From Cypionkella sp. (GTDB taxonomy: Bacteria; Pseudomonadota; Alphaproteobacteria; Rhodobacterales; Rhodobacteraceae), in contig NZ_JAQGKQ010000066.1 of the NCBI RefSeq assembly GCF_028290025.1, positions 1 through 64,000 of the forward strand: DNA of 64,000 bases, given 5' to 3'. Under the pieces are notes generated by a model, which saw only the letters and a program-made list of their open reading frames with translations, searched no databases and had not been told where the DNA came from. The position numbers and the translations under genes were made by a program. Positions 1-64,000 of the stretch are shown one piece after another (the first letter of the stretch is position 1; the number at the start of each line of letters is the position of its first letter).

Positions 1-61
1 CTGTATAGCTGCCGGAAAGCCCGGTCGCCCCCACGATCAACGCGACGTTTTGTGTGCTCAT
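1..61 (-). CDS. SDR-like NAD(P)-binding protein, N-terminal fragment
   Basis: Only the first 20 codons are in the window; the gene runs off the left edge. The ATG reads leftward from position 61 and the translation contains VALIVGATGLSGSY, the beta1-loop-alpha1 nucleotide-binding turn (GxxGxxG) of Rossmann-fold short-chain dehydrogenases and NmrA/PRISE-like epimerases. Nothing more can be said about substrate. The roughly 260 bases between this start and the SRP RNA gene hold no convincing gene and presumably its promoter. Confidence 0.6.
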   Translation of the reverse strand, partial: MSTQNVALIVGATGLSGSYT

Positions 62-322
62 GGTCTAAGACTTCCAATTCCGAGTGTGGCTGCGCCAAGC
101 GTGGCAAAGCAGTTCAGCAAGACCCGCTTGGTCAGGCTCAACTGCAATGCGGTGTTTCTCGCTTTCTACCCGCAGCCTGACTACGCATCAACCCAGTCCC
201 TCCGCTTACGCTGAAATTGGGCGTCCTGACGGCTTAAACCATCGACCAAATCAAGCCGGCGCAAACGCATATTTCAGCGCGAGCGAACAACCAAAACTAC
301 AGATGATGAAGGGGATAAAGGT

Positions 323-415
323 GAGAGGCTGACAACGACCCAAGCGGGGCTCGTTACGGCTGCTTCCTTCCGGACCTGACCGGGTTGGCGAGGCGCTTAC
401 CCGCGCCAACCTCTC
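323..415 (-). ncRNA. ffs: Signal recognition particle 4.5S RNA (small bacterial type)
   Basis: Read on the minus strand, the segment contains GGTCAGGTCCGGAAGGAAGC, the near-invariant domain IV core that binds Ffh M domain, followed by AGCC. The two ends are complementary (GAGAGG at 415-410 with CCTCTC at 328-323), closing the usual long hairpin of about 95 nt. The RNA works with Ffh and FtsY in co-translational targeting of membrane proteins. The exact 5' and 3' ends are inferred from the closing stem and the upstream promoter. Confidence 0.95.
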
Positions 416-422
416 AACTCAC

Positions 423-451
423 GATATAAGGCTGCGCAATCGGATTCGCAA
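423..451 (-). promoter_or_regulatory. Sigma-70-type promoter of ffs
   Basis: On the minus strand TTGCGA (451-446) and TATATC (428-423) are separated by exactly 17 bases. The -10 box ends 7 bases before the first base of the closing stem of the SRP RNA at about 415, which is the spacing expected for transcription start. Housekeeping-type promoter by inspection only. Confidence 0.7.
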
Positions 452-477
452 GGCTTAGCGCAACACAACGCCAAGGC

Positions 478-1314
478 TTAGGATCGACCGCCCGCAAGCC
501 CGTGCAGGAAGCTGATTGCCGATTTCAACATGCTGTCCATCCACAGCCGGGCCGCATCCACCGACGCCACATAGACCTGCAATGCGCCTGCCGCCGCTGG
601 AAATTGCAGTGCCAATTTCGGGGCCATCACATAGGTCACCAAAATAATCACTGCGAGCACCAGCACCAGCGCGAACCCCGAACGGAAACTGGATCTCTTT
701 GCCGCATCATCCCCGATGGTTTGCGAAACGACGCCAGCTCCGCCCGCTCGTTTTTCGCTGCTGGCGCGCAGGGTCGAGTTGATTTCTTCGATCTCCGGCA
801 GCATTTCACGCCGGGTCTGCGGTTTGCTTGCGACCTCTGGCTCACCCTTTAACCGAGCCAGTCGCCGCGCCGCAGCCCCCGCGAGGCCCGGAGAGTCTAA
901 GCCCAAATCCGGTTGGCTTTCGATCACTGGCGTCTCCCGCAGCGGAGCTTCGGACTTGCGCGCCTGAACCTCACGCTCGGCTTCTTCGCGCAACACCGCC
1001 AGCACGCTCTCGTCAATGCTGCGCTGCATGGGTTCACGGCCGGGCGGCGGCGCTACCGCCTCATTGTCGGTTTCGGGCGGCGGCGGGCTATCTGATAGGT
1101 CCGGCTCCGCGTCACTATCGGGTACATCCAAGGCCGCAACTGGCGGTGGCGCATCAAACAGCGCTTCTTCCGCTGCCATCTCGGCCTCTTGCTCGGGTGG
1201 CAACTGAAACCACGCATGGCCGCAGTTCGAGCATTGCACATCGCGCCCGCCATCCGGAATGGCTGTCGCATCTACCTCATATTCCGCATCGCAATTTGGG
1301 CAAACTAGACGCAT
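478..1314 (-). CDS. Zinc-ribbon membrane protein (MJ0042-type finger)
   Basis: A 278-residue protein. The N terminus carries two CxxC knuckles (CPNC at 5-8, CSNC at 28-31) separated by about 20 residues, the MJ0042/zinc-ribbon_5 pattern found at the start of many alphaproteobacterial membrane proteins. Residues about 50-110 are acidic and proline-rich and probably disordered. One hydrophobic segment near 213-232 should be a membrane span, leaving a short C-terminal tail on the other side. It diverges from ftsE with about 160 bases between starts. I know no assigned function; the layout suggests a zinc-sensing or scaffold role at the membrane, but that is inference. Confidence 0.75.
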   Translation of the reverse strand: MRLVCPNCDAEYEVDATAIPDGGRDVQCSNCGHAWFQLPPEQEAEMAAEEALFDAPPPVAALDVPDSDAEPDLSDSPPPPETDNEAVAPPPGREPMQRSIDESVLAVLREEAEREVQARKSEAPLRETPVIESQPDLGLDSPGLAGAAARRLARLKGEPEVASKPQTRREMLPEIEEINSTLRASSEKRAGGAGVVSQTIGDDAAKRSSFRSGFALVLVLAVIILVTYVMAPKLALQFPAAAGALQVYVASVDAARLWMDSMLKSAISFLHGLAGGRS

Positions 1315-1476
1315 TTTTGGGGTCCGGAGTCATTTCTGATTGGCAGGCTGAGAACTTGTAGCAATGAAGCCGACATTCTGGAAGCCTTTGTGGCAAAACT
1401 TGGACCGAAGTGATTGAATCCGTTGCCACCTTGGGCAATGGTGCAACGCAATACGACCCAAACAGGATGAAACCCG

Positions 1477-2148
1477 GTGATCGCCTTCGACAATGTGGCC
1501 TACAGCTACGGTGGGGGCGAATTACTGTCCGATATTTCGCTGCGGCTTACCCCCGGTTCCTTCCACTTTTTGACCGGCCCATCAGGGGCTGGCAAATCGA
1601 CGTTTCTGAAACTCTGCTATGGAGAACTGCTGCCCAGCGCCGGTCGCATCAGCTTGTTCGACCGTGAGGTGCGCTCGCTAAGCCGCGATGACATTGCGCT
1701 GACCCGGCGCCGCATCGGCATGGTGCAGCAAGATTGCCAATTCCTCGATCATCTGCCGTTGGCCGCCAACGTGGCTTTGCCGCTGACGGTTGCGGGCAAA
1801 ACCTCAACCCCGCAGGATTTGACCGATCTGCTCGGTTGGGTTGGCTTGGGGCAGTTGGCCGATGCCAAACCGCCTGCGCTGTCGGGGGGTGAGCGTCAAC
1901 GCGCGGCTTTGGCGCGGGCCATTATCATTGGGCCAGATGTTGTGCTGGCAGACGAGCCCACGGGTAACCTTGATTGGGAAATGTCGCTGCGGCTGCTGAC
2001 CCTGCTGGTCGAGTTGAACCGGATGGGTAAGACCGTGCTGATCGCCACGCATGATCTGAACCTGATCCGGCAGGCCAAAGCCCAAGTCGCCGCGCGCGTG
2101 CTGCGGATTTCCAAGCGCCGGGTGCAACTCGCCGGGGCCGATCTATGA
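1477..2148 (+). CDS. ftsE: Cell-division ABC ATPase FtsE
   Basis: A 223-residue ABC ATPase with Walker A GPSGAGKST (34-42), Q-loop QQDCQF, signature LSGGERQR and Walker B VLADEPTG. The immediately overlapping FtsX-type permease identifies it as FtsE, which with FtsX controls periplasmic peptidoglycan hydrolases at the septum. The start is GTG at 1477, placed after GGATGAAACCCG; no ATG fits as well. Its stop overlaps the ftsX start by 4 bases, so the two are translationally coupled. Length is normal for the family. Confidence 0.93.
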   Translation: MIAFDNVAYSYGGGELLSDISLRLTPGSFHFLTGPSGAGKSTFLKLCYGELLPSAGRISLFDREVRSLSRDDIALTRRRIGMVQQDCQFLDHLPLAANVALPLTVAGKTSTPQDLTDLLGWVGLGQLADAKPPALSGGERQRAALARAIIIGPDVVLADEPTGNLDWEMSLRLLTLLVELNRMGKTVLIATHDLNLIRQAKAQVAARVLRISKRRVQLAGADL

Positions 2149-3047
2149 GCCTGATGTCGCTGATCGTGCCAGACCGGCGCGCAGACCGGCAAGCCGACCG
2201 TGTGGTGCCGCCGTCTGGCCACACCGCATGGCTGACCTCGTTCACAGCGGGCGCTATGGCGTTTCTCGCGGTGTTCGCGCTGGCATTATCGCTGGCGGCA
2301 GGACGCTTGGCAGATCGCTGGTCAGATGCGCTGGAACGCACCGCCACCGTGCGGCTCTCTGCGCCCGAAGATCAGATGCAACTGCAAACCGATGCGGTGT
2401 TGGCGATCCTGTCCACGACTCCCGGTATCGCCACCGCCCGCGCCATGACCGATGCCGAGCAGCGCGCATTGTTGGAACCGTGGTTTGGCCCTGACCTGCC
2501 GATCGACGCGCTGCCCTTGCCGCGTTTGATCGAACTCACCGAAACCGGCTCAGGCTATGACGGCGAAGGTCTGCGCCAACGTCTAGCCGCCGAAGCCCCC
2601 GGAGCGGTGCTCGATGATCACACCCGTTGGCGCAGACCGCTCGCCGTGGCTGCGGGACGGCTCCGCCTGTTGGGTCTCCTCTCAATCGGTCTGATCGGCA
2701 CCGCCACCGCCGCGATGATCACCCTTGCTGCCAGTGCAGCCCTCGCCGCCAATGCGCAGGTGGTGCGGGTGCTGCGCCAAGTCGGTGCGCGCGACGCCTA
2801 TATCGCCCGCGCCTTCGTGCGCCGTTTCACTTTGCGCGCCCTGACCGGAGCTGCTGCGGGCACCTTAGTCGGCATGATCGGCGTGGCCCTGCTGCCTTCG
2901 ACCGATACGGCAGGCGGTTTCCTGACCGGACTTGGCTTTCAGGGCCTAAGCTGGCTTTATCCCTTGGTGCTGCCGCCGCTGATGGCCGTGGTAGCGTTTA
3001 TCGCCACCCGCGCCGCCGCGTTTCGCAAACTGAGGGAGCTCACCTGA
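2145..3047 (+). CDS. ftsX: Cell-division permease-like protein FtsX
   Basis: A 300-residue membrane protein partnering FtsE. A hydrophobic segment near 32-52 is followed by a soluble extracytoplasmic loop and then three spans in the C-terminal half (about 170-195, 235-255, 270-290), the four-helix FtsX arrangement. The region VVRVLRQVGARDAYIARAF is the cytoplasmic coupling part shared by MacB/FtsX permeases. It overlaps ftsE by 4 bases (ATGA) and its own TGA overlaps the plsC start, so ftsE-ftsX-plsC-tfoX form one operon. Confidence 0.9.
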   Translation: MSLMSLIVPDRRADRQADRVVPPSGHTAWLTSFTAGAMAFLAVFALALSLAAGRLADRWSDALERTATVRLSAPEDQMQLQTDAVLAILSTTPGIATARAMTDAEQRALLEPWFGPDLPIDALPLPRLIELTETGSGYDGEGLRQRLAAEAPGAVLDDHTRWRRPLAVAAGRLRLLGLLSIGLIGTATAAMITLAASAALAANAQVVRVLRQVGARDAYIARAFVRRFTLRALTGAAAGTLVGMIGVALLPSTDTAGGFLTGLGFQGLSWLYPLVLPPLMAVVAFIATRAAAFRKLRELT

Positions 3048-3787
3048 TGCCCAGACCGATCACATCAGGCCCGATCCAATGGCTGCTGTCGCTGATCTTC
3101 ATCGTGCAGATGTATCTGTCAATGCTGGTGCTCGGCATCGTCTATTTGCCCTACGCCCTGCTTAATCGCGACGGCGCTGTCGCCGCCTGCCATGCCTTCT
3201 GCGCTTGGGTGCGGTTTAGCCTGCGCATCATCTGCGGCCTGCGCACCGAAATTCGCGGCGAGGTGCCTCAGGGCGAGGTGCTGATCGCGCCCAAGCACCA
3301 AAGTTTTCTCGACATCATCCTGATCTACGGTGCCCTGCCCCGCGCCAAATTCATCATGAAAGCCGAACTCCGCTTCGCGCCGATCCTTGGTTGGTACGCC
3401 TTGCGCATCGGCTGCGTTCCGGTCAATCGCGGCAAACGCGGCGTTGCAATCACCCAAATGATGGCGGAGGTGAAATCTGGCCTCGCCCGTCCCGGCCAGT
3501 TGATCATCTATCCCCAAGGCACCCGCGTCGCACCCGGCGAAGCGCTGCCCTATAAAATCGGCACCGCAGCACTTTACAGCCAGTTGGGTCAACCCTGCGT
3601 GCCGGTTGGCACCAATGTCGGCCTGTTCTGGCCAAAGCGCGGTATTCTGCGGCACCGAGGTCTAGGCGTGGTCGATTTTCTGCCAGCCATCCCGCCGGGT
3701 CTGTCCAACACCGCGTTCATGTCGCTGCTAGAGGCGCAGGTGGAAGCCTCGTCAAACGCCCTGATGCAAGAGGCTGGCTATCCATGA
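3047..3787 (+). CDS. plsC: 1-acyl-sn-glycerol-3-phosphate acyltransferase
   Basis: A 246-residue acyltransferase that converts lysophosphatidic acid to phosphatidic acid at the inner membrane. The H(x)4D catalytic motif is seen as KHQSFLD, followed by VPVNRGKRG (motif II) and YPQGTRVAPGE (motif III; the usual EGTR is QGTR). A hydrophobic N-terminal stretch (about 11-40) anchors it. The ATG at 3047 overlaps the ftsX stop (TGATG). A longer upstream reading in the same frame only shadows ftsX. Coupling of division proteins to a phospholipid enzyme is a common arrangement in this group. Confidence 0.9.
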   Translation: MPRPITSGPIQWLLSLIFIVQMYLSMLVLGIVYLPYALLNRDGAVAACHAFCAWVRFSLRIICGLRTEIRGEVPQGEVLIAPKHQSFLDIILIYGALPRAKFIMKAELRFAPILGWYALRIGCVPVNRGKRGVAITQMMAEVKSGLARPGQLIIYPQGTRVAPGEALPYKIGTAALYSQLGQPCVPVGTNVGLFWPKRGILRHRGLGVVDFLPAIPPGLSNTAFMSLLEAQVEASSNALMQEAGYP

Positions 3788-4137
3788 GCACCTCGACCGC
3801 CACGATAGAGCATATGCTCGACACCATCCCGCTGACGCTTACCGTCAAGAAAATGTTCGGCGAATACGCGCTTTACCTCGACGGCATCGTCGTCGCCTTC
3901 ATCTGCGATGACACGTTGTTCATCAAACCCACCCCCGGCGCAAACGCCATTCTGCCCGAAGCCGAGCGTGGCCCCGCCTACCCCGGCAGCAAAGATTATA
4001 TCATCGGCTCCGAAGCCCTTGATGATCCTGACCTCTGCGCCCGCGCTCTGCGCGCCGTGGCCGCTGACGCACCGCCGCCAAAACCGAAAAAGCCAAAAGC
4101 GGTGAAGGCGAATAAAGCCGCGAAAACGGCCAAATAA
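3784..4137 (+). CDS. TfoX N-terminal-domain protein
   Basis: A 117-residue protein whose first 90 residues match the TfoX/Sxy N-terminal fold (LTVKKMFGEYALYLDG, then an FIKPT strand and a LDDPD segment). The tail from about 95 is lysine/alanine/proline-rich. The C-terminal helix-hairpin domain of true Sxy/TfoX competence regulators is absent. Such single-domain versions are widespread in Alphaproteobacteria and have no settled role; I would not call it a competence activator. The start overlaps plsC by 4 bases (ATGA), so it ends the ftsEX-plsC operon. Confidence 0.8.
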   Translation: MSTSTATIEHMLDTIPLTLTVKKMFGEYALYLDGIVVAFICDDTLFIKPTPGANAILPEAERGPAYPGSKDYIIGSEALDDPDLCARALRAVAADAPPPKPKKPKAVKANKAAKTAK

Positions 4138-4146
4138 TCCGTCTCG

Positions 4147-4752
4147 CTAGCGCTTGGCAAGCGTGCCAAAAACCCAATCCCACAGTGGCGTAGTCACGCC
4201 AAAATTGTGTTGAAGATCACGGTGATGCACCGCATGTAGCCGGATGAGACGGCGCAACCAAGCCCGCCCGCCGCTGCCCTTATTGTGCACGATGTAATGC
4301 ACGCCGACATAGGCCAGATATCCGATCAGCACCCCCGCTGTCAGCGCCGCCGCCCACGCAGTGCGCATCAGCAAGGTCAGCGGCCAATACAGCAGCACAT
4401 AAAACACCAGTACCGTCACCAGAGTCGGCGTACCGTGCAAATCACGCGGCGCTTGGTGATGCGCCATATGGATCGGCTGCAATAACGGCGCATGGTGGAA
4501 GGCAAAGCGGTGGATCAGATATTCTGAAAGGCTCCAGACCAATAGGCCCAGCGCAATTAAGATGAAAGATTCCGCTCCACCGCCGGGCGCAAATGCCCAA
4601 AACAGGCAGAGCAAAATCAGTGGCGGATACACCAAAAAATCCAGAAAAAACGCCCACGCAGGCATTTCCGAAGTGAACATCTGCAAAAACTTCGCACGAG
4701 CTTTGCGGGCGCTTTGCCAGAACGGATGGGTCTGCGTCGCGTTAGGGTCCAT
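4147..4752 (-). CDS. Sterol desaturase / fatty-acid hydroxylase family protein
   Basis: A 201-residue integral membrane di-iron oxygenase-like protein. The histidine clusters expected for the family are present in order: HRFAFHH, HMAHH, HYIVHN and HAVHHRD. Hydrophobic spans lie around 33-55, 60-80 and 105-145. Members hydroxylate or desaturate lipid chains, carotenoids or sterols using O2; the substrate here is not readable. It stands alone, converging on the TfoX gene with 9 bases between stops. Confidence 0.85.
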   Translation of the reverse strand: MDPNATQTHPFWQSARKARAKFLQMFTSEMPAWAFFLDFLVYPPLILLCLFWAFAPGGGAESFILIALGLLVWSLSEYLIHRFAFHHAPLLQPIHMAHHQAPRDLHGTPTLVTVLVFYVLLYWPLTLLMRTAWAAALTAGVLIGYLAYVGVHYIVHNKGSGGRAWLRRLIRLHAVHHRDLQHNFGVTTPLWDWVFGTLAKR

Positions 4753-4891
4753 AACTGCCGCCTGCCTTCATGCCGATGGCTCTGCGGGACGCATCGGCTG
4801 TCATGACGCTGTTACTCTTGCAGAGATCAGATGAAAAATCCAGCCCGCCGCGTCAGATCGCATTTTGGCGGCACAGCGGCCGAAGCCCGCG

Positions 4892-5677
4892 CTAAAACGG
4901 GCCCGAGTCGTGTTCCGCAATGGCGTCGTCAATAAAGCCTGCGGGATCAGCTGTGAAAGCTTGATACAACTTGAAATGACGCGTCTGCCGATAGTCGGTT
5001 GGGGCGATACCGGCTTTGCTGATTTCCAACACCTGCGCTTCCGGCAGCGCCATCAGCAGCGGCGAATGGGTTGCCATTATCACCTGAGCGCGACCCTCGG
5101 CCTGAATGCGGCTCAAAATACGCAAAAGCTGTAACTGCCGCTTCGGCGACAGCGCAGATTCCGGTTCGTCGAGAAAATAGATGCCCTGCCGCGACAACCG
5201 TTCCTCAAAAAAACGCAGGAACCCCTCACCATGGCTTTCCGACAGATAATCCGGCGGCGGGCCACCGTCATCCCGGGCCGCTTCGTCGAGATAGCGCGCC
5301 ACACTAAAGAAAGACTCCGCCTTGAAAAACCAACCGTTGGTGACTTTCGGCAACCAAGCCGCCCGCAACGCCTCGCCCAGCGCGCCGCCACTGGTATCAA
5401 TCGCATCCGAGTGATCGACGGGGCGATAGCCCTTACCGCCGCCCGCCTCGTCATACCCGCTCAACGCCGCAATCGCCTCGATAAGCGTGGATTTTCCAGT
5501 GCCGTTTTCGCCGACGATGATGGTGATGGCGGCCGTGAAATTTAGCTCAAACCCCGGATCGGTCAGCCAGGGCAGGTTGAACGGATATTGCGTTCGCCCT
5601 GCCATCCGCTCGGGCAACAGGCTGATACGTTTCAGGAACGGCGGCGGCAGACTGGTTCCGGTGCGTTTGCGGCTCAT
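4892..5677 (-). CDS. Stand-alone AAA/ABC-type ATPase (COG3910-like)
   Basis: A 261-residue soluble ATPase with Walker A GENGTGKST (56-64), an ABC-like LSPKRQLQLLRIL region, Walker B IYFLDEPES and a switch MATHSPLLMAL. The order matches small predicted ATPases related to SMC/RecF-type ABC heads that have no fused transport domain. No partner gene is adjacent. The ATG at 5677 follows 122 bases of AT-richer intergenic DNA that also contains an 18-base palindrome (5777-5794). Function unknown. Confidence 0.8.
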   Translation of the reverse strand: MSRKRTGTSLPPPFLKRISLLPERMAGRTQYPFNLPWLTDPGFELNFTAAITIIVGENGTGKSTLIEAIAALSGYDEAGGGKGYRPVDHSDAIDTSGGALGEALRAAWLPKVTNGWFFKAESFFSVARYLDEAARDDGGPPPDYLSESHGEGFLRFFEERLSRQGIYFLDEPESALSPKRQLQLLRILSRIQAEGRAQVIMATHSPLLMALPEAQVLEISKAGIAPTDYRQTRHFKLYQAFTADPAGFIDDAIAEHDSGPF

Positions 5678-5776
5678 GGTGGTGACCTTGCTGGCTCCGT
5701 TAATGCATGGTGCAGCAAGTGTTAATGCATCGTTAACCTGCGACCGTAAGCCATTGATTCTATTTAATCGCCATCA

Positions 5777-5794
5777 GTGCCCACACGTGGACAC
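5777..5794. repeat. 18-base near-palindrome, copy 1
   Basis: The sequence GTGCCCACACGTGGACAC reads nearly the same on both strands. A second copy, GTGTCCACACGTGGGCAC, lies at 37376-37393; the two differ only at two symmetric positions. This copy sits between the accA stop and the start of the AAA ATPase gene, 100 bases upstream of that start. A conserved palindrome of this size is most simply a binding site for a dimeric protein. Confidence 0.6.
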
Positions 5795-5799
5795 CTAAA

Positions 5800-6759
5800 T
5801 TAGGCCGCCAAACCCTTAGTGCCCATATCAAGAAACTTCTGCCGCCGATCCCTGATCAAAGCCTCAGGTTTCTTACCCGACAGCTCTTTCAGCATGGTTT
5901 CAATCGCCTTGCCGACCGCCTCGATGGTCTCTTTCTTGCCGCGCTGCGCCCCGCCCAGCGGCTCTTTCACGATGCGGTCAATCACGCCCAGTTTCTGCAA
6001 ATCCTGCGCCGTCAGCCGCAAAGCCTCTGCCGCCTCCCGCATCTTCTCGGCATCTTTCCAAAGAATCGACGCGCAGCCTTCCGGGCTGATCACCGAGTAA
6101 ACCGAATGCTCCAGCATCGCGATCCGGTTCGCCGTAGCAAACGCCACCGCCCCGCCAGACCCACCCTCACCGATGATAACCGAGATCAACGGCACGCCAA
6201 TCTCCAGACATTTCGCGGTTGATCGCGCAATCGCCTCAGCCTGCCCACGTTCTTCCGCACCCTTGCCCGGATAAGCGCCGGGAGTGTCGATCAGCGTGAT
6301 GACCGGCAGACGAAACCGATGCGCCATATCCATCAACCGGACAGCTTTGCGGTAGCCCTCAGGCCGCGCCATGCCAAAGTTGCGCTCAATCCGCGACTTG
6401 GTGTCGTTGCCCTTCTCGTGCCCGATCACCATCACCGGTGTGTCGTTGAACCGTGCAAGCCCGCCCATCACCGCGTGATCATCCGAGAACCCCCGGTCGC
6501 CCGCCAGCGGGGTATATTCTTGAAACAATACCTCAATGTAGTCTTTGGAATGAGGCCGCTCGGGATGCCGTGCCACCTGACATTTCCGCCAAGGCGTCAG
6601 ATCCTTATACAGATCCTTCAGCAACTGATCCGCCTTGCGGTCCAACTGCTCGGCCTCTCTGGTGACATCCATTCCCGTATTAGTCCGCGCCATCGCGCGA
6701 AGCTCCTCCGCCTTGCCTTCAATTTCGGCCAAAGGCTTCTCGAATTCGAGGTAGTTCAT
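5800..6759 (-). CDS. accA: Acetyl-CoA carboxylase carboxyltransferase alpha subunit
   Basis: A 319-residue protein that, with AccD, transfers CO2 from carboxybiotin to acetyl-CoA to give malonyl-CoA, the first step of fatty-acid synthesis. Family hallmarks include the N-terminal [11 protein letters not shown], then [37 protein letters not shown] and [13 protein letters not shown] chose the ATG at 6759, preceded by GGAG at a good distance; an ATG 21 bases further upstream is also in frame but less usual for AccA. No other fatty-acid genes adjoin it. Confidence 0.95.
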
Positions 6760-6909
6760 CGAGCACTCCATCTCGGGCAAGGCTTCCTATATGGCCGGGC
6801 AACGCAGAAAATGCAACCGACGAGGCACATCCAAGCGCAGCCCCGCACATTCGCAAGATTTGCGATAGTCTGGCATGGCATCAGGGCGATGCAAGCAAGG
6901 ACGGATAGA

Positions 6910-7743
6910 ATGGCCAACAACTACGAGACCAGAATGATCCGCGTGTTGGATTACATCCACGACAACCCCGCCGGGGATCTCAGCTTGGATGCGATGGCCG
7001 ATGTCGCCGCGTTGTCGCGGTTTCACTTTCACCGCGTGTTTCATGCGCTGATGGGTGAGACCGCCTCGCAAGCCGTGCGGCGGATGCGGATGTATCGCGC
7101 CGCTGTGGCTTTGGTGCAGACAAAAGCGCCTTTGGCCAAGATTGCCCGCGCCGTCGGCTATCCGAACCTTGCTTCCTTCACCCGCAGCTTTGCCGACAGC
7201 TATGGTGTGCCCCCGGCCACCTTCCGCGCCAAAGGCGAGTTGCGACCCTTACTGCCTTTATTCAGAACAGGAGAGCCTTTGATGTATGATGTTGAAATCC
7301 GCCAAGAACCCACCCGCAGACTGGCCGCAATGCCGCATAGGGGCGCTTACACCGACATTGGCCGTGCCTTTGAAAAGGGCGGCGCTGTGCTTGCCGCGCG
7401 CAAATTGCTCGGCGCTTGTGGCGGCATGGTGGGTGTATATTACGACGACCCTTCGGCGGTGGCCGTGGCCGATCTGTCCAGCCATGCGGGCTTTGAAATT
7501 GCGTCAGGTGCAATCGAAGACCCGCTAGAGGAGGTTCATCTACCAAACGGTCGCCATGCAGTGCTGCGCTTCAAGGGCCCCTATTCCGGCCTGCCCGCTG
7601 CTTACGATCAGCTCTACCGCAACTGGCTGCCGCAATCAGGCGAAACCCCCGCAGATAGCCCGGTGTTTGAGGTTTATCTCAATACCCCGATGGACACAGC
7701 GCCGGAAGAATTGTTGACCGATATCTGCCTACCGCTGGCTTAG
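6910..7743 (+). CDS. AraC-family regulator with GyrI-like effector domain
   Basis: A 277-residue regulator. Residues about 8-105 form the two helix-turn-helix units of AraC/XylS proteins (the second with VGYPNLASFTRSFADSYG). Residues about 125-277 match the GyrI/BacB-type ligand-binding fold seen in Rob and SbmC, which binds small aromatic or amphipathic compounds. Translation starts at the ATG at 6910, close behind AGGACGG. It diverges from accA with 150 bases between. The target genes are not evident from the neighbours. Confidence 0.88.
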   Translation: MANNYETRMIRVLDYIHDNPAGDLSLDAMADVAALSRFHFHRVFHALMGETASQAVRRMRMYRAAVALVQTKAPLAKIARAVGYPNLASFTRSFADSYGVPPATFRAKGELRPLLPLFRTGEPLMYDVEIRQEPTRRLAAMPHRGAYTDIGRAFEKGGAVLAARKLLGACGGMVGVYYDDPSAVAVADLSSHAGFEIASGAIEDPLEEVHLPNGRHAVLRFKGPYSGLPAAYDQLYRNWLPQSGETPADSPVFEVYLNTPMDTAPEELLTDICLPLA

Positions 7744-7776
7744 ATCCAGGCGTAACACTCTGTCAAAAACAGCACA

Positions 7777-7799
7777 GCCCCGTGGGTTTACCACGGGGC
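7777..7799. terminator. Hairpin between AraC regulator and mcl1
   Basis: GCCCCGTGG and CCACGGGGC form a perfect 9-bp stem with a 5-base loop between two converging genes. On the minus strand it is followed a few bases later by TTTTT, so it may terminate transcription reading from mcl1; on the plus strand no T run follows. It lies 34 bases after the AraC stop. The 140 bases from here to mcl1 contain nothing I can identify. Confidence 0.55.
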
Positions 7800-7938
7800 G
7801 TGCATCCTCCCGTTGATGCGGCATCGGGCCTCCTCTCCCTTTGCCGCGCGGGTAGCTTGGGGCATACTGTCGCATGCCGTTGGGTCACACTGGCGACACA
7901 TTTACAACGAGTCAACAAATCTTTTTGGCGCAAATATA

Positions 7939-8898
7939 TTAGGCGGTAGCGATCATTTCCGCCTGCTTTACGATCACTTCCGCCTGCTTAATCGAAGCAA
8001 TATCGACCAAACGCCCCTTAAAAACCGCAGCACCCTCCCCGCGTGCCTTCGCATCCGCCATCGCTGCAAGAATCTCACGCGCCTCTGCCACCGCGGCGTC
8101 TGATGGAGTGAACACTTCGTTCGCCAGCGCCACTTGCTTGGGGTGTATGGCCCACTTGCCCACCATGCCCAAAGTTGCTGCTCGGCGGGCTTGGGCCCGG
8201 AAACCCTCATCGTCGCTGAAATCGCCAAACGGCCCGTCCACTGGCAGAATGCCATGCGTACGACAAGCAGCCACAATAGCCACTTGCGCCCAATGCCAAG
8301 GATCGGACCAATGCCGCACGCCATCGTGCAACATGTAGTAATTTTCCTGCGTCCCGCCGATGCCGGTGGTCTGCATTCCCATGCTGGCAGCAAAATCCGC
8401 AGCCCCGAGGCTCATCGCCTGCAAACGAGGCGAAGATGCCGCGATTTCCTCGACATGCGCGATACCTGCGGCCGATTCGATGATCACCTCAAACGCAACC
8501 GGCTTGGAGCGGCCCTTGGCCCGCTCAATCGCAGTGACCAGCGCATCAACGGCATAAACATCCGCCGCACAGCCGACCTTGGGGATCATAATCATGTCCA
8601 ACCGGTCGCTGCATTGCTCCAACAGATCAACCACGTCGCGATACCAATAGGGCGTATCCAGCCCATTGATCCGCACCGAGAGAGTTTTCTTGCCCCAATC
8701 CAGCGTATTGATTGCCTCAATCGTATTGGCGCGAGCTTGGTCTTTGTCAGTCGGCGCGACCGAATCTTCCAGATCAATGTTGATCACATCCGCCGCCGAC
8801 GCCGCCATTTTGGCAAACAGAGCGGTGCGCGAACCCGGGCCGAACAATTGACAGCGATTGGGCCGCGCCGGGGGGCTGGGTTGCAGACGGAAGGACAT
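7939..8898 (-). CDS. mcl1: L-malyl-CoA / beta-methylmalyl-CoA lyase
   Basis: A 319-residue CitE-like lyase that cleaves beta-methylmalyl-CoA to glyoxylate and propionyl-CoA and interconverts malyl-CoA with acetyl-CoA plus glyoxylate in the ethylmalonyl-CoA pathway. The start MSFRLQPSPPARPNRCQLFG and the stretches IDLEDSV (41-47), FEVIIESAAGIAHVEE and LGAADFAASMGMQTTGIGG look essentially like the Rhodobacter enzyme. The ATG at 8898 gives the known N terminus. It diverges from an aminotransferase gene; the 248-base gap contains the palindrome TTGCGCAA (8948-8955), a possible operator. Confidence 0.95.
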   Translation of the reverse strand: MSFRLQPSPPARPNRCQLFGPGSRTALFAKMAASAADVINIDLEDSVAPTDKDQARANTIEAINTLDWGKKTLSVRINGLDTPYWYRDVVDLLEQCSDRLDMIMIPKVGCAADVYAVDALVTAIERAKGRSKPVAFEVIIESAAGIAHVEEIAASSPRLQAMSLGAADFAASMGMQTTGIGGTQENYYMLHDGVRHWSDPWHWAQVAIVAACRTHGILPVDGPFGDFSDDEGFRAQARRAATLGMVGKWAIHPKQVALANEVFTPSDAAVAEAREILAAMADAKARGEGAAVFKGRLVDIASIKQAEVIVKQAEMIATA

Positions 8899-9146
8899 GG
8901 CGACCTCGCAAGTATATTTCCAAAATAATTGGCTTTGAGGTATATTGTTGCGCAATCCCCCACAAGCCTCATTCGCACTCGCAGCAATATCGCACTACGA
9001 TGCCGAAACCCGCCTTCGCCGCATCATGCCGCCCTCATCGCACAGTGATCTTGACGACCCGCCGCTTCTGTCTCAAACCCCTCACAGCCCTGCACGCTTT
9101 GAACGCAGGCATTCACCCGCCCGGCGCGGATTTGTGGGGACACGAC

Positions 9147-10007
9147 ATGACCAGAACGGTTTACCTCAACGGCGACTATCTCCCCGAGGCTGAGGCGAAG
9201 ATCTCCATCTTCGACCGTGGCTTCCTCATGGCCGATGGGGTTTATGAAGTCACCTCAGTGCTGGACGGCAAGCTGATCGACTTTGGCGGCCATTGCATCC
9301 GTCTTGCCCGCAGCCTGTCGGAGCTGGAAATGCAAAACCCGCATACCGACACTGAATGGCTGGCGATCCACCGCGAGTTGGTCGCCTTGAACGAAATCGG
9401 CGATGGCATGGTCTATCTACAAGTCACCCGTGGCAACCCCGGCGACCGCGATTTCGCCTATCCTTCCGATGATATAACTCCAACGGTGGTGCTGTTCACC
9501 CAAGCCAAACCGGGGCTGGCCGACAATCCCGCAGCCAAGATCGGCTTCAAAGTTATCTCAATCCCCGATATCCGCTGGGGGCGTCGGGATATTAAAACCG
9601 TGCAGCTGCTGTATCCCTCGATGGGCAAGATGGCCGCCAAGAAAGCCGGAGTTGATGACAGTTGGTTTGTCGAAGATGGCTTGGTGACCGAAGGCACCTC
9701 GAACAACGCCTATATCGTCAAGGGCAACAAGATCATCACCCGTCAGCTTTCCTCGGACATTCTGCACGGCATAACCCGCTCGGCGGTGCTGCGTTTTGCG
9801 GTTGAGGCGCAGATGGAAGTCGAAGAACGCGCGTTCTCGATTGCTGAGGCCCAAGCGGCCGACGAAGCATTCATCACCTCGGCCTCGGCATTCGTGATGC
9901 CGGTGGTAGAGATTGACGGCGCGGCAATCGGCACGGGCAAACCCGGCCATATCGTCGCCCGTCTGCGTGAGATTTATCTCGACGAAATGCGCAAGGCAGC
10001 AGTCTGA
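9147..10007 (+). CDS. dat: D-amino-acid (D-alanine) aminotransferase
   Basis: A 286-residue fold-type IV PLP aminotransferase. FDRGFLMADGVYEV is the conserved N-terminal turn of D-amino-acid transaminases, DIKTVQLL holds the PLP lysine at the expected place, and LVTEGTSNNAYIV is the cofactor-binding segment. It should interconvert D-alanine and D-glutamate with their 2-oxo acids, feeding peptidoglycan precursors. A branched-chain aminotransferase is less likely by length and motifs. The ATG at 9147 is preceded by GGGGA; a longer in-frame reading back to 9000 has no supporting site. Confidence 0.88.
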   Translation: MTRTVYLNGDYLPEAEAKISIFDRGFLMADGVYEVTSVLDGKLIDFGGHCIRLARSLSELEMQNPHTDTEWLAIHRELVALNEIGDGMVYLQVTRGNPGDRDFAYPSDDITPTVVLFTQAKPGLADNPAAKIGFKVISIPDIRWGRRDIKTVQLLYPSMGKMAAKKAGVDDSWFVEDGLVTEGTSNNAYIVKGNKIITRQLSSDILHGITRSAVLRFAVEAQMEVEERAFSIAEAQAADEAFITSASAFVMPVVEIDGAAIGTGKPGHIVARLREIYLDEMRKAAV

Positions 10008-10020
10008 TATTTGGCCGGGC

Positions 10021-10746
10021 TTACAACCCGGCCAAAACTTCCGTCAAAATCGGTGCGAGCCGACTTGCCCACGCCACCTGTTCCGCCTCGCTGCCGATCA
10101 GATCATTCCGCAGCTCGATCAATGTGTTATGCCGTCCCGGTTGCAAGGCATGCATATCAATCGCATCGCCCGGAAGATGGCCCGCATAAGGTTCATTGTC
10201 GCCAATACACAGATCGGTTTCAGCCAAAAGCCGCGCGATCAGTGGCTTGGAAAACCGCTCATCCAAGTGACTATAGAGCACGCCAACATGCCAAGGCCGC
10301 ACCGCGCGTCCCTTCAGGCATGGCGTGAACGAATGGATCGCCAAAATCACCGTGTCCGCCTGCCGTGCCGCCAGCCGCGCATAGGCGGCGTGATAGGGGC
10401 GATACAGCGTCTCCAGCCGCCGCTCTGTTTCCACCGCGCCAACATGCCGATTGGCCGGGATGATTGTGCCGTCATACAGCTTCATCACCAGCGTCGGATC
10501 ATCCTCGCCACGGTTCGGATCAATCACCAGCCGAGAGAAGTCCGAGCAAATCACCGGGCTGTCCAGCGCCACGCCCAAGGCCCGCGCCAAACCAGCAGCG
10601 CCCACATCATAGGCGATGTGGCGCGCCATATCGGCATCACTGATCCCCAGGCTGCCGCCCAGATCATCCGGCACCCGATTGGTTGCGTGATCGCAAGTGA
10701 CCAACCAGCGCCCCGGCCTATTCTCGCCCGAAATCGAAAAAGCCAT
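10021..10746 (-). CDS. N-formylglutamate amidohydrolase family protein
   Basis: A 241-residue hydrolase of the N-formylglutamate amidohydrolase family, which releases formate from N-formyl-L-glutamate in histidine breakdown; many relatives act on other N-acyl substrates. CDHATNRVP near the start, LVIDPNRGEDDPT and AIHSFTP carry the metal-ligand histidines and acidic residues. No hut genes are adjacent, so the physiological substrate is uncertain. I took the ATG at 10746 (ACGGGA ahead); an ATG at 10770 is also possible. It converges on the aminotransferase with 13 bases between. Confidence 0.82.
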   Translation of the reverse strand: MAFSISGENRPGRWLVTCDHATNRVPDDLGGSLGISDADMARHIAYDVGAAGLARALGVALDSPVICSDFSRLVIDPNRGEDDPTLVMKLYDGTIIPANRHVGAVETERRLETLYRPYHAAYARLAARQADTVILAIHSFTPCLKGRAVRPWHVGVLYSHLDERFSKPLIARLLAETDLCIGDNEPYAGHLPGDAIDMHALQPGRHNTLIELRNDLIGSEAEQVAWASRLAPILTEVLAGL

Positions 10747-10883
10747 GCTATTCCCGTCACAAATCATCAACGTCTTCTGTTTATGCTACCGCTACCAAAA
10801 CCGCCAGTTGCCCCGCGCGTCGGTTTGTTCCATAAGACGCACGGCCCACCACGAAAAATATATGCGACGAAAAGGAACAAGGC

Positions 10884-12332
10884 ATGAGACGCCTTCGGAA
10901 CGTAAAGATCGTGGCCACTCTGGGCCCGTCCTCCAGCGACTATAAAATGATCCGCGCGCTGTTTGAGGCAGGGGCCGACGTGTTCCGCTTGAACATGAGC
11001 CATGGCAGCCATGCCGAACAGGCCGCTCGCCACGCCATCATCCGGCAGGTAGAGTCTGACACTGGCCGCCCAATCGCCATTCTAGCCGACCTTCAGGGGC
11101 CAAAACTCCGTGTTGGCGTATTCGCCAATCCCGCGGGTGAGACACTGGTAGAGGGTGCAGATTTCCGCATGGACCTGAGCAGCGCCCCCGGTGACGCCGT
11201 GCGTGTGCAACTGCCGCATCCTGAGATTTTCGCCGCATTAGAGCCAGGTGCAAGCCTGCTGGTCAACGATGGCAAAATCCGCGTTCGGGTTAAAACTTGC
11301 GGCAAAGACTTCGCCAACTGTGTGGTTGAAGTCGGTGGTGTAATTTCCAACCGTAAGGGCGTCAACGTTCCTGACGTGGTGCTACCGCTGGCCGCGCTGT
11401 CCGCGAAAGACCGTGAAGATCTGGAATTTGCCTGCGAACTTGGCGTCGATTGGCTGGCATTGTCGTTCGTGCAGCGGCCTGAAGACGTGATTGAGGCTCG
11501 GCAACTGGCGCGCGGTCGTGCGGCTATTATGTCGAAGATCGAAAAGCCTGCCGCCGTGAAAGCCTATGACGCGATACTGCAGGTCTCGGATGGCATCATG
11601 GTTGCACGTGGCGATCTGGGCGTTGAACTGCCCGTCACGTCGGTGCCGCCGATCCAAAAACGCCTCGTGCGTGGTGCGCGTGCGGCCGCGAAGCCGGTGA
11701 TCGTTGCAACCCAAATGCTCGAATCGATGATCGAAGCCCCGGTGCCAACGCGGGCCGAAGTCTCGGACGTTGCCACCGCGATCTATGAGGGTGCGGATGC
11801 TGTGATGCTTTCGGCCGAATCGGCTGCGGGCAAGTATCCGATTGAAGCTGTCACCACGATGAATAACGTCGCGATGTCGGTAGAAAAAGACCCGACCTAT
11901 CGTCAGGTCATCGAAGCGTCACGACAAGTGCGCCGCGAAACCACCGCAGACGGCATCGTCGCCGCCGCGCGTGAGATCGCCGAGGCCACCAACATCAAGG
12001 CGATTGCGTGTTTTAGCCAGACCGGCACCACCGCCGCACTGGTTTCGCGCGAACGCCCGCAGGTGCCGATCTTGGCGCTGACGCCGCTGATGTCCACCGC
12101 GCGCCGCATGTCGCTGACATGGGGTCTTCACTGCGCCATCACCCCGCCGCAAGACCGCTTCAAGGGCGCCGTTTTGGCCGCAGTCAAGATTGCGCGCGAA
12201 GACGATTTCGCTGCGGTCGAAGACATGATCGTCGTCACCGCTGGCGTGCCGTTTAACGTCAAAGGCACTACCAATATCTTGCGCGTCGCGCCTTGCGACG
12301 AAAGGTTGATTTCTTTCAGCGAGCCAGAGTAA
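10884..12332 (+). CDS. pyk: Pyruvate kinase
   Basis: A 482-residue glycolytic enzyme making pyruvate and ATP from phosphoenolpyruvate and ADP. The N terminus KIVATLGPSS, the signature MSKIEKPAAVKAYD with the catalytic lysine, MVARGDLGVELP and ATQMLESM all fit. The C-terminal allosteric domain (about 355-480) is present, including SQTGTTAALVSRERP. The ATG at 10884 follows AAGGAACAAGGC. A small membrane protein gene follows 44 bases downstream and may share the transcript. Confidence 0.96.
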   Translation: MRRLRNVKIVATLGPSSSDYKMIRALFEAGADVFRLNMSHGSHAEQAARHAIIRQVESDTGRPIAILADLQGPKLRVGVFANPAGETLVEGADFRMDLSSAPGDAVRVQLPHPEIFAALEPGASLLVNDGKIRVRVKTCGKDFANCVVEVGGVISNRKGVNVPDVVLPLAALSAKDREDLEFACELGVDWLALSFVQRPEDVIEARQLARGRAAIMSKIEKPAAVKAYDAILQVSDGIMVARGDLGVELPVTSVPPIQKRLVRGARAAAKPVIVATQMLESMIEAPVPTRAEVSDVATAIYEGADAVMLSAESAAGKYPIEAVTTMNNVAMSVEKDPTYRQVIEASRQVRRETTADGIVAAAREIAEATNIKAIACFSQTGTTAALVSRERPQVPILALTPLMSTARRMSLTWGLHCAITPPQDRFKGAVLAAVKIAREDDFAAVEDMIVVTAGVPFNVKGTTNILRVAPCDERLISFSEPE

Positions 12333-12376
12333 CCTGAACGCGGGCCTGTGTTGGTCCGCTTTCAAAGGTAGTCGGT

Positions 12377-12601
12377 ATGAGCAATGATCAATTTCTTGTA
12401 GTTGGCATCATTATCTGCGCTTTGGCTATTCCCTCGCTGCTGGCGGCTTTTTCCGAAAGCCGCCCGCCGCGCGCTGGGGCCATCATGGTGCTTATTGGCG
12501 GTGTACTCCTAGTGATTGCAATGACGCAAAAGCCCGGCGGCTACAGGTTCGACCAGATCCCGCATATCTTCGTGCAGGTCTTTGCAGACGTGATCAAATA
12601 A
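12377..12601 (+). CDS. Small two-helix membrane protein
   Basis: A 74-residue protein with two hydrophobic segments (about 5-24 and 33-50) separated by a short polar turn ESRPPRAG, then a basic/aromatic tail. It starts 44 bases after the pyruvate kinase stop. I recall similar small proteins next to pyk in Rhodobacteraceae but cannot name a family or role. Length and hydrophobicity pattern support a real gene. Confidence 0.65.
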   Translation: MSNDQFLVVGIIICALAIPSLLAAFSESRPPRAGAIMVLIGGVLLVIAMTQKPGGYRFDQIPHIFVQVFADVIK

Positions 12602-12643
12602 CCTTGCCATAGCGGCTTAGGCAATATTAGGGCGCATTGCCCC

Positions 12644-12672
12644 TTGCACCCTGCCCTTAGCCCGCCTATAGC
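12644..12672 (+). promoter_or_regulatory. Promoter of rpmI-rplT
   Basis: TTGCAC (12644-12649) and TATAGC (12667-12672) are 17 bases apart, a good sigma-70-type pair, lying about 70 bases before the rpmI start. infC, which usually precedes rpmI, is not here, so the pair needs its own promoter. No obvious L20 autoregulatory structure was recognised by eye in the short leader. Confidence 0.6.
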
Positions 12673-12743
12673 ACCTACTCGAATATCCCGCGAGACCGGC
12701 CTACGTGGCATGCCGAGTCCCGCCTGAAACCACGGAGATGGAA

Positions 12744-12944
12744 ATGCCCAAGATGAAGACCAAGTCGGCGGCGAAGAAGCGTTTCAGCTTCACGGCCTCC
12801 GGTCGGGTGAAAGCTGGCGTCGCCGGCAAACGCCACGGCATGATCAAACGCACGACGAAATTCATTCGTGACGCGACTGGCACTATGTTGCTTAGCCCGT
12901 CCGACGCGAAAATCGTCAAGAAATACATGCCCTACGACCGGTAA
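12744..12944 (+). CDS. rpmI: 50S ribosomal protein L35
   Basis: A 66-residue, very basic protein. [16 protein letters not shown] at the start and KHRG-type core [13 protein letters not shown] are characteristic of bacterial L35. The ATG at 12744 follows CACGGAGATGGAA. It sits 12 bases before rplT, the usual pairing, although infC is not next to it. Confidence 0.97.
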
Positions 12945-12956
12945 GGAGAGCACCCG

Positions 12957-13319
12957 ATGTCCCGCGTTAAATCCGGCGTAGTTACGCACGCCCGCCACCG
13001 CAAGGTGATCAAGAAGGCGGCTGGCTATTACGCCGCCCGTTCCACGAACTTCCGCACCGCTACGCAAGCCGTTGATAAGGCTCAACAGTATGCAACGCGC
13101 GACCGTAAGAACCGCAAGCGTAACTTCCGCGCTTTGTGGATCCAACGGATCAACGCCGCAGTGCGCCTGTTTGATGTAGAGTTCACCTATTCGCGTTTCA
13201 TCAACGGTCTGGCGAAAGCCGGTATCGAAGTGGACCGTAAAGTTCTGGCCGACCTCGCAGTGCACGAGCCCGAAGCGTTCAACGCTATCGCAGCACAAGC
13301 CAAGGCAGCTTTGGCGTAA
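12957..13319 (+). CDS. rplT: 50S ribosomal protein L20
   Basis: A 120-residue protein that binds 23S rRNA early in large-subunit assembly and often represses its own operon. [37 protein letters not shown] and [20 protein letters not shown] are standard L20 landmarks. The ATG follows AAGGAGAGCACCCG, a strong ribosome site. A clear terminator follows 24 bases after the stop. Confidence 0.98.
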
Positions 13320-13343
13320 GCTAAGCCACACAGATATTACTGC

Positions 13344-13370
13344 AAAAACCCCGCCATAGTGCGGGGTTTT
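13344..13370 (+). terminator. Rho-independent terminator of rpmI-rplT
   Basis: AAAACCCCGC and GCGGGGTTTT pair perfectly around a 6-base loop CATAGT, and the stem runs into TTTTTG. It lies 24 bases after the rplT stop and is a textbook intrinsic terminator. Confidence 0.9.
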
Positions 13371-13527
13371 TGTTATTTATGCCGCTGCCCTTATCATGAA
13401 CCGCGCACCCAACGGGCATTTCCACGCCTCGACTCGACAATCTCGCGTCTGCCACGCGAATACGGTTGTGGTAATCGGCCGAAGCAGGCAAAATTATCGT
13501 ATAGTTGTGTAGTTGAAAGGGTTTGCC

Positions 13528-14496
13528 GTGTATATTGGCCGAGAAATGTATGCGGCTCAGACGGACCTCGTCCTTCAACGCGACCTGTTCAAAAAATCGG
13601 TTAAGCGGATCGAGGTTGAGACGCATTCCTACTGCAACCGACGTTGTGATTACTGCCCGAACGTTATTGGCGACAGGTTGGGGCCAAACGTTCACATTCA
13701 GCAAACCATCTATGATCGGCTGCTGTCTGGCTTGGCCGAGGTTGATTTCGAACATGCTTTCGTTCTGAACAGCTATAACGAGCCGCTTTATGATCGCGCC
13801 ATTTTAGATCGCATTGCCGAGGCGCGCCGTGCTCTGCCGAAAGCTCGGTTGATGATATACACCAACGGCGATTACCTGACCCCGGAATACGTCAACGACC
13901 TGGCCGATGCGGGGCTGAATTACCTGCATGTCTCAATCCATACGCAGCGCGGCGATGTTTATGATGATCGCTATGTGCTGAACCGGATCTCCGAAATTGC
14001 CCACCGCACCCGGTTGCAAGTCAAGTATAGCTCGGTCAATCCCGGCTCGATCATCGTCGCGAAATTTGCCACGCCACGACTGGAGATGGAAACTCGCGCC
14101 ATCAATTTTACCAAACACGGCAATGATCGCGGCGGGCTGCTGCCCGACCTGTCGCCGGAAAAAGTCCGCACCGATCCCTGCACTTTTGTGTTTTCGCACC
14201 TGCATATGGGATTCAACGGCAATGTCGTTCCCTGCTGCCATATCCGCAGCGATCGTCCCGAGCATGCCAAGAATGTCATCGGCAACCTTGGCCGGTCTGC
14301 CTCAATTTTCGATATCTTCTTTTCCGAAAAGGCCGCCGCTTGGCGTCGCGGTTTGGTGCATAATGGTCCAAAATCCGGCCCCTGCGCCACTTGCACGGCT
14401 GGCAGCGGGATGAACGATCCGAAATGGCGCGATAAAATGCAGAGCGTCTATCAACGCTATGTTGCCCCTCAGCAGGTCGCCAGCGCCCTCGCCTAA
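13528..14496 (+). CDS. Radical SAM/SPASM domain protein of unknown substrate
   Basis: A 322-residue radical SAM enzyme. The CxxxCxxC cluster motif is Cys36-Cys40-Cys43 (HSYCNRRCDYCPN), and a cysteine-rich C-terminal region (CTFVF, VPCCHIR, CATCTAG) fits a SPASM domain binding auxiliary iron-sulfur clusters. Such enzymes modify peptides, proteins or small molecules. No precursor-peptide gene or tailoring partner is visible between rplT and pheS. I chose the GTG at 13528 behind GAAAGGG; a TTG at 13513 or ATG at 13549 is possible. Confidence 0.82.
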   Translation: MYIGREMYAAQTDLVLQRDLFKKSVKRIEVETHSYCNRRCDYCPNVIGDRLGPNVHIQQTIYDRLLSGLAEVDFEHAFVLNSYNEPLYDRAILDRIAEARRALPKARLMIYTNGDYLTPEYVNDLADAGLNYLHVSIHTQRGDVYDDRYVLNRISEIAHRTRLQVKYSSVNPGSIIVAKFATPRLEMETRAINFTKHGNDRGGLLPDLSPEKVRTDPCTFVFSHLHMGFNGNVVPCCHIRSDRPEHAKNVIGNLGRSASIFDIFFSEKAAAWRRGLVHNGPKSGPCATCTAGSGMNDPKWRDKMQSVYQRYVAPQQVASALA

Positions 14497-14562
14497 GTCG
14501 TCAACCCTTGCATTCTCAAGTCCGCGCCGCTAGCACAAACCGCACGAATACCGGAGACTGCT

Positions 14563-15645
14563 ATGGACGCCGCTGACACGCTGAAAACCAAATACCTGAC
14601 CGCAGTTGCCAACGTGGCGGACGAAGCGGGCTTGGAAGATCTGCGCGTAGCGGCCCTTGGCAAAAAGGGTGAGATTTCGGCGCTGATGGCTGGCTTAGGC
14701 AAGATGGAGCCCGACCAGCGCAAGGCTACAGGCGCGATGCTAAACGTGCTGAAGGATGAGATTGATGCCGCTTTGCGCGCCAAAAAGGTCGCGTTAGGTG
14801 ATGCCGCGCTGAATGAGCGCCTGCGTTCCGAATGGCTTGACGTGACGCTTCCGGGTCGTCCGCGCCGCCAAGGAAGCATCCATCCTGTCAGCCAAGTGAT
14901 GGAAGAACTCACCGCGATCTTTGCAGATATGGGTTTTGCCGTCGCCGAAGGCCCGCAGGTCGAATCCGATTGGTACAACTTCGACGCGCTGAACATCCCG
15001 CCCGAACACCCGGCGCGTCAGGAACACGACACGTTCTTCATGAACCGGGCCGAGGGCGACACCCGCCCCCTGCACGTTCTGCGCACCCATACCTCCCCGG
15101 TGCAAATCCGCGCGATGGCAGCCCAAGGCGCGCCGATCCGGGTGATTGCCCCCGGCCGTGTTTACCGCATGGATATGGATCAAACTCATACCCCGATGTT
15201 TCACCAAGTCGAGGGCCTCGCCATCGACCGCAACATCAGCATGGCCAACCTGAAATGGGTGCTCGAAGAGTTCTGCCGCGCCTTTTTTGAAGTACCCTCG
15301 GTCGAACTCCGCTTCCGCGCCAGCCACTTCCCGTTCACCGAACCCTCGGCCGAGGTCGATATCCGCTGCTCTTGGGAGGGTGGTCAGCTGAAAATCGGCC
15401 AAGGCGACAAATGGATGGAAATCTTAGGCTCCGGCATGGTTCACCCCAAAGTGTTGTCAGCGGCTGGCGTTAACCCGGATGAATGGCAGGGCTTCGCCTT
15501 CGGCATGGGTATCGACCGCATTGCCATGCTGAAATACGGCATTCCCGACCTGCGCGCTTTCTTCGAAAGCGATCTGCGCTGGCTGCGTCACTACGGTTTT
15601 GCGGCTTTGGATATGCCCGATCTGGCTGGTGGCCTAAGCGCGTAG
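14563..15645 (+). CDS. pheS: Phenylalanyl-tRNA synthetase alpha chain
   Basis: A 360-residue class II synthetase subunit that charges tRNA-Phe with PheT. The N-terminal coiled coil (about 1-90) is followed by the catalytic core: [10 protein letters not shown] (motif 1 region), [19 protein letters not shown] (motif 2) and [18 protein letters not shown] (motif 3). The length is normal. The pheT gene lies 323 bases downstream rather than directly adjacent; the gap holds a possible small gene on the other strand. Confidence 0.97.
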
Positions 15646-15647
15646 AC

Positions 15648-15788
15648 CTACGGCGCTGGCCCGGCGATCGCAGCCGTCAGCTCCGCAAACTCATGCGTAA
15701 CAGTCATGTATAGCACCGTCGTCATCCCCAGCAGCAAGCACAACTTGCTGACGTTCAATCGCTTACGGTTCTTTGGAATTTCAAACAT
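15648..15788 (-). CDS. Possible small membrane protein between pheS and pheT
   Basis: A 46-codon frame on the minus strand (alternative ATG 9 bases upstream). The product begins MFEIPKNRKRLNVSK, then has one hydrophobic segment LCLLLGMTTVLYMTV and ends near IAGPAP. The basic-then-hydrophobic pattern looks like a real single-span protein, and a GGAT lies just before the start. Against it: small size, no recognised family, tail-to-tail with pheS by 2 bases. The rest of the 323-base pheS-pheT gap (15789-15968) shows nothing else I can identify. Confidence 0.4.
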   Translation of the reverse strand: MFEIPKNRKRLNVSKLCLLLGMTTVLYMTVTHEFAELTAAIAGPAP

Positions 15789-15968
15789 CGGATCCATCCC
15801 GGCGGTATAGCTGAACATTTGCAGAACATTATGGCGGCCACGACGCCGATTCAGCGACAACCCGTTTCCCAACAGGAAACCACCGCCACGCGCCCGCCCC
15901 ATTCCCGCCTTCCCCTTTCCCGCCCAATGCGCTAATCCCGCAGGCGACAAATCCCGAAGGGCCAAGCC

Positions 15969-18377
15969 ATGAAATTCACACTGTCCTGGTTGAAAGATCA
16001 CCTCGAAACCGCGTCGCCGCTCGACGACATTCTCTACGCCCTCACCGATCTGGGGCTAGAGGTGGAAGAAGTGGTGAATCCGTTGGCCAAGCTTGCGCCC
16101 TTTACCATTGCCAAAGTTCTGCAGGCCGAAAAGCACCCCGATGCGGACAAGTTGCAAGTCTGCCGCGTGCTGACGGATGAGGGCGAAAAGCAGATCGTTT
16201 GCGGCGCACCCAACGCGCGCGCGGGCATCACTGTGGTGCTGTGCAAACCCGGCGATTATGTCCCCGGCATCGACGTCACGCTGGGCATCGGCAAGATTCG
16301 CGGCGTTGAATCACATGGCATGATGGCCTCCGAACGCGAATTGGAACTGTCCGACGAACATAACGGCATCATCGAACTCTCCTCGGGTGAGGTTGGCCAG
16401 AAATTCACCGATTGGCTGGCCATTAACCGCCCCGGCCTCGCTGACCCGATGATCCATGTCAAAGTCACTCCGAACCGCCCTGATGCTTTGGGTGTGCGCG
16501 GCATCGCGCGCGATCTGGCCGCACGCGGTCTCGGTGTCCTTAAACCGCTGCCGATCCCCACGATCAAAGGCGGCTTCGCAAGTCCGGTGCAGGTTGAGGT
16601 TACCGCCGATCTAAAAGCCAAGGGCTGCCCGCATTTCGCAGGCCGGACCATTCGCGGCGTGACAAATGGCCCCTCGCCGGAATGGCTGGCGAACCGCCTG
16701 AAAGCCATCGGTCTGCGTCCAATCTCGGCGCTGGTCGATATCACCAACTACTTCACTTTCGGGCTGAACCGCCCGCTGCATGTGTTCGATGCGGCGAAAG
16801 TCCATGGCAAACTCCGCGTTCATGCCACTGAGGGTGGCGAGCATTTCTTGGCGCTCGACGGTAAAACCTATACCCTGCGCGCTGGCCAAATGGCAATTTC
16901 CGACGATCAAGGCATTGAATCGCTTGCCGGAGTGATGGGCGGCGAGGCCTCTGGCTGTACGCCTGAAACCACCGAAGTTTTCGTCGAATCGGCTTGGTGG
17001 GATCCGATCACCATCGCCGCCACAGGTCGCGCGCTAAAAATCAACACCGACGCGCGCTATCGGTTTGAGCGTGGCGTTGACCCCGCGTTCACCCTGCCCG
17101 GCCTCGATCTTGCAACGCAAATGATCCTTGAACTCTGCGGCGGCGAAGCCAGCGACATTGCCGAAGACGGTGCGCCGATTGACACCACGCGGGCATATCA
17201 ATTGAAGCCCGCGCGGGTGATCAGCCTCGTTGGCATGGACATTCCCGAAGCCGAACAACGCCTGACGCTGCAAGCGCTCGGCTTCACCCTGAACGGCGAT
17301 ATGGCGACGCCGCCGTCTTGGCGCCCAGACGTGCTGGGTGAGGCTGACCTGATCGAGGAAGTCGCCCGCATCGCCTCGCTCTCCAAACTGCAAGGCAAGC
17401 CGTTGCCCCGCGCCATACCCGGCGTGCCGCGCCCGATCCTGACCCCATTGCAGACCCGCGAGCGCACCGCCCGCCGCACCATCGCGGCGTTGGGTTATAA
17501 CGAATGCGTCACCTATAGTTTCATCGACCAAACCGCCGCGACCCTGTTCGGCGGCGGCACAGATGTGGTGAAAGTCGACAATCCGATCTCGTCGGAAATG
17601 TCGCATCTGCGTCCCGATCTGCTCCCCGGTCTTCTCCGTGCAGCCGCCCGCAACCAAGCCCGTGGCTTTGCCGATATGGCACTGTTTGAGGTCGGCCCAG
17701 CCTTCCAAGGTGGCGAACCCGGTGAGCAGCATCTGCAAGCCGCCGGTCTGCTGATCGGCTTCAGCACACCGCGTGCCCCCCACAGCACCCGCCGTCCCGT
17801 CGATGTGTTCGATGCCAAAGCCGATGCCGAGGCGGTCTTGTCCGCCATCGGCGCACCTGCGCGCGCGCAGATCAACCGCAAAGTCGCCGCTTGGTGGCAT
17901 CCCGGGCGGTCCGGCATGATTGGCCTTGGGCCGAATATGATGGCAAGCTTCGGAGAGGTTCACCCGAAAGTTCTGGCCGAGATGGGTGTCAAAGGCCCCG
18001 CCGTCGCCTTCACGATCCTGCTCGCCAACGTGCCGATGCCGAAAGTCAAAACCCCGACCAAACCAGCGCTCGCGCTGTCTGATCTGCAAGCCGTCGAGCG
18101 CGACTTCGCCTTCGTCGTCGATAAGGGTGTCGAGGCTTTGACAGCGGTGAACGCCGCCGTCGGTGCCGACAAAGTGCTGATTGAAAGTGTGCGGGTGTTC
18201 GACCAGTTCACTGGCGACAAGGCTGAGACTCAAATGGGCGCTGGCAAAAAGAGCATCGCTTTGACAGTGCGTTTGCAGCCCATCGACAAAACCCTGACCG
18301 AAGCCGATATTGAGGCGGTTTCCAACAAGATCATCGAAAAGGTCAGCAAAGCGACGGGCGGCGGCCTGCGCGGCTAA
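15969..18377 (+). CDS. pheT: Phenylalanyl-tRNA synthetase beta chain
   Basis: An 802-residue subunit. Domains in order: N-terminal tRNA-binding/OB region (about 40-150), B3/B4 editing domain (about 210-390, including RYRFERGVDP), B5 (about 400-470), the catalytic-like core and the FDX-ACB anticodon-binding domain at the end (about 710-802, SDLQAVERDFAFVVDK). It pairs with PheS as a heterotetramer. The ATG at 15969 follows GAAGGGCCAAGCC. Confidence 0.97.
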   Translation: MKFTLSWLKDHLETASPLDDILYALTDLGLEVEEVVNPLAKLAPFTIAKVLQAEKHPDADKLQVCRVLTDEGEKQIVCGAPNARAGITVVLCKPGDYVPGIDVTLGIGKIRGVESHGMMASERELELSDEHNGIIELSSGEVGQKFTDWLAINRPGLADPMIHVKVTPNRPDALGVRGIARDLAARGLGVLKPLPIPTIKGGFASPVQVEVTADLKAKGCPHFAGRTIRGVTNGPSPEWLANRLKAIGLRPISALVDITNYFTFGLNRPLHVFDAAKVHGKLRVHATEGGEHFLALDGKTYTLRAGQMAISDDQGIESLAGVMGGEASGCTPETTEVFVESAWWDPITIAATGRALKINTDARYRFERGVDPAFTLPGLDLATQMILELCGGEASDIAEDGAPIDTTRAYQLKPARVISLVGMDIPEAEQRLTLQALGFTLNGDMATPPSWRPDVLGEADLIEEVARIASLSKLQGKPLPRAIPGVPRPILTPLQTRERTARRTIAALGYNECVTYSFIDQTAATLFGGGTDVVKVDNPISSEMSHLRPDLLPGLLRAAARNQARGFADMALFEVGPAFQGGEPGEQHLQAAGLLIGFSTPRAPHSTRRPVDVFDAKADAEAVLSAIGAPARAQINRKVAAWWHPGRSGMIGLGPNMMASFGEVHPKVLAEMGVKGPAVAFTILLANVPMPKVKTPTKPALALSDLQAVERDFAFVVDKGVEALTAVNAAVGADKVLIESVRVFDQFTGDKAETQMGAGKKSIALTVRLQPIDKTLTEADIEAVSNKIIEKVSKATGGGLRG

Positions 18378-18383
18378 GCAACA

Positions 18384-18412
18384 GGGTGCGGGGCGTTAAC
18401 CACCCCGCACCC
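18384..18412 (+). terminator. Hairpin after pheT
   Basis: GGGTGCGGGG pairs perfectly with CCCCGCACCC around a 9-base loop, starting 7 bases after the pheT stop. No T run follows on the plus strand, so it may be a weak intrinsic terminator or an mRNA 3'-end stabiliser. The next gene converges on it. Confidence 0.6.
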
Positions 18413-18499
18413 GATCGAAAGTATGGCCGCTTTCCATACGGTTTATGGGTGTTTTCCAGCTAAAAATACTCGGGTAATTTCAGCGCATTAACCAAGATT

Positions 18500-19174
18500 T
18501 CAGCGCTTTTGCCGCCAAGTGCCCAGCCAAGCCCCAATCCGACCGAAAAATCCGCCCGCCCGTGCCCGCGCAGCTCCGGCACGTGCTTCAACTCCATCCC
18601 AAGTTTCGCCCGCGTCCGCCACCGCAGGCTCCACCATCCGCTCCCAAAATTGTAGCCACATCCGCCGCAACATGAACACCCCAAACAGCAGTGCCAGCAG
18701 TACAATGATGTTAACATAGGGAATTATCCGCACGTCAGGCCCCGCCACAGCCTTCACAGCAACCGCATTCGGGTAAATCGACAGCCAAGCCAACCTCCAA
18801 CCGTAATGCGTCACCGACACCCATTTCGGAGCGGTCTCGGCCGATTTCAGATTGCCGGCCTCGGCCTGCAAGTTAGAGCTGTCATATTTAAAGTAAGGCG
18901 GCCAGATCCAACCAGTGTCCTCATTCCGGTAGACAATGACATCGCCATCCGGAAAAGCCGCCTCGATGAAGCGAATATCCCGCGTCACAGTGCTCTCACC
19001 GGTGCCTACATCCGGCGACGCATAGGCCCATGAATTCTCGGACCCAACCGTTGTGAGCCGATTGTAAGTGTTTGTAATCCTGACAACATCGTGCTGCGGC
19101 AGAGTGTAATTCAAAAAGCCCGCCACCACGAGCAACAGCAGAATTCGGATGCTCCACTTCACATAGGTCCACAT
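18500..19174 (-). CDS. DUF1523 family membrane protein (last gene of AAA+ operon)
   Basis: A 224-residue protein with an N-terminal span (about 8-24), an extracytoplasmic region beginning NYTLPQHDVVRITNT, and a second span (about 148-168) followed by a basic, alanine/glycine-rich cytoplasmic tail. The N-terminal half matches my memory of DUF1523, a family common in Rhodobacteraceae with no known role. It ends the six-gene operon starting at 24990, 12 bases after the preceding small membrane protein. Its span topology suggests it anchors or senses for the soluble ATPase system; that is inference. Confidence 0.75.
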   Translation of the reverse strand: MWTYVKWSIRILLLLVVAGFLNYTLPQHDVVRITNTYNRLTTVGSENSWAYASPDVGTGESTVTRDIRFIEAAFPDGDVIVYRNEDTGWIWPPYFKYDSSNLQAEAGNLKSAETAPKWVSVTHYGWRLAWLSIYPNAVAVKAVAGPDVRIIPYVNIIVLLALLFGVFMLRRMWLQFWERMVEPAVADAGETWDGVEARAGAARARAGGFFGRIGAWLGTWRQKR

Positions 19175-19186
19175 TCTGGTCGCTCC

Positions 19187-19453
19187 TTACTGATAGTTAA
19201 CAAAATAGACGGTCGCTGTAACGACCACCGCCGGGATGATATAAACCAACCAGAGCAGCCTACGGCGCAGCCCCTTTTCATAGGTTTGCATCCCGCCCCT
19301 GATATAGCTCTCACGGTCGCCCTCGATACCCCCGGCATCGAATTTCTTTTCCAACTTCTCTCGCCGAACCGATCGGGAATAGATCGAAATAAGCACATAA
19401 GCCACGGAGAGTATGATGAAACCCAGAATTGCGGCCCGCAAGATGCCAATCAT
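19187..19453 (-). CDS. Small two-span membrane protein in AAA+ operon
   Basis: An 88-residue protein with two hydrophobic segments (about 4-24 and 66-84) flanking a charged middle REKLEKKFDAGGIEGDRE. The ATG at 19453 overlaps the end of the upstream gene by 4 bases and has GGGGCAGAG ahead, so it is translationally coupled. No family recognised. Along with the DUF1523 protein it would provide the membrane part of the operon's product. Confidence 0.7.
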   Translation of the reverse strand: MIGILRAAILGFIILSVAYVLISIYSRSVRREKLEKKFDAGGIEGDRESYIRGGMQTYEKGLRRRLLWLVYIIPAVVVTATVYFVNYQ

Positions 19454-20811
19454 CTCTGCCCCCTCGTAACAGCGCCCCAAGGCCCAACAGCAGCCGCCAA
19501 ATCGCGTGCAGGCTTAGGTTCTGGCCGATGCCGATTGTCCATAGAAGGCTCCGGCCCAAACAACGCTTCCCGCGCGCCTTGGGCATCCACCTTATACTCC
19601 CGCTCCAGAAAATCGGCGACATACTGGCGCTTACGCTCCGACCAAGTTGCATATTGCGCGTAAAACAATTCCTTATGCACAATAAACATCTGGCGCACAT
19701 CCATCGGCGCCAACTCGGCCAAAAGCATGTTGACCAGATCGCGCTCCGGCCCGGGTGCCGCCCGCAAAGTGTAGAAATACGCCAAATTTTCCGAGGTGAT
19801 TCGGGGCCAATCGCCCGCTCCTTCCACCCAGCGCAAAAGCTGCGCCAATCCCAGAAATTCCTCCGGCAGCGCCCCTCCCAAACGATACGCGATCTTGCGC
19901 AAATCGGTGCGCCGCGCATCGCCGATTTCCAGATCAAGCGCCTCAGCGGCATCAACCAAAACGAAATCCATTTTTTGTCGCAACACCCCCGCGGCATCCA
20001 TCCCACGCGCCTGCACGATGGGTTCGACAAGGCCGTTACGCTCCAACCACTCGGCGACGGCATTGCGCTGCGTCAGGTCCATCACGGGAGAAATCGGCAT
20101 GTTTCCAAGAGCTTGACGCGGCTTTGTGCTGATCACACCGGGGAACTTTACATCGCGAAACACATAGAGCCCGCCGAAATGACTGGTCCAGAAACTCGGC
20201 TGTTGGAAAGTCATCGCGGGTAGATAGATCGGCATCCGCGTCACATCGCCGGTCTTTTTTGCAAGCTCGATCATCTCGGCCATTAGCACATCATCGCGCC
20301 AACCGTCGGGCTCTTGGCGGAAACGGTCAATCAGTTTGGCCAATTTGCTGGCATCGGCGACATGGCCGCCAATGGTATCTGCCTCGACGGTAATTTGACG
20401 AATTTCCAACAGTTTGGCCGCATTTGCGACCTCATAGACAGAGTTCTGCAACTCTCCTGCCACGGCATCACGCGCGGTCAGCGCAAAAAGTTGGCTTTCA
20501 TTGGCCTCGATAAATTGCTGCAGGATCCCCCGCGCAGTCGAGAATTTCATGTTCAACAACGGGGCCGATTTTTGACTGGTGGTCAGCAGGATAAACTGCC
20601 GATTGCAACCGTTCGGGTTCAGGTAAAGATCATCTCCCAATTCATCACCGATCTCTGGCGAATAACCCGAGATGTCGATGTGGAAGTCCTTCAGCGTCGT
20701 CTCTTTGTTAATCAGATGCTTTAGCGCGCGATTGTATCGCTCAACCAATTGCGGCGACGAAACCTCAATCAGGTTGCCAAACATTAGGCCCTTTTCGATC
20801 AGGCGTTTCAT
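19450..20811 (-). CDS. Conserved protein of unknown function, probably DUF6638
   Basis: A 453-residue soluble protein with no catalytic motif I can name. The N-terminal stretch GLMFGNLIEVSSPQLVERYN and the segment ISGYSPEIGDELGDDLYLNP look conserved; I recall this as the DUF6638 family, but that is from memory. The C-terminal 30 residues are basic and probably flexible. Its ATG directly abuts the stop of the AAA+ ATPase gene, so the two are almost certainly made in fixed ratio, suggesting a direct partner of the ATPase. Confidence 0.7.
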   Translation of the reverse strand: MKRLIEKGLMFGNLIEVSSPQLVERYNRALKHLINKETTLKDFHIDISGYSPEIGDELGDDLYLNPNGCNRQFILLTTSQKSAPLLNMKFSTARGILQQFIEANESQLFALTARDAVAGELQNSVYEVANAAKLLEIRQITVEADTIGGHVADASKLAKLIDRFRQEPDGWRDDVLMAEMIELAKKTGDVTRMPIYLPAMTFQQPSFWTSHFGGLYVFRDVKFPGVISTKPRQALGNMPISPVMDLTQRNAVAEWLERNGLVEPIVQARGMDAAGVLRQKMDFVLVDAAEALDLEIGDARRTDLRKIAYRLGGALPEEFLGLAQLLRWVEGAGDWPRITSENLAYFYTLRAAPGPERDLVNMLLAELAPMDVRQMFIVHKELFYAQYATWSERKRQYVADFLEREYKVDAQGAREALFGPEPSMDNRHRPEPKPARDLAAAVGPWGAVTRGQR

Positions 20812-22743
20812 TTACGCCTTCCCCTCGGAATACCGCCGCTTTGCTGCTTCCTGCCGTTTGAAATCACGCACCATGCCGTCAATTGCCACTTCGTCCGACT
20901 TATCAGCATAACGGAATTCACTGTCCGCGTAGCGATTGATTTCTTGGATCACCATTTCGACAGTGATCGGTTGCGTCAGCCCCTTAATCATCGTCAGCTT
21001 TTCGTCATACGGTTTAAAAAGGAACAGATCTGGGTTTTCCATCCAGGCATCGGGCAGTTCAAAGTCCATCGCTCGAACCTTCACAGCGTCAGTGATGTTC
21101 TTGATCGCGCGGCCGGTAAAACGTTCATCTGCTTGTTGAATTGCTTTCAAATATGTACCCAACTTCGCCAGTGTATCCAGCGCACCCAGATCGCTCTGCA
21201 CCTTGTCCCAGACCCTTAGCAAGCCATCCTCGTGCGGTTTTGCGTAGCCTGCAAAACTTTCGGTGACCGCCCGCTTAATCTCTTGGGCGGCGAATAAATC
21301 ATGGCCACCGACGGGAATGGAATGGTTCTTACCCAGCAAAAGCGAGAGAATGTCGATGTAATCCTCGCGGCTTTGCGGACCATCAACCAAAAATCGAGCG
21401 CCCGCCCTTTGGCGCAAAGCGTCATCGACATTTTCAGGGTAATTCGAGAACATCCCAAAGGTGCAATTGCCGCGCACCACGGTATTGGCACCTGCAAAGG
21501 CACCCATAAACACCGCCGTCACTTCCTGTTGCCCCGCCGAGGATTGCCGATCACCGCGTTTGCCAGCGACTTGGTCAATATCATCAATGGTGCCAAAGCC
21601 AATCACGCCCGGATCGAGCACGTTATCAATGAAAGCTTTGGCATTCTGACCCGATTTGCCCTGATACGAGTCGATCTGGTCAATTGAAAAGTTCTGATAG
21701 CGGAAAGGATAGCCTGCGGCTTTGCAGTAATCGCTTAGCAAACCAGCCATCATCTGAATAAGCGTGGTCTTGCCAGTGCCGGGTTTTCCATCGCCCATGA
21801 AGGTGAAGATAAAACCGCCCAACTCGGCAAAAGGGTTCAGCTTGCGCTCAAAATCATAGGCCATCAGCATTTTAGCCAAACGCAGACTTTGATACTTGGC
21901 AATGTGGTTGCCCACCACTTCCAAAGGCTTCTTGAACTGCATCGTCAGCGCGCCGCCCTTGGCAGCACGCGCGGGTTTGAAGCCAGCAATCGACAGAGCG
22001 TCCGCTTCGACCCGCCACGAGCCGCCCACAAAGGCTTGCAGGCGCGGCGCGCCCTCCGCCCGCAGGGCCACACGCTGCATCAACGCCTCGCAGAACGCAC
22101 TGACCACCGCGACAAGCCTCGCTTCGTCACTGGCAAGAAGGGCAATATCCTGATCTAATTCCCACAATGCGCCTTGCAAAGCCAAAGGCGCGTTGTCTGT
22201 CAGGATTTCCTCGACCGCCCCGACTTCGACAGTCGTTGCACCCATTGAAGGCGAGACCAAAAACGCTGTGGCGTTGGCGAAAGTAAAGAGCGTCAACAAC
22301 GCTTCGGCCGCGAGCAATTCGGTAAACTCGCTGCGTTTCCCATCTGGCAAACGGCCCTCAAGATTGGCTTTTTTCAGTTCGGCCAGCCCAGACTGCGCTG
22401 CAAAAGTATCAGCCATGGCCAAAGCAATCGCCACGCCGCGCCGTAGGCTGTGCAAGGCGGCGGCTTGCACCGGCGACACCAAGCCGTCGCCCAAGGCTTC
22501 CACCCTCTCAATGACGCGCACACCGCCGGGGCGCGCGGTGCTGCGGGTGACCATGCCGGGGGTGGTTGAACGGAACATCGGCCGCGTTCCGATGCCCGGC
22601 GAGCGCTCGGCTTTGGCCTCGACAACGGCTGATTTCGCCAATCGCGGCGTATGGTCGAACCCGGTCAAAAGCGCCAAAGCGCTGTCATACTGCGCGCGGA
22701 TGGTTTCTTCCCGCAGTTCCATTGTGTCACGCGCGCCGGTCAT
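20812..22743 (-). CDS. AAA+ ATPase, core of an uncharacterised operon
   Basis: A 643-residue protein. The C-terminal half is an AAA+ module: Walker A GDGKPGTGKTT (317-327), Walker B with IDDID (386-390), a sensor-1 asparagine in MFSNYPEN (about 434) and an arginine-finger region LRQRAGARF (443-451). The first 280 residues are a helical domain unlike classic MoxR or ClpX and presumably bind substrate or partners. No protease, transposition or restriction motif is seen. Flanked within 0-40 bases by co-directional genes of unknown function, it likely drives a remodelling complex. Confidence 0.82.
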   Translation of the reverse strand: MTGARDTMELREETIRAQYDSALALLTGFDHTPRLAKSAVVEAKAERSPGIGTRPMFRSTTPGMVTRSTARPGGVRVIERVEALGDGLVSPVQAAALHSLRRGVAIALAMADTFAAQSGLAELKKANLEGRLPDGKRSEFTELLAAEALLTLFTFANATAFLVSPSMGATTVEVGAVEEILTDNAPLALQGALWELDQDIALLASDEARLVAVVSAFCEALMQRVALRAEGAPRLQAFVGGSWRVEADALSIAGFKPARAAKGGALTMQFKKPLEVVGNHIAKYQSLRLAKMLMAYDFERKLNPFAELGGFIFTFMGDGKPGTGKTTLIQMMAGLLSDYCKAAGYPFRYQNFSIDQIDSYQGKSGQNAKAFIDNVLDPGVIGFGTIDDIDQVAGKRGDRQSSAGQQEVTAVFMGAFAGANTVVRGNCTFGMFSNYPENVDDALRQRAGARFLVDGPQSREDYIDILSLLLGKNHSIPVGGHDLFAAQEIKRAVTESFAGYAKPHEDGLLRVWDKVQSDLGALDTLAKLGTYLKAIQQADERFTGRAIKNITDAVKVRAMDFELPDAWMENPDLFLFKPYDEKLTMIKGLTQPITVEMVIQEINRYADSEFRYADKSDEVAIDGMVRDFKRQEAAKRRYSEGKA

Positions 22744-22782
22744 TTTGTTTCCAATCGGTTCTTTTCAATCGTTTACGCAAGC

Positions 22783-23916
22783 CTACCGCACGGGCAAAAT
22801 GCGATCACCTTCACCCACCACGAATTTGCGCAGTTCGCGAAAGCCGAGCGGATCAAGGTCTGCGAGCACTTGGTAGGGCCGCTCGGGCAGGATCACCATG
22901 CGATCAATCTTCGTCGCGCCGCTGTCAGGTGCGAAAGCGTCCAACTTGTAGACCTGACGTTCGGCACTGGAAAACCAACCCTCTTTGACCTCTTCTTCGC
23001 GGTCAGAAATCAGGTCTTCCACCGTCCATACCAGCGCCCAATCGTCGCCGTCAGGCGCGTTGGCATCTGCGAGAACCTGTGCAATCGGGCCGGACTGTAG
23101 GGTGAAATCATGGCTGTGCATCGGGCCAATTGTAATCCGCCGCAGACGTTTCGGGTGCAAGCCACTGAAATCTTTGTCGAACCCCTGAGCGATGGTCAGC
23201 AATTTAAGACCCAAAGCCGACTGCGCGATCAGATGCGCCTGCGCCATCGGCCAGCGGCGGTCATCATTTGGCAGGGGCTTTTTTCCGCTGTCTTCGACAT
23301 CCATCAGATAGACGGCGGGCAAGTTGGCTTGGGTGTCATATACCGCCCAATGGACCAAGAAATGCTTGCGCTCCTCGCCGCTGCGGCGGACATCTTCGAT
23401 CCATTGGCAATCGGGATCATTGCGTGGCCAGAAGATGCCACCGACGGCAAGGGATTCATAATAAAGCCGCTGGCTTAGCGCGAATTGCAACTGGATCGGC
23501 ACGGTCAGATCCCGCACGATCTGGCGCACCATGCGATCCTTCAGCTCAGTTTCCGACGCCATGCCGCCCAAGTGCTTTTGAACCTGCGCCGCGTCCAGCG
23601 CCATCATCATCAATTCTTGCGCCACCGGAAAACCGGAGTCGTGGCGATCAAACGTCAGCCGCGGCGAGCCTTCAGCCCGCCCCGTCATCAGATACTTGTA
23701 GTTCAGCGCCTTGAAGGTGCCGGTCAGCGCCGACAAATACCGCCCCAAAACCCGGGCCTCGGTGCGAGTCAAACGGCCCTCAGCCTCCACCTCACCCGCC
23801 ACCTTGATCAAATGGCGGGTGATCCGCTCAAACTTGGCAAAATAACGCCGCGCCGTGAGCGTGTCGTAAAGTTCTTGGTGGTCAGTTGTCAGCTGATCTT
23901 TGACCGTTTCGGCCAC
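22783..23916 (-). CDS. Conserved protein of unknown function in AAA+ operon
   Basis: A 377-residue soluble protein. The N-terminal 200 residues are mainly helical with many charged residues; the C-terminal half looks like alternating strands (ALVWTVEDLISDREEEVKEG, then QVYKLDAFAPDSG and MVILPERPYQVLADL). No enzymatic signature is recognised. It begins 3 bases after the coiled-coil gene ends and is followed 39 bases later by the ATPase. It may correspond to DUF6384 or a similar Rhodobacteraceae family, an uncertain recollection. Confidence 0.68.
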   Translation of the reverse strand: MAETVKDQLTTDHQELYDTLTARRYFAKFERITRHLIKVAGEVEAEGRLTRTEARVLGRYLSALTGTFKALNYKYLMTGRAEGSPRLTFDRHDSGFPVAQELMMMALDAAQVQKHLGGMASETELKDRMVRQIVRDLTVPIQLQFALSQRLYYESLAVGGIFWPRNDPDCQWIEDVRRSGEERKHFLVHWAVYDTQANLPAVYLMDVEDSGKKPLPNDDRRWPMAQAHLIAQSALGLKLLTIAQGFDKDFSGLHPKRLRRITIGPMHSHDFTLQSGPIAQVLADANAPDGDDWALVWTVEDLISDREEEVKEGWFSSAERQVYKLDAFAPDSGATKIDRMVILPERPYQVLADLDPLGFRELRKFVVGEGDRILPVR

Positions 23917-23919
23917 CGC

Positions 23920-24990
23920 TTATTCCCCGTATGCGTTCTTGTCGTGCTTCTCGACGATCTTCGCGAACCGCCGCGCGAAACGTTCATCCGCCTTGGCTTT
24001 TTGTTCTAGCACCTCGCGAGCGAACACCATGTGCCCCTCATGCGCCTCCAGCATATCCGCCATTTTCTGATTGGTCGCAGCCCCAATGGCGGCCATCGCC
24101 ACCTGCGCCTCTTGGTCGGTTTTCACGCCAATCTCGTTGATACGGTGGGCGACATCCTGCTGCTGAGCGGTCTTCAAGCTAGCGCTCAAAGCATCGTACA
24201 AAACCACCCGCTGCTTGGTGTCCGTTTGCAATTTATTGATCAAAACCAGCTGCGTGGCGGCCTGATTGGTCAAACTATCGACCCAAGTTTTACCTTTTTC
24301 AATGTAGCGTTCCAACGTCTGCGATTTGGCCAGTTGCACCTGTTCGTCCTGCACCAGCGCATTGTAGCGTCCGTTCAGTGTGGCAAGTTCGGTTTCCAGC
24401 TTGGTGCGCGCGCTGGCGTCTTGCTCGACGGAAATCTTGTTCTCAAGCTCGATAATCTTCGGGTCCATCGCGCCAACCTCTGCGCGCACGGCTTCCAGCG
24501 CCATCACAGTGGCTTCACGTTCGGTCAGAGTCGCGCCAAGGTTCGCGTCGACCGTGGCCTTCTGCGCGTTCAGCATGTCCAACTGACCCTGCAGCAACCG
24601 GACGATGATGTCGGACTTGGAAATCAAATCCTGCAACTTGCTGTCGATTGACGCCGTCCGCATCCGTTCTTGCCGCATCGATTCCGATTTGGCGTTGGAA
24701 AACATCCCGATGAAGCTTTCCATCCCAGTCTTCGAGCGCATTTCATCGAAATCTTTTGAAAACCCCGCCGTCACATCATCGAGGCCCATGATAAGCTCGG
24801 CGATATTAGCGTTCATCAGGTCGGTGTGTTTGTGGACATCCTCAAGCGAGGCGTTTTCGATATCTACCGAGGTTCCTGCGTCCAGCTTGGAGCGCGCTTC
24901 TTCGATCCGCCCAGTGATCGCGGAAATCTTCGCCTGCGCCGCCGCAACCTGTGCTTGGCTTTCCTTGATCTGCGTGTCGAAATCCGCCAT
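23920..24990 (-). CDS. Coiled-coil protein, first gene of AAA+ operon
   Basis: A 356-residue protein without signal or membrane span, rich in Ala, Gln, Glu and Lys with long heptad-like stretches: about 1-40, 130-210 and 280-350. One more basic patch with methionines (ESMRQERMRTASIDSKL) lies near 125. The layout is reminiscent of PspA- or TelA-like coiled-coil proteins that work at membranes, but no family motif is clear. The ATG at 24990 has a strong GGAGGG site 4 bases ahead, the best ribosome site in the operon, so it is probably the most abundant product. Confidence 0.72.
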   Translation of the reverse strand: MADFDTQIKESQAQVAAAQAKISAITGRIEEARSKLDAGTSVDIENASLEDVHKHTDLMNANIAELIMGLDDVTAGFSKDFDEMRSKTGMESFIGMFSNAKSESMRQERMRTASIDSKLQDLISKSDIIVRLLQGQLDMLNAQKATVDANLGATLTEREATVMALEAVRAEVGAMDPKIIELENKISVEQDASARTKLETELATLNGRYNALVQDEQVQLAKSQTLERYIEKGKTWVDSLTNQAATQLVLINKLQTDTKQRVVLYDALSASLKTAQQQDVAHRINEIGVKTDQEAQVAMAAIGAATNQKMADMLEAHEGHMVFAREVLEQKAKADERFARRFAKIVEKHDKNAYGE

Positions 24991-25229
24991 CGAACCCTCC
25001 GTTATGAATGTCGTGCCATGATATAGGCATGTTAAATCTAGATACATCACTTCGGCCGGGGAATTCGCATTGCTCCACGCGCTCTAGCGCAGCACCGTGC
25101 CCCGATGACCGATCATGCTAACCTTGCCGCAGTCACGGCCCGTCGCCAAGAGCTTATTGGGTTGAGGCAGTATCTGCTCCGCATTCGACCAATAATCGGT
25201 TGGGCGCGGCATCGCAGCGCCCCGGCGCG

Positions 25230-26069
25230 CTATACCGGAATGTTGTCGATCAACCGCACACCGTCCAACCAAGCTGCCGCCAGCATGCGACGCGGCCGTT
25301 GAGGGTCATCCGAGGGCATCAACGTCTCGGCATCGCGCAGTTCGATATATTCCACCCGATCAAACCCCGCGTGTCTTAGCTTTTCGGCCGCCTCGCGTAT
25401 CGCCATTCGGTCAGACTGCCCAGCGCGGATATCCTCTGCCGCCGCTGTGATCGCGACATAGAGCACGCCCGCAATCGCGCGGCCCTCCGGCGTCAGGCGA
25501 TTATTGCGTGAAGACATCGCAAGCCCATCCGTCTCTCGGATGGTCTCGCAGCCAACGATCGTAATCGGCAAATTCAAGTCGCGCACCAGCCGCAAGACGA
25601 CCTGCAACTGCTGCCAATCTTTTTGGCCAAAATAGCCCCTGTCGGCCATCGTCATGCCAAAAAGTTTTGTGACCACGGTCGCCACACCGTCAAAATGCCC
25701 CGGGCGCATCCGGCCTTCCAACGGTTCAGACACACCGCCGACCGAAACGGTTGAGGTGAAGCCCGCGGGATAAACCTCGTCCGGCACCGGGGTAAAGATC
25801 ACATCGACGCCGACGGTCTGCAGCAAGGCCGCGTCGGCTTCTTCGGTGCGGGGATACTGCTTCAGATCATCCGGGTTGTTGAACTGCTTGGGATTGACGA
25901 AAATCGTCACAATCACCCGCTGGCATTCCGCCTTCGCGGCACGGGCCAGTGACAGATGACCGTCGTGCAGCGCGCCCATCGTTGGCACCACTCCGATCAC
26001 TTCGCCAGCCGCCTTCCAAGCCCGCACCAAGATGCGCAGCTCGGCGATCTTCCGAACAATTTGCGTCAA
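25230..26069 (-). CDS. panC: Pantothenate synthetase
   Basis: A 279-residue ligase joining pantoate and beta-alanine with [21 protein letters not shown] holds the HIGH-type nucleotide site, VNPKQFN and [12 protein letters not shown] the pantoate site, and [14 protein letters not shown] the KMSKS-like loop. The start is an unusual TTG at 26069, overlapping the panB stop (TTGA), so translation depends on coupling to panB. The 239 bases from 24991 to 25229 upstream of the AAA+ operon contain no gene I can support. Confidence 0.95.
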
Positions 26070-26899
26070 GGCTGCTTGCCCTTCAGCACATCTGCAAATG
26101 AATGTTCTTCATCCGGAAACGTCCCCGCGCGCACTTCGGCGGCATATTCTGCAATCGCTTCCGAGGCCAACATCCCCAGATCCGCATAGCGTTTGACAAA
26201 TTTCGGCCGGAAATCGGTGAAAAATCCAAGCATGTCATCGACCACCAGCACCTGCCCATCGCAGGCCGCCCCCGCACCGATGCCAATCGTCGGAATGGTC
26301 AGTCGTTGGGTGATCCGTGCAGCCAACCCCATCGGCACTTTTTCCAATACGACAGAGAACGCGCCGGCTTCTTCAACCGCCAGCGCATCCTCCATCACCC
26401 CATTGGCCTCGCCCTCGCGGCCCACCACTTTGTAGCCGCCCAAAGTGTTCACCGATTGCGGCGTAAGGCCGATATGCGCCTGCACGGGAATCCCCCGCTG
26501 CGTTAGGAATGCGATGGTTTCCGCCATATGCGCGCCGCCCTCCAGCTTGACGCAGGGCGCACCGGTCTCGACAATTAAGCGGGCAGCATTGCGATAAGCT
26601 TGCTGCGGGCTTTCCTCGTAGCTGCCAAACGGCATGTCGATGACCGCCATCGCTTTTTGCAGCCCCCGCACCACCGAGCGGCCATGTAGAATCATCATCT
26701 CCATCGTCACGCCGATTGTGCTCGGCATGCCATGCAACACCATTCCCACCGAATCACCGACCAGAGCCATATCGCAATGCGCGTCCACCAACCGCGCCAC
26801 CGGCGTGGTGTAAGCCGTCAAAACCACCAGCGGCCCTTGGCCTTTGCGGGCTCGAATATCGGGCGGTAGCACTGGGCGAACGGGGGAGGTTGCACTCAT
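26066..26899 (-). CDS. panB: 3-methyl-2-oxobutanoate hydroxymethyltransferase
   Basis: A 277-residue enzyme transferring a hydroxymethyl group from methylene-tetrahydrofolate to 2-oxoisovalerate, the first committed step to pantothenate. [30 protein letters not shown] with the metal-binding aspartate, VKLEGG and [14 protein letters not shown] are typical. I used the ATG at 26899 behind GGAGCCGATCAG; a frame open to 26944 lacks family sequence. It is the first gene of a panB-panC operon. Confidence 0.96.
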
Positions 26900-27072
26900 C
26901 TGATCGGCTCCGCGAATACATTTGTGCCAATCATATGGGCACAAGCCATCGGGGACGGCAAGATTATACGCCGCATCGCAGCGGCAAACCGGCTTGACGG
27001 CGCAGCATCTTGAAGGTGCTATGCTACTCGAAACCTAAACCCATACGTTTGGACTCCAACTTCGAGGCGCTG

Positions 27073-27414
27073 ATGTCGAACATTGAACGTGTAACCCGCG
27101 AGGGCATCCCGGCTGAAACCACCCGCCCCGATCCATCGCGCGTCATTGAAGGCGATCCGGTGCATACCACATGGAACATCGAAGATCGTGACGGGCTTTA
27201 TTGCGGGCTGTGGCAATCAACCCCGGGTAAGTGGACGATCAACTATGTCGAGTGGGAATACGTCTTCATCCATTCCGGCCATTCCGTGTTGACCGACGAC
27301 GCGGGAGCGACAACCGAGTTGAAGGCTGGTGACAGCTTTATCATTCGACCCGGCTATTTCGGCACGTGGACAGTGCTGGAAACCACGCTAAAAGACTATG
27401 TAATCAAGGGCTAA
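27073..27414 (+). CDS. Cupin domain protein (Cupin_3/DUF861-like)
   Basis: A 113-residue single-domain cupin. WKWE-type region YVEWEYVFIHSGHSVLTDDAG and the closing strand LKAGDSFIIRPGYFGTW give the two cupin motifs; the pattern W-x-VE-x-EY and PG-x-x-GTW is that of the DUF861/EutQ-like set related to ureidoglycine aminohydrolase. It may bind a metal and a small carboxylate but the reaction is unknown. The ATG at 27073 has GAGG 8 bases ahead. A strong terminator lies directly behind. Confidence 0.82.
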   Translation: MSNIERVTREGIPAETTRPDPSRVIEGDPVHTTWNIEDRDGLYCGLWQSTPGKWTINYVEWEYVFIHSGHSVLTDDAGATTELKAGDSFIIRPGYFGTWTVLETTLKDYVIKG

Positions 27415-27449
27415 AGCAATAGACCCCGCATCGCGCGGGGTCTATTGCT
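27415..27449. terminator. Bidirectional terminator between cupin and L,D-transpeptidase
   Basis: AGCAATAGACCCCGC and GCGGGGTCTATTGCT form a perfect 15-bp stem with a 5-base loop, starting at the cupin stop and ending 19 bases before the stop of the convergent transpeptidase. It can serve both strands, though only a short T/A stretch flanks it. Confidence 0.85.
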
Positions 27450-27468
27450 ATTAATCGTGCCGGTAAAC

Positions 27469-28389
27469 TCAGCCGTTGCTTGTTGAACCGTCAGCCAAAG
27501 CAAGTTCTGGCAAGGCCGGACAATCGGCTGCATCAATGCCTTTACGTTTGCAGGTTGAAAGCCGCTTTTTCTCAGCCTTGGCAGCCTCTTTGGCATCCAA
27601 CTCAGCTTGCTTCATTGCGGCTTCGGCTTGGGCCGCTTCTTGATCAACCAGCATTTGCGCATCGCGTGGCTTGCGGGCGATGTTTTCAGGCGTTTCCGGC
27701 ACAGCGCGCCCCCAGGCATCGTCCATATAGGGGCCTTCGATCGCAAGGCTCTCTTCAAGCGAACGTACTTTAACCCGTGTGCCGAGGTCGATCCGATCAT
27801 AAAGATCAATCGCGTCTTGGTTGAACAGGCGTATGCAGCCTGCCGAGGTTGCATGACCAATCGTCTCATTCTGAATCGTACCGTGAATACGGAACATCGA
27901 GTCGCGACCGCCGCGATACAGATACATCGCCCGCGCACCCAGGGGATTATCAAGACCGCCAGCGCGGCCACCCGCATATTCTGCGTAAAGGTCAGGCCGA
28001 GTGCGGATCATGTTGGCAGTTGGCTGCCACGATGGCCATTTGGCTTTACGCCCTATCACGCCCGAGCCACGAAATGACAACCCTTCACGCCCAACGGCAA
28101 TCGCGTACCGCATTGCACGGCCGTTTTCCTGCACCAGATAAAGCTTGCGGGCAAACGTATCTATCACAATGGTGCCCGGCGCATCATCTGCTGCATAATC
28201 TACCTCGGCGCGCGCACGATCAGCCGACAGCAGTTCGGCAGCGACAGGCTCAATATAGAAACCCTCGTCCTCTACACCCTCGTAGCCGGGTACAACCCTT
28301 GGGGATGAGTTTTGGGTTTGCGGAGTCCCACAGGCGGCAAGCGCGCTGAGCGACAACACGCCAATGAGGCGAATAATATAGCTGTTCAC
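27469..28389 (-). CDS. L,D-transpeptidase (YkuD/ErfK family), lipoprotein
   Basis: A 306-residue periplasmic enzyme. The N terminus has a lipoprotein signal ending LSALAAC (Cys about 20). The YkuD domain (about 70-210) contains TIVIDTFARKLYLVQ at its start and HATSAGCIRLFNQD at its end, with the catalytic cysteine in SAGCIR. Such enzymes make 3-3 peptidoglycan crosslinks or attach proteins to peptidoglycan. A long charged alpha-helical tail (about 235-285, many Ala, Glu and Lys) is probably a coiled coil. Confidence 0.9.
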   Translation of the reverse strand: MNSYIIRLIGVLSLSALAACGTPQTQNSSPRVVPGYEGVEDEGFYIEPVAAELLSADRARAEVDYAADDAPGTIVIDTFARKLYLVQENGRAMRYAIAVGREGLSFRGSGVIGRKAKWPSWQPTANMIRTRPDLYAEYAGGRAGGLDNPLGARAMYLYRGGRDSMFRIHGTIQNETIGHATSAGCIRLFNQDAIDLYDRIDLGTRVKVRSLEESLAIEGPYMDDAWGRAVPETPENIARKPRDAQMLVDQEAAQAEAAMKQAELDAKEAAKAEKKRLSTCKRKGIDAADCPALPELALADGSTSNG

Positions 28390-28657
28390 GGGGCAGAGAC
28401 TCGGCTGTGAGGAAAATTATCTTTGCACCTAGAGCCTGCTGTTTGCATTCCGTCAAGCCCCGCGAAATGATTGAAAATGGAAAACCCGGTGAATCTGCCA
28501 ATGCGCGCTGATTCTTTCGCGACCGAAGGCAATTTTCGAGCGCCGATGTGCGTTTGACTGGGAATCATTTCTCAAACATTCCCCATAGCATTTGCCGAGA
28601 ATAAGTTATCCTGTGCGCGCACCTCGCGCATTGCGATGGCTTATAAAGGAAAAGAAC

Positions 28658-28912
28658 ATGGGACTTGAAAGTCTGTTGATCGCTTTGCTGATTGGTGCCG
28701 TTGCAGGCTGGCTTGCGGGACAAATCGTGTCGGGCTTCGGTTATGGCATACTTGGCAATATCGTGATTGGCATCGTCGGTGCGTTCATCGCCAGCGCAAT
28801 TCTGCCACGTGTCGGCCTCGGCTTCGGTGGTGGCATCCTCGCCGCAATCGTTCACGCAACCATCGGTGCAGTGATCTTGCTGTTCGTGATCAAGCTGGTC
28901 AAACGCGCTTAA
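28658..28912 (+). CDS. GlsB/YeaQ/YmgE-family stress membrane protein
   Basis: An 84-residue, three-span protein of the transglycosylase-associated (YeaQ/YmgE) family. GAVAGWLAGQIVSGFGYGILGNIVIGIVG is split here by the typical glycine zipper pattern (residues 13-41), followed by ILPRVGLGFGGGILAAIV. These proteins rise in many stress responses; molecular role unknown. The ATG at 28658 follows AAAGGAAAAGAAC. The 268 bases upstream (28390-28657), shared with the divergent transpeptidase, have no recognisable gene. Confidence 0.88.
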   Translation: MGLESLLIALLIGAVAGWLAGQIVSGFGYGILGNIVIGIVGAFIASAILPRVGLGFGGGILAAIVHATIGAVILLFVIKLVKRA

Positions 28913-28926
28913 ACGGCCATCGATCA

Positions 28927-28956
28927 AAAGGGCCGGGAGTATTCTTCCGGCCCTTT
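28927..28956. terminator. Terminator after the GlsB-like gene
   Basis: AAAGGGCCGG and CCGGCCCTTT pair perfectly around a 10-base loop, followed by CCTTTT on the plus strand. It lies between two convergent genes and can act on both; the creatinase gene ends 5 bases further on. Confidence 0.85.
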
Positions 28957-28960
28957 CCTT

Positions 28961-30169
28961 TTATCCAACGACGTTAAAGGGGGGTCCGTAGGGAAATTTG
29001 GTAATATCCTCATTGCCGTCTTCAGTGATGAAAAGAATATCATGCTCGCGGTAACCGCCAGCACCCGGTTGTCCCGCAGGGATCGTCAACATCGGCTCCA
29101 TGCTGATCACCATGCCGGGCTCCAGCACCGTGTCGATGTCTTCGCGCAACTCCAACCCCGCCTCGCGACCATAATAATGGCTGAGCACGCCGAACGAGTG
29201 GCCGTAGCCAAAGGTGCGATATTGCAGCACCTGATGTTCTTCAAAGAAGGTGTTCAACTTGGCCGTCACCTCAGCGCAGGATGCCCCCGGTTTTAGCAGG
29301 CTCATCCCCAACTCATGGGCGGCGATGTTGATTTCCCAGATCCGCAGGCTGGCAGGATCAACTTCTTTCACAAACATCGTGCGTTCCAAGGCGGTGTAAT
29401 AGCCTGAAATCATCGGGAATGTGTTCAGGCTAAGAATGTCACCGCTTTTCAGCTTGCGGCTGGTCACCGGGTTATGCGCGCCATCGGTGTTGATGCCGGA
29501 TTGGAACCATACCCAAGTGTCGCGGAATTCTGCGTCGGGAAACCGCTTGGCGATCTCAAGTTCCATCGCATCCCGGCCCGCCATGGCGATGTCAATCTCA
29601 CGTGCGCCCGCGCGCACAGCCTCACGGATGGCAAAGCCGCCGACATCCGCCACCCCAGCGCCTTGCCGGATCAGATCCAGCTCGGCTCGCGATTTCATCA
29701 TCCGCTGCTCCATCGTGCCGCGCGAAATATCAATACCGCGCTTGGGCTTAAGGAAATGGCTCAGCTTTTCCGATTGCACCAGAGTCAGATGATCGGCCTC
29801 GCAGCCAATCGCGCGGCCTTCCCCCGTCACCGACAAAATAGCGCGCCAGTAATTGTCACGCTGCCAATCCGTATAAGTGATGTTGTCCCCGTACGAACGC
29901 CGCCATGGCTGACCCGCATCAATCCCCGCCGAAATGGTCACATTCTGCGTCGGCGTAACAACCAGCCCATACGGGCGGCCAAACGAGCAATAGAGAAACC
30001 CCGAATAATAGGCGATGTTATGCATCGAAGTGAACACGCAGGCATCAACCCCATGCACCTCCATCAGATCGCGTAATCCGGCGAGTCGCGCCTCATATTC
30101 TTCGGCGGCAAACGGCAAAACCCGGTCGCCTTGGTGAAAACGATATTGCTCTGGACGTTCCGTCATCAT
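28961..30169 (-). CDS. Creatinase (creatine amidinohydrolase)
   Basis: A 402-residue pita-bread-fold hydrolase that cleaves creatine to sarcosine and urea. FLYCSFGRPYGLVVT, QPWRRSYG, YTDWQRDNYW, FQSGINTDGAHNPVT (with the catalytic histidine), YRTFGYGHSFGVLSHYYG and GAGGYREHDIL follow the Pseudomonas creatinase closely, and the length is the same (about 403). The metal ligands of true M24 aminopeptidases are not conserved. Two tandem ATG codons start it (30169 and 30166). No creatininase or sarcosine oxidase gene is in the window. The leader can fold over the ribosome site. Confidence 0.9.
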   Translation of the reverse strand: MMTERPEQYRFHQGDRVLPFAAEEYEARLAGLRDLMEVHGVDACVFTSMHNIAYYSGFLYCSFGRPYGLVVTPTQNVTISAGIDAGQPWRRSYGDNITYTDWQRDNYWRAILSVTGEGRAIGCEADHLTLVQSEKLSHFLKPKRGIDISRGTMEQRMMKSRAELDLIRQGAGVADVGGFAIREAVRAGAREIDIAMAGRDAMELEIAKRFPDAEFRDTWVWFQSGINTDGAHNPVTSRKLKSGDILSLNTFPMISGYYTALERTMFVKEVDPASLRIWEINIAAHELGMSLLKPGASCAEVTAKLNTFFEEHQVLQYRTFGYGHSFGVLSHYYGREAGLELREDIDTVLEPGMVISMEPMLTIPAGQPGAGGYREHDILFITEDGNEDITKFPYGPPFNVVG

Positions 30170-30192
30170 CAGACCTCATGTTTGGGGTCTGA
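30169..30192 (-). promoter_or_regulatory. Hairpin hiding the creatinase ribosome site
   Basis: On the minus strand TCAGACC (30192-30186) pairs perfectly with GGTCTGA (30175-30169) around a 10-base loop. The GAGG ribosome site overlaps the 3' arm and the A of the first ATG is its last base, so the fold would block initiation. Upstream in the same leader further inverted repeats occur (GTGGTGA with TCACCAC; CCCC with GGGG). This resembles translational control by an RNA switch or protein, but no known riboswitch class was recognised. Confidence 0.45.
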
Positions 30193-30314
30193 GATCTGCG
30201 TCCCGGAACCCCGAAAGGTCCCGGCGTGCAGGACGAAAGCAGGTTTCCCCGCAAGCGATGGGGCTTTCCCCCTGTGGTGACGCCATCACCACGGCTCGGC
30301 CCCCAGACTATGTC

Positions 30315-30341
30315 CCGCAGGCTTGCTTGGCAAGCCTGCGG
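30315..30341. terminator. Perfect hairpin downstream of yghU
   Basis: CCGCAGGCTTG and CAAGCCTGCGG form an 11-bp perfect stem with 5-base loop, 14 bases beyond the yghU stop on the minus strand. No T run follows on that strand, so it may be a Rho-aided terminator or an mRNA end; it could also be the first stem of the creatinase leader. Confidence 0.55.
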
Positions 30342-30354
30342 AGTTCGGTTTGGC

Positions 30355-31203
30355 TTAAACGGCTTTGCCAGCAAAATCCTCGGCGCTATGCCGCTCCGGC
30401 ACTTGCTCGGCTTCATCACCCCAATTTTTGTTGACGATCCGCCCGCGTTTTACGCCCGGCCGCGCATCAATCTTCTCAGCCCAAGCCATCAGGTGTTTAT
30501 AGCTTGTCACATCCAGAAATTCGGCTGCATTATAGGCGCGACCAAGCACCAAGCCGCCATACCAAGGCCAAATCGCCATGTCAGCGATAGAATATTCCGA
30601 GCCGGCCACATAGGCACTCTCAGCCAGCTGGCCATCCAGCACATCAAGCTGGCGCTTTGTTTCCATCGCATAGCGGTTGATCGGATATTCAAACTTTTCA
30701 GGTGCATAGGCGTAGAAATGGCCAAAGCCGCCGCCCACAAACGGAGCCGAACCCATTTGCCAGAACAGCCAGTTCAACACCTCTGTCCGCGCCGCACCGC
30801 TGGCGGGCAGAAACGCACCAAACTTATCCGCCAAATGCACCAACATCGAACCGGATTCGAACAAACGCACAGGTTCGGGCCCGGTCAAGTCTAGCAAGGC
30901 AGGGATTTTTGAGTTCGGATTGACCCCGACAAAGCCCGACCCAAACTGGTCGCCCTTGCTGATATTGATCAGCCAAGCATCATATTCGGCAGCATGACCC
31001 GCCGCCAACAACTCTTCAAACATGATGGAGACTTTTTGGCCGTTCGGCGTCGCCAACGAGTAAAGCTGGAAACCGTGTTTGCCACGCGACAGTTCTTTTT
31101 CATGCGTCGGCCCAGCAATCGGGCGGTTGATATTGGCGAACTGACCGCCGTTGGCAGCGTCCCAAGTCCAGACCTTCGGCGGAACATATGGTGAGGTCGT
31201 CAT
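30355..31203 (-). CDS. yghU: Glutathione-dependent disulfide-bond oxidoreductase YghU
   Basis: A 282-residue glutathione S-transferase-superfamily enzyme that reduces disulfides using two bound glutathiones. PPKVWTWDAANGGQFANINRP and GPTHEKELSRGKHGFQLYSLATPNGQ (split at the glycine) mark the YghU-specific N-terminal extension; VNPNSKIPALLD and LFESGSMLVHLA belong to the thioredoxin-like domain, and the helical domain follows from about 140. The start is ATG at 31203 (MTTSPYV). Confidence 0.92.
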   Translation of the reverse strand: MTTSPYVPPKVWTWDAANGGQFANINRPIAGPTHEKELSRGKHGFQLYSLATPNGQKVSIMFEELLAAGHAAEYDAWLINISKGDQFGSGFVGVNPNSKIPALLDLTGPEPVRLFESGSMLVHLADKFGAFLPASGAARTEVLNWLFWQMGSAPFVGGGFGHFYAYAPEKFEYPINRYAMETKRQLDVLDGQLAESAYVAGSEYSIADMAIWPWYGGLVLGRAYNAAEFLDVTSYKHLMAWAEKIDARPGVKRGRIVNKNWGDEAEQVPERHSAEDFAGKAV

Positions 31204-31333
31204 CGCAAATCCTTTTGGGGCGACTTGCCCCGGGGAGCCGAAGGTAAGCATAATTCCGCCTTGCGGCAATGCCCCGCGCTTGCACAAAAAACCACAGCCC
31301 CCATCTCAAATGTGCACAACAATGGAGAGATGC

Positions 31334-31660
31334 ATGCAGTGTCCTGTGGACGGTGAGACTTTGGTGATGGCCGATCGTAGCGGCGTCGAGATAGACTATT
31401 GCCCGAAATGCCGAGGTGTGTGGCTGGATCGAGGCGAGTTAGACAAGATCATCGACCGCGCAGCCGCGGCCCCCGAGGCAGCCCCAGTACGGCGTGAGCC
31501 AGCGCCCCGCGATGCCGCCCCAGTTTACCAGCCAGAACCGCAGCGCCAAGTGCCGCGAGACGACGAGCGTCGGCGTTATGATCATGACGACGATGACGAC
31601 CGCTATCGCGGCAAGAAAAAACGCCGCGAAGGCTTTTTGAGCGACCTGTTCGACTTTTAA
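31334..31660 (+). CDS. TFIIB-type zinc-ribbon protein
   Basis: A 108-residue protein. CPVDGETL and CPKCRGVWLDRGELDKII form the zf-TFIIB domain (CxxD and CxxC; about 3-45) typical of a bacterial family with unknown role. The rest is Pro/Arg-rich and then very acidic (a run of Asp after residue 80), ending with a basic patch and FLSDLFDF. A stress or RNA-polymerase-related role is possible but unproven. I used the ATG at 31334 behind GGAGAGA; one 12 bases upstream is in frame. Confidence 0.8.
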   Translation: MQCPVDGETLVMADRSGVEIDYCPKCRGVWLDRGELDKIIDRAAAAPEAAPVRREPAPRDAAPVYQPEPQRQVPRDDERRRYDHDDDDDRYRGKKKRREGFLSDLFDF

Positions 31661-31697
31661 TTTCCGCGCCTTCTGAGGCGATTCGGGCAGGGTCACG

Positions 31698-32171
31698 TTA
31701 TTCCGCGAGCTGAAGTGCTGCGGAATTGCGGAAGGATGAATACGGCCAAGCCTCTGGCGTATCGACCAGACCATGGCGAACCGGGTCCATCTGGCAACTG
31801 CGCATATGCAGCGCCATGTCGGCAGCATCGCTAATTCGGTGCTGCCAAAAACCGCGTTGCCAAACGCCCTGCGACGTTTGACTACCACGGGCTGTTCGAG
31901 CCGAAAGCGGCAAACTTGCGGAAAACCGCGCTTTGATCAGCCTCCAGCGGCCCACGACGTCAATATCCCCGACGGGCAGGGTCCAAATCGCATGTAAATG
32001 ATCAGGCATGACCACCCAAGCCGCAATTTCAAATGGCCGCTCTGTCCGCGTCACCCGTACGGCTTGGCGCAGGCGCTCCACTTCCAGCACCAGCAAATCG
32101 TCCCCCGCGCGACTGAGGGCTACGGTGAAGTAGATGGCTTCTACGGCGGGAGGATGGCTGTGATATGTCAT
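31698..32171 (-). CDS. REP-associated tyrosine transposase-like protein, catalytic Tyr missing
   Basis: A 157-residue member of the RAYT/Y1_Tnp family (IS200-like). The metal-binding HLH motif is intact (VMPDHLHAIW, His58 and His60), as are GVWQRGFWQHRI and the C-terminal WPYSSF. The segment that in relatives reads Y-I-H-x-N-P-V-K-H-G reads S-C-Q-M-D-P-V-R-H-G here, so the nucleophilic tyrosine appears to be serine 125. Either the protein is inactive in cleavage or has another job. Full length otherwise. Starts with ATG at 32171. Confidence 0.82.
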   Translation of the reverse strand: MTYHSHPPAVEAIYFTVALSRAGDDLLVLEVERLRQAVRVTRTERPFEIAAWVVMPDHLHAIWTLPVGDIDVVGRWRLIKARFSASLPLSARTARGSQTSQGVWQRGFWQHRISDAADMALHMRSCQMDPVRHGLVDTPEAWPYSSFRNSAALQLAE

Positions 32172-32243
32172 GCAGCCAGCCTGCCATATCACTGGTTAAG
32201 ATTGCGTTACCGCGTCCGTGCCTCAAGGTCAGATACGTCAGTT

Positions 32244-32945
32244 TTAAACGGACCGCGTGATCCCGCCATCCACTCGCAGATTCTGCCCAGTGATATAGCC
32301 CGCTGCATCCGAGGCCAAAAAGCTGACGGTACCCGCGATCTCTTCTACGCGGCCATAACGGCCCATTGGAATCCGCGCGCGGAATTCTTCCTTCTCTGGC
32401 AACGAGTTGATAAAACCCGGCAAAAGGTTGTTAATGCGAATGCCTTGCGGTGCGTATTTGTCAGCGTAAAGCTTTGTAAAGGCAGACAAACCGACACGCG
32501 CTACACCACTGGTCGGAAATGCCGGATCGGGTTCAAAAGTCGCAAATGTCGTGATGTTGATGATCGAGCCACCCGTGCCCTGCGCTTCAAAAATCGGAGT
32601 CACCAACCGGATCGGGCGCACAGCGGACAGAAAATAAATGTCGATGCCCTGATGCCAGCCCTCATCCGTGATGTCCAAAAGCGCCGCCCGTGGCCCATGC
32701 CCGGCCGAGTTCACCAGCACGTCAATGCGGCCAAACTTCGCCATCGTGGCGTCAATCAGGCGCTTCACATCATCGTTGTTCTGATTCGATCCCGTGACTC
32801 CGACGCCGCCAAATTCGGCAGCCAAAGCCTCACCCTTGCCGGACGAAGACAAGATCGCCACCGCAAAGCCATCAGCCGCCAAACGCCGTGCCGCTGCCGC
32901 TCCCATGCCAGAGCCGCCCGCTGCAATCACCGCAACCTTTTGCAT
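32244..32945 (-). CDS. Atypical short-chain dehydrogenase/reductase
   Basis: A 233-residue SDR. The cofactor site is AAGGSGMGAAAARRLA and VLVNSAGHGPRAALLD the NAG-type region. At the active site the Y-x-x-x-K pair is missing: the segment reads AFPTSGVARVGLSAFTK, with Phe for Tyr and Gly for Lys, while the fold and the C-terminal GYITGQNLRVDGG are normal. It may have lost oxidoreductase activity or use other residues. ATG at 32945 has GGAGG ahead. Stands alone between the RAYT and moaE genes. Confidence 0.82.
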   Translation of the reverse strand: MQKVAVIAAGGSGMGAAAARRLAADGFAVAILSSSGKGEALAAEFGGVGVTGSNQNNDDVKRLIDATMAKFGRIDVLVNSAGHGPRAALLDITDEGWHQGIDIYFLSAVRPIRLVTPIFEAQGTGGSIINITTFATFEPDPAFPTSGVARVGLSAFTKLYADKYAPQGIRINNLLPGFINSLPEKEEFRARIPMGRYGRVEEIAGTVSFLASDAAGYITGQNLRVDGGITRSV

Positions 32946-33028
32946 TTTCGCCTCCATCTATGATTGGCCGGAAGCTGACACGCTCCCATGCCAAACACCA
33001 CCCGCATTTGTCTGGCGTAGTGTTGGGG

Positions 33029-33478
33029 CTACCAGCGATTGAGCGCCGCTTCGTCCTCATCCCGGGCCGCAACCCATTCAGCACCATCCGTCGACAGCTC
33101 TTTCTTCCAGAAAGGCGCGCGTGATTTCAGGTAATCCATCAAAAACTCAGCTGCAGCAAAAGCTTCGGCCCGGTGCCGCGCGGCAGTCGCGACCATCATA
33201 ATCGCCTCTCCGCCCGCCAAAAGGCCGTGCCGGTGCACCACCAAAGCATCGATCAATGACCAGCGCAGCATGGCTTGCTCGACCATGCCCGAAATCGCCT
33301 TTTCGGTCATCCCCGGATAATGCTCAATCTCCATAGCCGCCAATGTGCCGCCATTGTCGCGCACCAATCCGGTGAAGGTGACAACCGCCCCCGCCCCACC
33401 GACCTGCGCCGCAAAGGCGTTCGAAAGCGCGCCCAGATCAAACGGCTCGGCTTGAACCGTCACCTGCATCTCAACCAC
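33029..33478 (-). CDS. moaE: Molybdopterin synthase catalytic subunit
   Basis: A 149-residue subunit that transfers sulfur from MoaD thiocarboxylate to precursor Z to form molybdopterin. TFTGLVRDNGG, EHYPGMTEK, VVHRHGLLAGGEAIMM and KSRAPFWKKE (catalytic lysines) are standard. It overlaps moaD by 8 bases and ends the pgsA-moaD-moaE operon. mobA, a later cofactor enzyme, is at the far right of the window. Confidence 0.95.
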   Translation of the reverse strand: MVEMQVTVQAEPFDLGALSNAFAAQVGGAGAVVTFTGLVRDNGGTLAAMEIEHYPGMTEKAISGMVEQAMLRWSLIDALVVHRHGLLAGGEAIMMVATAARHRAEAFAAAEFLMDYLKSRAPFWKKELSTDGAEWVAARDEDEAALNRW

Positions 33479-33719
33479 CCGTCATCGGAGGAAAGAACGC
33501 AACCTCGCGCACCCCGGCCAAGGGCGCGTCAAAGCTAGACAGTTCCTGATCCAGCGCCACTCTCAACGAGGCAAGGTCACCGAATGCCCACGCGTAACGT
33601 TCTTCGCGTGCCTTCAACTCGGCGATCAAATCCATCACCGTAGCCGCCTGCGTATCCAGCTTTTCGCGCGGAACACCGATCCGCTCGCGCACCCAAGCGA
33701 AATACAGCACGTCGATCAT
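33471..33719 (-). CDS. moaD: Molybdopterin synthase sulfur-carrier subunit
   Basis: An 82-residue ubiquitin-like carrier ending in the required Gly-Gly (FFPPMTGG), which is adenylated by MoeB and thiolated. VLYFAWVRERIGVPREKL is the usual N-terminal strand-helix. Overlaps pgsA by 4 bases (ATGA) and moaE by 8, so all three genes are translationally coupled. Confidence 0.94.
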   Translation of the reverse strand: MIDVLYFAWVRERIGVPREKLDTQAATVMDLIAELKAREERYAWAFGDLASLRVALDQELSSFDAPLAGVREVAFFPPMTGG

Positions 33720-34381
33720 TTGTCTTCTCGCAAGAACGGCAGCGCTTTGCGGAAATAATCAAGCCCCGTCATCGCAGTCAGCAGCGCGGCAACCCACATC
33801 AGCACCAGCCCGACGTCGCCGGCAAGACTGGCACAATCGCGCTTGCCACAGGCCCGGATAGGGTCAGCCAAACCTTGCGATACCGCGTCAGCATATTGCG
33901 CAGGCGTCATGCCCTGCATCGCGACACCGTTGAGGTATTCCAACCCGGTGCCCAAAAACAAAACCGCAATCGCCACCATTTGCGCTGTGGTTTTCCACTT
34001 TGCCAACTTGGTGACCTTCAAAAGCCCGGCCTTCGCGCCCAAAAACTCCCGGAGGCCCGATACGAAAACTTCGCGGAACAAGATCACCGTGGCAGGCAGG
34101 ATCAGCCAAGCGTTCATGCCGGAATAACCGGTCAGCACCATGATCGCGATCACCACCATCGCCTTGTCGGCAATCGGGTCCAGCATAGTGCCGAACTTAC
34201 TCTCTTGCTTCCATAGCCGCGCAAGGTAACCATCAAACCAATCTGTGATTGCGGCGCCGACAAACAGCGTTAGCGCGAACCAATCCGCCCAAGGTCGCTG
34301 GAAATACAGGAACATCAGCGCCACACCGGGGGCCGCGAACAGGCGCATAACAGTAAGTGTGTTTGGGATCGACCATTTCAT
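33716..34381 (-). CDS. pgsA: CDP-diacylglycerol--glycerol-3-phosphate 3-phosphatidyltransferase
   Basis: A 221-residue membrane enzyme making phosphatidylglycerol phosphate. The CDP-alcohol phosphotransferase motif DWFDGYLAR...GTMLDPIADK is complete (about 47-73), and N-terminal IPNTLTVMRL is typical of PgsA. Four or more hydrophobic spans follow. A 25-residue insertion near 145-175 (between spans) is not in the shorter enterobacterial form. First gene of the operon with moaD and moaE. Confidence 0.94.
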   Translation of the reverse strand: MKWSIPNTLTVMRLFAAPGVALMFLYFQRPWADWFALTLFVGAAITDWFDGYLARLWKQESKFGTMLDPIADKAMVVIAIMVLTGYSGMNAWLILPATVILFREVFVSGLREFLGAKAGLLKVTKLAKWKTTAQMVAIAVLFLGTGLEYLNGVAMQGMTPAQYADAVSQGLADPIRACGKRDCASLAGDVGLVLMWVAALLTAMTGLDYFRKALPFLREDK

Positions 34382-34473
34382 AAATGAAGTCGTAGCCCAA
34401 GTCGCCCCTCGGGGGGAAGCTGCAATTCTGACCTAAGTGGGCGAAACCTACGCCATAACGGCATTGCAATCCC

Positions 34474-35526
34474 TCATTCCGGCACCGGAGCCCAGATCGC
34501 ATCATCAATTCTTGGTGCCCCCGTCGCGAGCATCACCACGCGGTCAAACCCCATCGCAATTCCGCTGGACGCAGGCATAATCGCCAATGCCTGCAGGAAA
34601 TCTTCGTCGAGCGGATACCGCTCGCCATAAACCCGCGCCTTCTCATCCATCTCTAGGTGAAAGCGACGGCGCTGTTCATCGGGGTTGGTCAACTCACCAA
34701 AACCATTGGCGAGTTCTACCCCGCAGGCATAGACCTCGAACCGCTCCGCCACGCGGGCATCACCGGGGTGCTTGCGCGCCAAAGCCGCCTCGGCGCTGGG
34801 GTATTCATCCAAAATGGTGATACGGCCCATACCAAGATGCGGCTCGACCAACTCTCCCAACACGCGGCTTAGCATATCCGGCCACGTATCATCCGCAGCC
34901 ACCCGCAGCCCGATCCGCGTCAACTCTGCGGCCAGCACCACAGCGTCCGGCTCACCATCCGGTCTGATGGAGGCCAGCAAGTCCACCCCAGCATAGCGTG
35001 AGAATGCGTCTGCTACCGACAACCGCTCGGGTTCCGCAAAAGGATCGCAAACCTTACCGCGAAACCGCAGCGTTGCTGATCCCGCCACCTTAGCCGCCAA
35101 CCGACAAAATGCCACCGCGTCGGCCATCAGCACTTCATAGCTCTCACCGACCCGATACCACTCCAACATGGTAAACTCTGGCGAATGCAGCGCCCCGCGC
35201 TCTCGGTTGCGGTAGACATGCGCGAAAGCTGCGATCCGCCGCTCTCCCGCCGCCAACAACTTCTTCATCGCAAATTCAGGCGACGTGTGCAGATACATTG
35301 CCCGCCCCACGCCGTCATTGCCGATAGCTTCCGTCATAAATCCGTGCAGATGCGCCTCATTGCCCGGCGAGATCGCCAGCGCCGAGGGGTCGACCTCGAT
35401 AAACTCGCGCTCCGCCAGCCAGACCCGCATCGCCGCCTGAATCCGATTACGCGCAAGCAAAATCTGGCGCCGATCGGCATGCCGCGCTGGTGTCCACCAC
35501 GGCTGATCCATATTTTTGGCTTTCAT
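34474..35526 (-). CDS. epmA: Elongation factor P--(R)-beta-lysine ligase
   Basis: A 350-residue lysyl-tRNA synthetase paralogue without the anticodon-binding domain that attaches beta-lysine to EF-P. Class II motifs are clear: [19 protein letters not shown] (motif 2) and [12 protein letters not shown] (motif 3), with [15 protein letters not shown] between. It diverges from efp, its substrate, with 86 bases between. Start uncertain: ATG at 35526 (GGAA ahead) or 35511. epmB, which supplies beta-lysine, is not in the window. Confidence 0.92.
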
Positions 35527-35612
35527 CTGGAGATTTCCGATCAAATGGGCTACAGCCTGCCCGATATGCGGCCCCCTTACCCTTGGGGCCGCCCAAGAAC
35601 AAGGAATCTGAC

Positions 35613-36179
35613 GTGAAAGTCATCGCCTCCAGCCTGCGCAAAGGCAATGTCGTCGAAATGGACGGCAAACTTTATGCCGTCCTCAAGGCCGAAAATTTCC
35701 ACCCCGGCAAAGGCACGCCTACCACCAGCGTAGACATGCGCCGGATTTCGGATGGCGTCAAAGTCGCCGAGCGTTGGCGCACCACGGAAATGGTTGAAAA
35801 GGCCAACGTCGATGACCGCGAATACGACTTCCTTTATGAAGACGGCGAAGGCTTTCATTTCATGGAGCCTACCACCTACGAACAATTCGCCGTGCATCCC
35901 GACGTGGTTGGCGACGACAAGGCGTTCCTGACCGATGGCCTGAAGGTTTACCTGAAAACCTATGACGGCGTTGCAATCGCGCTCGAACTGCCGCAGCGCG
36001 TCAATGTTGAGATTGCCGAGACCGAGCCTGTGGTAAAAGGCCAAACAGCCTCGTCGTCGTACAAGCCCGCGATCTGCACCAACGGCGTCCGCGTCATGGT
36101 GCCGCCACATATCGGCCCCGGCGCGCGCATTGTGATCAACACCGAGGATTATTCGTACTACGGTCGCGTCCAAGACTAA
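35613..36179 (+). CDS. efp: Elongation factor P
   Basis: A 188-residue translation factor relieving ribosome stalls at polyproline. Three beta domains; the modification loop reads HPGKGTPTT with the target Lys at 33, followed by [22 protein letters not shown] and, at the end, [19 protein letters not shown] start at 35613 with AAGGA ahead. The lysine agrees with the neighbouring epmA. A good terminator follows 17 bases after the stop. Confidence 0.96.
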
Positions 36180-36195
36180 GCCGACCGCTTTGCAG

Positions 36196-36226
36196 GCCCG
36201 CCCGCATCCCGCGCGGCGGGCTTTTT
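36196..36226 (+). terminator. Rho-independent terminator of efp
   Basis: GCCCGC (36196-36201) pairs with GCGGGC (36216-36221), with further GC pairing possible inside, and is followed at once by TTTTT. It lies 17 bases beyond the efp stop. Confidence 0.85.
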
Positions 36227-36314
36227 CATGCGCATCGCCCAACCGTCTGACAAAATCCAGCCGCTCACGCAGACGGCGGCAACGCGCTTTAGTATTAGCC
36301 TAAATATTCTGTTT

Positions 36315-36332
36315 CCGGAGGCTACCCTCCGG
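36315..36332. terminator. CCGGAGG hairpin after denD-like gene
   Basis: CCGGAGG and CCTCCGG pair around CTAC, 18 bases beyond the stop of the minus-strand epimerase gene. The stem sequence is the same as in the repeat at 39204-39240, so both belong to one family of small intergenic hairpins. Confidence 0.55.
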
Positions 36333-36349
36333 CTTGCAGCAACCCTTTC

Positions 36350-37306
36350 TCATCTCTTGCGCAAATCATCCTCAATATACGCCTGCACAATATCATCAAA
36401 ACTATCCTCGGCCCGAAACCCCAACGCCTTCGCCCGCGTTGCAGCAAACCGCCGCGGCCAATTCTGCACGATCGCCCAAACTGCCGGGTCAGGCACATCG
36501 CGGATCAGCGCCGCCACATCAGCCCCCGCCGCGCGCTTCAAAGCCTCAATCTGCTCGCCTACCGTCACGGCTACCCCCGGCAAAGTCAGATTGCGCCGCA
36601 ACCCCACCGCCGCCAAATCCAACTCCGCCGCGTGAAGAAAAAATCCCACCGCCGCGCGCGGGCTGGCCATGGTGTGCAGCCAATCCAGCGCCACCGGCAC
36701 GGCGGCCGGCAAGCCATTCAGTGGTTCGCGGATGATGCTTGAAAAGAAACTGGACGCCGCCCGATTGGCTTTGCCGGGGCGCACGCAGATTGTTGGCAAA
36801 CGCAACCCGATGCCATCGAAAAATCTGCGCCGCGAATAGTCTGACAGCAGCGCCTCACCGATCAGCTTTTGCACGCCATAAGACGAGTGCGGCGTCGGTG
36901 CGAAATCATCGGGTATTTCCTCCGGGAACGGCCCACCAAACACCGCCATGGTTGAGGCATAGACCAGTCGAGGCGCATAATCCGCCATCCGAATAGCCTC
37001 AAACAACGCCCGCGTGCCATCGACATTCACCGCGTAGCCCAGATCGAAATTCGCCTCAGCCTCACCCGACACCACCCCCGCCAAATGAAAAATCACATCA
37101 GGCCGGTGCGCGATCAAACCTTTTGCCGCTCCCTCAGCCGCTAGGTCCCCCACCAGCGCTAAATGCGGAGCTTCCACCTCCGCCGCTACGATATCATGCA
37201 AGATCAGCTGGCTGATCGCCCTGCCCTGCACCTGCCCTCGCGCCAGCAATGCTGCCGTCAGCTTGCGGCCAATCATTCCCGCCGCACCCGTGATCAAAAC
37301 CCGCAT
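36350..37306 (-). CDS. NAD-dependent epimerase, D-erythronate dehydrogenase (DenD)-like
   Basis: A 318-residue extended SDR. MRVLITGAAGMIGRKLTAAL is the NAD site, HLAGVVSGEAEANFDLGYAVN the subfamily stretch, and SSYGVQKLIGE carries the YxxxK pair. The order and the sequence LRLPTICVRPGKPN-type segment (here VRPGKANRAASSFFSSIIRE) match DenD, which oxidises D-erythronate. No kinase or isomerase partners are adjacent, so the substrate is open. The ATG at 37306 has GGGAGGG ahead. An 18-base palindrome lies 70 bases upstream. Confidence 0.8.
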   Translation of the reverse strand: MRVLITGAAGMIGRKLTAALLARGQVQGRAISQLILHDIVAAEVEAPHLALVGDLAAEGAAKGLIAHRPDVIFHLAGVVSGEAEANFDLGYAVNVDGTRALFEAIRMADYAPRLVYASTMAVFGGPFPEEIPDDFAPTPHSSYGVQKLIGEALLSDYSRRRFFDGIGLRLPTICVRPGKANRAASSFFSSIIREPLNGLPAAVPVALDWLHTMASPRAAVGFFLHAAELDLAAVGLRRNLTLPGVAVTVGEQIEALKRAAGADVAALIRDVPDPAVWAIVQNWPRRFAATRAKALGFRAEDSFDDIVQAYIEDDLRKR

Positions 37307-37375
37307 GAAACCCTCCCGTTTCGCCACACTAAAGCATAGCCCGCCCAAGCCACAAAGCTTCGTCTGCAAAAACTG

Positions 37376-37393
37376 GTGTCCACACGTGGGCAC
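37376..37393. repeat. 18-base near-palindrome, copy 2
   Basis: GTGTCCACACGTGGGCAC, the partner of the copy at 5777-5794. It lies 70 bases upstream of the denD-like start, on the side where a promoter would be, and 136 bases beyond the end of the next gene. Same core TCCACACGTGGR; the two outer differences are complementary, as expected for a symmetric site. Confidence 0.6.
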
Positions 37394-37528
37394 GGGTGCC
37401 TTTTATGACTTATCAATGGGTTACGGGTGCCGATTCAGGCTTGATTTACCATAACACACGCAGAGCAGCGCGCGGGCAACCTTATCGCCGCTCGCATCTA
37501 GCGTTCCAGTCGTTGAGTTGCGAGCCGA

Positions 37529-38311
37529 TTAAACCGTCGGCACTGTGCCGCCATCAATGACGTATTCAGTACCAGTGATCGACGCTGCGCGGGGTGAGAC
37601 GAGGAAGGCGATCAGGTCGGCCACTTCTTGCGGCTTGGCGGGGCGTCCTAGAGGGATGCCGCCCAGACTGTCCATGATAATCTTTTTGCCGCCCGCGTAA
37701 TCGGTGCCAGCTCGAAATGCCAAGCGTTCGGCCAGCGCCACAGAAGCCTCGGTTTCCACCCATCCCGGCGATACGCGCACGACGCGGACGCCTTTCGGTG
37801 TCACCTCTTTCGACAGCGCCTTGCTGTAGGTCGCGAGAGCGCCTTTGGCTGCGGCATAAGCGATCGTGGATTCGGGCAGCGGTAGTTGATGTTGGATTGA
37901 GGTGACATGGATCACCACCCCGGCCCCTTGCGCCACCATTCCCGGGACCAACGCCCGATCCAACCGCACCGCTGCCATCAGGTTTTGGTTGATTTCGCGC
38001 ATCCACAGATCGTCGTCCAGCACCGCAAAACCGCCACCCGGCGCGGCAGAACCGCCCACCACGTTGACCAGAATATCGACGCCGCCCATGCTTTCCAGCG
38101 CCCTTTTGGCAAGCAGGGCGCAGCCCTCGGCGGTCATCAGGTCGGCAGTGCAAAAGACGACATCGGCGGGCAGATCATCCGGCTTTGTGCGCGCGCTGGT
38201 TATCACTTTCGCCCCCGCAGCCAGCAAGGCTGCTACAACCGCTTGCCCAACGCCTTTGCTGCCGCCCGTCACCAATGCGCGTTGGCCATTCAGATCAATC
38301 CATCCAGACAT
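37529..38311 (-). CDS. Short-chain dehydrogenase/reductase
   Basis: A 260-residue classical SDR: cofactor motif [21 protein letters not shown] in place of NNAG, active site Ser in [10 protein letters not shown] and Y-A-A-A-K in [17 protein letters not shown]-terminal [16 protein letters not shown]. Substrate unknown. Its ATG overlaps the stop of the upstream SnoaL-like gene by one base (TAATG), and a divergent HxlR regulator is next, so the three genes form a regulated unit. Confidence 0.88.
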
Positions 38312-38631
38312 TAGTGAATCTCCAATTCTGCGATCAGCCCTGATTTGAGCGTGAAGCCGAAATCGAGCGTCACCGGGCTGCCTTTGAAGCTGCCGGAAAC
38401 CTCGGCCGTTACGATGGTTTTGCCGCGGTCTTCGCGGATCGATAACATGCGGGTCGCCTGCACCGGGGCATTTGAGGCGATGTGCCAAGCTTTGATTTCG
38501 GCCAGTCCGTGGTGGATTTTGGCTTCATCGTGCACGATGGCATCGGCGGCAAAGCAGGTGTCAAAAGGCTGGCGCGTGCTGTCGGCGCTGGCAGCAAAGT
38601 AGGTGGCAAGAGCGGTGGGGAGTGCGATCAT
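38311..38631 (-). CDS. SnoaL/NTF2-like protein
   Basis: A 106-residue NTF2-fold protein: helical start [33 protein letters not shown] and a beta-sheet end [20 protein letters not shown]. Such small proteins are isomerases, hydrolases or ligand carriers. It is translated just ahead of, and coupled to, the SDR gene. The ATG at 38631 is 68 bases from the divergent HxlR start. Confidence 0.8.
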
Positions 38632-38699
38632 TGGGCTTCCTTCGCGTCGGGCATGACGCATCTGTTGCAATGACCGAGATATCGCATTAGCTAGACATT

Positions 38700-39104
38700 A
38701 TGGAAAGAACACACGAAAAAGTTGGGTACTTACCTGAAGGTAAGCCATTGGAGTCGGAACCAGTTTCCGCCGCCGTAGGCGTCGAGACGGTGATCCGCAT
38801 GTTAGAGGGTCGCTGGAAGCTGGTGATCCTGTTCAAGCTGTTCGGCGGCAAGCTGTTGCGGTTTTCTGATCTTGAGCGGGCGATTCCGGCGATCTCACAA
38901 AAGATGTTGATCCAGCAGTTGCGGCAGATGGAAGCTGACGGCATCGTCACGCGGCTGGTGCATCATCAGGTGCCGCCGAAGGTGGAGTATGGCCTGACGG
39001 CGTGGGGGCAATCGTTGTGTCCGGCGCTGGATGCGTTGCTGCAATGGGCGGGCAATGCGCCGGATGAGGTCAGCTTGGGTTTAGAGCACTTCGTGCCGCG
39101 TTAG
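38700..39104 (+). CDS. HxlR-family transcriptional regulator
   Basis: A 134-residue winged-helix regulator. EGRWKLVILFKLFGGKLLRFSDLERAIP-type region (residues about 36-63) and ISQKMLIQQLRQMEADGIVTR form the HTH and recognition helix; VEYGLTAWGQSL is the wing. It lacks the N-terminal cysteine of redox-sensing YodB-type members. Divergent from the SnoaL-SDR pair with 68 bases between, so it very likely controls that operon and itself. Confidence 0.9.
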   Translation: MERTHEKVGYLPEGKPLESEPVSAAVGVETVIRMLEGRWKLVILFKLFGGKLLRFSDLERAIPAISQKMLIQQLRQMEADGIVTRLVHHQVPPKVEYGLTAWGQSLCPALDALLQWAGNAPDEVSLGLEHFVPR

Positions 39105-39203
39105 GAGTGGACTGATCCGTCAAAGTTTAGCCCGTCGAGAATTCCTGCGATCTTTGATAGAATTGCGCGGACTCTGGTCGTTTATCTTGGATCAATACTC
39201 TCA

Positions 39204-39262
39204 CCGGAGGCTTCCTGCGGCAAATGTCGGATGCCTCCGGCGGGGATATTTGGGCCAATGTG
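39204..39262. repeat. Rhodobacteraceae-type intergenic CCTCCGG hairpin repeat
   Basis: CCGGAGGC (39204-39211) pairs with GCCTCCGG (39233-39240) and is followed by CGGGGATATTTGGGCCAATG. I recall near-identical CCTCCGGCGGGGATATTT segments at many gene ends in Rhodobacteraceae genomes, so this looks like a dispersed small repeat acting as terminator. The other 150 bases of this gap contain only the next hairpin. Confidence 0.5.
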
Positions 39263-39268
39263 AAATGC

Positions 39269-39300
39269 AAAGCGCGGCAGAGTTGCCCCTGCCGCGCTTT
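39269..39300. terminator. Terminator of iolG-like gene
   Basis: AAGCGCGGCAG and CTGCCGCGCTT form an 11-bp stem with an 8-base loop, flanked by A/T bases on both sides; 17 bases after the stop of the minus-strand dehydrogenase. Confidence 0.8.
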
Positions 39301-39316
39301 GGTAGTTGTTTTAAAG

Positions 39317-40318
39317 TTAGATGATTTCTGACATTTTCACCACGCGGCCCTCGGCCACGGACTTTACTGCTGCTTCGGCCAGTGCGAGAGCGATCAGGCC
39401 GTCTTCGCCTGATGGTTCAGCTTTACCCTTACCACCCAAAGCCGCGATTAAGGTGGCGATTTCGGCGGCGTAGGCTTCGGTGTAGCGGGTCATAAAGAAG
39501 TCGTGCAGCGGCGGGCGGGTGTAGCCTGCGGCGGTGGCGACTTCGATCGAAACCGGGCGCTGGTTTTCGGCGCTAACCGCACCGAGCGAGCCGTGGACTT
39601 CGATGCGCTGATCGTAGCCGTAGGTGGCGCGGCGCGAGTTCGAGATCATCGCTTGGCGACCGGATTTGGTTTTCAGCATGACTTGAACAGAATCAAAATC
39701 GCCAGCCTTGCCGATTTCGGGATCGACCAGAACGGCGGCGGTGGCGACAACTTCGGTGATTTCTTCACCTAACAGAAAGCGGGCCATGTCGAAATCGTGG
39801 ATGGTCATGTCGCGGAAGATGCCGCCGGAGCGTTTGATATAGTCAATCGGCGGCGGGCCGGGATCGCGCGAGGTGATCACGACCATCTCAGGCGTGCCAA
39901 TGGTTCCCTTATCAATTTCTGCGCGGACGGCTCTGAAATGCGGATCGAAGCGACGGTTGAAGCCGACCATCAGGGTGCCTTTGTGGGCGCGCACGACTTC
40001 GAGGCAGGCTTTGACGCGGGCGAGTGAAAGGTCGATGGGCTTTTCGCAGAACACCGCTTTGCCCGCTTTGACGAATTGTTCGATCAGGTCGGAGTGGGTG
40101 TCGGTCGGGGTGCAAATCACCACTGCGTCGATGTCTTTTGACGCCAAGATCGCCTCAACCGAGCGGACTTCGCAACCGTATTGATCAGCAATCGCCTGCG
40201 CCGCTGCCGGGAAAGCATCGGCCACAGCGACGAGTTGTGCGCCTGCATCGCCCGTCACCGCTTTGGCATGGACCTTACCGATGCGGCCTGCGCCCAAAAG
40301 CCCGAATTTTACTGTCAT
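39317..40318 (-). CDS. iolG: Inositol 2-dehydrogenase-like Gfo/Idh/MocA oxidoreductase
   Basis: A 333-residue enzyme of the Gfo/Idh/MocA family. FGLLGAGRIGKVHAKAV is the NAD site, FCEKPIDLSLARVKAC the conserved EKP region, and GGIFRDMTIHDFDMARFL carries the D-x-x-x-H catalytic pair. The closest match in order and motifs is myo-inositol 2-dehydrogenase, but no other iol genes are nearby, so the sugar substrate is not certain. The ATG at 40318 has GGAGGATG ahead. Confidence 0.85.
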   Translation of the reverse strand: MTVKFGLLGAGRIGKVHAKAVTGDAGAQLVAVADAFPAAAQAIADQYGCEVRSVEAILASKDIDAVVICTPTDTHSDLIEQFVKAGKAVFCEKPIDLSLARVKACLEVVRAHKGTLMVGFNRRFDPHFRAVRAEIDKGTIGTPEMVVITSRDPGPPPIDYIKRSGGIFRDMTIHDFDMARFLLGEEITEVVATAAVLVDPEIGKAGDFDSVQVMLKTKSGRQAMISNSRRATYGYDQRIEVHGSLGAVSAENQRPVSIEVATAAGYTRPPLHDFFMTRYTEAYAAEIATLIAALGGKGKAEPSGEDGLIALALAEAAVKSVAEGRVVKMSEII

Positions 40319-40496
40319 GTCATCCTCCACTTGCGGCAATCCCGGCGGGCTTGCAGTTGCGGAACTGATATTCCATTTTGGGCCAAGATCAATCCGATTT
40401 TGTGGAGAATCGGCAAGGCGGGGCGGACTCTCGGCAGAATTCGGCAAGACTTTTAGCAGGAAGCAGGCGTCGATTTAGAACGTATATTCTATTGTT

Positions 40497-43007
40497 TTAT
40501 TCATGAGAGCGTAAAACCTGTGCCGGGCGGGTGGAGAGTGGGCGTAGCACGAAGACTAAGCTGGCAAGCAAGGTGGCTGCAATGCCGCCAAGCACGATGG
40601 CGAGGGCCGAGCCGGGCTCAAACGCATAGGGGCTGTCCATCACGAAGCGCATCACCACCCAGCCCGCCAAGCCGCCAGCGATGATGGCGACAATGCCAGC
40701 GGCGGCTCCCATCATCGCGGCTCGGAGGGCGAAGCTGAGCAGGATGCGGGCGCGCGAGGCGCCTAAGACTTTCAACACGGCAGCTTCATAGATGCGGGCG
40801 CGCTCACCCGAGGCGGCTGCGCCGATCAGCACGACGAAGCCTGTCAGGAGCGTGGCCATGGCGGCGATGGTGGTGGCTTTTGCGATGGCGGTGAGGGCTT
40901 CGGTGACGCGACCGATAGCAGCTTTGACGCCAATCGCGGTGATGTTGGGGAAAGCGGTGGCTATTTCGCGCAGGATCGCGGCCTCGGCACCGGGGTCGGC
41001 GTAGACGGTGGCGATGTCAGTATGGGGTGCGCCTGCGACGGCATCGGGGTCGAGGGTGAGGACGAAACCGATGCCTGCGTTGGAGAAATCGACCACGCGG
41101 AAGCTGGTGATGGTTGCTAAGATGTCGCGGCCGAGGATGTTGATGGTGAGTTGGTCGCAGAGTTTGAGGCCAAGCTCCTCGGCCTCCTCGGCGGCGAAGG
41201 AGATTTGCGGCGGGCCTTGGTAGTAGGCGGGCCACCATGTGCCTGCGGTCAGTTTGGTAGCGGCGGGCTGGGCGGCGGCATAGGTGATGCCGCGGTCGCC
41301 TGCGAGCACCCAGTGATCGCCTGCGACTGTGCGGGCGTCTTGGCCGTTGATCTGGGTGATGATGCCGCGCAGCATGGGGGCGGACTCGACTTTGCTGACG
41401 GCGGGGTTGGCGGCGAGGATACTGCGGAAGTCGTCGATTTGGTCGGGTTGGATATCAACGAAAAAGAAAGATGGGGCGCGGGTGGGCAAGTCGCGGGAGA
41501 TCGCGGCGCGCAGGTTGGCGTCGATTTGGCCGACGGCGGCGAGGACGGTGAGGCCCAAGCCAAGGGCGAGGACAACTTGCATGGTCTCAGCGCGGGGTGC
41601 TCCGATAGAGGCTAGGGCGGCGCGGAGTGCGACTTTGCCTCGGAGTGCGGTTAGGCGGGCGGCGCGGCGCGCGAGGCGGACCAGCGCCCAAGCGGTTGCG
41701 GCGAGGACGACGAGGGCTGCGAAGACGCCGCCTGCGGTGCCGAGAGCTAGGTTTCGGGTGCCGGATAGCCCGACGGCGCCACCGATCAGCAAGGCTGCGA
41801 GGGCGAGCATGGCTAGGGCATAACGGGCGCGGGGCCAGCCGCCGGATAGGCCGCCACGATAGAGGGCAGCGGCGCGGACTTGCTCGCTGCGGGCGAGCGG
41901 CCAGAGCGCGAACAGGAAGGCGGAGGTTACGCCGTAGAATGCGGCTTCGATTATGGGGCGAGGGCAGAGGGCGATTTGGGCAGGGAATGGCAGGGCGGAT
42001 TGGATTTGTTCGGCGAAGGCTAGGGGGGTGGCGATGCCCAAGGTTAGGCCGAGGGCGACGCCTAGGGTGACGAGGACGGCGATCTGGATGAGGTAGGTTT
42101 GGAAGATCAGGCCGCCGGTTGCGCCGAGCGTACGAAGGGTGGCGATGGTGGCTATCTTGGACTCGAGGTAGGATCGGACCGCGGCGGCGACACCTACGCC
42201 ACCGACGGCCAACCCTGCGAGTCCGACGAGGATCAGGAACGCGCCGATGCGTTCGACAAACCGGGCGACGCCGGGTGCGGCTTTGCGGCTGTCGCTCCAC
42301 CGCAGGCCGGAGTTGCGGAATTTTGTTTCGGCTTCGGTTTGCAGAGCGGCGAGATCGGCGTTTGTGGGCAGCAGAAGGCGGTATGACGAGTCGAACAATG
42401 TGCCGGGTTCCAGCAGCCCGGATTGCGCAAGGGCTTTGGTTTTCACGATGGTGCGGGGGGCTAAGGCGAAACCGCCGGTGGCGCTGTCTGGTTCGCGCAG
42501 GATGCGGCCTTGCAGGATGAACTCTTGCTCGCCCAGTTTGAAACGGTCGCCTAACGCCAAGCCGATCTGGTCGGCTAAGATGCCGTCCATCACAGCCCCG
42601 GGCAGATCGGTGGTGGAAAGGGCGGTGGCGAGTTCGCCGGTTTCCAACTGCACGGAGCCGAGCAGCGGATAGTTATCGTCCACCGCCTTCACTTGGGTCA
42701 GCACATGCGCATCGCCCGCGACGACCATTGAGCGGAAATCGACAATCTCGGAGGTTTTCGCAGCGATCTGATCGAGAAAAGCGCGTTCTTCCGGGGTGGC
42801 GAAGCGGTAGGTGAACTCAACCTGCGCATCACCGCCGAGCAGGACCGCTCCTTGATCGGTCAACCCCGCCTCAATCGCGGAACGCACCATGCCTACGCCC
42901 GCAATAGCGGCGACACCGAGCGCAAGGCAGGCGAGAAACACCCAGAAGCCGCGCAGGCCGCCGCGTAGTTCTGCGCGCGCGATGCGTGCCGCAAGTTTTA
43001 GGCTCAT
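40497..43007 (-). CDS. ybbP: ABC transporter permease, YbbP-type (FtsX domains)
   Basis: An 836-residue inner-membrane protein with two FtsX-type permease domains, ten or so spans (N-terminal, about 255-375, 390-440, then 710-830) and large extracytoplasmic loops. It overlaps the ATPase gene by 4 bases and stands beside tesA, the same arrangement as E. coli tesA-ybbA-ybbP. Proteins of this type move lipids or lipophilic compounds from the inner membrane to the periplasm. The coding strand is very GC-rich. Confidence 0.9.
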   Translation of the reverse strand: MSLKLAARIARAELRGGLRGFWVFLACLALGVAAIAGVGMVRSAIEAGLTDQGAVLLGGDAQVEFTYRFATPEERAFLDQIAAKTSEIVDFRSMVVAGDAHVLTQVKAVDDNYPLLGSVQLETGELATALSTTDLPGAVMDGILADQIGLALGDRFKLGEQEFILQGRILREPDSATGGFALAPRTIVKTKALAQSGLLEPGTLFDSSYRLLLPTNADLAALQTEAETKFRNSGLRWSDSRKAAPGVARFVERIGAFLILVGLAGLAVGGVGVAAAVRSYLESKIATIATLRTLGATGGLIFQTYLIQIAVLVTLGVALGLTLGIATPLAFAEQIQSALPFPAQIALCPRPIIEAAFYGVTSAFLFALWPLARSEQVRAAALYRGGLSGGWPRARYALAMLALAALLIGGAVGLSGTRNLALGTAGGVFAALVVLAATAWALVRLARRAARLTALRGKVALRAALASIGAPRAETMQVVLALGLGLTVLAAVGQIDANLRAAISRDLPTRAPSFFFVDIQPDQIDDFRSILAANPAVSKVESAPMLRGIITQINGQDARTVAGDHWVLAGDRGITYAAAQPAATKLTAGTWWPAYYQGPPQISFAAEEAEELGLKLCDQLTINILGRDILATITSFRVVDFSNAGIGFVLTLDPDAVAGAPHTDIATVYADPGAEAAILREIATAFPNITAIGVKAAIGRVTEALTAIAKATTIAAMATLLTGFVVLIGAAASGERARIYEAAVLKVLGASRARILLSFALRAAMMGAAAGIVAIIAGGLAGWVVMRFVMDSPYAFEPGSALAIVLGGIAATLLASLVFVLRPLSTRPAQVLRSHE

Positions 43008-43711
43008 GCGACAGCCCCGGCGATGCGGTCGGCGGCGGTGTGGTCGGAGATGCGGCCATCAACCAAGCGCACTATGCGGCTACAGCGGGCGGCGAGTTCT
43101 GGGGCATGTGTGACCAATACCAGCGTCGCGCCGTGGCGGTCGCGCAGGTCAAAGATCAAATCCATGATCGCGGCACCGTTGACGCTGTCGAGATTACCGG
43201 TCGGCTCATCGGCAAGCAGGATCGCAGGGCGCGGGGCTGCGGCACGGGCAAGCGCCACACGTTGCTGCTCACCGCCGGAAAGCTGCGCCGGATAATGCTG
43301 CATCCGAGTCGACAGACCGACTGCATCAAGTTCGTCGCGGGCGCGGGTGTAGGCGTCGGCGTGTCCGGCGATTTCCATCGGCAGCGCGACATTCTCCAGC
43401 GCAGTCATCGTCGGGATCAGGTGGAACGATTGGAACACCACGCCCATCCGGCCACGCCGAAACTTCGAAAGGCCGTCTTCATCAAGGCCGGTGATGTCTT
43501 GGCCCAAAGCCTCAACCCGGCCCTTCGTGACCCGCTCCAGCCCACCCATCAGCATCAGTAACGAAGATTTGCCCGACCCCGACGGGCCAACCAGCCCAAG
43601 GCTCTCGCCACGGGCTACGCTGAGCGTTATGCCTTTCAGAATATCGACCGCGCCTGCATTGCCAGCCAAGGTCAGCCACGCGTCTTGCAACGCTAGAACG
43701 GTTTCAGTCAT
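43004..43711 (-). CDS. ybbA: ABC transporter ATPase, YbbA/LolD-type
   Basis: A 235-residue ATPase with Walker A GPSGSGKSS, signature LSGGEQQRVALAR, Walker B ILLADEPTG and NLDSVNGAAIMDL. These are features of the MacB/LolD-type subgroup that pairs with FtsX-fold permeases. Its ATG (43711-43709) shares two bases with the divergent tesA ATG, so promoter elements must lie inside the neighbouring gene. Confidence 0.92.
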   Translation of the reverse strand: MTETVLALQDAWLTLAGNAGAVDILKGITLSVARGESLGLVGPSGSGKSSLLMLMGGLERVTKGRVEALGQDITGLDEDGLSKFRRGRMGVVFQSFHLIPTMTALENVALPMEIAGHADAYTRARDELDAVGLSTRMQHYPAQLSGGEQQRVALARAAAPRPAILLADEPTGNLDSVNGAAIMDLIFDLRDRHGATLVLVTHAPELAARCSRIVRLVDGRISDHTAADRIAGAVA

Positions 43712-44384
43712 GTCTTACTCTCTACTGCCTCGCTTGACATATGCGCCGCTGCGCGCGTTCCGCAATGTCACGGCGGCGATAATTCTGCTGGTTTCTCCGG
43801 TATATGCCGAAACGACCGTGCTGGCCCTGGGCGATAGCCTGACGGCAGGCTATGGATTGCCAACCGATCAGGGCTTTGTGCCTCAATTACAGGCATGGCT
43901 TGCGGCGAAGGGCACGGATGTGCAGATTTTGAACGCTGGGGTGTCGGGGGATACCACGGCGGGCGGGCTGTCGCGCACCGATTGGTCGCTGACGCCCGAA
44001 GTCGATGCGGTGATCGTAAATTTGGGTGGTAATGACATGCTGCGCGGGATTGATCCGGCCACCAGCCGCGCCAATCTGGATGCGATTTTGGCCAAGGTTC
44101 AGGCGCGCGGGTTGCCGGTGTTGTTGGTGTCTTTGCGCGCGCCGGGGAATTATGGCGAGGCTTTTAAAACCAATTTCGATGCGATGTATCCTGATCTGGC
44201 GACAAAATATGGCGCGCTACTGGCCGAGAACTATTTCTTTCCGGTGATCAATCAGCAAACCCGATTGCTGGACCCGGAATATATGCAGGCCGATGGCATT
44301 CATCCAAATGCCAAGGGTGTGGCGAAGATTTTGGAGGCGGTGGGGCCGAAGGTGCAGGAGTTGCTGGCGCGGGTCACGCCCTAA
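43710..44384 (+). CDS. tesA: Arylesterase / multifunctional acyl-CoA thioesterase I
   Basis: A 224-residue periplasmic SGNH hydrolase. A signal peptide (about 1-33, cleavage after VYA) precedes the GDSL block VLALGDSLTAGYGLP with the catalytic serine; NLGGNDMLRG (block III) and DGIHPNAKG (block V, Asp and His) complete the triad. It hydrolyses short acyl esters and thioesters. Divergent from ybbA-ybbP with overlapping ATGs, a linkage also seen in E. coli. Confidence 0.92.
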   Translation: MSYSLLPRLTYAPLRAFRNVTAAIILLVSPVYAETTVLALGDSLTAGYGLPTDQGFVPQLQAWLAAKGTDVQILNAGVSGDTTAGGLSRTDWSLTPEVDAVIVNLGGNDMLRGIDPATSRANLDAILAKVQARGLPVLLVSLRAPGNYGEAFKTNFDAMYPDLATKYGALLAENYFFPVINQQTRLLDPEYMQADGIHPNAKGVAKILEAVGPKVQELLARVTP

Positions 44385-44441
44385 TCCGCTTGCGCCCGGC
44401 CTCGCTTCAGTGAAACTGCGGCGAAATTGCCGGAGTTGCGC

Positions 44442-45854
44442 ATGACACTTCTCACTGACTTAACGGCCGCGCTTGGCGCCGCCCATGTAATCATCGGCAC
44501 CGATCTGGAGCGGTATCGCTCGGATTGGACGACGCATTACACGTCTAATCCGATCGCTGCGGTGCGCCCGGGATCGACGGCCGAGGTGGTGCAGGTGATG
44601 CATATTGCTGCGCAGCATGGTGTGGCAGTGGTGCCGGTGTCGGGACGCACCGGGCTGGTTGGCGGTCATATGACCGACGGCGGTTTGATGCTGTCGGTGG
44701 AGCGTTTGAACCGTATTCGGGAGGTGAAGGCAGGCGCGCGGATTGCGATTGTCGAGGCTGGCGTGGTGCTGGACCGTCTGCACGAGGCTGCAGAGGCCGA
44801 GGGGCTGTACTTCCCGCTGTGGTTTGGCGCGCGGGGATCGGCGATGATCGGCGGCGTGCTTTCGACCAATGCCGGCGGGTCAAACGTGTTGCGTTATGGC
44901 TCTACGCGGGCGTTGTGTCTGGGGTTGGAAGTTGTATTGCCGGATGGCCGCGTCCTGAACCTGATGAGCCAGTTGCACAAGGATAACTCGGGCTACGATC
45001 TGAAAAACCTTTTCATCGGGGCCGAGGGCACGCTGGGGGTGATCACGGCGGCAGTGATGAAACTCGTTCCAAGACCGCGCGCTTATGCGACCGCGACGCT
45101 TTCGGCACGATCATTGCCGGACGCGTTGAAGCTGCTGAACCGCTTGCAGGTTGTCTCGGGCGGCTTGGTGGAAGCGTTTGAATACATGCCGGAAACCTAC
45201 ATGCGGCGCTTGGCTGAAGCACGGCCAGACATTCGCCAGCCGTTCTCTCCAAGGCAGGCGGTGAACATTCTGGTGGAACTTGGCAGCACGCGGCCTGCGG
45301 ATGCGGCGGCGGATGCAGATGGGGTTTTGCCCTTGGCTGCGATGCTACAAGACGTGCTAGAGGTCATGCTCGCCGAGGGGCTGATCCTCGATGCTGAGAT
45401 CGCAGCATCCGAGGCGCAGCGCCGTACAATGTGGCAACGTCGTGAGCTGGCGGCAGAAATCACCGTGGCGCGGCAGCCGACGATTGACACGGACATTTGC
45501 CTGCCGATCGATGCGGTGGCTACGTTCTTTGAGCGTATCCATGCGCGGCTGCCCAGTCTCGATCCGGGGGCGGAGACGTTGTCGGTGGCGCATCTCGGCG
45601 ACGGCAATATCCACTTCACGGTGTTCAGCACGGACGATAGTGCTGCGTTGTATGACCGCGTTGTGGAGGCCGTGGAAGATGAAGTGCAGGCGTTGGGCGG
45701 CAGTTTCTCGGCAGAGCATGGCGTGGGGTTGTCGAAGCTGGCCTCAATGCGGCGGCGGAAAGACCCGGTGGCCTTGGACGTGATGCGCCGCGTGAAGGCG
45801 GCGCTGGACCCGGATGGGCGGATGAATCCGGGCAAGGTTATACCTGCAGTTTGA
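44442..45854 (+). CDS. FAD-linked oxidase (D-lactate/2-hydroxyglutarate dehydrogenase-like)
   Basis: A 470-residue flavoprotein of the FAD-binding type 4 family. VVPVSGRTGLVGGHMTDGG and MIGGVLSTNAGGSNVLRYG bind FAD, and the C-terminal domain has HLGDGNIHF and SAEHGVGLSK, the histidine-bearing signatures of D-2-hydroxyacid dehydrogenases such as GlcD, Dld and D-2-hydroxyglutarate dehydrogenase. The precise hydroxyacid is not decidable. No GlcE/GlcF partner follows. The ATG at 44442 has CGGAG ahead. Confidence 0.86.
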   Translation: MTLLTDLTAALGAAHVIIGTDLERYRSDWTTHYTSNPIAAVRPGSTAEVVQVMHIAAQHGVAVVPVSGRTGLVGGHMTDGGLMLSVERLNRIREVKAGARIAIVEAGVVLDRLHEAAEAEGLYFPLWFGARGSAMIGGVLSTNAGGSNVLRYGSTRALCLGLEVVLPDGRVLNLMSQLHKDNSGYDLKNLFIGAEGTLGVITAAVMKLVPRPRAYATATLSARSLPDALKLLNRLQVVSGGLVEAFEYMPETYMRRLAEARPDIRQPFSPRQAVNILVELGSTRPADAAADADGVLPLAAMLQDVLEVMLAEGLILDAEIAASEAQRRTMWQRRELAAEITVARQPTIDTDICLPIDAVATFFERIHARLPSLDPGAETLSVAHLGDGNIHFTVFSTDDSAALYDRVVEAVEDEVQALGGSFSAEHGVGLSKLASMRRRKDPVALDVMRRVKAALDPDGRMNPGKVIPAV

Positions 45855-45867
45855 TCTGTAAAGGGAG

Positions 45868-46095
45868 CCACCGATGGCCCCATCGAGGGGCCACACGGCG
45901 GCGCTGCCGGTGGATGATTGTTGTAGGCTGGTATTGTGGAGTGCCGGTATCGCCAAGGGCGATGTCGTTGAAGGCTGTATCGCGGGGATGAGTTGAGAGT
46001 TTCGCATACCCGCGCGGAGCTGCGACGTTGAAAATTTTGCCGGCGCTGGCGGCTTACCGTGGCAACGCCGTTGCGTGGCCTCTCGATGGGCCCAA
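45868..46095. repeat. Inverted-repeat element of about 230 bases
   Basis: This stretch, nearly all of the 329-base gap between the FAD oxidase and the MFS gene, holds two long arms in opposite orientation. The left arm contains GGCCCCATCGAGGGGCCAC (45876-45894) and the right arm, read on the other strand, GGGCCCATCGAGAGGCCAC; about 27 of 34 bases match over the arms. Each arm can also fold by itself (GGCCCC with GGGGCC). No credible gene is inside. It may be a MITE-like remnant or a structured RNA. Confidence 0.5.
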
Positions 46096-46183
46096 GACGG
46101 CACCCCCGTTTCAGGTTGCAGATGATATGGACTTCGCCGCGCGGCGTCGTTAGCGATAGCGCGACATCTTCGGAAAGCCTGCC

Positions 46184-47383
46184 TTGTCCGCCCTAACCCT
46201 GATTTACCGCCTGCCCGCGCTGCGCCTGATCTTTCTGGCGCTGTTGCTGTTGGGGGCGCATAACGCCTCGGTTTATCCCTACCAGTCCCTGATCGCGATT
46301 GAGCGGATTGGACTAAGCAAGCCCGTGTTTGCGCTGGTGTTGGTGCTGGCCTCGATCACCGCTGTGACCGCATCGGTGTTACTCGGCATCCTTGGCGATC
46401 AGCGCGGTAATCGGCGGCGGATTGCTTTGCTGGCTACAAGCGCGAGCTTGATCGGGCTGCTGATGATGATTGTTTTTCCCGGAAAAATCAGCCTGATCCT
46501 GTGCCACGGCGTTTTGCTGCCTGTCGCGTCTAGCCTGTACGGACAGTTGTTCGCGCTGGCGCGGCTCGCCACTCCAAACGGCCAAAGTCGCGACTCGGTG
46601 CAAGCGGCGTTGCGGTCTGCGATGTCGCTGAGTTTTCTGGCAATGTTGGTGTTCTGGACCTTTGGTTTTGCCGCCGATATCGACGTGATGGCGATCTATC
46701 TCAGCGCGGGGCTGGCGAGTTTTGGATTGGTGCTGCTGATCTATTCCAGTTGGCCGAAAGATGGCGCGTCGGACTGGGCAGATCAGCGTTCCGGCTTGAA
46801 CTTTGCGCAGGCGTTCAAGGAAATCGCACATCCGACTATTCTGATGCGTCTGCTGTTGCTTGGGGCGATCAGTGCCAGCGGCATCCTCTATATGGTGCTT
46901 ATTTCGCTAATCTTTGAAGACTCACCGGTGCGGGATGCGTCGGATGTGGCGCTGTATGTCGGGCTGGTTGCGGGCTGGGAAGTGCCATGTTTGCTGCTGT
47001 TGTCGCGCTTGGTCAGCCGGGTGCGCAGGTCTACGTTGCTGGCGGTGGGATCCGCGGTTTATACGCTGCATCTGTTGGCGTTGCCGATCTTGTCCGACAG
47101 TGCTTGGATCTGGGTGATGCCGCTTATTGCGGGTATCGGCGGCACGGCAATCATCAGTCTGCCGATCAGCTATTATCAGGATCTGATGCACAGCCGTCCC
47201 GGCACGGCGGGGGCGATGTTGGCGCTGCAAAAGCTGGTGTCGGATATGTTGGCAGCGGCGGCATTTGCGATTGGCACTGCTGTGGGCGGCTATGAAACCG
47301 TGGCGATCATCGGCACTGCGCTGGCGTTGCTGGGGGCAGCGGGACTGCTTTGGGTCGACCGCAAGCAAGCGCGGCCGACTTAA
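46184..47383 (+). CDS. MFS transporter (sugar-efflux SetA/B-like)
   Basis: A 399-residue protein with twelve hydrophobic segments and the loop LLGILGDQRGNRRRIAL, the family's cytoplasmic motif A. The layout, short loops and YxxD-type end are like sugar-efflux or drug-efflux MFS members; substrate unknown. The start must be TTG at 46184 because a stop lies 24 bases upstream in frame and no ATG follows soon; GGAAAG precedes it. It is bounded by an inverted-repeat element on the left and by a hemC remnant on the right. Confidence 0.85.
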   Translation: MSALTLIYRLPALRLIFLALLLLGAHNASVYPYQSLIAIERIGLSKPVFALVLVLASITAVTASVLLGILGDQRGNRRRIALLATSASLIGLLMMIVFPGKISLILCHGVLLPVASSLYGQLFALARLATPNGQSRDSVQAALRSAMSLSFLAMLVFWTFGFAADIDVMAIYLSAGLASFGLVLLIYSSWPKDGASDWADQRSGLNFAQAFKEIAHPTILMRLLLLGAISASGILYMVLISLIFEDSPVRDASDVALYVGLVAGWEVPCLLLLSRLVSRVRRSTLLAVGSAVYTLHLLALPILSDSAWIWVMPLIAGIGGTAIISLPISYYQDLMHSRPGTAGAMLALQKLVSDMLAAAAFAIGTAVGGYETVAIIGTALALLGAAGLLWVDRKQARPT

Positions 47384-47493
47384 ACGGTGGTGGTCTCACC
47401 GCGCAGCCAAAGCTGATTACCTTGCAGCACAGCGAGGCCAGCAATCGGCGTTTCACACGATCCGTCCAAACAGGTCATAAATGCCCGTTCGAC
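47380..47493 (-). pseudogene. Remnant of hemC (porphobilinogen deaminase C-terminal part)
   Basis: Minus-strand frame encoding GVERAFMTCLDGSCETPIAG followed by LAVLQGNQLWLRGE and a stop. This is the start of porphobilinogen deaminase domain 3, including the cysteine (LDGSC) that holds the dipyrromethane cofactor. The remaining 280 or so residues upstream and the end of domain 3 are missing; sequence on both sides is unrelated, and the stop overlaps that of the MFS gene. Its place, divergent from hemE, is where hemC is expected in this family. Confidence 0.75.
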
Positions 47494-47619
47494 GCCAAGT
47501 TGTAGGCCCGTTGACGGAGACCTCACCCGCGACACTTACGCCTTTCAACCAATGCCTGCGAGGCCGCGCTTGACACGCGGTCACAGGTGATGGACGCAGG
47601 GGCGCTAACGGAGGCCCCT

Positions 47620-48645
47620 ATGACCAAACTGATGCTGCGCGCCCTTGCGGGCGAGACGTTGCCGACCCCGCCGATCTGGATGATGCGTCAGGCGGGGCGC
47701 TATCTACCCGAATATCGCGCGACGCGGGCGCAGGCGGGAGACTTTCTGTCGCTGTGCTATAATCCGGAGCTTGCGGCCGAAGTGACATTACAGCCGATCC
47801 GCCGTTATGGCTTTGATGCGGCCATTTTGTTTGCCGATATTTTGTTGCTGCCGCAGGCGTTAGGGGCGGATCTTTGGTTCGAGACTGGCGAGGGGCCAAG
47901 GCTTTCCACGATCACCACGATGGCGGGTGTGCAGGCGTTGAAACCGCGCGAGGCGATCCACGACACGCTTGCGCCGATCTATGAAACCGTGCGGATTCTG
48001 GCGCGGGAATTGCCAGCGGAAACGACTTTGATCGGCTTTGCGGGCGCACCGTGGACGGTGGCGACCTATATGATCGCAGGTCGAGGCAGCAAGGATCAGG
48101 GGGCTGCCCATGCGTTGAAGGCCGCCGACCGCGCGACATTTTCGGCGTTGATTGAGGTGATTACCGAGGCCACCATCGACTATCTGTCGGCTCAGGTGCA
48201 GGCGGGGGCGGAAGTGGTGAAGCTGTTTGACAGCTGGGCCGGGTCGCTGAAAGGCGAAGATTTTACCGATTTCGCGGTGAAACCGACTGCCCGCATTATC
48301 TCGGCGTTGAAGGCCAAGCATCCCGGGCTGCCGGTGATCGCGTTTCCGCGAGAAGCTGGGGCGGGATATATCGGCTTTGCGGCGGCGACGGGGGCGGATT
48401 GCGTGGCGATTGATAACTCGGTCAGCCCGGAATGGGCAGCGGCGCATGTGCAAACGGGTGGCTGCGTGCAGGGCAACCTGTCGCCGACGCATATGGTGAC
48501 GGGCGGGCAAGCGTTGGTGGATGCGACCCGGCGGGTGGTGGATGCTTTCATGGCCGGGCCCCATATTTTCAATCTCGGCCATGGGATCACATCGGATGCA
48601 AATCCGGACAATGTCGCGCTGATGGTGGAAACAGTGCGGGGCTGA
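47620..48645 (+). CDS. hemE: Uroporphyrinogen decarboxylase
   Basis: A 341-residue enzyme converting uroporphyrinogen III to coproporphyrinogen [20 protein letters not shown] (the signature with catalytic arginines), [19 protein letters not shown] with the key aspartate, [14 protein letters not shown] and HIFNLGHGI are all present. The ATG at 47620 follows ACGGAGGCCCCT. The leader separates it by 130 bases from the hemC remnant. Confidence 0.97.
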
Positions 48646-48727
48646 CGCCGATCACATTTTAGGTCACGGACATTGACTTAACCGTCCTCCGCGGCAAAAG
48701 TCCGGCCAACTGATCGGGAGGACTGGT

Positions 48728-49939
48728 GTGGAGTGGAATAGTGTTCTGGCGACGCGCAATGCGAGGATGAAAGCCTCGGAAATTCGTGAGCTTTTGAAGC
48801 TGCTGGATCAGCCCGACATTATCTCTTTCGCAGGCGGCATTCCTGACCCGGCTTTGTTTCCGACCGAAGCGTTTCGCGATGCGTTTTCGGCGGCTTTGAG
48901 TGGGCCGAAAGCCGGAGCTGCGCTGCAATATTCGGTATCTGAGGGCTACAAGCCGCTGCGAGATTGGATCGTGGCAGAGATGGGCAAAATCGGGGTGCCT
49001 TGCACGGCAGATAACGTGCTGATCACCTCTGGTTCGCAGCAAGCGCTTGATTATCTAGCGAAATTGATGATCTCGCCGAATGATACCGTGCTGGTGGGTT
49101 GGCCGACTTATCTTGGCGCATTGGGGGCGTTTAACGCTTATGAGCCGACTTATGATCGTCTGGACGCCAACACCAACCGCCGTGCTGCTGACTTTGTGAT
49201 GAAGGCAGAGGCTGCGGGTGGTCGGGTCAAGTTCGCCTATTTGTCGGTAGATTTCGCCAATCCGACTGGCGAAACCATGCTGCGTTCCGCCCGCGAAGCT
49301 GTGATTGATCTGGCCGATGAGATGGACATCGCCGTGGTCGAGGATGCCGCGTATCAAACGCTGCGCTTTGACGGTGAGGCTATTCCGCCGATTTTGGCGC
49401 TGGAGATCGCCCGCAAAGGTTCGATTGAGGAGTGTCGCACGCTTTACTGTGGCAGTTTCTCCAAATCACTGGCTCCCGGTTTGCGGGTGGGCTGGGTTTG
49501 CGGGCCGTCAGAAGTGATTTCGCGGCTGGTCCTGATGAAGCAGGCGGCTGATTTGCATTCGGCTACGACCAATCAGATCGTCACGCATCATGTTGCAAGC
49601 ACGCAATTTGACAGCCACGTGGCCAGACTGCGCACAATATATCAGGGGCGCCGCGACCATCTGCTGAAGGCGCTGGCGCGGGAGATGCCAGAGGGCGTCA
49701 GTTGGACCAAGCCAGAGGGTGGCATGTTTGTTTGGATGACGCTACCAGAGCGGATGGATGGCGCTGACTTGTTGGCGCAGTCGTTGGAAACTGAGCGTGT
49801 GGCGTTTGTGCCGGGACGCGCGTTTTTTGCGGACGGCAGCAACGGCAATACCATACGGCTGTCGTTTTCCTGTGCGAATGAAGCGGCTATTGATGAAGGC
49901 ATGAAGCGACTCGGTCGGTTGATCCGCGCGCAAGCATGA
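48728..49939 (+). CDS. PLP-dependent aminotransferase, class I (LysN/2-aminoadipate-like)
   Basis: A 403-residue fold-type I aminotransferase. ISFAGGIPDPALFPTEAF is the typical N-terminal segment of the LysN/ARO8-like group, ITSGSQQALDYLAKL binds the cofactor, and CGSFSKSLAPGLRVGW carries the PLP lysine. Substrates in this group include aromatic, 2-aminoadipate and branched amino acids; I cannot choose. GTG start at 48728 has GGGAGGACT ahead. Confidence 0.86.
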   Translation: MEWNSVLATRNARMKASEIRELLKLLDQPDIISFAGGIPDPALFPTEAFRDAFSAALSGPKAGAALQYSVSEGYKPLRDWIVAEMGKIGVPCTADNVLITSGSQQALDYLAKLMISPNDTVLVGWPTYLGALGAFNAYEPTYDRLDANTNRRAADFVMKAEAAGGRVKFAYLSVDFANPTGETMLRSAREAVIDLADEMDIAVVEDAAYQTLRFDGEAIPPILALEIARKGSIEECRTLYCGSFSKSLAPGLRVGWVCGPSEVISRLVLMKQAADLHSATTNQIVTHHVASTQFDSHVARLRTIYQGRRDHLLKALAREMPEGVSWTKPEGGMFVWMTLPERMDGADLLAQSLETERVAFVPGRAFFADGSNGNTIRLSFSCANEAAIDEGMKRLGRLIRAQA

Positions 49940-50002
49940 GCGGTCATTGGAGGTCAGCAATTCTGGCCGTAAAAGGTTTGTGGGTATGAGTGGTTCTTGG
50001 CT

Positions 50003-50896
50003 ATGAGCTTGCTTTGGGTGTTTGCGGCGCTGATTGGCTCGGTGGGTCAGGTGGCGCGCAATGCGATGCAATCGAGCCTGACGCGGCAAATCGGCACCGT
50101 GGGCGCAACGCAGGTGCGGTTTCTATTTGGCCTGCCGTTCGCGCTGCTGTTCTTGGTGATTGTGACGCTTGCCACAGGTGAAGCTATACCAGTGCCCGGT
50201 CTGACCAGTTTGGCTTTCACCGTCGCAGGGGCTTTGGCGCAGATTGCGGCCACCGCCTTGATGCTGGTGATGATGAAGTCGCAAAGCTTTGCGGTGACAA
50301 CGGCTTGGCTGAAGACCGAGCCGGTTATTGTCGCGATTGCGGCGGCGCTGATCTTGCGCGATCCGATCAGCCTGCCGGTGCTGGCGGCCATCATTATTGC
50401 CAGCGCGGGCGTGATGCTGATGTCTATCAAACCCGGTATGCCGGTGTGGCAATTGGGCCGCCCGGTGCTGATCGGGCTTTTGGCGGGCGGATTGTTTGGT
50501 GCATCAGCTATCGGATTTCGCGGCGGCATCACCCATCTGGAGAGCGGCGGGTTTTTGATCCGTGCAACATCGACGCTGGCGTTAAACCTCGCCATCCAAA
50601 CCACGACATTGTTGATCTGGATGGGTATTTTCAACCGAGCCGCACTTTACGGATCATTTTCGGTCTGGCGCAGTTCGTTGTTCGCAGGCTTCCTTGGCGC
50701 ATTCGCCTCGCAGTTCTGGTTCATTGGATTTGCGTTAACCTCAGCTGCCAACGTTCGCACCTTGGCGCTGGTTGAGGTGATTTTCGCCACTGCCGTTTCA
50801 CGCTACGCCTTTAAACAACCTGTCAGCACACGCCAGATCATCGGCATGTCGGTGATTGTGCTGGGCGTTGGGCTGCTGTTACGGCTGCAGGCTTAG
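50003..50896 (+). CDS. DMT-superfamily transporter (EamA)
   Basis: A 297-residue protein with ten hydrophobic spans in two EamA repeats; GGLFGASAIGFRGGI and the final VIVLGVGLLLRLQA fit the family. Usually exporters of amino acids or metabolites. The ATG at 50003 is the most likely start. It lies 63 bases after the aminotransferase, so the two may form one transcript; it ends tail-to-tail with hemF, overlapping by 4 bases. Confidence 0.87.
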   Translation: MSLLWVFAALIGSVGQVARNAMQSSLTRQIGTVGATQVRFLFGLPFALLFLVIVTLATGEAIPVPGLTSLAFTVAGALAQIAATALMLVMMKSQSFAVTTAWLKTEPVIVAIAAALILRDPISLPVLAAIIIASAGVMLMSIKPGMPVWQLGRPVLIGLLAGGLFGASAIGFRGGITHLESGGFLIRATSTLALNLAIQTTTLLIWMGIFNRAALYGSFSVWRSSLFAGFLGAFASQFWFIGFALTSAANVRTLALVEVIFATAVSRYAFKQPVSTRQIIGMSVIVLGVGLLLRLQA

Positions 50897-51762
50897 GTCC
50901 ATTTCGCAATCGGCGGCAGGCTCATCAGCACTGCATTGGCGTCATGACCGGATTCGAGGCCGAACTTGGTGCCGCGATCATAGACCAAGTTGTATTCGGC
51001 GTAGAGACCACGATGGATCAGTTGAGCCTCGCGGTCCGCCTCTGACCATGAGGTGTCGATGCGACGTTCGGTGATCGGCATGAAGGCTGGCAGGAAGGCG
51101 CGGCCGACGTCTTGTGTCAGCGCGAAATCGGCGGCCCAGTCGCCGGTATTCAGATCATCGTAGAAAATCCCACCGACACCACGGGCGCGGTTGCGGTGCG
51201 GGATGTAGAAGTATTCGTCCGCCCAAGCCTTGAATTTCGCATAGTAGTCGGGACTATGTGCGTCGCAGGCAGATTGCATTGCGGCGTGAAAATGCGCGGT
51301 ATCCTCGGGGTATTCCAAGCATGGATTGAGATCGGAGCCGCCACCAAACCAGCACGCATGTGGCGTCCAGAACATCCGTGTGTTCATATGTACGGCGGGG
51401 CAATGCGGGTTGGTCATATGGGCAACAAGGCTGATGCCGCTGGCCCAAAACCGTGGATCGCTGTCCATTCCCGGCACACCACGCGCGGCCATCGCATTTT
51501 GCGCCCGAGTGCCAAGCACACCGTGGACTTCCGAGACGTTAACGCCAACCTTTTCAAACACCGCACCGCCACGCAACACTGTCATCAAGCCACCGCCGCC
51601 ATCGGCTCGGGAGGTGGGTGTCACTTCAAACCGGGTGCCATTGCCTCGGCGGTTTTCGATATCCTCAAAGGCCGCGACGATCTCATCGCGTAAAGTGCGG
51701 AACCATTTGGCCGCTTGCGCTTTTCTATGCGTGAAGTCTTCTGCTGTTAAATCGTCTGACAT
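50893..51762 (-). CDS. hemF: Oxygen-dependent coproporphyrinogen III oxidase
   Basis: A 289-residue enzyme producing protoporphyrinogen IX with O2. GGAVFEKVGVNVSEVHG, HMNTRMF, CWFGGGSDLNPCLEY, RGVGGIFYDDLN and RGTKFGLESGHDANAVLMSLPP are the signature blocks. Together with hemE it suggests aerobic heme or bacteriochlorophyll supply. Start ATG at 51762, with another in-frame ATG at 51792. Confidence 0.96.
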   Translation of the reverse strand: MSDDLTAEDFTHRKAQAAKWFRTLRDEIVAAFEDIENRRGNGTRFEVTPTSRADGGGGLMTVLRGGAVFEKVGVNVSEVHGVLGTRAQNAMAARGVPGMDSDPRFWASGISLVAHMTNPHCPAVHMNTRMFWTPHACWFGGGSDLNPCLEYPEDTAHFHAAMQSACDAHSPDYYAKFKAWADEYFYIPHRNRARGVGGIFYDDLNTGDWAADFALTQDVGRAFLPAFMPITERRIDTSWSEADREAQLIHRGLYAEYNLVYDRGTKFGLESGHDANAVLMSLPPIAKWT

Positions 51763-51863
51763 GCCCCGGCCTTTTGCTTGGAAATCCGCCATCTTGCGCC
51801 CTGATATGGCATATCAAGCCGATAAGCTTATAGTAAAGTCAGCATCCCATTTGAGAGTCTGCC

Positions 51864-52292
51864 ATGAAACGCATCATCCTTCCTGCCCTGCTTCTTTTGA
51901 CCGCCTGTGGCACGCCGCAAGAGAATTGCATAAGCGGAGCGACGCGGGACATGCGGGTGGTGGATCGTTTGATCGCCAAATCTGAGGCTAATCTAGAGCG
52001 CGGCTATGGCTATGAAACTGTGACACTAACGCGCACGGCTTGGCGGCAATGTGGCTATGATGGCTATGATGGCTATCGAGGCGATAGGAGTGACAAGGGC
52101 GGGAGACACGGCAGGCATGGCATGGGCCCCAGAATGTGTTTCGATGATGTGGATTATACCGAGCAACGGCCAGTGGCGATTGATCTAAGGGCAGAGGCAG
52201 CAAAGCTGGCCGGTCTGAAAGCCAAACGCGCGGCGCAGGCCAAAGCTGCGAGCCCGGCGATCAAGCAGTGTAGGGCGCAATACCCGGAATAA
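51864..52292 (+). CDS. Small excreted lipoprotein of unknown function
   Basis: A 142-residue lipoprotein: signal with lipobox LLTAC (Cys15) and then NCISGATRDMRVVDRLI. The cysteines, MCFDDVDYTE and the C-terminal Ala/Lys helix are conserved-looking in similar Rhodobacteraceae proteins. Residues about 63-86 are an inserted low-complexity Gly/Asp/Tyr/Arg/His stretch, coded in part by a 9-base tandem repeat (52052-52077). No function known. Divergent from hemF. Confidence 0.72.
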   Translation: MKRIILPALLLLTACGTPQENCISGATRDMRVVDRLIAKSEANLERGYGYETVTLTRTAWRQCGYDGYDGYRGDRSDKGGRHGRHGMGPRMCFDDVDYTEQRPVAIDLRAEAAKLAGLKAKRAAQAKAASPAIKQCRAQYPE

Positions 52293-52295
52293 GTG

Positions 52296-53264
52296 TCAGC
52301 GGGTGCGAATGGGATAAGACGCGCGCGTTACCCGAAAGGCTTTGTCGGTGCCGATTTCTTCGACTTGCTTGAAGAGTGTAACGAGCAACTTTTCGTAAGG
52401 CAGATGCCGATTGGAAACCATCCAAAGGCTACCGGAAGGTGCTAAACCCTTTTGCGCCGCTTGAATAAACCCCATTCCCAGCCCTGCATCGGCTTCGCGG
52501 GTGTTGTGAAAGGGGGGGTTCATCACCACCGTGTCCCACAGCTTCGCGGTTTTGTAAGTGGTTGCATCTGCCCAGAAAAATTTTGCGCGCGGATCGGTAA
52601 TGTTGGCGCGGGCGCAGGTTAAAGCTTCGGCTTCAGCCTCGATCAGGTCGAGCTCTTTCACGCCATCCCGCTCCAGAATTGCGCGTGACAGGTAGCCCCA
52701 ACCCGCACCAAAATCGGCGACCCGATTGCCAAGCTTGGCAGGCAAGGCTGCGGCTAACAGTATAGAGCCCCGGTCAGGGCCATCGGCTGAGAATACTGCC
52801 GGCAAGGTTTGGAAGCCGCCCTCAATCAGCAATGGCTTAGCAGCCCATTCAGCCAAAGCAGCACTCGGTTTGACCACGGCCAGCTTGCCATGCGCTTTCG
52901 ACAATGCCTCGCCCACCTCTAGCCCCAAAACTTTGCAATCTTTTAGCAAAGACTCCACGCCATCGGTCTTTTGGCCATCGACCACGATGATTTGGGTGTT
53001 AATCGCATCGGCCATCAATGCGCGGGCTTCGGCTTTGGCACGCGGGACGCAGACGATGGCAACGCTGCCTGTGCCTTCCATCCGGTAGCCCTGAGCCTCA
53101 AAATAATCATGATCAGGTTTGAAGCCGGTTTTCACCACAACCCGGTCGTGCGGCAGCGCAGACAGATCATCCCCGGCGCGAGGCCGCAGCACAATAATAT
53201 CGCCCGACGCAGGCAACACCAAAGCGCCGCTTTGCAGCGCCAATTCCAACCGGGCAGAGCGCAT
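52296..53264 (-). CDS. Class I SAM-dependent methyltransferase, RsmC-like
   Basis: A 322-residue protein: N-terminal RsmC-like domain (about 1-160), then a methyltransferase domain with VADFGAGWGYLSRAIL (motif I), LDLIEAEAEAL and the catalytic MNPPFHNTREAD (NPPF). This combination is that of RsmC, which makes m2G1207 in 16S rRNA; the related RlmG cannot be ruled out. It lies downstream of clpS on the same strand. Confidence 0.87.
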   Translation of the reverse strand: MRSARLELALQSGALVLPASGDIIVLRPRAGDDLSALPHDRVVVKTGFKPDHDYFEAQGYRMEGTGSVAIVCVPRAKAEARALMADAINTQIIVVDGQKTDGVESLLKDCKVLGLEVGEALSKAHGKLAVVKPSAALAEWAAKPLLIEGGFQTLPAVFSADGPDRGSILLAAALPAKLGNRVADFGAGWGYLSRAILERDGVKELDLIEAEAEALTCARANITDPRAKFFWADATTYKTAKLWDTVVMNPPFHNTREADAGLGMGFIQAAQKGLAPSGSLWMVSNRHLPYEKLLVTLFKQVEEIGTDKAFRVTRASYPIRTR

Positions 53265-53291
53265 AAAAGCCGCCTATCTATTTTACGAAGA

Positions 53292-53630
53292 CTATTCTTT
53301 TTCCATCGTGCATTGCAGCGGGTGCTGGTGACGCCGCGCGAAATCCATTACCTGCGCTACTTTGGTCTCGGCGATCTCGTAAGAGAACACCCCGACCACT
53401 GCCAGACCTTTTTTGTGAACCGCCAACATAATCTCAAAACTCTGCGCATGGTTCAGGCCGAAAAATCGTTCGAGAATATGCACGACAAATTCCATCGGCG
53501 TGTAATCATCGTTGAGAAGCATCACCTTATACAGCGGTGGTCGCTCGGTCTTCGACTTGGTTTTGGTCAGAATAGAGGTATCATTGCCGGGGCCACTAGG
53601 CTCATCGGACATCGTGGGATCAGTGGACAT
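53292..53630 (-). CDS. clpS: ATP-dependent Clp protease adaptor ClpS
   Basis: A 112-residue N-end-rule adaptor that hands substrates to Clp[22 protein letters not shown] (N-terminal residue binding), [19 protein letters not shown] and the end [18 protein letters not shown] are diagnostic. Start uncertain: ATG at 53630 or 53612, or GTG at 53663 (GGAG ahead). clpA is not in the window. The N-terminal 30 residues are Ser/Thr/Pro/Asp-rich and flexible, as usual. Confidence 0.95.
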
Positions 53631-53777
53631 CGTAGAAGTAGCCGGGCCAGCAATGAGTTTCACGCGGATAAGCTCCGTTTGGCAGATTCGAAATTTCGGT
53701 TGCACTGCTCCAATATAGCGCATTTCTGCCTTGCGAAAAGACCCTGAGCTTGAATGATATGCGCGGCGGAGGATGGA

Positions 53778-54485
53778 ATGCTGACAACGATAGGTTTTGA
53801 CGCGGATGACACGCTTTGGCAGAACGAAAGTTTCTTTCGGCTGACGCAGGATCGCTTCACCAATCTGCTGGCCGACTACGCCGAAGCCGACGCTTTGCAT
53901 GATCAGCTTATCGCAGCAGAGCGGCGCAATTTGGGACATTACGGCTTTGGCGTCAAAGGCTTCACGCTGTCGATGATCGAAACTGCGATTGAGATTACTG
54001 AAGGGCGGGTGCCCTCGCTGGTGATTGCCGAGATCATGGCGGCGGGGCGTGAAATGCTGGAGCATCCGATTGAGCTGCTGCCACATGCCTATGCGACGGT
54101 GAAAGCCTTGGCGGCTAGTCACCGGGTGGTGCTTATCACCAAGGGTGATTTGCTGGATCAGGAACGCAAGCTGGCGCAATCGGGCTTGGGTGATTTGTTC
54201 CACGCGGTTGAGATCGTGTCGGATAAGACGGCGAAAGCCTACTCGGCGATTTTCGCCCGTCATGGCACTGGCGCGGATCAGGCGCTGATGGTCGGTAACT
54301 CGCTGAAATCGGATGTGATTCCTGCGCTGGCTGCGGGAGCGTATGGGGTGCATATCCCGCACGGTTTGACTTGGGCGCTGGAACACGCCGATGCCCCAAC
54401 GGGGGAGCACCGGTTCCACCACCTAAACCACCTTGGCGAACTGCCCGATCTTGTGGAGATTCTGCGGGAGACACACAATGTATAG
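53778..54485 (+). CDS. HAD-superfamily hydrolase
   Basis: A 235-residue hydrolase. [12 protein letters not shown] is motif I with both aspartates, [11 protein letters not shown] motif II/III region (Thr and Lys) and [18 protein letters not shown] motif IV. Phosphatase activity is probable, substrate unknown. The ATG at 53778 has GGAGGATGGA ahead. Diverges from clpS with 147 bases between. Confidence 0.85.
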
Positions 54486-54636
54486 CGTGCAAGCAGATAT
54501 TTCGGCATATAAACCACAGTTTAAAAAGCCCGGAAGCCCTTTAAGGATAAGGGGTTTTCCAGAATCGAAGGCTGTGTTAGCGTTTTGGCAAGCAGAACAA
54601 AGCCTCCGTTTAATGAGGGGCAGATGAGGCAGTAAA

Positions 54637-56214
54637 ATGGGCAAATCGACAGCATGCCAAGTGGGGCAGTATGTCCGTCATTTTCTAATATTGGCAGCAC
54701 TCAGCGTCGTTGCGGCCTGTTCCGGCCCGCAAGAATCCAAAGCAGCGCCCTACGCCGCGTATGTGATGGACGCGCGCACGGGTGAGACGCTGTATTCCGA
54801 GAACGCCGACACCCGGCTGCATCCAGCTTCGTTGACCAAGATGATGACGCTTTACATCACGTTCTCCGAGATTGAGGCGGGCAATGTCTCGCTGGATACC
54901 ATGATCACCGTGTCGAAAACTGCAGCCGCACAGCCGCCATCGCGGTTGGGGTTGAAGGCGGGGCAGAAAATCCAGCTGCGCTACCTGATCCGGGCGGCGG
55001 CGGTGAAATCTGCCAATGATGCGGCGGCGGCGATTGGCGATTATTTTGAGGGTACGCCCGAGAAATGGGGCGCTCGGATGACGCGCACGGCTAAGCAACT
55101 CGGCATGAAAAACTCGACGTTCAAGAATGCCAATGGGCTGACTGCGAAGGGGCACCTTTCGACGGCGCATGATATGTCGATCATGGGGCGGCATCTATTC
55201 TACGATTATCCGCAGTATTACAACATCTTCTCGCGTCGCAGTACCGATGCGGGGATGGCAAAGGTCGCCAACACCAACCGCAAGTTCCTTGACGCATACA
55301 AAGGTGCGGATGGCATCAAGACCGGCTACACGGGCCCGGCTGGCTTTAACCTGACGGCTTCAGCAGAGCGCGATGGCGTGCGGATCATTGCGACGGTGTT
55401 TGGCGGTACTTCGACCCCGATGCGGAATGCCAAGATGACGGAGTTGCTTGATCTCGGCTTCCGCAAAGCCAAGCATGGCGCGGTGGCGAACCCGCCAGTG
55501 GCGCCGGCTTATAACGCCGATCAAGAGCTTATTGCGCAGGCGGCTGAGCAGGCGGACGATCCGAACGCGATGGAAGTCGAAGGCGGCGGCGGTCCGGCGA
55601 AAACCATTCGTCTGGTGATGGCGGTTTCAAGCTCGCCGCGTCCATCGGCACGGCCGTTGCGTGAAGTCGTAGCGCCTGTTGATCTTGCCGCGGCGGATCA
55701 GGCAGTGAATGCGATGGCAAACGACATCGCTGGCGCGTTGGCCGAAGCCACCGCAGAGCCCGCACCGGATTCGCTTGAAGCGCAGGCGGTTGAACTGGCT
55801 GGCCTTGCAGCCCCGGCGGAACTGTCGATCTCTGCCGCAGCCGCCAATCCACAAGCGGTGCAACTGATCTCTGCCCCGGCGAAGCCTAAGCACAAAGCGC
55901 CGATCTATGATGATGCCACCGTCGTCGCCGAAGTTGAGCCTGCGGCTGAGGAAGTCGTGACCAATATCTCAACCTCGGGAGGCAAGGGCTACGGCATCAA
56001 TATCGGACGGTTTAACAGCTATGGCGAGGCGGATCGGGTGCTGATGAAAACCCTGCTGACCGAGAATGCTACGTTGAGCGATGCTTTGCGCAAGGTTGTG
56101 CAAAAGAGCGGCGGGTTTGATGCGAACTTCCTTGGGCTTAGCCAGAAAGAGGCTGATCTCGCCTGTCGTCGGCTGCAAGCGCGTGGTGTGACCTGCTTTA
56201 CGATGGGGTCGTAA
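54637..56214 (+). CDS. D-alanyl-D-alanine carboxypeptidase with C-terminal SPOR domain
   Basis: A 525-residue periplasmic S11 peptidase. A signal or lipoprotein-like N terminus (about 12-28, VVAAC) precedes the active-site motifs SLTK (65-68), SAN (125-127) and KTG (228-230). After the catalytic domain comes an Ala/Pro-rich linker (about 285-440) and a SPOR-like domain (about 452-525, GYGINIGRFNSYGEADR and ACRRLQARGVTCF) that should target it to septal peptidoglycan. Upstream GAGG at good distance. The next gene starts directly at the stop. Confidence 0.9.
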   Translation: MGKSTACQVGQYVRHFLILAALSVVAACSGPQESKAAPYAAYVMDARTGETLYSENADTRLHPASLTKMMTLYITFSEIEAGNVSLDTMITVSKTAAAQPPSRLGLKAGQKIQLRYLIRAAAVKSANDAAAAIGDYFEGTPEKWGARMTRTAKQLGMKNSTFKNANGLTAKGHLSTAHDMSIMGRHLFYDYPQYYNIFSRRSTDAGMAKVANTNRKFLDAYKGADGIKTGYTGPAGFNLTASAERDGVRIIATVFGGTSTPMRNAKMTELLDLGFRKAKHGAVANPPVAPAYNADQELIAQAAEQADDPNAMEVEGGGGPAKTIRLVMAVSSSPRPSARPLREVVAPVDLAAADQAVNAMANDIAGALAEATAEPAPDSLEAQAVELAGLAAPAELSISAAAANPQAVQLISAPAKPKHKAPIYDDATVVAEVEPAAEEVVTNISTSGGKGYGINIGRFNSYGEADRVLMKTLLTENATLSDALRKVVQKSGGFDANFLGLSQKEADLACRRLQARGVTCFTMGS

Positions 56215-56895
56215 ATGGCCTTCGTGCTCCGGCCTGCTGCTGTGCCTTCGGTGGCGGTGGCGGGCCGTAGCGACCGTTTTGCGGTGCGGCGGATTTTCTG
56301 CGTCGGGCGCAACTATGCCGAACATGCGCGGGAAATGGGCCATGACCCAAACGCCGAGCCGCCGTTTTTCTTTACCAAGCCCGCAGATGCGGTGATCGAT
56401 TCGGGGGCAGTTGTGCCCTACCCTGCTGCCACCGCCGATCTGCATCACGAGGCGGAACTGGTTGTGGCTTTGGGTGGCTCGGGGGCCGCTGTCTCGGAAG
56501 ATCAGGCGTTGGCGTTGATCTGGGGCTATGGCGCGGGCAACGATCTGACCCGCCGCGATTTGCAGGCCGAGGCGAAAGCCGCGCGCAGACCGTGGGACAT
56601 GGCGAAGGGTTTTGACAATTCGGCGGTCGTTGGGGCGCTGCGGCCTGGCAGCCAAGGTGTGCCGCAGGGGCGCATTCGGTGTTTGGTCGATGGCAAAATC
56701 ACGCAGCACGCCGATCTGGCCGAGATGATTTGGCCGGTGGCTGGTATTATTTCGCATCTGTCGCGGTTGGTTAGGTTGCAGGCGGGTGATCTAATCTTCA
56801 CCGGGACGCCTGCGGGGGTTGGCCCGATTGGGCGCGGGCAGGTTTGCGAAGTGCAGATTGACGGGCTGGAGCCTGCGACTGTGCGCTTCCTTTAA
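56215..56895 (+). CDS. Fumarylacetoacetate hydrolase family protein
   Basis: A 226-residue FAH-fold protein: FCVGRNYAEHAREMG, PFFFTKPADAV, the metal site HHEAELVVAL (E-x-E), GYGAGNDLTRRDLQ and FTGTPAGVGP. The set includes acylpyruvases, oxaloacetate decarboxylases and small-molecule hydratases; the reaction is not decidable. Begins on the base after the peptidase stop, so co-translated. Confidence 0.88.
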   Translation: MAFVLRPAAVPSVAVAGRSDRFAVRRIFCVGRNYAEHAREMGHDPNAEPPFFFTKPADAVIDSGAVVPYPAATADLHHEAELVVALGGSGAAVSEDQALALIWGYGAGNDLTRRDLQAEAKAARRPWDMAKGFDNSAVVGALRPGSQGVPQGRIRCLVDGKITQHADLAEMIWPVAGIISHLSRLVRLQAGDLIFTGTPAGVGPIGRGQVCEVQIDGLEPATVRFL

Positions 56896-56997
56896 GTCTT
56901 ATCCCGCTGGGAGAACGTTGCGCTTTAAGGCAAGTTTAGACGTATTTTGCACAACATCTTGTGTCTCGTCGTAATCTGTGGCGCGATTCCGTGCAGG

Positions 56998-57960
56998 TTA
57001 TCCGGCGTGGATTAAACCACGTGGAGCTGCGGCCCTGCGCAGGCGGTCGTTGATGGCGCGGCCTAGGCCATTTTCCGGGATTGCTGCTATTGAAATACGG
57101 CCGCCCTGCCCTGCCAAATGATCAGCCTCGCGCAGCATGTGGAACAGGTTTGCGGCGGCTTCGATGAGATCGGCGCTGGGTGACAGGTTCAGATCGGCCA
57201 CGCCCGCGCCAAAGCCCAAGCGCACTTCGCCCGGATTGGCGGTTTCGGCATTCAGTCGCACCGACGCAGCGGGCGCGTAGTGCGACGCCAACTGGCCCGG
57301 AGCGTTGGGTTTTCCAGAATTGCCGCCCATGGCAAGCGGGCCGAGCAAAGCCTCTAGCCGTTCCAGAGAAACTCCGCCCGGACGCAGCAAGGCAGGCGCA
57401 CCAAGCAGCCCCAGGATGGTCGATTCCACCCCCACGGCACAAGCGCCACCGTCGAGCACCGCAGCGATTCGCCCGGACAACCCCTCTAGCACGTGCGCGG
57501 CGCGGGTTGGCGAGACCCGGCCCGAGGGATTGGCGGAGGGTGCTGCGAGAGGGCCACCGAACGCACGCAGCAAAGCTTGCGCTACGGGATGTGCTGGCAC
57601 ACGAATCGCCACCGAATCCAGATCAGCCGTCACCAGTGGTGACAGGCCCGCATCGACGCGCAACGGCAGCACCAGCGTGAGCGGACCGGGCCAAAACGCC
57701 GCAGCCACCGCTTCGGCTTGCACGTCAAATACAGCGAATGCGCGCGCCGCGTCCAAATCCGGCACATGCACGATCAACGGGTTGAACCTTGGCCGGGCTT
57801 TGGCGTCGAAAATCCGCGCGACCGCCAGATCGGATCGAGCGTCACCGCCTAGGCCGTAAACGGTCTCGGTTGGAAACGCGACAAGCCCCTGCGCGCCCAA
57901 GATTTGAGCGGCACGGGCTATGCCTTCGGGCAGGGCAGTAAGGGTCTCAGTTTTGTTCAT
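56998..57960 (-). CDS. tsaC: L-threonylcarbamoyladenylate synthase (Sua5/TsaC)
   Basis: A 320-residue enzyme making threonylcarbamoyl-AMP from threonine, bicarbonate and ATP for tRNA t6A. The YrdC domain (about 1-205) has LVAFPTETVYGLGGDA and RPRFNPLIVHV; FGGPLAAPSANPSGRVSPTRAAHV is at the active site. The C-terminal Sua5 domain is present, as its length shows. The 100-base gap before it shows nothing further. Confidence 0.94.
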   Translation of the reverse strand: MNKTETLTALPEGIARAAQILGAQGLVAFPTETVYGLGGDARSDLAVARIFDAKARPRFNPLIVHVPDLDAARAFAVFDVQAEAVAAAFWPGPLTLVLPLRVDAGLSPLVTADLDSVAIRVPAHPVAQALLRAFGGPLAAPSANPSGRVSPTRAAHVLEGLSGRIAAVLDGGACAVGVESTILGLLGAPALLRPGGVSLERLEALLGPLAMGGNSGKPNAPGQLASHYAPAASVRLNAETANPGEVRLGFGAGVADLNLSPSADLIEAAANLFHMLREADHLAGQGGRISIAAIPENGLGRAINDRLRRAAAPRGLIHAG

Positions 57961-58022
57961 GTTCTATGACGTAACGTCGGGCTTGATGCTCGGGGCGGCA
58001 AGACTAATCATTGGAGGGTGGC

Positions 58023-58059
58023 TAACGATGTGAAGATCGGGTTTACGATGTGAAGATCG
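58023..58059. repeat. Two direct repeats of 15 bases, 20 apart
   Basis: ACGATGTGAAGATCG occurs twice, each preceded by T(A/T), with a spacing of exactly 20 bases, about 55 bases upstream of the acyl-CoA dehydrogenase start. This is two helical turns apart, which would suit a pair of sites for a regulator; a simple tandem duplication is as likely. Confidence 0.45.
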
Positions 58060-58111
58060 CCCGTTTACGCCCGATCCCGGCCTTTGCCAAGCCGCCTGCC
58101 CGGAGTTTGCT

Positions 58112-59806
58112 ATGCCCTACCGCGCGCCGCTGTCTGAGTTCACTTTTCTGCTGGATGTGGTCGGCTTTGCCGAGGTCGCGGCCACGGATCGCTTTGCCGA
58201 GGCCAGCCCTGACACGGTTGCCGCGATCCTTTCGGAAGCGGGAAAGCTGTGCGAAACCCTGACGCCGTTGAACCGTGCGGGCGACAAGCATCCGGCGCGG
58301 CTGGAAAATGGCGTGGTGCGGACCTCGCCGGGTTTTGCGGAAGGCTATCGCGCGATTGCGACGGGTGGTTGGGTCGGCATGAGCGCATCGCCGGAATTTG
58401 GCGGCATGGGCTTGCCGATTTCGGTGACCACTTGCGTCAACGATATGATGGGCTCGGCGTGTCTTGCGTTGCAGTTGAACCCGCTGATGACGCAAGGGCA
58501 GATCGAAGCGTTGGAGCATCATGCGTCTGACGCGTTGAAATCGATGTATATTCCGAAGCTGGTGTCAGGCGAATGGTGCGGCACGATGAACCTGACGGAG
58601 TCGCAAGCGGGTTCTGACGTCGGGGCGGTGCGGACGAAGGCCGAGGCTTTGGGCGATGGGACTTATGCCATCACCGGGCAGAAGATTTTCATCTCATGGG
58701 GCGATAACGATTTCTCGGGCAATGTCTGCCATCTGGTGCTGGCGCGTTTGCCGGATGGGCCGGAGGGCACCAAGGGTATCAGTCTGTTTATGGTGCCAAA
58801 GATGATCCCGGATGCGGATGGCAACCCCGGCGCGCGCAATACTCTGCATGTGGTGAGTTTGGAGCATAAGTTGGGCCTGCATGGATCGCCGACCGCCGTG
58901 ATGCAGTATGATGCGGCGCAGGGTTGGCTGATCGGCGAGCCGCATAAGGGCATGGCCGCGATGTTCACCATGATGAACAACGCGCGGCTGGGCGTCGGGA
59001 TGCAGGGTGTGGCGGTGGCCGAAGCAGCGTTTCAGCAGGCGTTGAGCTATGCGATGGACCGCAAGCAGGGGAGAACTCCGCTGGGATCGGGTGCGATCAT
59101 TGACCACGCGGATGTGCGCCGGATGTTGGCAGAGATGAAGGCGGAGGTGTTCAGCGCGCGGGCGATTGGGCTGGCTTGTGCAGTGGCGATTGATATGGCG
59201 CGGGCTACCGGCTCGGCGGAGTGGCAGGCGCGTGCGGCTTTGCTGACGCCGATTGCCAAGGCTTATGGCACCGATACGGGGTGCGAGGTGGCGCATTTGG
59301 GCGTGCAAGTGCATGGCGGCATGGGATTTATCGAGGAAACCGGTGCGGCGCAGTTTTCGCGTGATGTGCGGGTGACGGCGATATACGAAGGCACCAATGG
59401 TATTCAGGCGATGGATCTGGTGGCGCGCAAGATGATGGATCATGGCGAGGCGGCGTATCGATTGTTCGATGAGGTGCAGGCGGCGGCTGAGATGGCGCGC
59501 GGCAAGCATCCTGATCTGGCCGGTGCGGTGTGGATCTCGGCTGAGGCGATGCGGGAGGCGACCGAGGGTTTGATCGCGATGCCGCTGCAAGATCGGTTTG
59601 CCGGGGCTGCACCGTATCTGCGCGCGTTTGCGCGGGTATTGGGCGGGCATTTTCATTTGAAATCGGCGCTGGCCGATCCGGGGCGGTTGGCGTTGGCGGA
59701 GTTTGCGACTAAGCGGCTGCTGCCGGAATATGCTTCGTTACTGGCGCAGGTGCGTGAGGGTGCGGCGGGGCTTTATGCGCTGACGCCTGAGGCGCTTTCG
59801 GCGTGA
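58112..59806 (+). CDS. Acyl-CoA dehydrogenase (DmdC-like, with C-terminal domain)
   Basis: A 564-residue flavoprotein of the long acyl-CoA dehydrogenase type. GTMNLTESQAGSDVGAVRT binds FAD, AITGQKIFISWGDNDFS, EHKLGLHGSPTAVM and HGGMGFIEETGAAQFSRDVRVTAIYEGTNGIQA (split in two conserved halves) mark the active site. The extra N-terminal (ACDH_N) and C-terminal parts are as in 3-methylmercaptopropionyl-CoA dehydrogenase DmdC and its paralogues. No dmdB or dmdD is adjacent, so the substrate is open. Confidence 0.9.
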   Translation: MPYRAPLSEFTFLLDVVGFAEVAATDRFAEASPDTVAAILSEAGKLCETLTPLNRAGDKHPARLENGVVRTSPGFAEGYRAIATGGWVGMSASPEFGGMGLPISVTTCVNDMMGSACLALQLNPLMTQGQIEALEHHASDALKSMYIPKLVSGEWCGTMNLTESQAGSDVGAVRTKAEALGDGTYAITGQKIFISWGDNDFSGNVCHLVLARLPDGPEGTKGISLFMVPKMIPDADGNPGARNTLHVVSLEHKLGLHGSPTAVMQYDAAQGWLIGEPHKGMAAMFTMMNNARLGVGMQGVAVAEAAFQQALSYAMDRKQGRTPLGSGAIIDHADVRRMLAEMKAEVFSARAIGLACAVAIDMARATGSAEWQARAALLTPIAKAYGTDTGCEVAHLGVQVHGGMGFIEETGAAQFSRDVRVTAIYEGTNGIQAMDLVARKMMDHGEAAYRLFDEVQAAAEMARGKHPDLAGAVWISAEAMREATEGLIAMPLQDRFAGAAPYLRAFARVLGGHFHLKSALADPGRLALAEFATKRLLPEYASLLAQVREGAAGLYALTPEALSA

Positions 59807-60831
59807 GCAATGCCATTCATCATCCGTGGGATGTGCCGCCTGCGGAAGGCGAAGCCATTGAAATAGCGATAAATATTCTCTGGATACGTCTGCCGCTGCC
59901 GATGGCCTTGGATCACGTCAACGTTTATGCGCTGGACGATGGCGATGGTTGGACACTGGTGGATACTGGTATGTCCAGCCGGAAGACCAAGACGATTTGG
60001 GATAAGCTGATCGCCGGGCCTTTGGCGGGCAAGCCGGTGCGGCGGTTGATTGTTACTCATCACCACCCCGACCATATCGGCCTTGCGGGCTGGTTTCAGG
60101 CGAAGGGGGTCGAGCTGATCACCACGCGCACCGCTTGGCTTTACGCTCGGATGTTGGTGTTGGATGAGCAGGCGGTGCCCACGGCGGAATCGCTGCTATT
60201 TTATCAACGCGCTGGGGTCGATGCCGAGATGCGGGCGCAGAAGGCCGCCGAGCGTCCATTCAATTTTTCTGATGTAGTCGATGCGATGCCGCAGGGTTTC
60301 ACCCGGATTGCCGAGGGCGATATTCTGACCGCAGGCGGGCGGCGTTGGCTGGTGCGGTTGGGGCAAGGCCATGCGCCGGATCATGCGACGTTGTGGAGCA
60401 TGGATGACCACCTGATTATCGGCGGCGATCAGCTTCTGCCCGGTATTTCGGCAAATATCGGCGTCTACCCGACCGAGCCTGACGCCGACCCCTTAGGCGA
60501 ATGGCTGGACAGCACGCGCAGTTTTGCGCCATTCGCGCGGCTTGATCACCTCGTTTTGCCGGGTCACAAACTGCCGTTCACCGGGTTGCCGTTTCGGTTG
60601 ATCCAGATGGCCGAGAACCATGAAAGCGCGCTGCTGCGCTTGCTTACCCACCTGAAAACTCCGCACACCGCCGCGCAGTGTTTTGTGCCCTTGTTCAAGC
60701 GCGAGATCATCGGCTCGCAGCATGGATTGGCTTTGGTTGAGGCTTTGGCGCATCTCAATTATCTCTTGAAGCGAGGCAGCGTTTCGCGTTTTCTTGATGC
60801 TGATGGGGCCTGGGTCTGGCAGGCCGGATAA
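59803..60831 (+). CDS. Metallo-beta-lactamase-fold hydrolase
   Basis: A 342-residue protein. LIVTHHHPDHIGLAGW is the H-x-H-x-D-H metal site, with GHAPDHATLW and VLPGHKLPF giving later ligands. GTG start at 59803 overlaps the dehydrogenase stop (GTGA), so they are coupled. Often linked to acyl-CoA dehydrogenases in Alphaproteobacteria, where it may act as a thioesterase; that role is inference. Confidence 0.87.
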   Translation: MSNAIHHPWDVPPAEGEAIEIAINILWIRLPLPMALDHVNVYALDDGDGWTLVDTGMSSRKTKTIWDKLIAGPLAGKPVRRLIVTHHHPDHIGLAGWFQAKGVELITTRTAWLYARMLVLDEQAVPTAESLLFYQRAGVDAEMRAQKAAERPFNFSDVVDAMPQGFTRIAEGDILTAGGRRWLVRLGQGHAPDHATLWSMDDHLIIGGDQLLPGISANIGVYPTEPDADPLGEWLDSTRSFAPFARLDHLVLPGHKLPFTGLPFRLIQMAENHESALLRLLTHLKTPHTAAQCFVPLFKREIIGSQHGLALVEALAHLNYLLKRGSVSRFLDADGAWVWQAG

Positions 60832-60840
60832 GGAGGGCAG

Positions 60841-61326
60841 ATGTCAAAATCGGACAAAAAAGCCAAAGCTGCGCCGCCGAAAATTGCCACCGAGCCGCGG
60901 GCGCACGCAGTTCAGGCCGATCCCACCGCGCCGCCAACTGCTGAGCAACAGCCGCTACCCGATGCTTTGAAAAACCGCCCGGTGGCTCAGAAAAGCCCGG
61001 CGGAATGGGCGTATGAGCGGATCATCCTTTATATCCGCAACTTTGAAAGCCAGCTCAACGCCCAGCAGGAGATTGCGATGGGCTTCGCGGGGTCAGAGGC
61101 TGGTATCCTGAAGATAGAAGGTCTGGGGTTCTTCGATCCCGATTTGCTGACGTTTTATGGCCGCGATGAGGATGGGGTGAAAACTCAACTAATTCAGCAC
61201 GTTAGCCAACTTTCGGTGATGCTGCGCGCCATCCCGAAAGCGACACCAGAACAGCCGCCCATTCGCATCGGCTTTCGGCTGGCAACCGGCTGGATGGGTG
61301 GCGAGTCTGGCGACGGCTCGGCGTAA
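60841..61326 (+). CDS. Conserved protein, probably DUF6173
   Basis: A 161-residue soluble protein. A Lys/Ala/Pro-rich N-terminal 45 residues precede a compact domain: SPAEWAYERIILYIRNFESQ, then GFAGSEAGILKIEGLGFFDP, FYGRDEDGVKTQLIQHVSQL and RIGFRLATGW. I recall these as DUF6173, function unknown. It begins 9 bases after the metallo-hydrolase gene, in the same operon, with AAGGAGG ahead. Confidence 0.72.
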   Translation: MSKSDKKAKAAPPKIATEPRAHAVQADPTAPPTAEQQPLPDALKNRPVAQKSPAEWAYERIILYIRNFESQLNAQQEIAMGFAGSEAGILKIEGLGFFDPDLLTFYGRDEDGVKTQLIQHVSQLSVMLRAIPKATPEQPPIRIGFRLATGWMGGESGDGSA

Positions 61327-61420
61327 GTCACAGTCATGAGATTGGCTGATCGTGCCCCCGTGACAGCCGGGAATGAATGAGATATTGGCAAGACAACACC
61401 AAGTCGAAAGGGACTCTCAA

Positions 61421-61555
61421 ATGGCCGAACACAAACCGGGCAGCATGGATACTCGGGTGCAGGAAAAAACTTTCGCGGGCTTTATCCGCATGGCAACCTG
61501 GGGAGCGATCATCGCTGTCGCCGTCTTGGTTTTTATGGCACTTGCCAACGCCTGA
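61421..61555 (+). CDS. aa3-type cytochrome c oxidase subunit IV
   Basis: A 44-residue single-span protein: MAEHKPGSMDTRVQEKTFAG then FIRMATWGAIIAVAVLVFMALANA (split here at the start of the span). This is the small Cox IV subunit found in alphaproteobacterial aa3 oxidases, whose deletion is mild in Paracoccus. It has AAAGGGACTC ahead. The other oxidase genes are elsewhere. Confidence 0.9.
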   Translation: MAEHKPGSMDTRVQEKTFAGFIRMATWGAIIAVAVLVFMALANA

Positions 61556-61665
61556 TTTGAGCGGTTCGTGTCAATGAACCACTACCTACCACCGCAATAA
61601 CGCAGTTTTCCGATGCTTAGGCTCCCGTGGAAACCCCAAAATCGCTTCAGCACCGGAATTGTAAA

Positions 61666-62280
61666 ATGAACTTCAAAGCCTTTGCCGTTCTGGCGCTTTT
61701 TGCGCTGTCTGCCTGCGGGGGCGACAACAAATGGGCGACCGATGCACAAATGGCGGCTCCTTCAGCGCATTTTGTGGCCGAACCGCCGCGTACCATCACC
61801 TTGTTCACGGTGCAAAGCACGCGCAACGGCTCGGGCGCGCATTCGGGACTGCTGATCAACGCCTCGGAACAGGTGATGTTTGATCCGGCGGGCACTTGGT
61901 ATCACCCTTATCTGCCCGAGCGTGGCGATGTGCATTATGGCGTGACGCCTCGAATGGTCAGCTTTTACATCGACTACCATGCGCGTGAGACTTTCAACGT
62001 GATCGAGCAAACCGTTGTGGTGACGCCGGAAGTCGCAGAATTGGTCAAGCAGCGGGCGGAAGCTTATGGCTCGGTGCCGAGCGCGCAATGTGCGCATTCG
62101 GTGTCGTCGATCCTGCACGGCGTCCCGGGCTTTGAGGCAATCGGCAACACCTGGTATCCGAACAAGTTGATGAAAGAGTTTGCGCAGTTGCCCGGTGTGA
62201 CACGCAAGCTGATCACCGATGATGATGCCGACAACAATCACGGTGTGATTATGAAGCAAGTTGGTGAAGTTACGCAGTAA
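61666..62280 (+). CDS. Lipoprotein of unknown function, possible permuted papain fold
   Basis: A 204-residue lipoprotein (LFALSAC, Cys16). After the signal, HSGLLINASEQVMFDPAG places a histidine early and CAHSVSSILHG a cysteine late. Order His then Cys with this spacing resembles the circularly permuted NlpC/P60-type (YiiX/YebB) peptidases or acyltransferases, but I am not sure. A strong terminator follows. The start ATG at 61666 is 110 bases after oxidase subunit IV. Confidence 0.65.
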   Translation: MNFKAFAVLALFALSACGGDNKWATDAQMAAPSAHFVAEPPRTITLFTVQSTRNGSGAHSGLLINASEQVMFDPAGTWYHPYLPERGDVHYGVTPRMVSFYIDYHARETFNVIEQTVVVTPEVAELVKQRAEAYGSVPSAQCAHSVSSILHGVPGFEAIGNTWYPNKLMKEFAQLPGVTRKLITDDDADNNHGVIMKQVGEVTQ

Positions 62281-62286
62281 GACCCG

Positions 62287-62313
62287 AAGCCGCGCCGTCG
62301 TAGCGCGGCTTTT
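62287..62313 (+). terminator. Rho-independent terminator after lipoprotein gene
   Basis: AAGCCGCGC pairs with GCGCGGCTT around a 7-base loop and is followed by TTTT; starts 6 bases after the stop. It also lies at the end of the convergent azlD gene. Confidence 0.88.
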
Positions 62314-62322
62314 GTCTGCCGC

Positions 62323-62646
62323 TTACAGCAGAAACTGCAAGCCAAGCAGCGTACCAATCCCGGCAACTGCGGCAAACATCATTTGCCGTGTCACCAACCC
62401 TACCACCACGGTAACCGCAGCGGCCAACAACCGCGCCGCGTCCGGCTGGCCATTCGTCGCGGTAGGCCACATCACCGCAGGCGCAACGAGCGCAGGCAAC
62501 ACGGCCACAGCGGTGTAGCGCAAGCAGCGCAGCAACCAACCCGGCAGCGCACGATTGCCCAGCAGGCCCAAAAACGAAAACCGGATGAGGTAAGTTGCAA
62601 CCCCTAGCACCACGACCACGATCCAGAATTGTGTCCGATCAATCAT
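62323..62646 (-). CDS. azlD: AzlD-family branched-chain amino-acid exporter small subunit
   Basis: A 107-residue protein with four hydrophobic spans (about 7-27, 40-60, 68-85, 88-106); GVATYLIRFSFL and RYTAVAVLPALVAP are typical of AzlD. It works with AzlC (ATG overlap of 4 bases) in export of branched-chain amino acids or analogues. Confidence 0.9.
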   Translation of the reverse strand: MIDRTQFWIVVVVLGVATYLIRFSFLGLLGNRALPGWLLRCLRYTAVAVLPALVAPAVMWPTATNGQPDAARLLAAAVTVVVGLVTRQMMFAAVAGIGTLLGLQFLL

Positions 62647-63347
62647 AGGGCGGCCTTCTCGCGCCAGTATTCAAAGCCTGCGCCCGCCGCCATGCCGATG
62701 GCCGAGCCCACCAACAATCCGGTACCATAGGGCAAAAACGCCAAAGCCAGCGTGAGTGCCACTGAAAGACCAGCTGCAACTGCATGGGGCCAACTGCGGA
62801 TCATCGGAGCGGTCATCGCCAAGAACGTAATCGGCACCGCAAAATCCAGCGCGTATTCGGGCGGGATCGCACTGCCCGCCACCGCTCCGGCTACCGTTGA
62901 TCCGAACCACAGCGGGGCCACGGGGGTCACCGCGCCAAAGAAATAGGCGATTTTTTCGGGCAGGGTCAGATCGGGCCGACCTTCAAACTCGGCGACCGAA
63001 AGCGCGAAGCTTTGGTCCACCAGAAAATACGCCATCACCGCCCGGATACCCAACGGCGAGGCACCCAGATGCGGCGCAAGCGTCACCGAATACATCAACA
63101 TCCGCAGGTTGACCGCCAGCGCAGTGGTAATAATTACGAGCAGAGGCGCGTGATCCTGCAAGAGATGCAGCGCGGCGAATTGTGACGCGCCAGCAAACAC
63201 CGAAAAGGAAAACGCCATAATTTCAAATAGTTGCAGCCCAGCTTCTGAGGCGAGCAGACCGAACAGCATACCAAACGGCACGATCACCACAGCAAACGGC
63301 ACCGCCGCGCGCACGCCGCGCAGATAGCTTTCCCGAGACGCAGACAT
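62643..63347 (-). CDS. azlC: AzlC-family branched-chain amino-acid exporter large subunit
   Basis: A 234-residue membrane protein with about six to seven spans. GVRAAVPFAVVIVPFGMLFG and FAGASQFAAL, and LVDQSFAL in the loop after the third span, are family marks. I used the ATG at 63347; a frame open to 63512 has no AzlC-like sequence. Divergent from mobA with 81 bases between. Confidence 0.92.
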   Translation of the reverse strand: MSASRESYLRGVRAAVPFAVVIVPFGMLFGLLASEAGLQLFEIMAFSFSVFAGASQFAALHLLQDHAPLLVIITTALAVNLRMLMYSVTLAPHLGASPLGIRAVMAYFLVDQSFALSVAEFEGRPDLTLPEKIAYFFGAVTPVAPLWFGSTVAGAVAGSAIPPEYALDFAVPITFLAMTAPMIRSWPHAVAAGLSVALTLALAFLPYGTGLLVGSAIGMAAGAGFEYWREKAAL

Positions 63348-63428
63348 AAAACCTCGACAGCTTGGTGCGGCTTTACGCCGGATGCAGAACGGCTTAGTCC
63401 TCTGCGCAGCAGAATTGAAGGGGGTAAA

Positions 63429-64000
63429 GTGCGGATTTTCGGAGTCATTCTGGCAGGTGGCGAAAGCCGTCGGATGGGGTCGGACAAGGCGCTGATCCGC
63501 TTGGCGGGGCAAACGCTGCTGTCGCGCTCCATCGCCCGATTGGAGCCTCAGGTGGAACGGCTGGCGGTGTCGGCGAACGGTGATCTGTCGCGGTTTGCCG
63601 CATATGGTCTGCCGATTTTGTCTGATGAAACGCCGCGTGGTCCATTGTCAGGCGTGCTTGCGGCGCTGCGATGGGCGGCACCTTTGGGCGCTACCGCCGT
63701 GGTGACGCTTGCCGTGGACACGCCGTTTGCGCCCGGCGATCTGGTGCCGCAACTTTGCCTTGCGGCTGAGAACGCGCCTGAGGGTTTGGCCATTGCATCA
63801 TCTGCCAAAGATCATCCCGCCTGTGCGATCTGGCCTGTGGCCCTCGCCGATCCGCTTACCGCGTTTCTCGCCTCAGGCACCAAACCGCGCGTGCTCGCTT
63901 TTGCCGAAGCCCATCAAGCTGCCCGCGCGCAATTCCCAGATGAGGCGGCGTTTTACAACCTGAACACGCGCGACGACCTCGCCGCAGCCCAGGCACTGAT
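63429..64000 (+). CDS. mobA: Molybdenum cofactor guanylyltransferase, 3' end missing
   Basis: 190 residues of MobA are present and the frame is still open at the right edge. VILAGGESRRMGSDKAL is the GTP/nucleotidyltransferase loop, VSANGD and TLAVDTPF are the metal-site aspartates. It attaches GMP to molybdopterin to make bis-MGD. GTG start at 63429 with GGGGG ahead. The earlier genes moaD and moaE are 30 kb away. Confidence 0.93.
   Translation, partial: MRIFGVILAGGESRRMGSDKALIRLAGQTLLSRSIARLEPQVERLAVSANGDLSRFAAYGLPILSDETPRGPLSGVLAALRWAAPLGATAVVTLAVDTPFAPGDLVPQLCLAAENAPEGLAIASSAKDHPACAIWPVALADPLTAFLASGTKPRVLAFAEAHQAARAQFPDEAAFYNLNTRDDLAAAQAL

Follow-up and report, generated by a model that had tools for sequence, protein, structure and literature searches.

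In PspA/ESCRT-III systems with partner AAA ATPases, the gene for a coiled-coil protein neighbors those for an AAA ATPase and for membrane proteins, an arrangement shared by the operon analyzed here; the passages of the account that deal with such systems do not describe this set of six genes, A to F (PMC11237479). The operon lies in a 64,000-nucleotide stretch of Cypionkella sp. DNA, referred to here as the window. A first-pass annotation had likened it to PspA/Vps4-like systems. The identity of A with PspA was rejected by profile comparison (hhalign, 1.9% versus 3.8% for a reversed control; 24 PspA sequences), neither PspA_IM30 nor Snf7 matched A above the Pfam cut-off, and no PspA_IM30 protein was found in the same genome (89.8% complete); what is left of the resemblance is an analogy in the way of working. 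MoxR/RavA-VWA systems likewise combine an AAA ATPase and its accessory proteins within one operon. However, C matches AAA (PF00004) and not AAA_3, and at E ≤ 1 VWA matched none of the other five proteins. TelA (PF05816) resembles A in being long, helical, and of similar size, and was rejected as its identity: hhalign probabilities were 10.5, 7.0, and 6.0% in three runs (43 columns), with 12.6% for the unrelated protein B and 0.3% for reversed TelA as controls, and no Pfam match exceeded the cut-off. A true TelA is encoded elsewhere in the same genome. By Pfam and hhalign, neither TelA nor MoxR/RavA-VWA, which the annotation had named as systems that might explain all of the genes, fits. The AAA domain of C also matches TRIP13 weakly (3e-4), but unlike TRIP13–HORMA defense (CBASS), the six proteins have no HORMA or CD-NTase match, and the model of B has no significant structural match. 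PADLOC 2.0.0 gave no family membership: besides TRIP13, C matched IetA (0.014), A matched REase_II (0.032) and LmuB (0.076), and B, D, E, and F had no match. To judge from these comparisons, none of the described systems tested accounts for the A–D module.

An open reading frame check confirmed six minus-strand genes at the positions first annotated: A (23920–24990), encoding a 356-residue coiled-coil protein; B (22783–23916), a 377-residue soluble protein; C (20812–22743), a 643-residue classical AAA ATPase; D (19450–20811), a 453-residue protein; E (19187–19453), an 88-residue protein; and F (18500–19174), a 224-residue protein. The genes are as tightly spaced as had been stated, with intergenic distances of 3 (A–B), 39 (B–C), 0 (C–D), −4 (D–E), and 12 bases (E–F). 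The GGAGGG site noted for the coiled-coil gene stands 4 nt ahead of the ATG of A, and B starts with GTG. Against a library of 24736 Pfam models, C was named as AAA (4.2e-11; 43.9 bits, cut-off 21.2), D as DUF6638 (PF20343, 3.8e-210; 698.7 bits, gathering cut-off 27), and F as DUF1523 (PF07509, 2.8e-63; 212.9 bits, gathering cut-off 23), while A, B, and E had nothing above the cut-off. The product of D, initially listed as unknown, is therefore a member of a catalogued family; the DUF1523 assignment of F and the two membrane spans in both E (residues 4–22 and 67–85) and F were borne out. These spans were called on the Kyte–Doolittle scale, and none was found in A–D at the threshold applied. A terminator-like hairpin follows F (18384–18412, minus strand; 12 pairs, 10 of them G–C); it has the strongest stem among 13 terminator-like sites in the region, for which 8.0 were expected from shuffles.

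The AAA domain of C aligns to i-AAA protease, fidgetin, and katanin chains, and has a Walker A motif (residues 317–328, GDGKPGTGKTTL; 21760–21795, minus strand, as are all features of C) and a second region of homology. Residues 358–364 (DSYQGKS; 21652–21672), which align to katanin YRGES, are the putative pore loop 1 of this AAA protein; Y360 and the Q-G after it were invariant in 20 of 20 sequences. The alignment comprised 136 rows, including five duplicates. Throughout it, N434 of sensor 1 and the arginines R444, R446, and R450 (21394–21444) were constant; so was Walker A, except that position 320 varied and position 327 was changed in two cases. The annotation had called the ATPase motifs complete, which stood for Walker A and the arginines but not for Walker B (residues 384–391, GTIDDIDQ; 21571–21594, codons checked). 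There, D387 and D388 align to the D-E of fidgetin and katanin, so that an aspartate replaces the catalytic glutamate of classical AAA proteins; D387, D388, and D390 were kept in all 136 rows, and the aspartate was also present in the one Vibrio C protein inspected. Since C belongs to AAA by profile, this substitution puts its turnover, and not its descent, in question, and the motif suggests that turnover is slow. C thus shares with fidgetin/katanin/Vps4-type AAA proteins and the i-AAA domain the Walker A motif, pore-loop aromatic, sensor 1 asparagine, and second-region arginines, but differs from them in its invariant D-D Walker B, its place in a bacterial operon, and an N-terminal region of about 290 residues which matches no Pfam domain; consequently, no MIT domain was detected. 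The sole other signal in that region was a weak profile match to MSMEG_4306 (0.012, residues 167–260).

Protein A is strongly conserved, sharing 71–82% identity with 17 of 18 aligned homologues; the outlying one (L060) is 45% identical. Its median identity to the window protein was 85%, versus 78% for PheT (14 loci), and 81%, versus 76% for PanB and 68% for PanC (21 loci), so A is more strongly conserved than these three nearby housekeeping proteins. The corresponding values for B (73 and 61%) and D (78 and 71%) are below or equal to PheT (78%) and PanB (76%). Gene order suggests that A is a client. The AlphaFold2 model of B (pLDDT 93.8, pTM 0.90) has a helical N-terminal half and a beta-rich C-terminal half, and neither PDB nor BFVD yielded a match to it at E ≤ 0.001. 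GTP cyclohydrolase I and QueF-like chains, which are T-fold enzymes, made up 10 of its first 22 PDB matches and were rejected as too weak (E ≥ 0.58, TM ≤ 0.43). The model of D (pLDDT 80.7) had no PDB match at E ≤ 0.001. In a literature search largely confined to papers open without subscription, we found no paper naming DUF6638 and no role described for the module under the names DUF6638, DUF1523, or DUF2333; we found no data on its interactions, phenotype, or expression.

Upstream of A is a palindromic element with the consensus GATGTAAATnnnnTTAACATTnCC (TGT-N11-ACA; 25025–25048, minus strand), a putative operator or promoter element ending 34 nt before the start of A. In 72 of 114 loci (L060 and 113 from the family), TGT-N11-ACA stood no more than 250 bp ahead of A, versus 1–7 loci for spacings of 8–10 and 12–14. 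When both strands were scanned, it was the sole site in the window above the threshold used, and a split-half test gave 41 of 57, with one off-target match in 1.06 Mb. The putative operator is nearly exclusive to the A–F operon in the DNA scanned. Its matrix fails to pick up 34 of the 113 loci in the family, and it detects none of the 13 outlying loci that were scored. Boxes for CtrA, LexA, RpoH, and EcfG showed no clear enrichment ahead of A (0, 0, 3, and 0 of 109 loci versus 0.2, 0.4, 1.3, and 0.5 expected).

The annotation had held that co-occurrence of at least five genes would support a single system, and the complete order A-B-C-D-E-F was found in 70 of 80 named loci, the remaining 10 being short stretches with part of it; over more than 100 loci, this conservation is far beyond chance. 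B intervenes in every named locus spanning A to C. The same holds for 39 of the 40 stretches that were fetched, and the remaining one has none of A–C. Sampling one genome per genus (n = 120) in the family, we found A in 51, C in 50, D in 54, and F in 106; the identical 50 genomes hold A and C, and D is present in every one of them. F occurs without D in 52 of the 120, so the coupling of E–F to A–D may be positional only. Among 20 fetched loci with DUF1523 but without D, an E match lay beside F in 15 and an A–D match in none. The six genes are thus two pieces, a four-gene A–D module inherited as a block and a more common membrane pair, E–F. The proposal that all six form one complex is too strong: E–F is separable and commoner, and is retained where A–D is missing. 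A D–E profile match of 99.4% was discarded, as we attribute it to a D row (L051) running past its stop into the frame that holds E; an F row (L053) has the same flaw, and the extended sets used in one TelA hhalign run included these two rows. Tree distances of A–D correlated at 0.67–0.76 within the family, values obtained without a species-tree control and not used as evidence.

The membrane genes behind A–D vary by clade. In Rhodobacteraceae they are E–F, with gaps of at most 149 bp (D–E) and 47 bp (E–F) over 118 loci; in rhizobia, A–D stands ahead of a DUF2333 gene, and ten rhizobial loci have A–D with no E or F match. Large Vibrio and rhizobial plasmids carry the module: A, B, C, and D match the same ten plasmid records at 26–54% identity to the window proteins, in identical order in those read, and on two Vibrio plasmids no annotated E, F, or DUF2333 gene adjoins it. 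At the same site, Rhizobium leguminosarum pSK03 has kept nothing but the DUF2333 gene and an A of 25% identity, which ties A to the membrane partner. All six genes are present in a genome of another class (L198). The trees of A, B, and D place it as sister to L186 plus L064, and the C tree as sister to these two and L183 (support 0.85–0.99); L186 is Leisingera aquaemixtae, which bears the core; the GC content of this cassette is 0.515, versus 0.556–0.559 outside. Twenty loci lacking the module were fetched, and 14 of them have both flanks in common with a module-bearing genome. A decayed copy (G355) has fragments of A and D adjoining an intact F match. In a 77% complete genome (G383), D-E-F follows a 950-residue open reading frame, polA-like by eye, and no A or C was found; D can thus outlive the rest. 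No record in the phage collection matched C, and a phage-borne origin is not supported.

The C–D junction (20811/20812, minus strand) is empty in the window, and many relatives have an extra co-directional gene there. The gap exceeds 300 bp in 99 of 124 non-redundant loci and is at most 60 bp in 12. Conserved open reading frames in this slot, from 78 of the 124 loci, lie on the operon strand in 88 of 88 cases, and their proteins form 15 blastp families occurring in at least two loci. Matches include an Mrr catalytic domain (3e-33) and DUF559 (1e-30); one protein is HATPase-like and also matches DrmA (6e-8), and another has two RNxxxH motifs with a HEPN_RiboL-PSP match below the cut-off (0.0036). 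A small hydrophobic protein makes up the largest of these families (27 loci), and most slot proteins tried had no Pfam match above the cut-off.

Our best explanation, held tentatively and with some way to go before we would call it probable, is that A–D is a conditional, membrane-proximal remodeling machine acting on protein A. C would assemble as a hexameric ring that threads or unfolds A with slow ATP turnover, and B and D would be adaptors that place A or load C. A clade-specific membrane partner, E–F or DUF2333, would site the machine at the cytoplasmic membrane, a regulator at the palindrome would switch the operon on under stress, and the slot gene, where present, may be an optional accessory. 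A would be the filament or client of C; the filament role is an analogy because A has no usable profile similarity to PspA or TelA. C could instead be a membrane-protein quality-control translocase, like Msp1/ATAD1 or i-AAA, that pulls out or clears clients in the inner membrane; A, B, and D would then serve as its adaptors and E–F as its dock. We think this rather improbable. Weak hits link the AAA domain to chains of the i-AAA protease (5e-5), of Msp1 (0.03), and of the outer-membrane helix translocase (0.05), and the tight D-E-F coupling is consistent with such a dock. However, fidgetin matches C as well as i-AAA does, C has neither a membrane span nor a Pfam protease domain, and the D-D Walker B, which suggests slow turnover, also counts against this reading.

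An undescribed modular defense of the abortive-infection type, with A–D as conserved core and the slot gene as a swappable effector (a nuclease, HEPN-like RNase, or membrane protein) released or activated by the AAA machine, is in our view unlikely, if worth keeping in play. Block presence or absence at common chromosomal sites (14 of 20), transfer of the whole unit to another class, and location on large plasmids all point toward it, as do the slot's 15 families and uniform strand, with Mrr, DUF559, DrmA-matching, and HEPN-like proteins among its products. Nevertheless, the best PADLOC match of the core proteins is only TRIP13, over the AAA domain; A and C are conserved like housekeeping proteins, unlike arms-race genes; and the window, like 12 of 124 loci, has a slot of at most 60 bp, so that an effector is not required. 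The many slot proteins without a Pfam match and the small hydrophobic protein that forms the largest slot family also count against it. A chance grouping of functionally unrelated housekeeping genes gains from the separability of E–F from A–D. It is strongly disfavored, since A–D matches the same ten plasmid records, keeps its order in those read, moves and goes missing as a block, and decayed in G355 to fragments of A and D beside an intact F match.

The boldest form of these ideas would make A-B-C-D the invariant core of an undescribed system extending from Alphaproteobacteria to Vibrio plasmids, with the C–D junction as an interchangeable effector slot (nucleases, HEPN-like, and membrane proteins) wired to a slow-hydrolyzing AAA switch under its own operator, and we would be somewhat surprised if it held in full. 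The four-gene AAA module is present in 42–45% of the sampled family genomes and also occurs in rhizobia and on plasmids of Vibrio; its block-wise presence, dedicated putative operator, D-D Walker B, and strand-locked slot lead to clear predictions. Should the slot prove to be an effector position, the module would amount to a new modular platform for immunity or stress; otherwise, it would still be an AAA remodeling system without a described role, with its client pointed to by gene order.

The six genes (A, coiled coil; B, 377 aa; C, AAA ATPase; D, DUF6638; E, small membrane protein; F, DUF1523) form the minus-strand operon claimed in the first-pass annotation, present at 24990-18500, with intergenic distances from A to F of 3, 39, 0, -4, and 12 bases. 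GGAGGG stands 4 nt ahead of the start of A, and 3' of F lies a 12-pair hairpin with 10 G-C pairs (18412-18384, minus strand). Among the six proteins, C, D, and F alone gave Pfam matches above cut-off, and none of the six matched NCBIfam above cut-off. This order is conserved across relatives. In a DUF6638-centred set of 40 stretches (39 from Rhodobacteraceae, one from another family) with genes called by tblastn, all six genes kept the same order in 37. One locus, L041 (genome G383), held D-E-F without A-C, while E was undetected by tblastn in L060 and L080; a profile recovered it in L080 and not in L060. The order A-B-C-D-E-F was also found in 70 of 80 named loci, the best 80 of 540 relatives listed, a set that leans to close relatives, and the remaining 10 are short stretches with part of the order. 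The two sets have five genomes in common, and the co-occurrence of at least five genes on which the claim of a single system was to be judged is borne out.

The idea of one coupled six-gene system held for the fixed order, but genome counts divide the genes into two modules. Genome-wide counts cover A, C, D, and DUF1523, and in the same 120 family genomes these were found in 51, 50, 54, and 106, respectively. A and C share the same 50 genomes; the 51st A (G355) is a fragment in a decayed copy of the locus, where the adjoining D is likewise fragmentary and F matches in full. Besides G355, D occurs without C in three genomes, lying at a contig end in two (G332 and G395); in the third, G383 (77% complete), D-E-F directly follow a 950-aa ORF that is DNA polymerase I-like by eye. 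DUF1523 is present in all 54 D-bearing genomes and in 52 further genomes without D. Loci were fetched from 20 of these 52, and A-D matches were absent within 19 kb in all 20. An E match adjoined F in 15, and 14 had at least one upstream and at least one downstream ORF in common with a locus from a set of 115 that carry the module (ORFs at least 100 aa long and no more than 6 kb away, on the same side and strand, matched at E<=1e-25 with 60% coverage). Consequently, A-D is present or absent as one block ahead of E-F, a pattern that would fit either gain or loss.

Beyond the family, C (E<=1e-15) was found in 26 of 398 genomes of a phylum sample. Ten loci of another family, rhizobial by its neighbour genes and its grouping with S. 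meliloti (support 1.0), carry A-B-C-D, with no E or F matches. In rhizobial loci, a DUF2333-type membrane protein comes after D (Pfam, locus L196), and the gene that takes this position in L193 has relatives in 9 of a further 12 loci compared. The order on S. meliloti pSymB is thymidine kinase, A, B, C, an endonuclease gene, an IS transposase (opposite strand), D, DUF2333, and formate-THF ligase, and at the matching site on R. leguminosarum pSK03 (L230:9794-12148) the sole members of the set are DUF2333 and an A of 25% identity. Ten records of a plasmid collection are matched by all four of A-D, with pSK03 extra for A alone. Four of these are Vibrio plasmid records of 0.88-0.94 Mb, and in the two examined the order is A-B-C-D, with E-F not annotated beside the module. 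On these two (L228 and L229; 0.93 and 0.88 Mb, non-mobilizable), A-D adjoins mfd, RNase H family, LysM, and A24 peptidase genes. Locus L198, from another class, has all six genes; its sister group consists of L186 (Leisingera aquaemixtae) and L064 in the A, B, and D trees, with L183 added in the C tree (support 0.85-0.99).

The block has a putative operator of its own. A palindrome, TGT-N11-ACA (window 25025-25048, minus strand; consensus GATGTAAATnnnnTTAACATTnCC), lies upstream of A and presumably resembles a LysR-type box in its T-N11-A. Of 114 loci (113 from the family plus L060), 72 have this spacing in the 250 bp that precede A, against 1-7 for other spacings. A matrix score of at least 12 was reached in 79 of 113 family loci versus 0 of 113 shuffled, leaving 34 where the operator is missing, and scores were at most 2.3 in the ten rhizobial loci, L060, L197, and L198. 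A matrix trained on half of the loci recovered 41 of the 57 in the other half, with one match elsewhere in 1.06 Mb. Across 2.46 Mb of module-bearing loci, 136 of 142 matches lie upstream of A, a count in which palindromes are scored on both strands and the matrix was trained on these same sites. In the 20 module-less loci, two matches reach 12: L293 (12.2, 74 nt before E) and L302 (15.5, about 0.7 kb past F). Within the DNA scanned, the palindrome is nearly exclusive to the region upstream of A.

The C-D junction is a slot, empty in the window, for extra genes. Among 124 non-redundant loci, 99 have a gap above 300 bp here and 12 have one of at most 60 bp; in 118 loci the D-E gap never exceeds 149 bp and the E-F gap never exceeds 47 bp. 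Gaps above 300 bp also occur at A-B (27/132) and B-C (6/134), so insertion is not confined to the C-D position. Once overlaps were removed, 78 loci carried 88 conserved slot ORFs, defined as having at least 75 aa and a relative of <95% identity in another locus, and all 88 lie on the operon strand; the strand split was 95 and 20 before overlap removal, and 172 and 115 for all slot ORFs. Fifteen blastp families occur in at least two loci, counted before five duplicate loci were removed. The most widespread, in 27 loci, is a small hydrophobic protein; 13 loci encode one that by eye combines a charged helical part with hydrophobic N-terminal stretches, and the others include DUF559 endonuclease-like (11), HATPase-like (4), HEPN-like (3), and Mrr-type (2) proteins. 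Strand-locked examples in relatives are L045:3572-4506, L175:10926-11639, and L177:10952-11986. This strand-locked, 15-family slot sits inside an otherwise rigid operon.

Judged by identity to the window, A and C are no less conserved than the housekeeping proteins, D is roughly level with them, and B, E, and F mostly lie below. This ranking follows from medians in 14 loci with PheT (PheT 78, A 85, B 73, C 83, D 78, E 54, F 64) and 21 with PanB and PanC (PanB 76, PanC 68, A 81, B 61, C 76, D 71, E 51, F 54). The PspA-like resemblance suggested earlier found no profile support in A (1.9%, below reversed PspA at 3.8%). TelA was likewise unsupported for A (10.5, 7.0, and 6.0% in three runs; reversed TelA 0.3%, unrelated protein B 12.6%); a genuine TelA (PF05816, 1e-101) is encoded elsewhere in the genome (G000:C116:64533-65525). 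AlphaFold2 models of B (pLDDT 93.8, 65 sequences) and D (80.7, low-confidence tail, 61 sequences) had no PDB match at E<=0.001 (best 0.16 and 0.54), nor had B in BFVD (best 0.005 at TM about 0.1). B is thus a confidently predicted model lacking a counterpart in PDB or BFVD, for which we do not claim a new fold. Many of its weak PDB matches, none of them significant, are GTP cyclohydrolase I, QueF-like, uricase, and DHNA chains, which we take to be T-fold enzymes.

In C, Walker A is complete, as previously described. Y360-Q-G aligns with katanin Y-R-G, which we take to be pore loop 1; N434 aligns with the sensor-1 Asn, and R444/R446/R450 with the second region of homology. Walker B, also called complete, is present, but in 136 of 136 rows its sequence is D-D-[IV]-D, with aspartate as the second acidic residue at the position of the catalytic glutamate of fidgetin and katanin. 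From this substitution we infer that hydrolysis by C may be slow; the weakly active NSF D2 ring carries a similar D-D. The N-terminal region is as unfamiliar as first thought: residues 1 to ~290 have no Pfam match, with a weak profile match to MSMEG_4306 (0.012, residues 167-260).

Beside the observed gene content, order, block behaviour, operator, and slot, a complex, a client, adaptor roles, and a trigger are putative assignments. The best-supported mechanism, tentatively held, is that a ring of C would remodel the coiled-coil protein A at the membrane. Its main rival, in which A-D would be a modular defence core and the C-D junction its effector slot, seems to us unlikely. A-D is a portable AAA module that has an operator of its own, optionally carries an extra gene, and stands ahead of clade-specific membrane genes.
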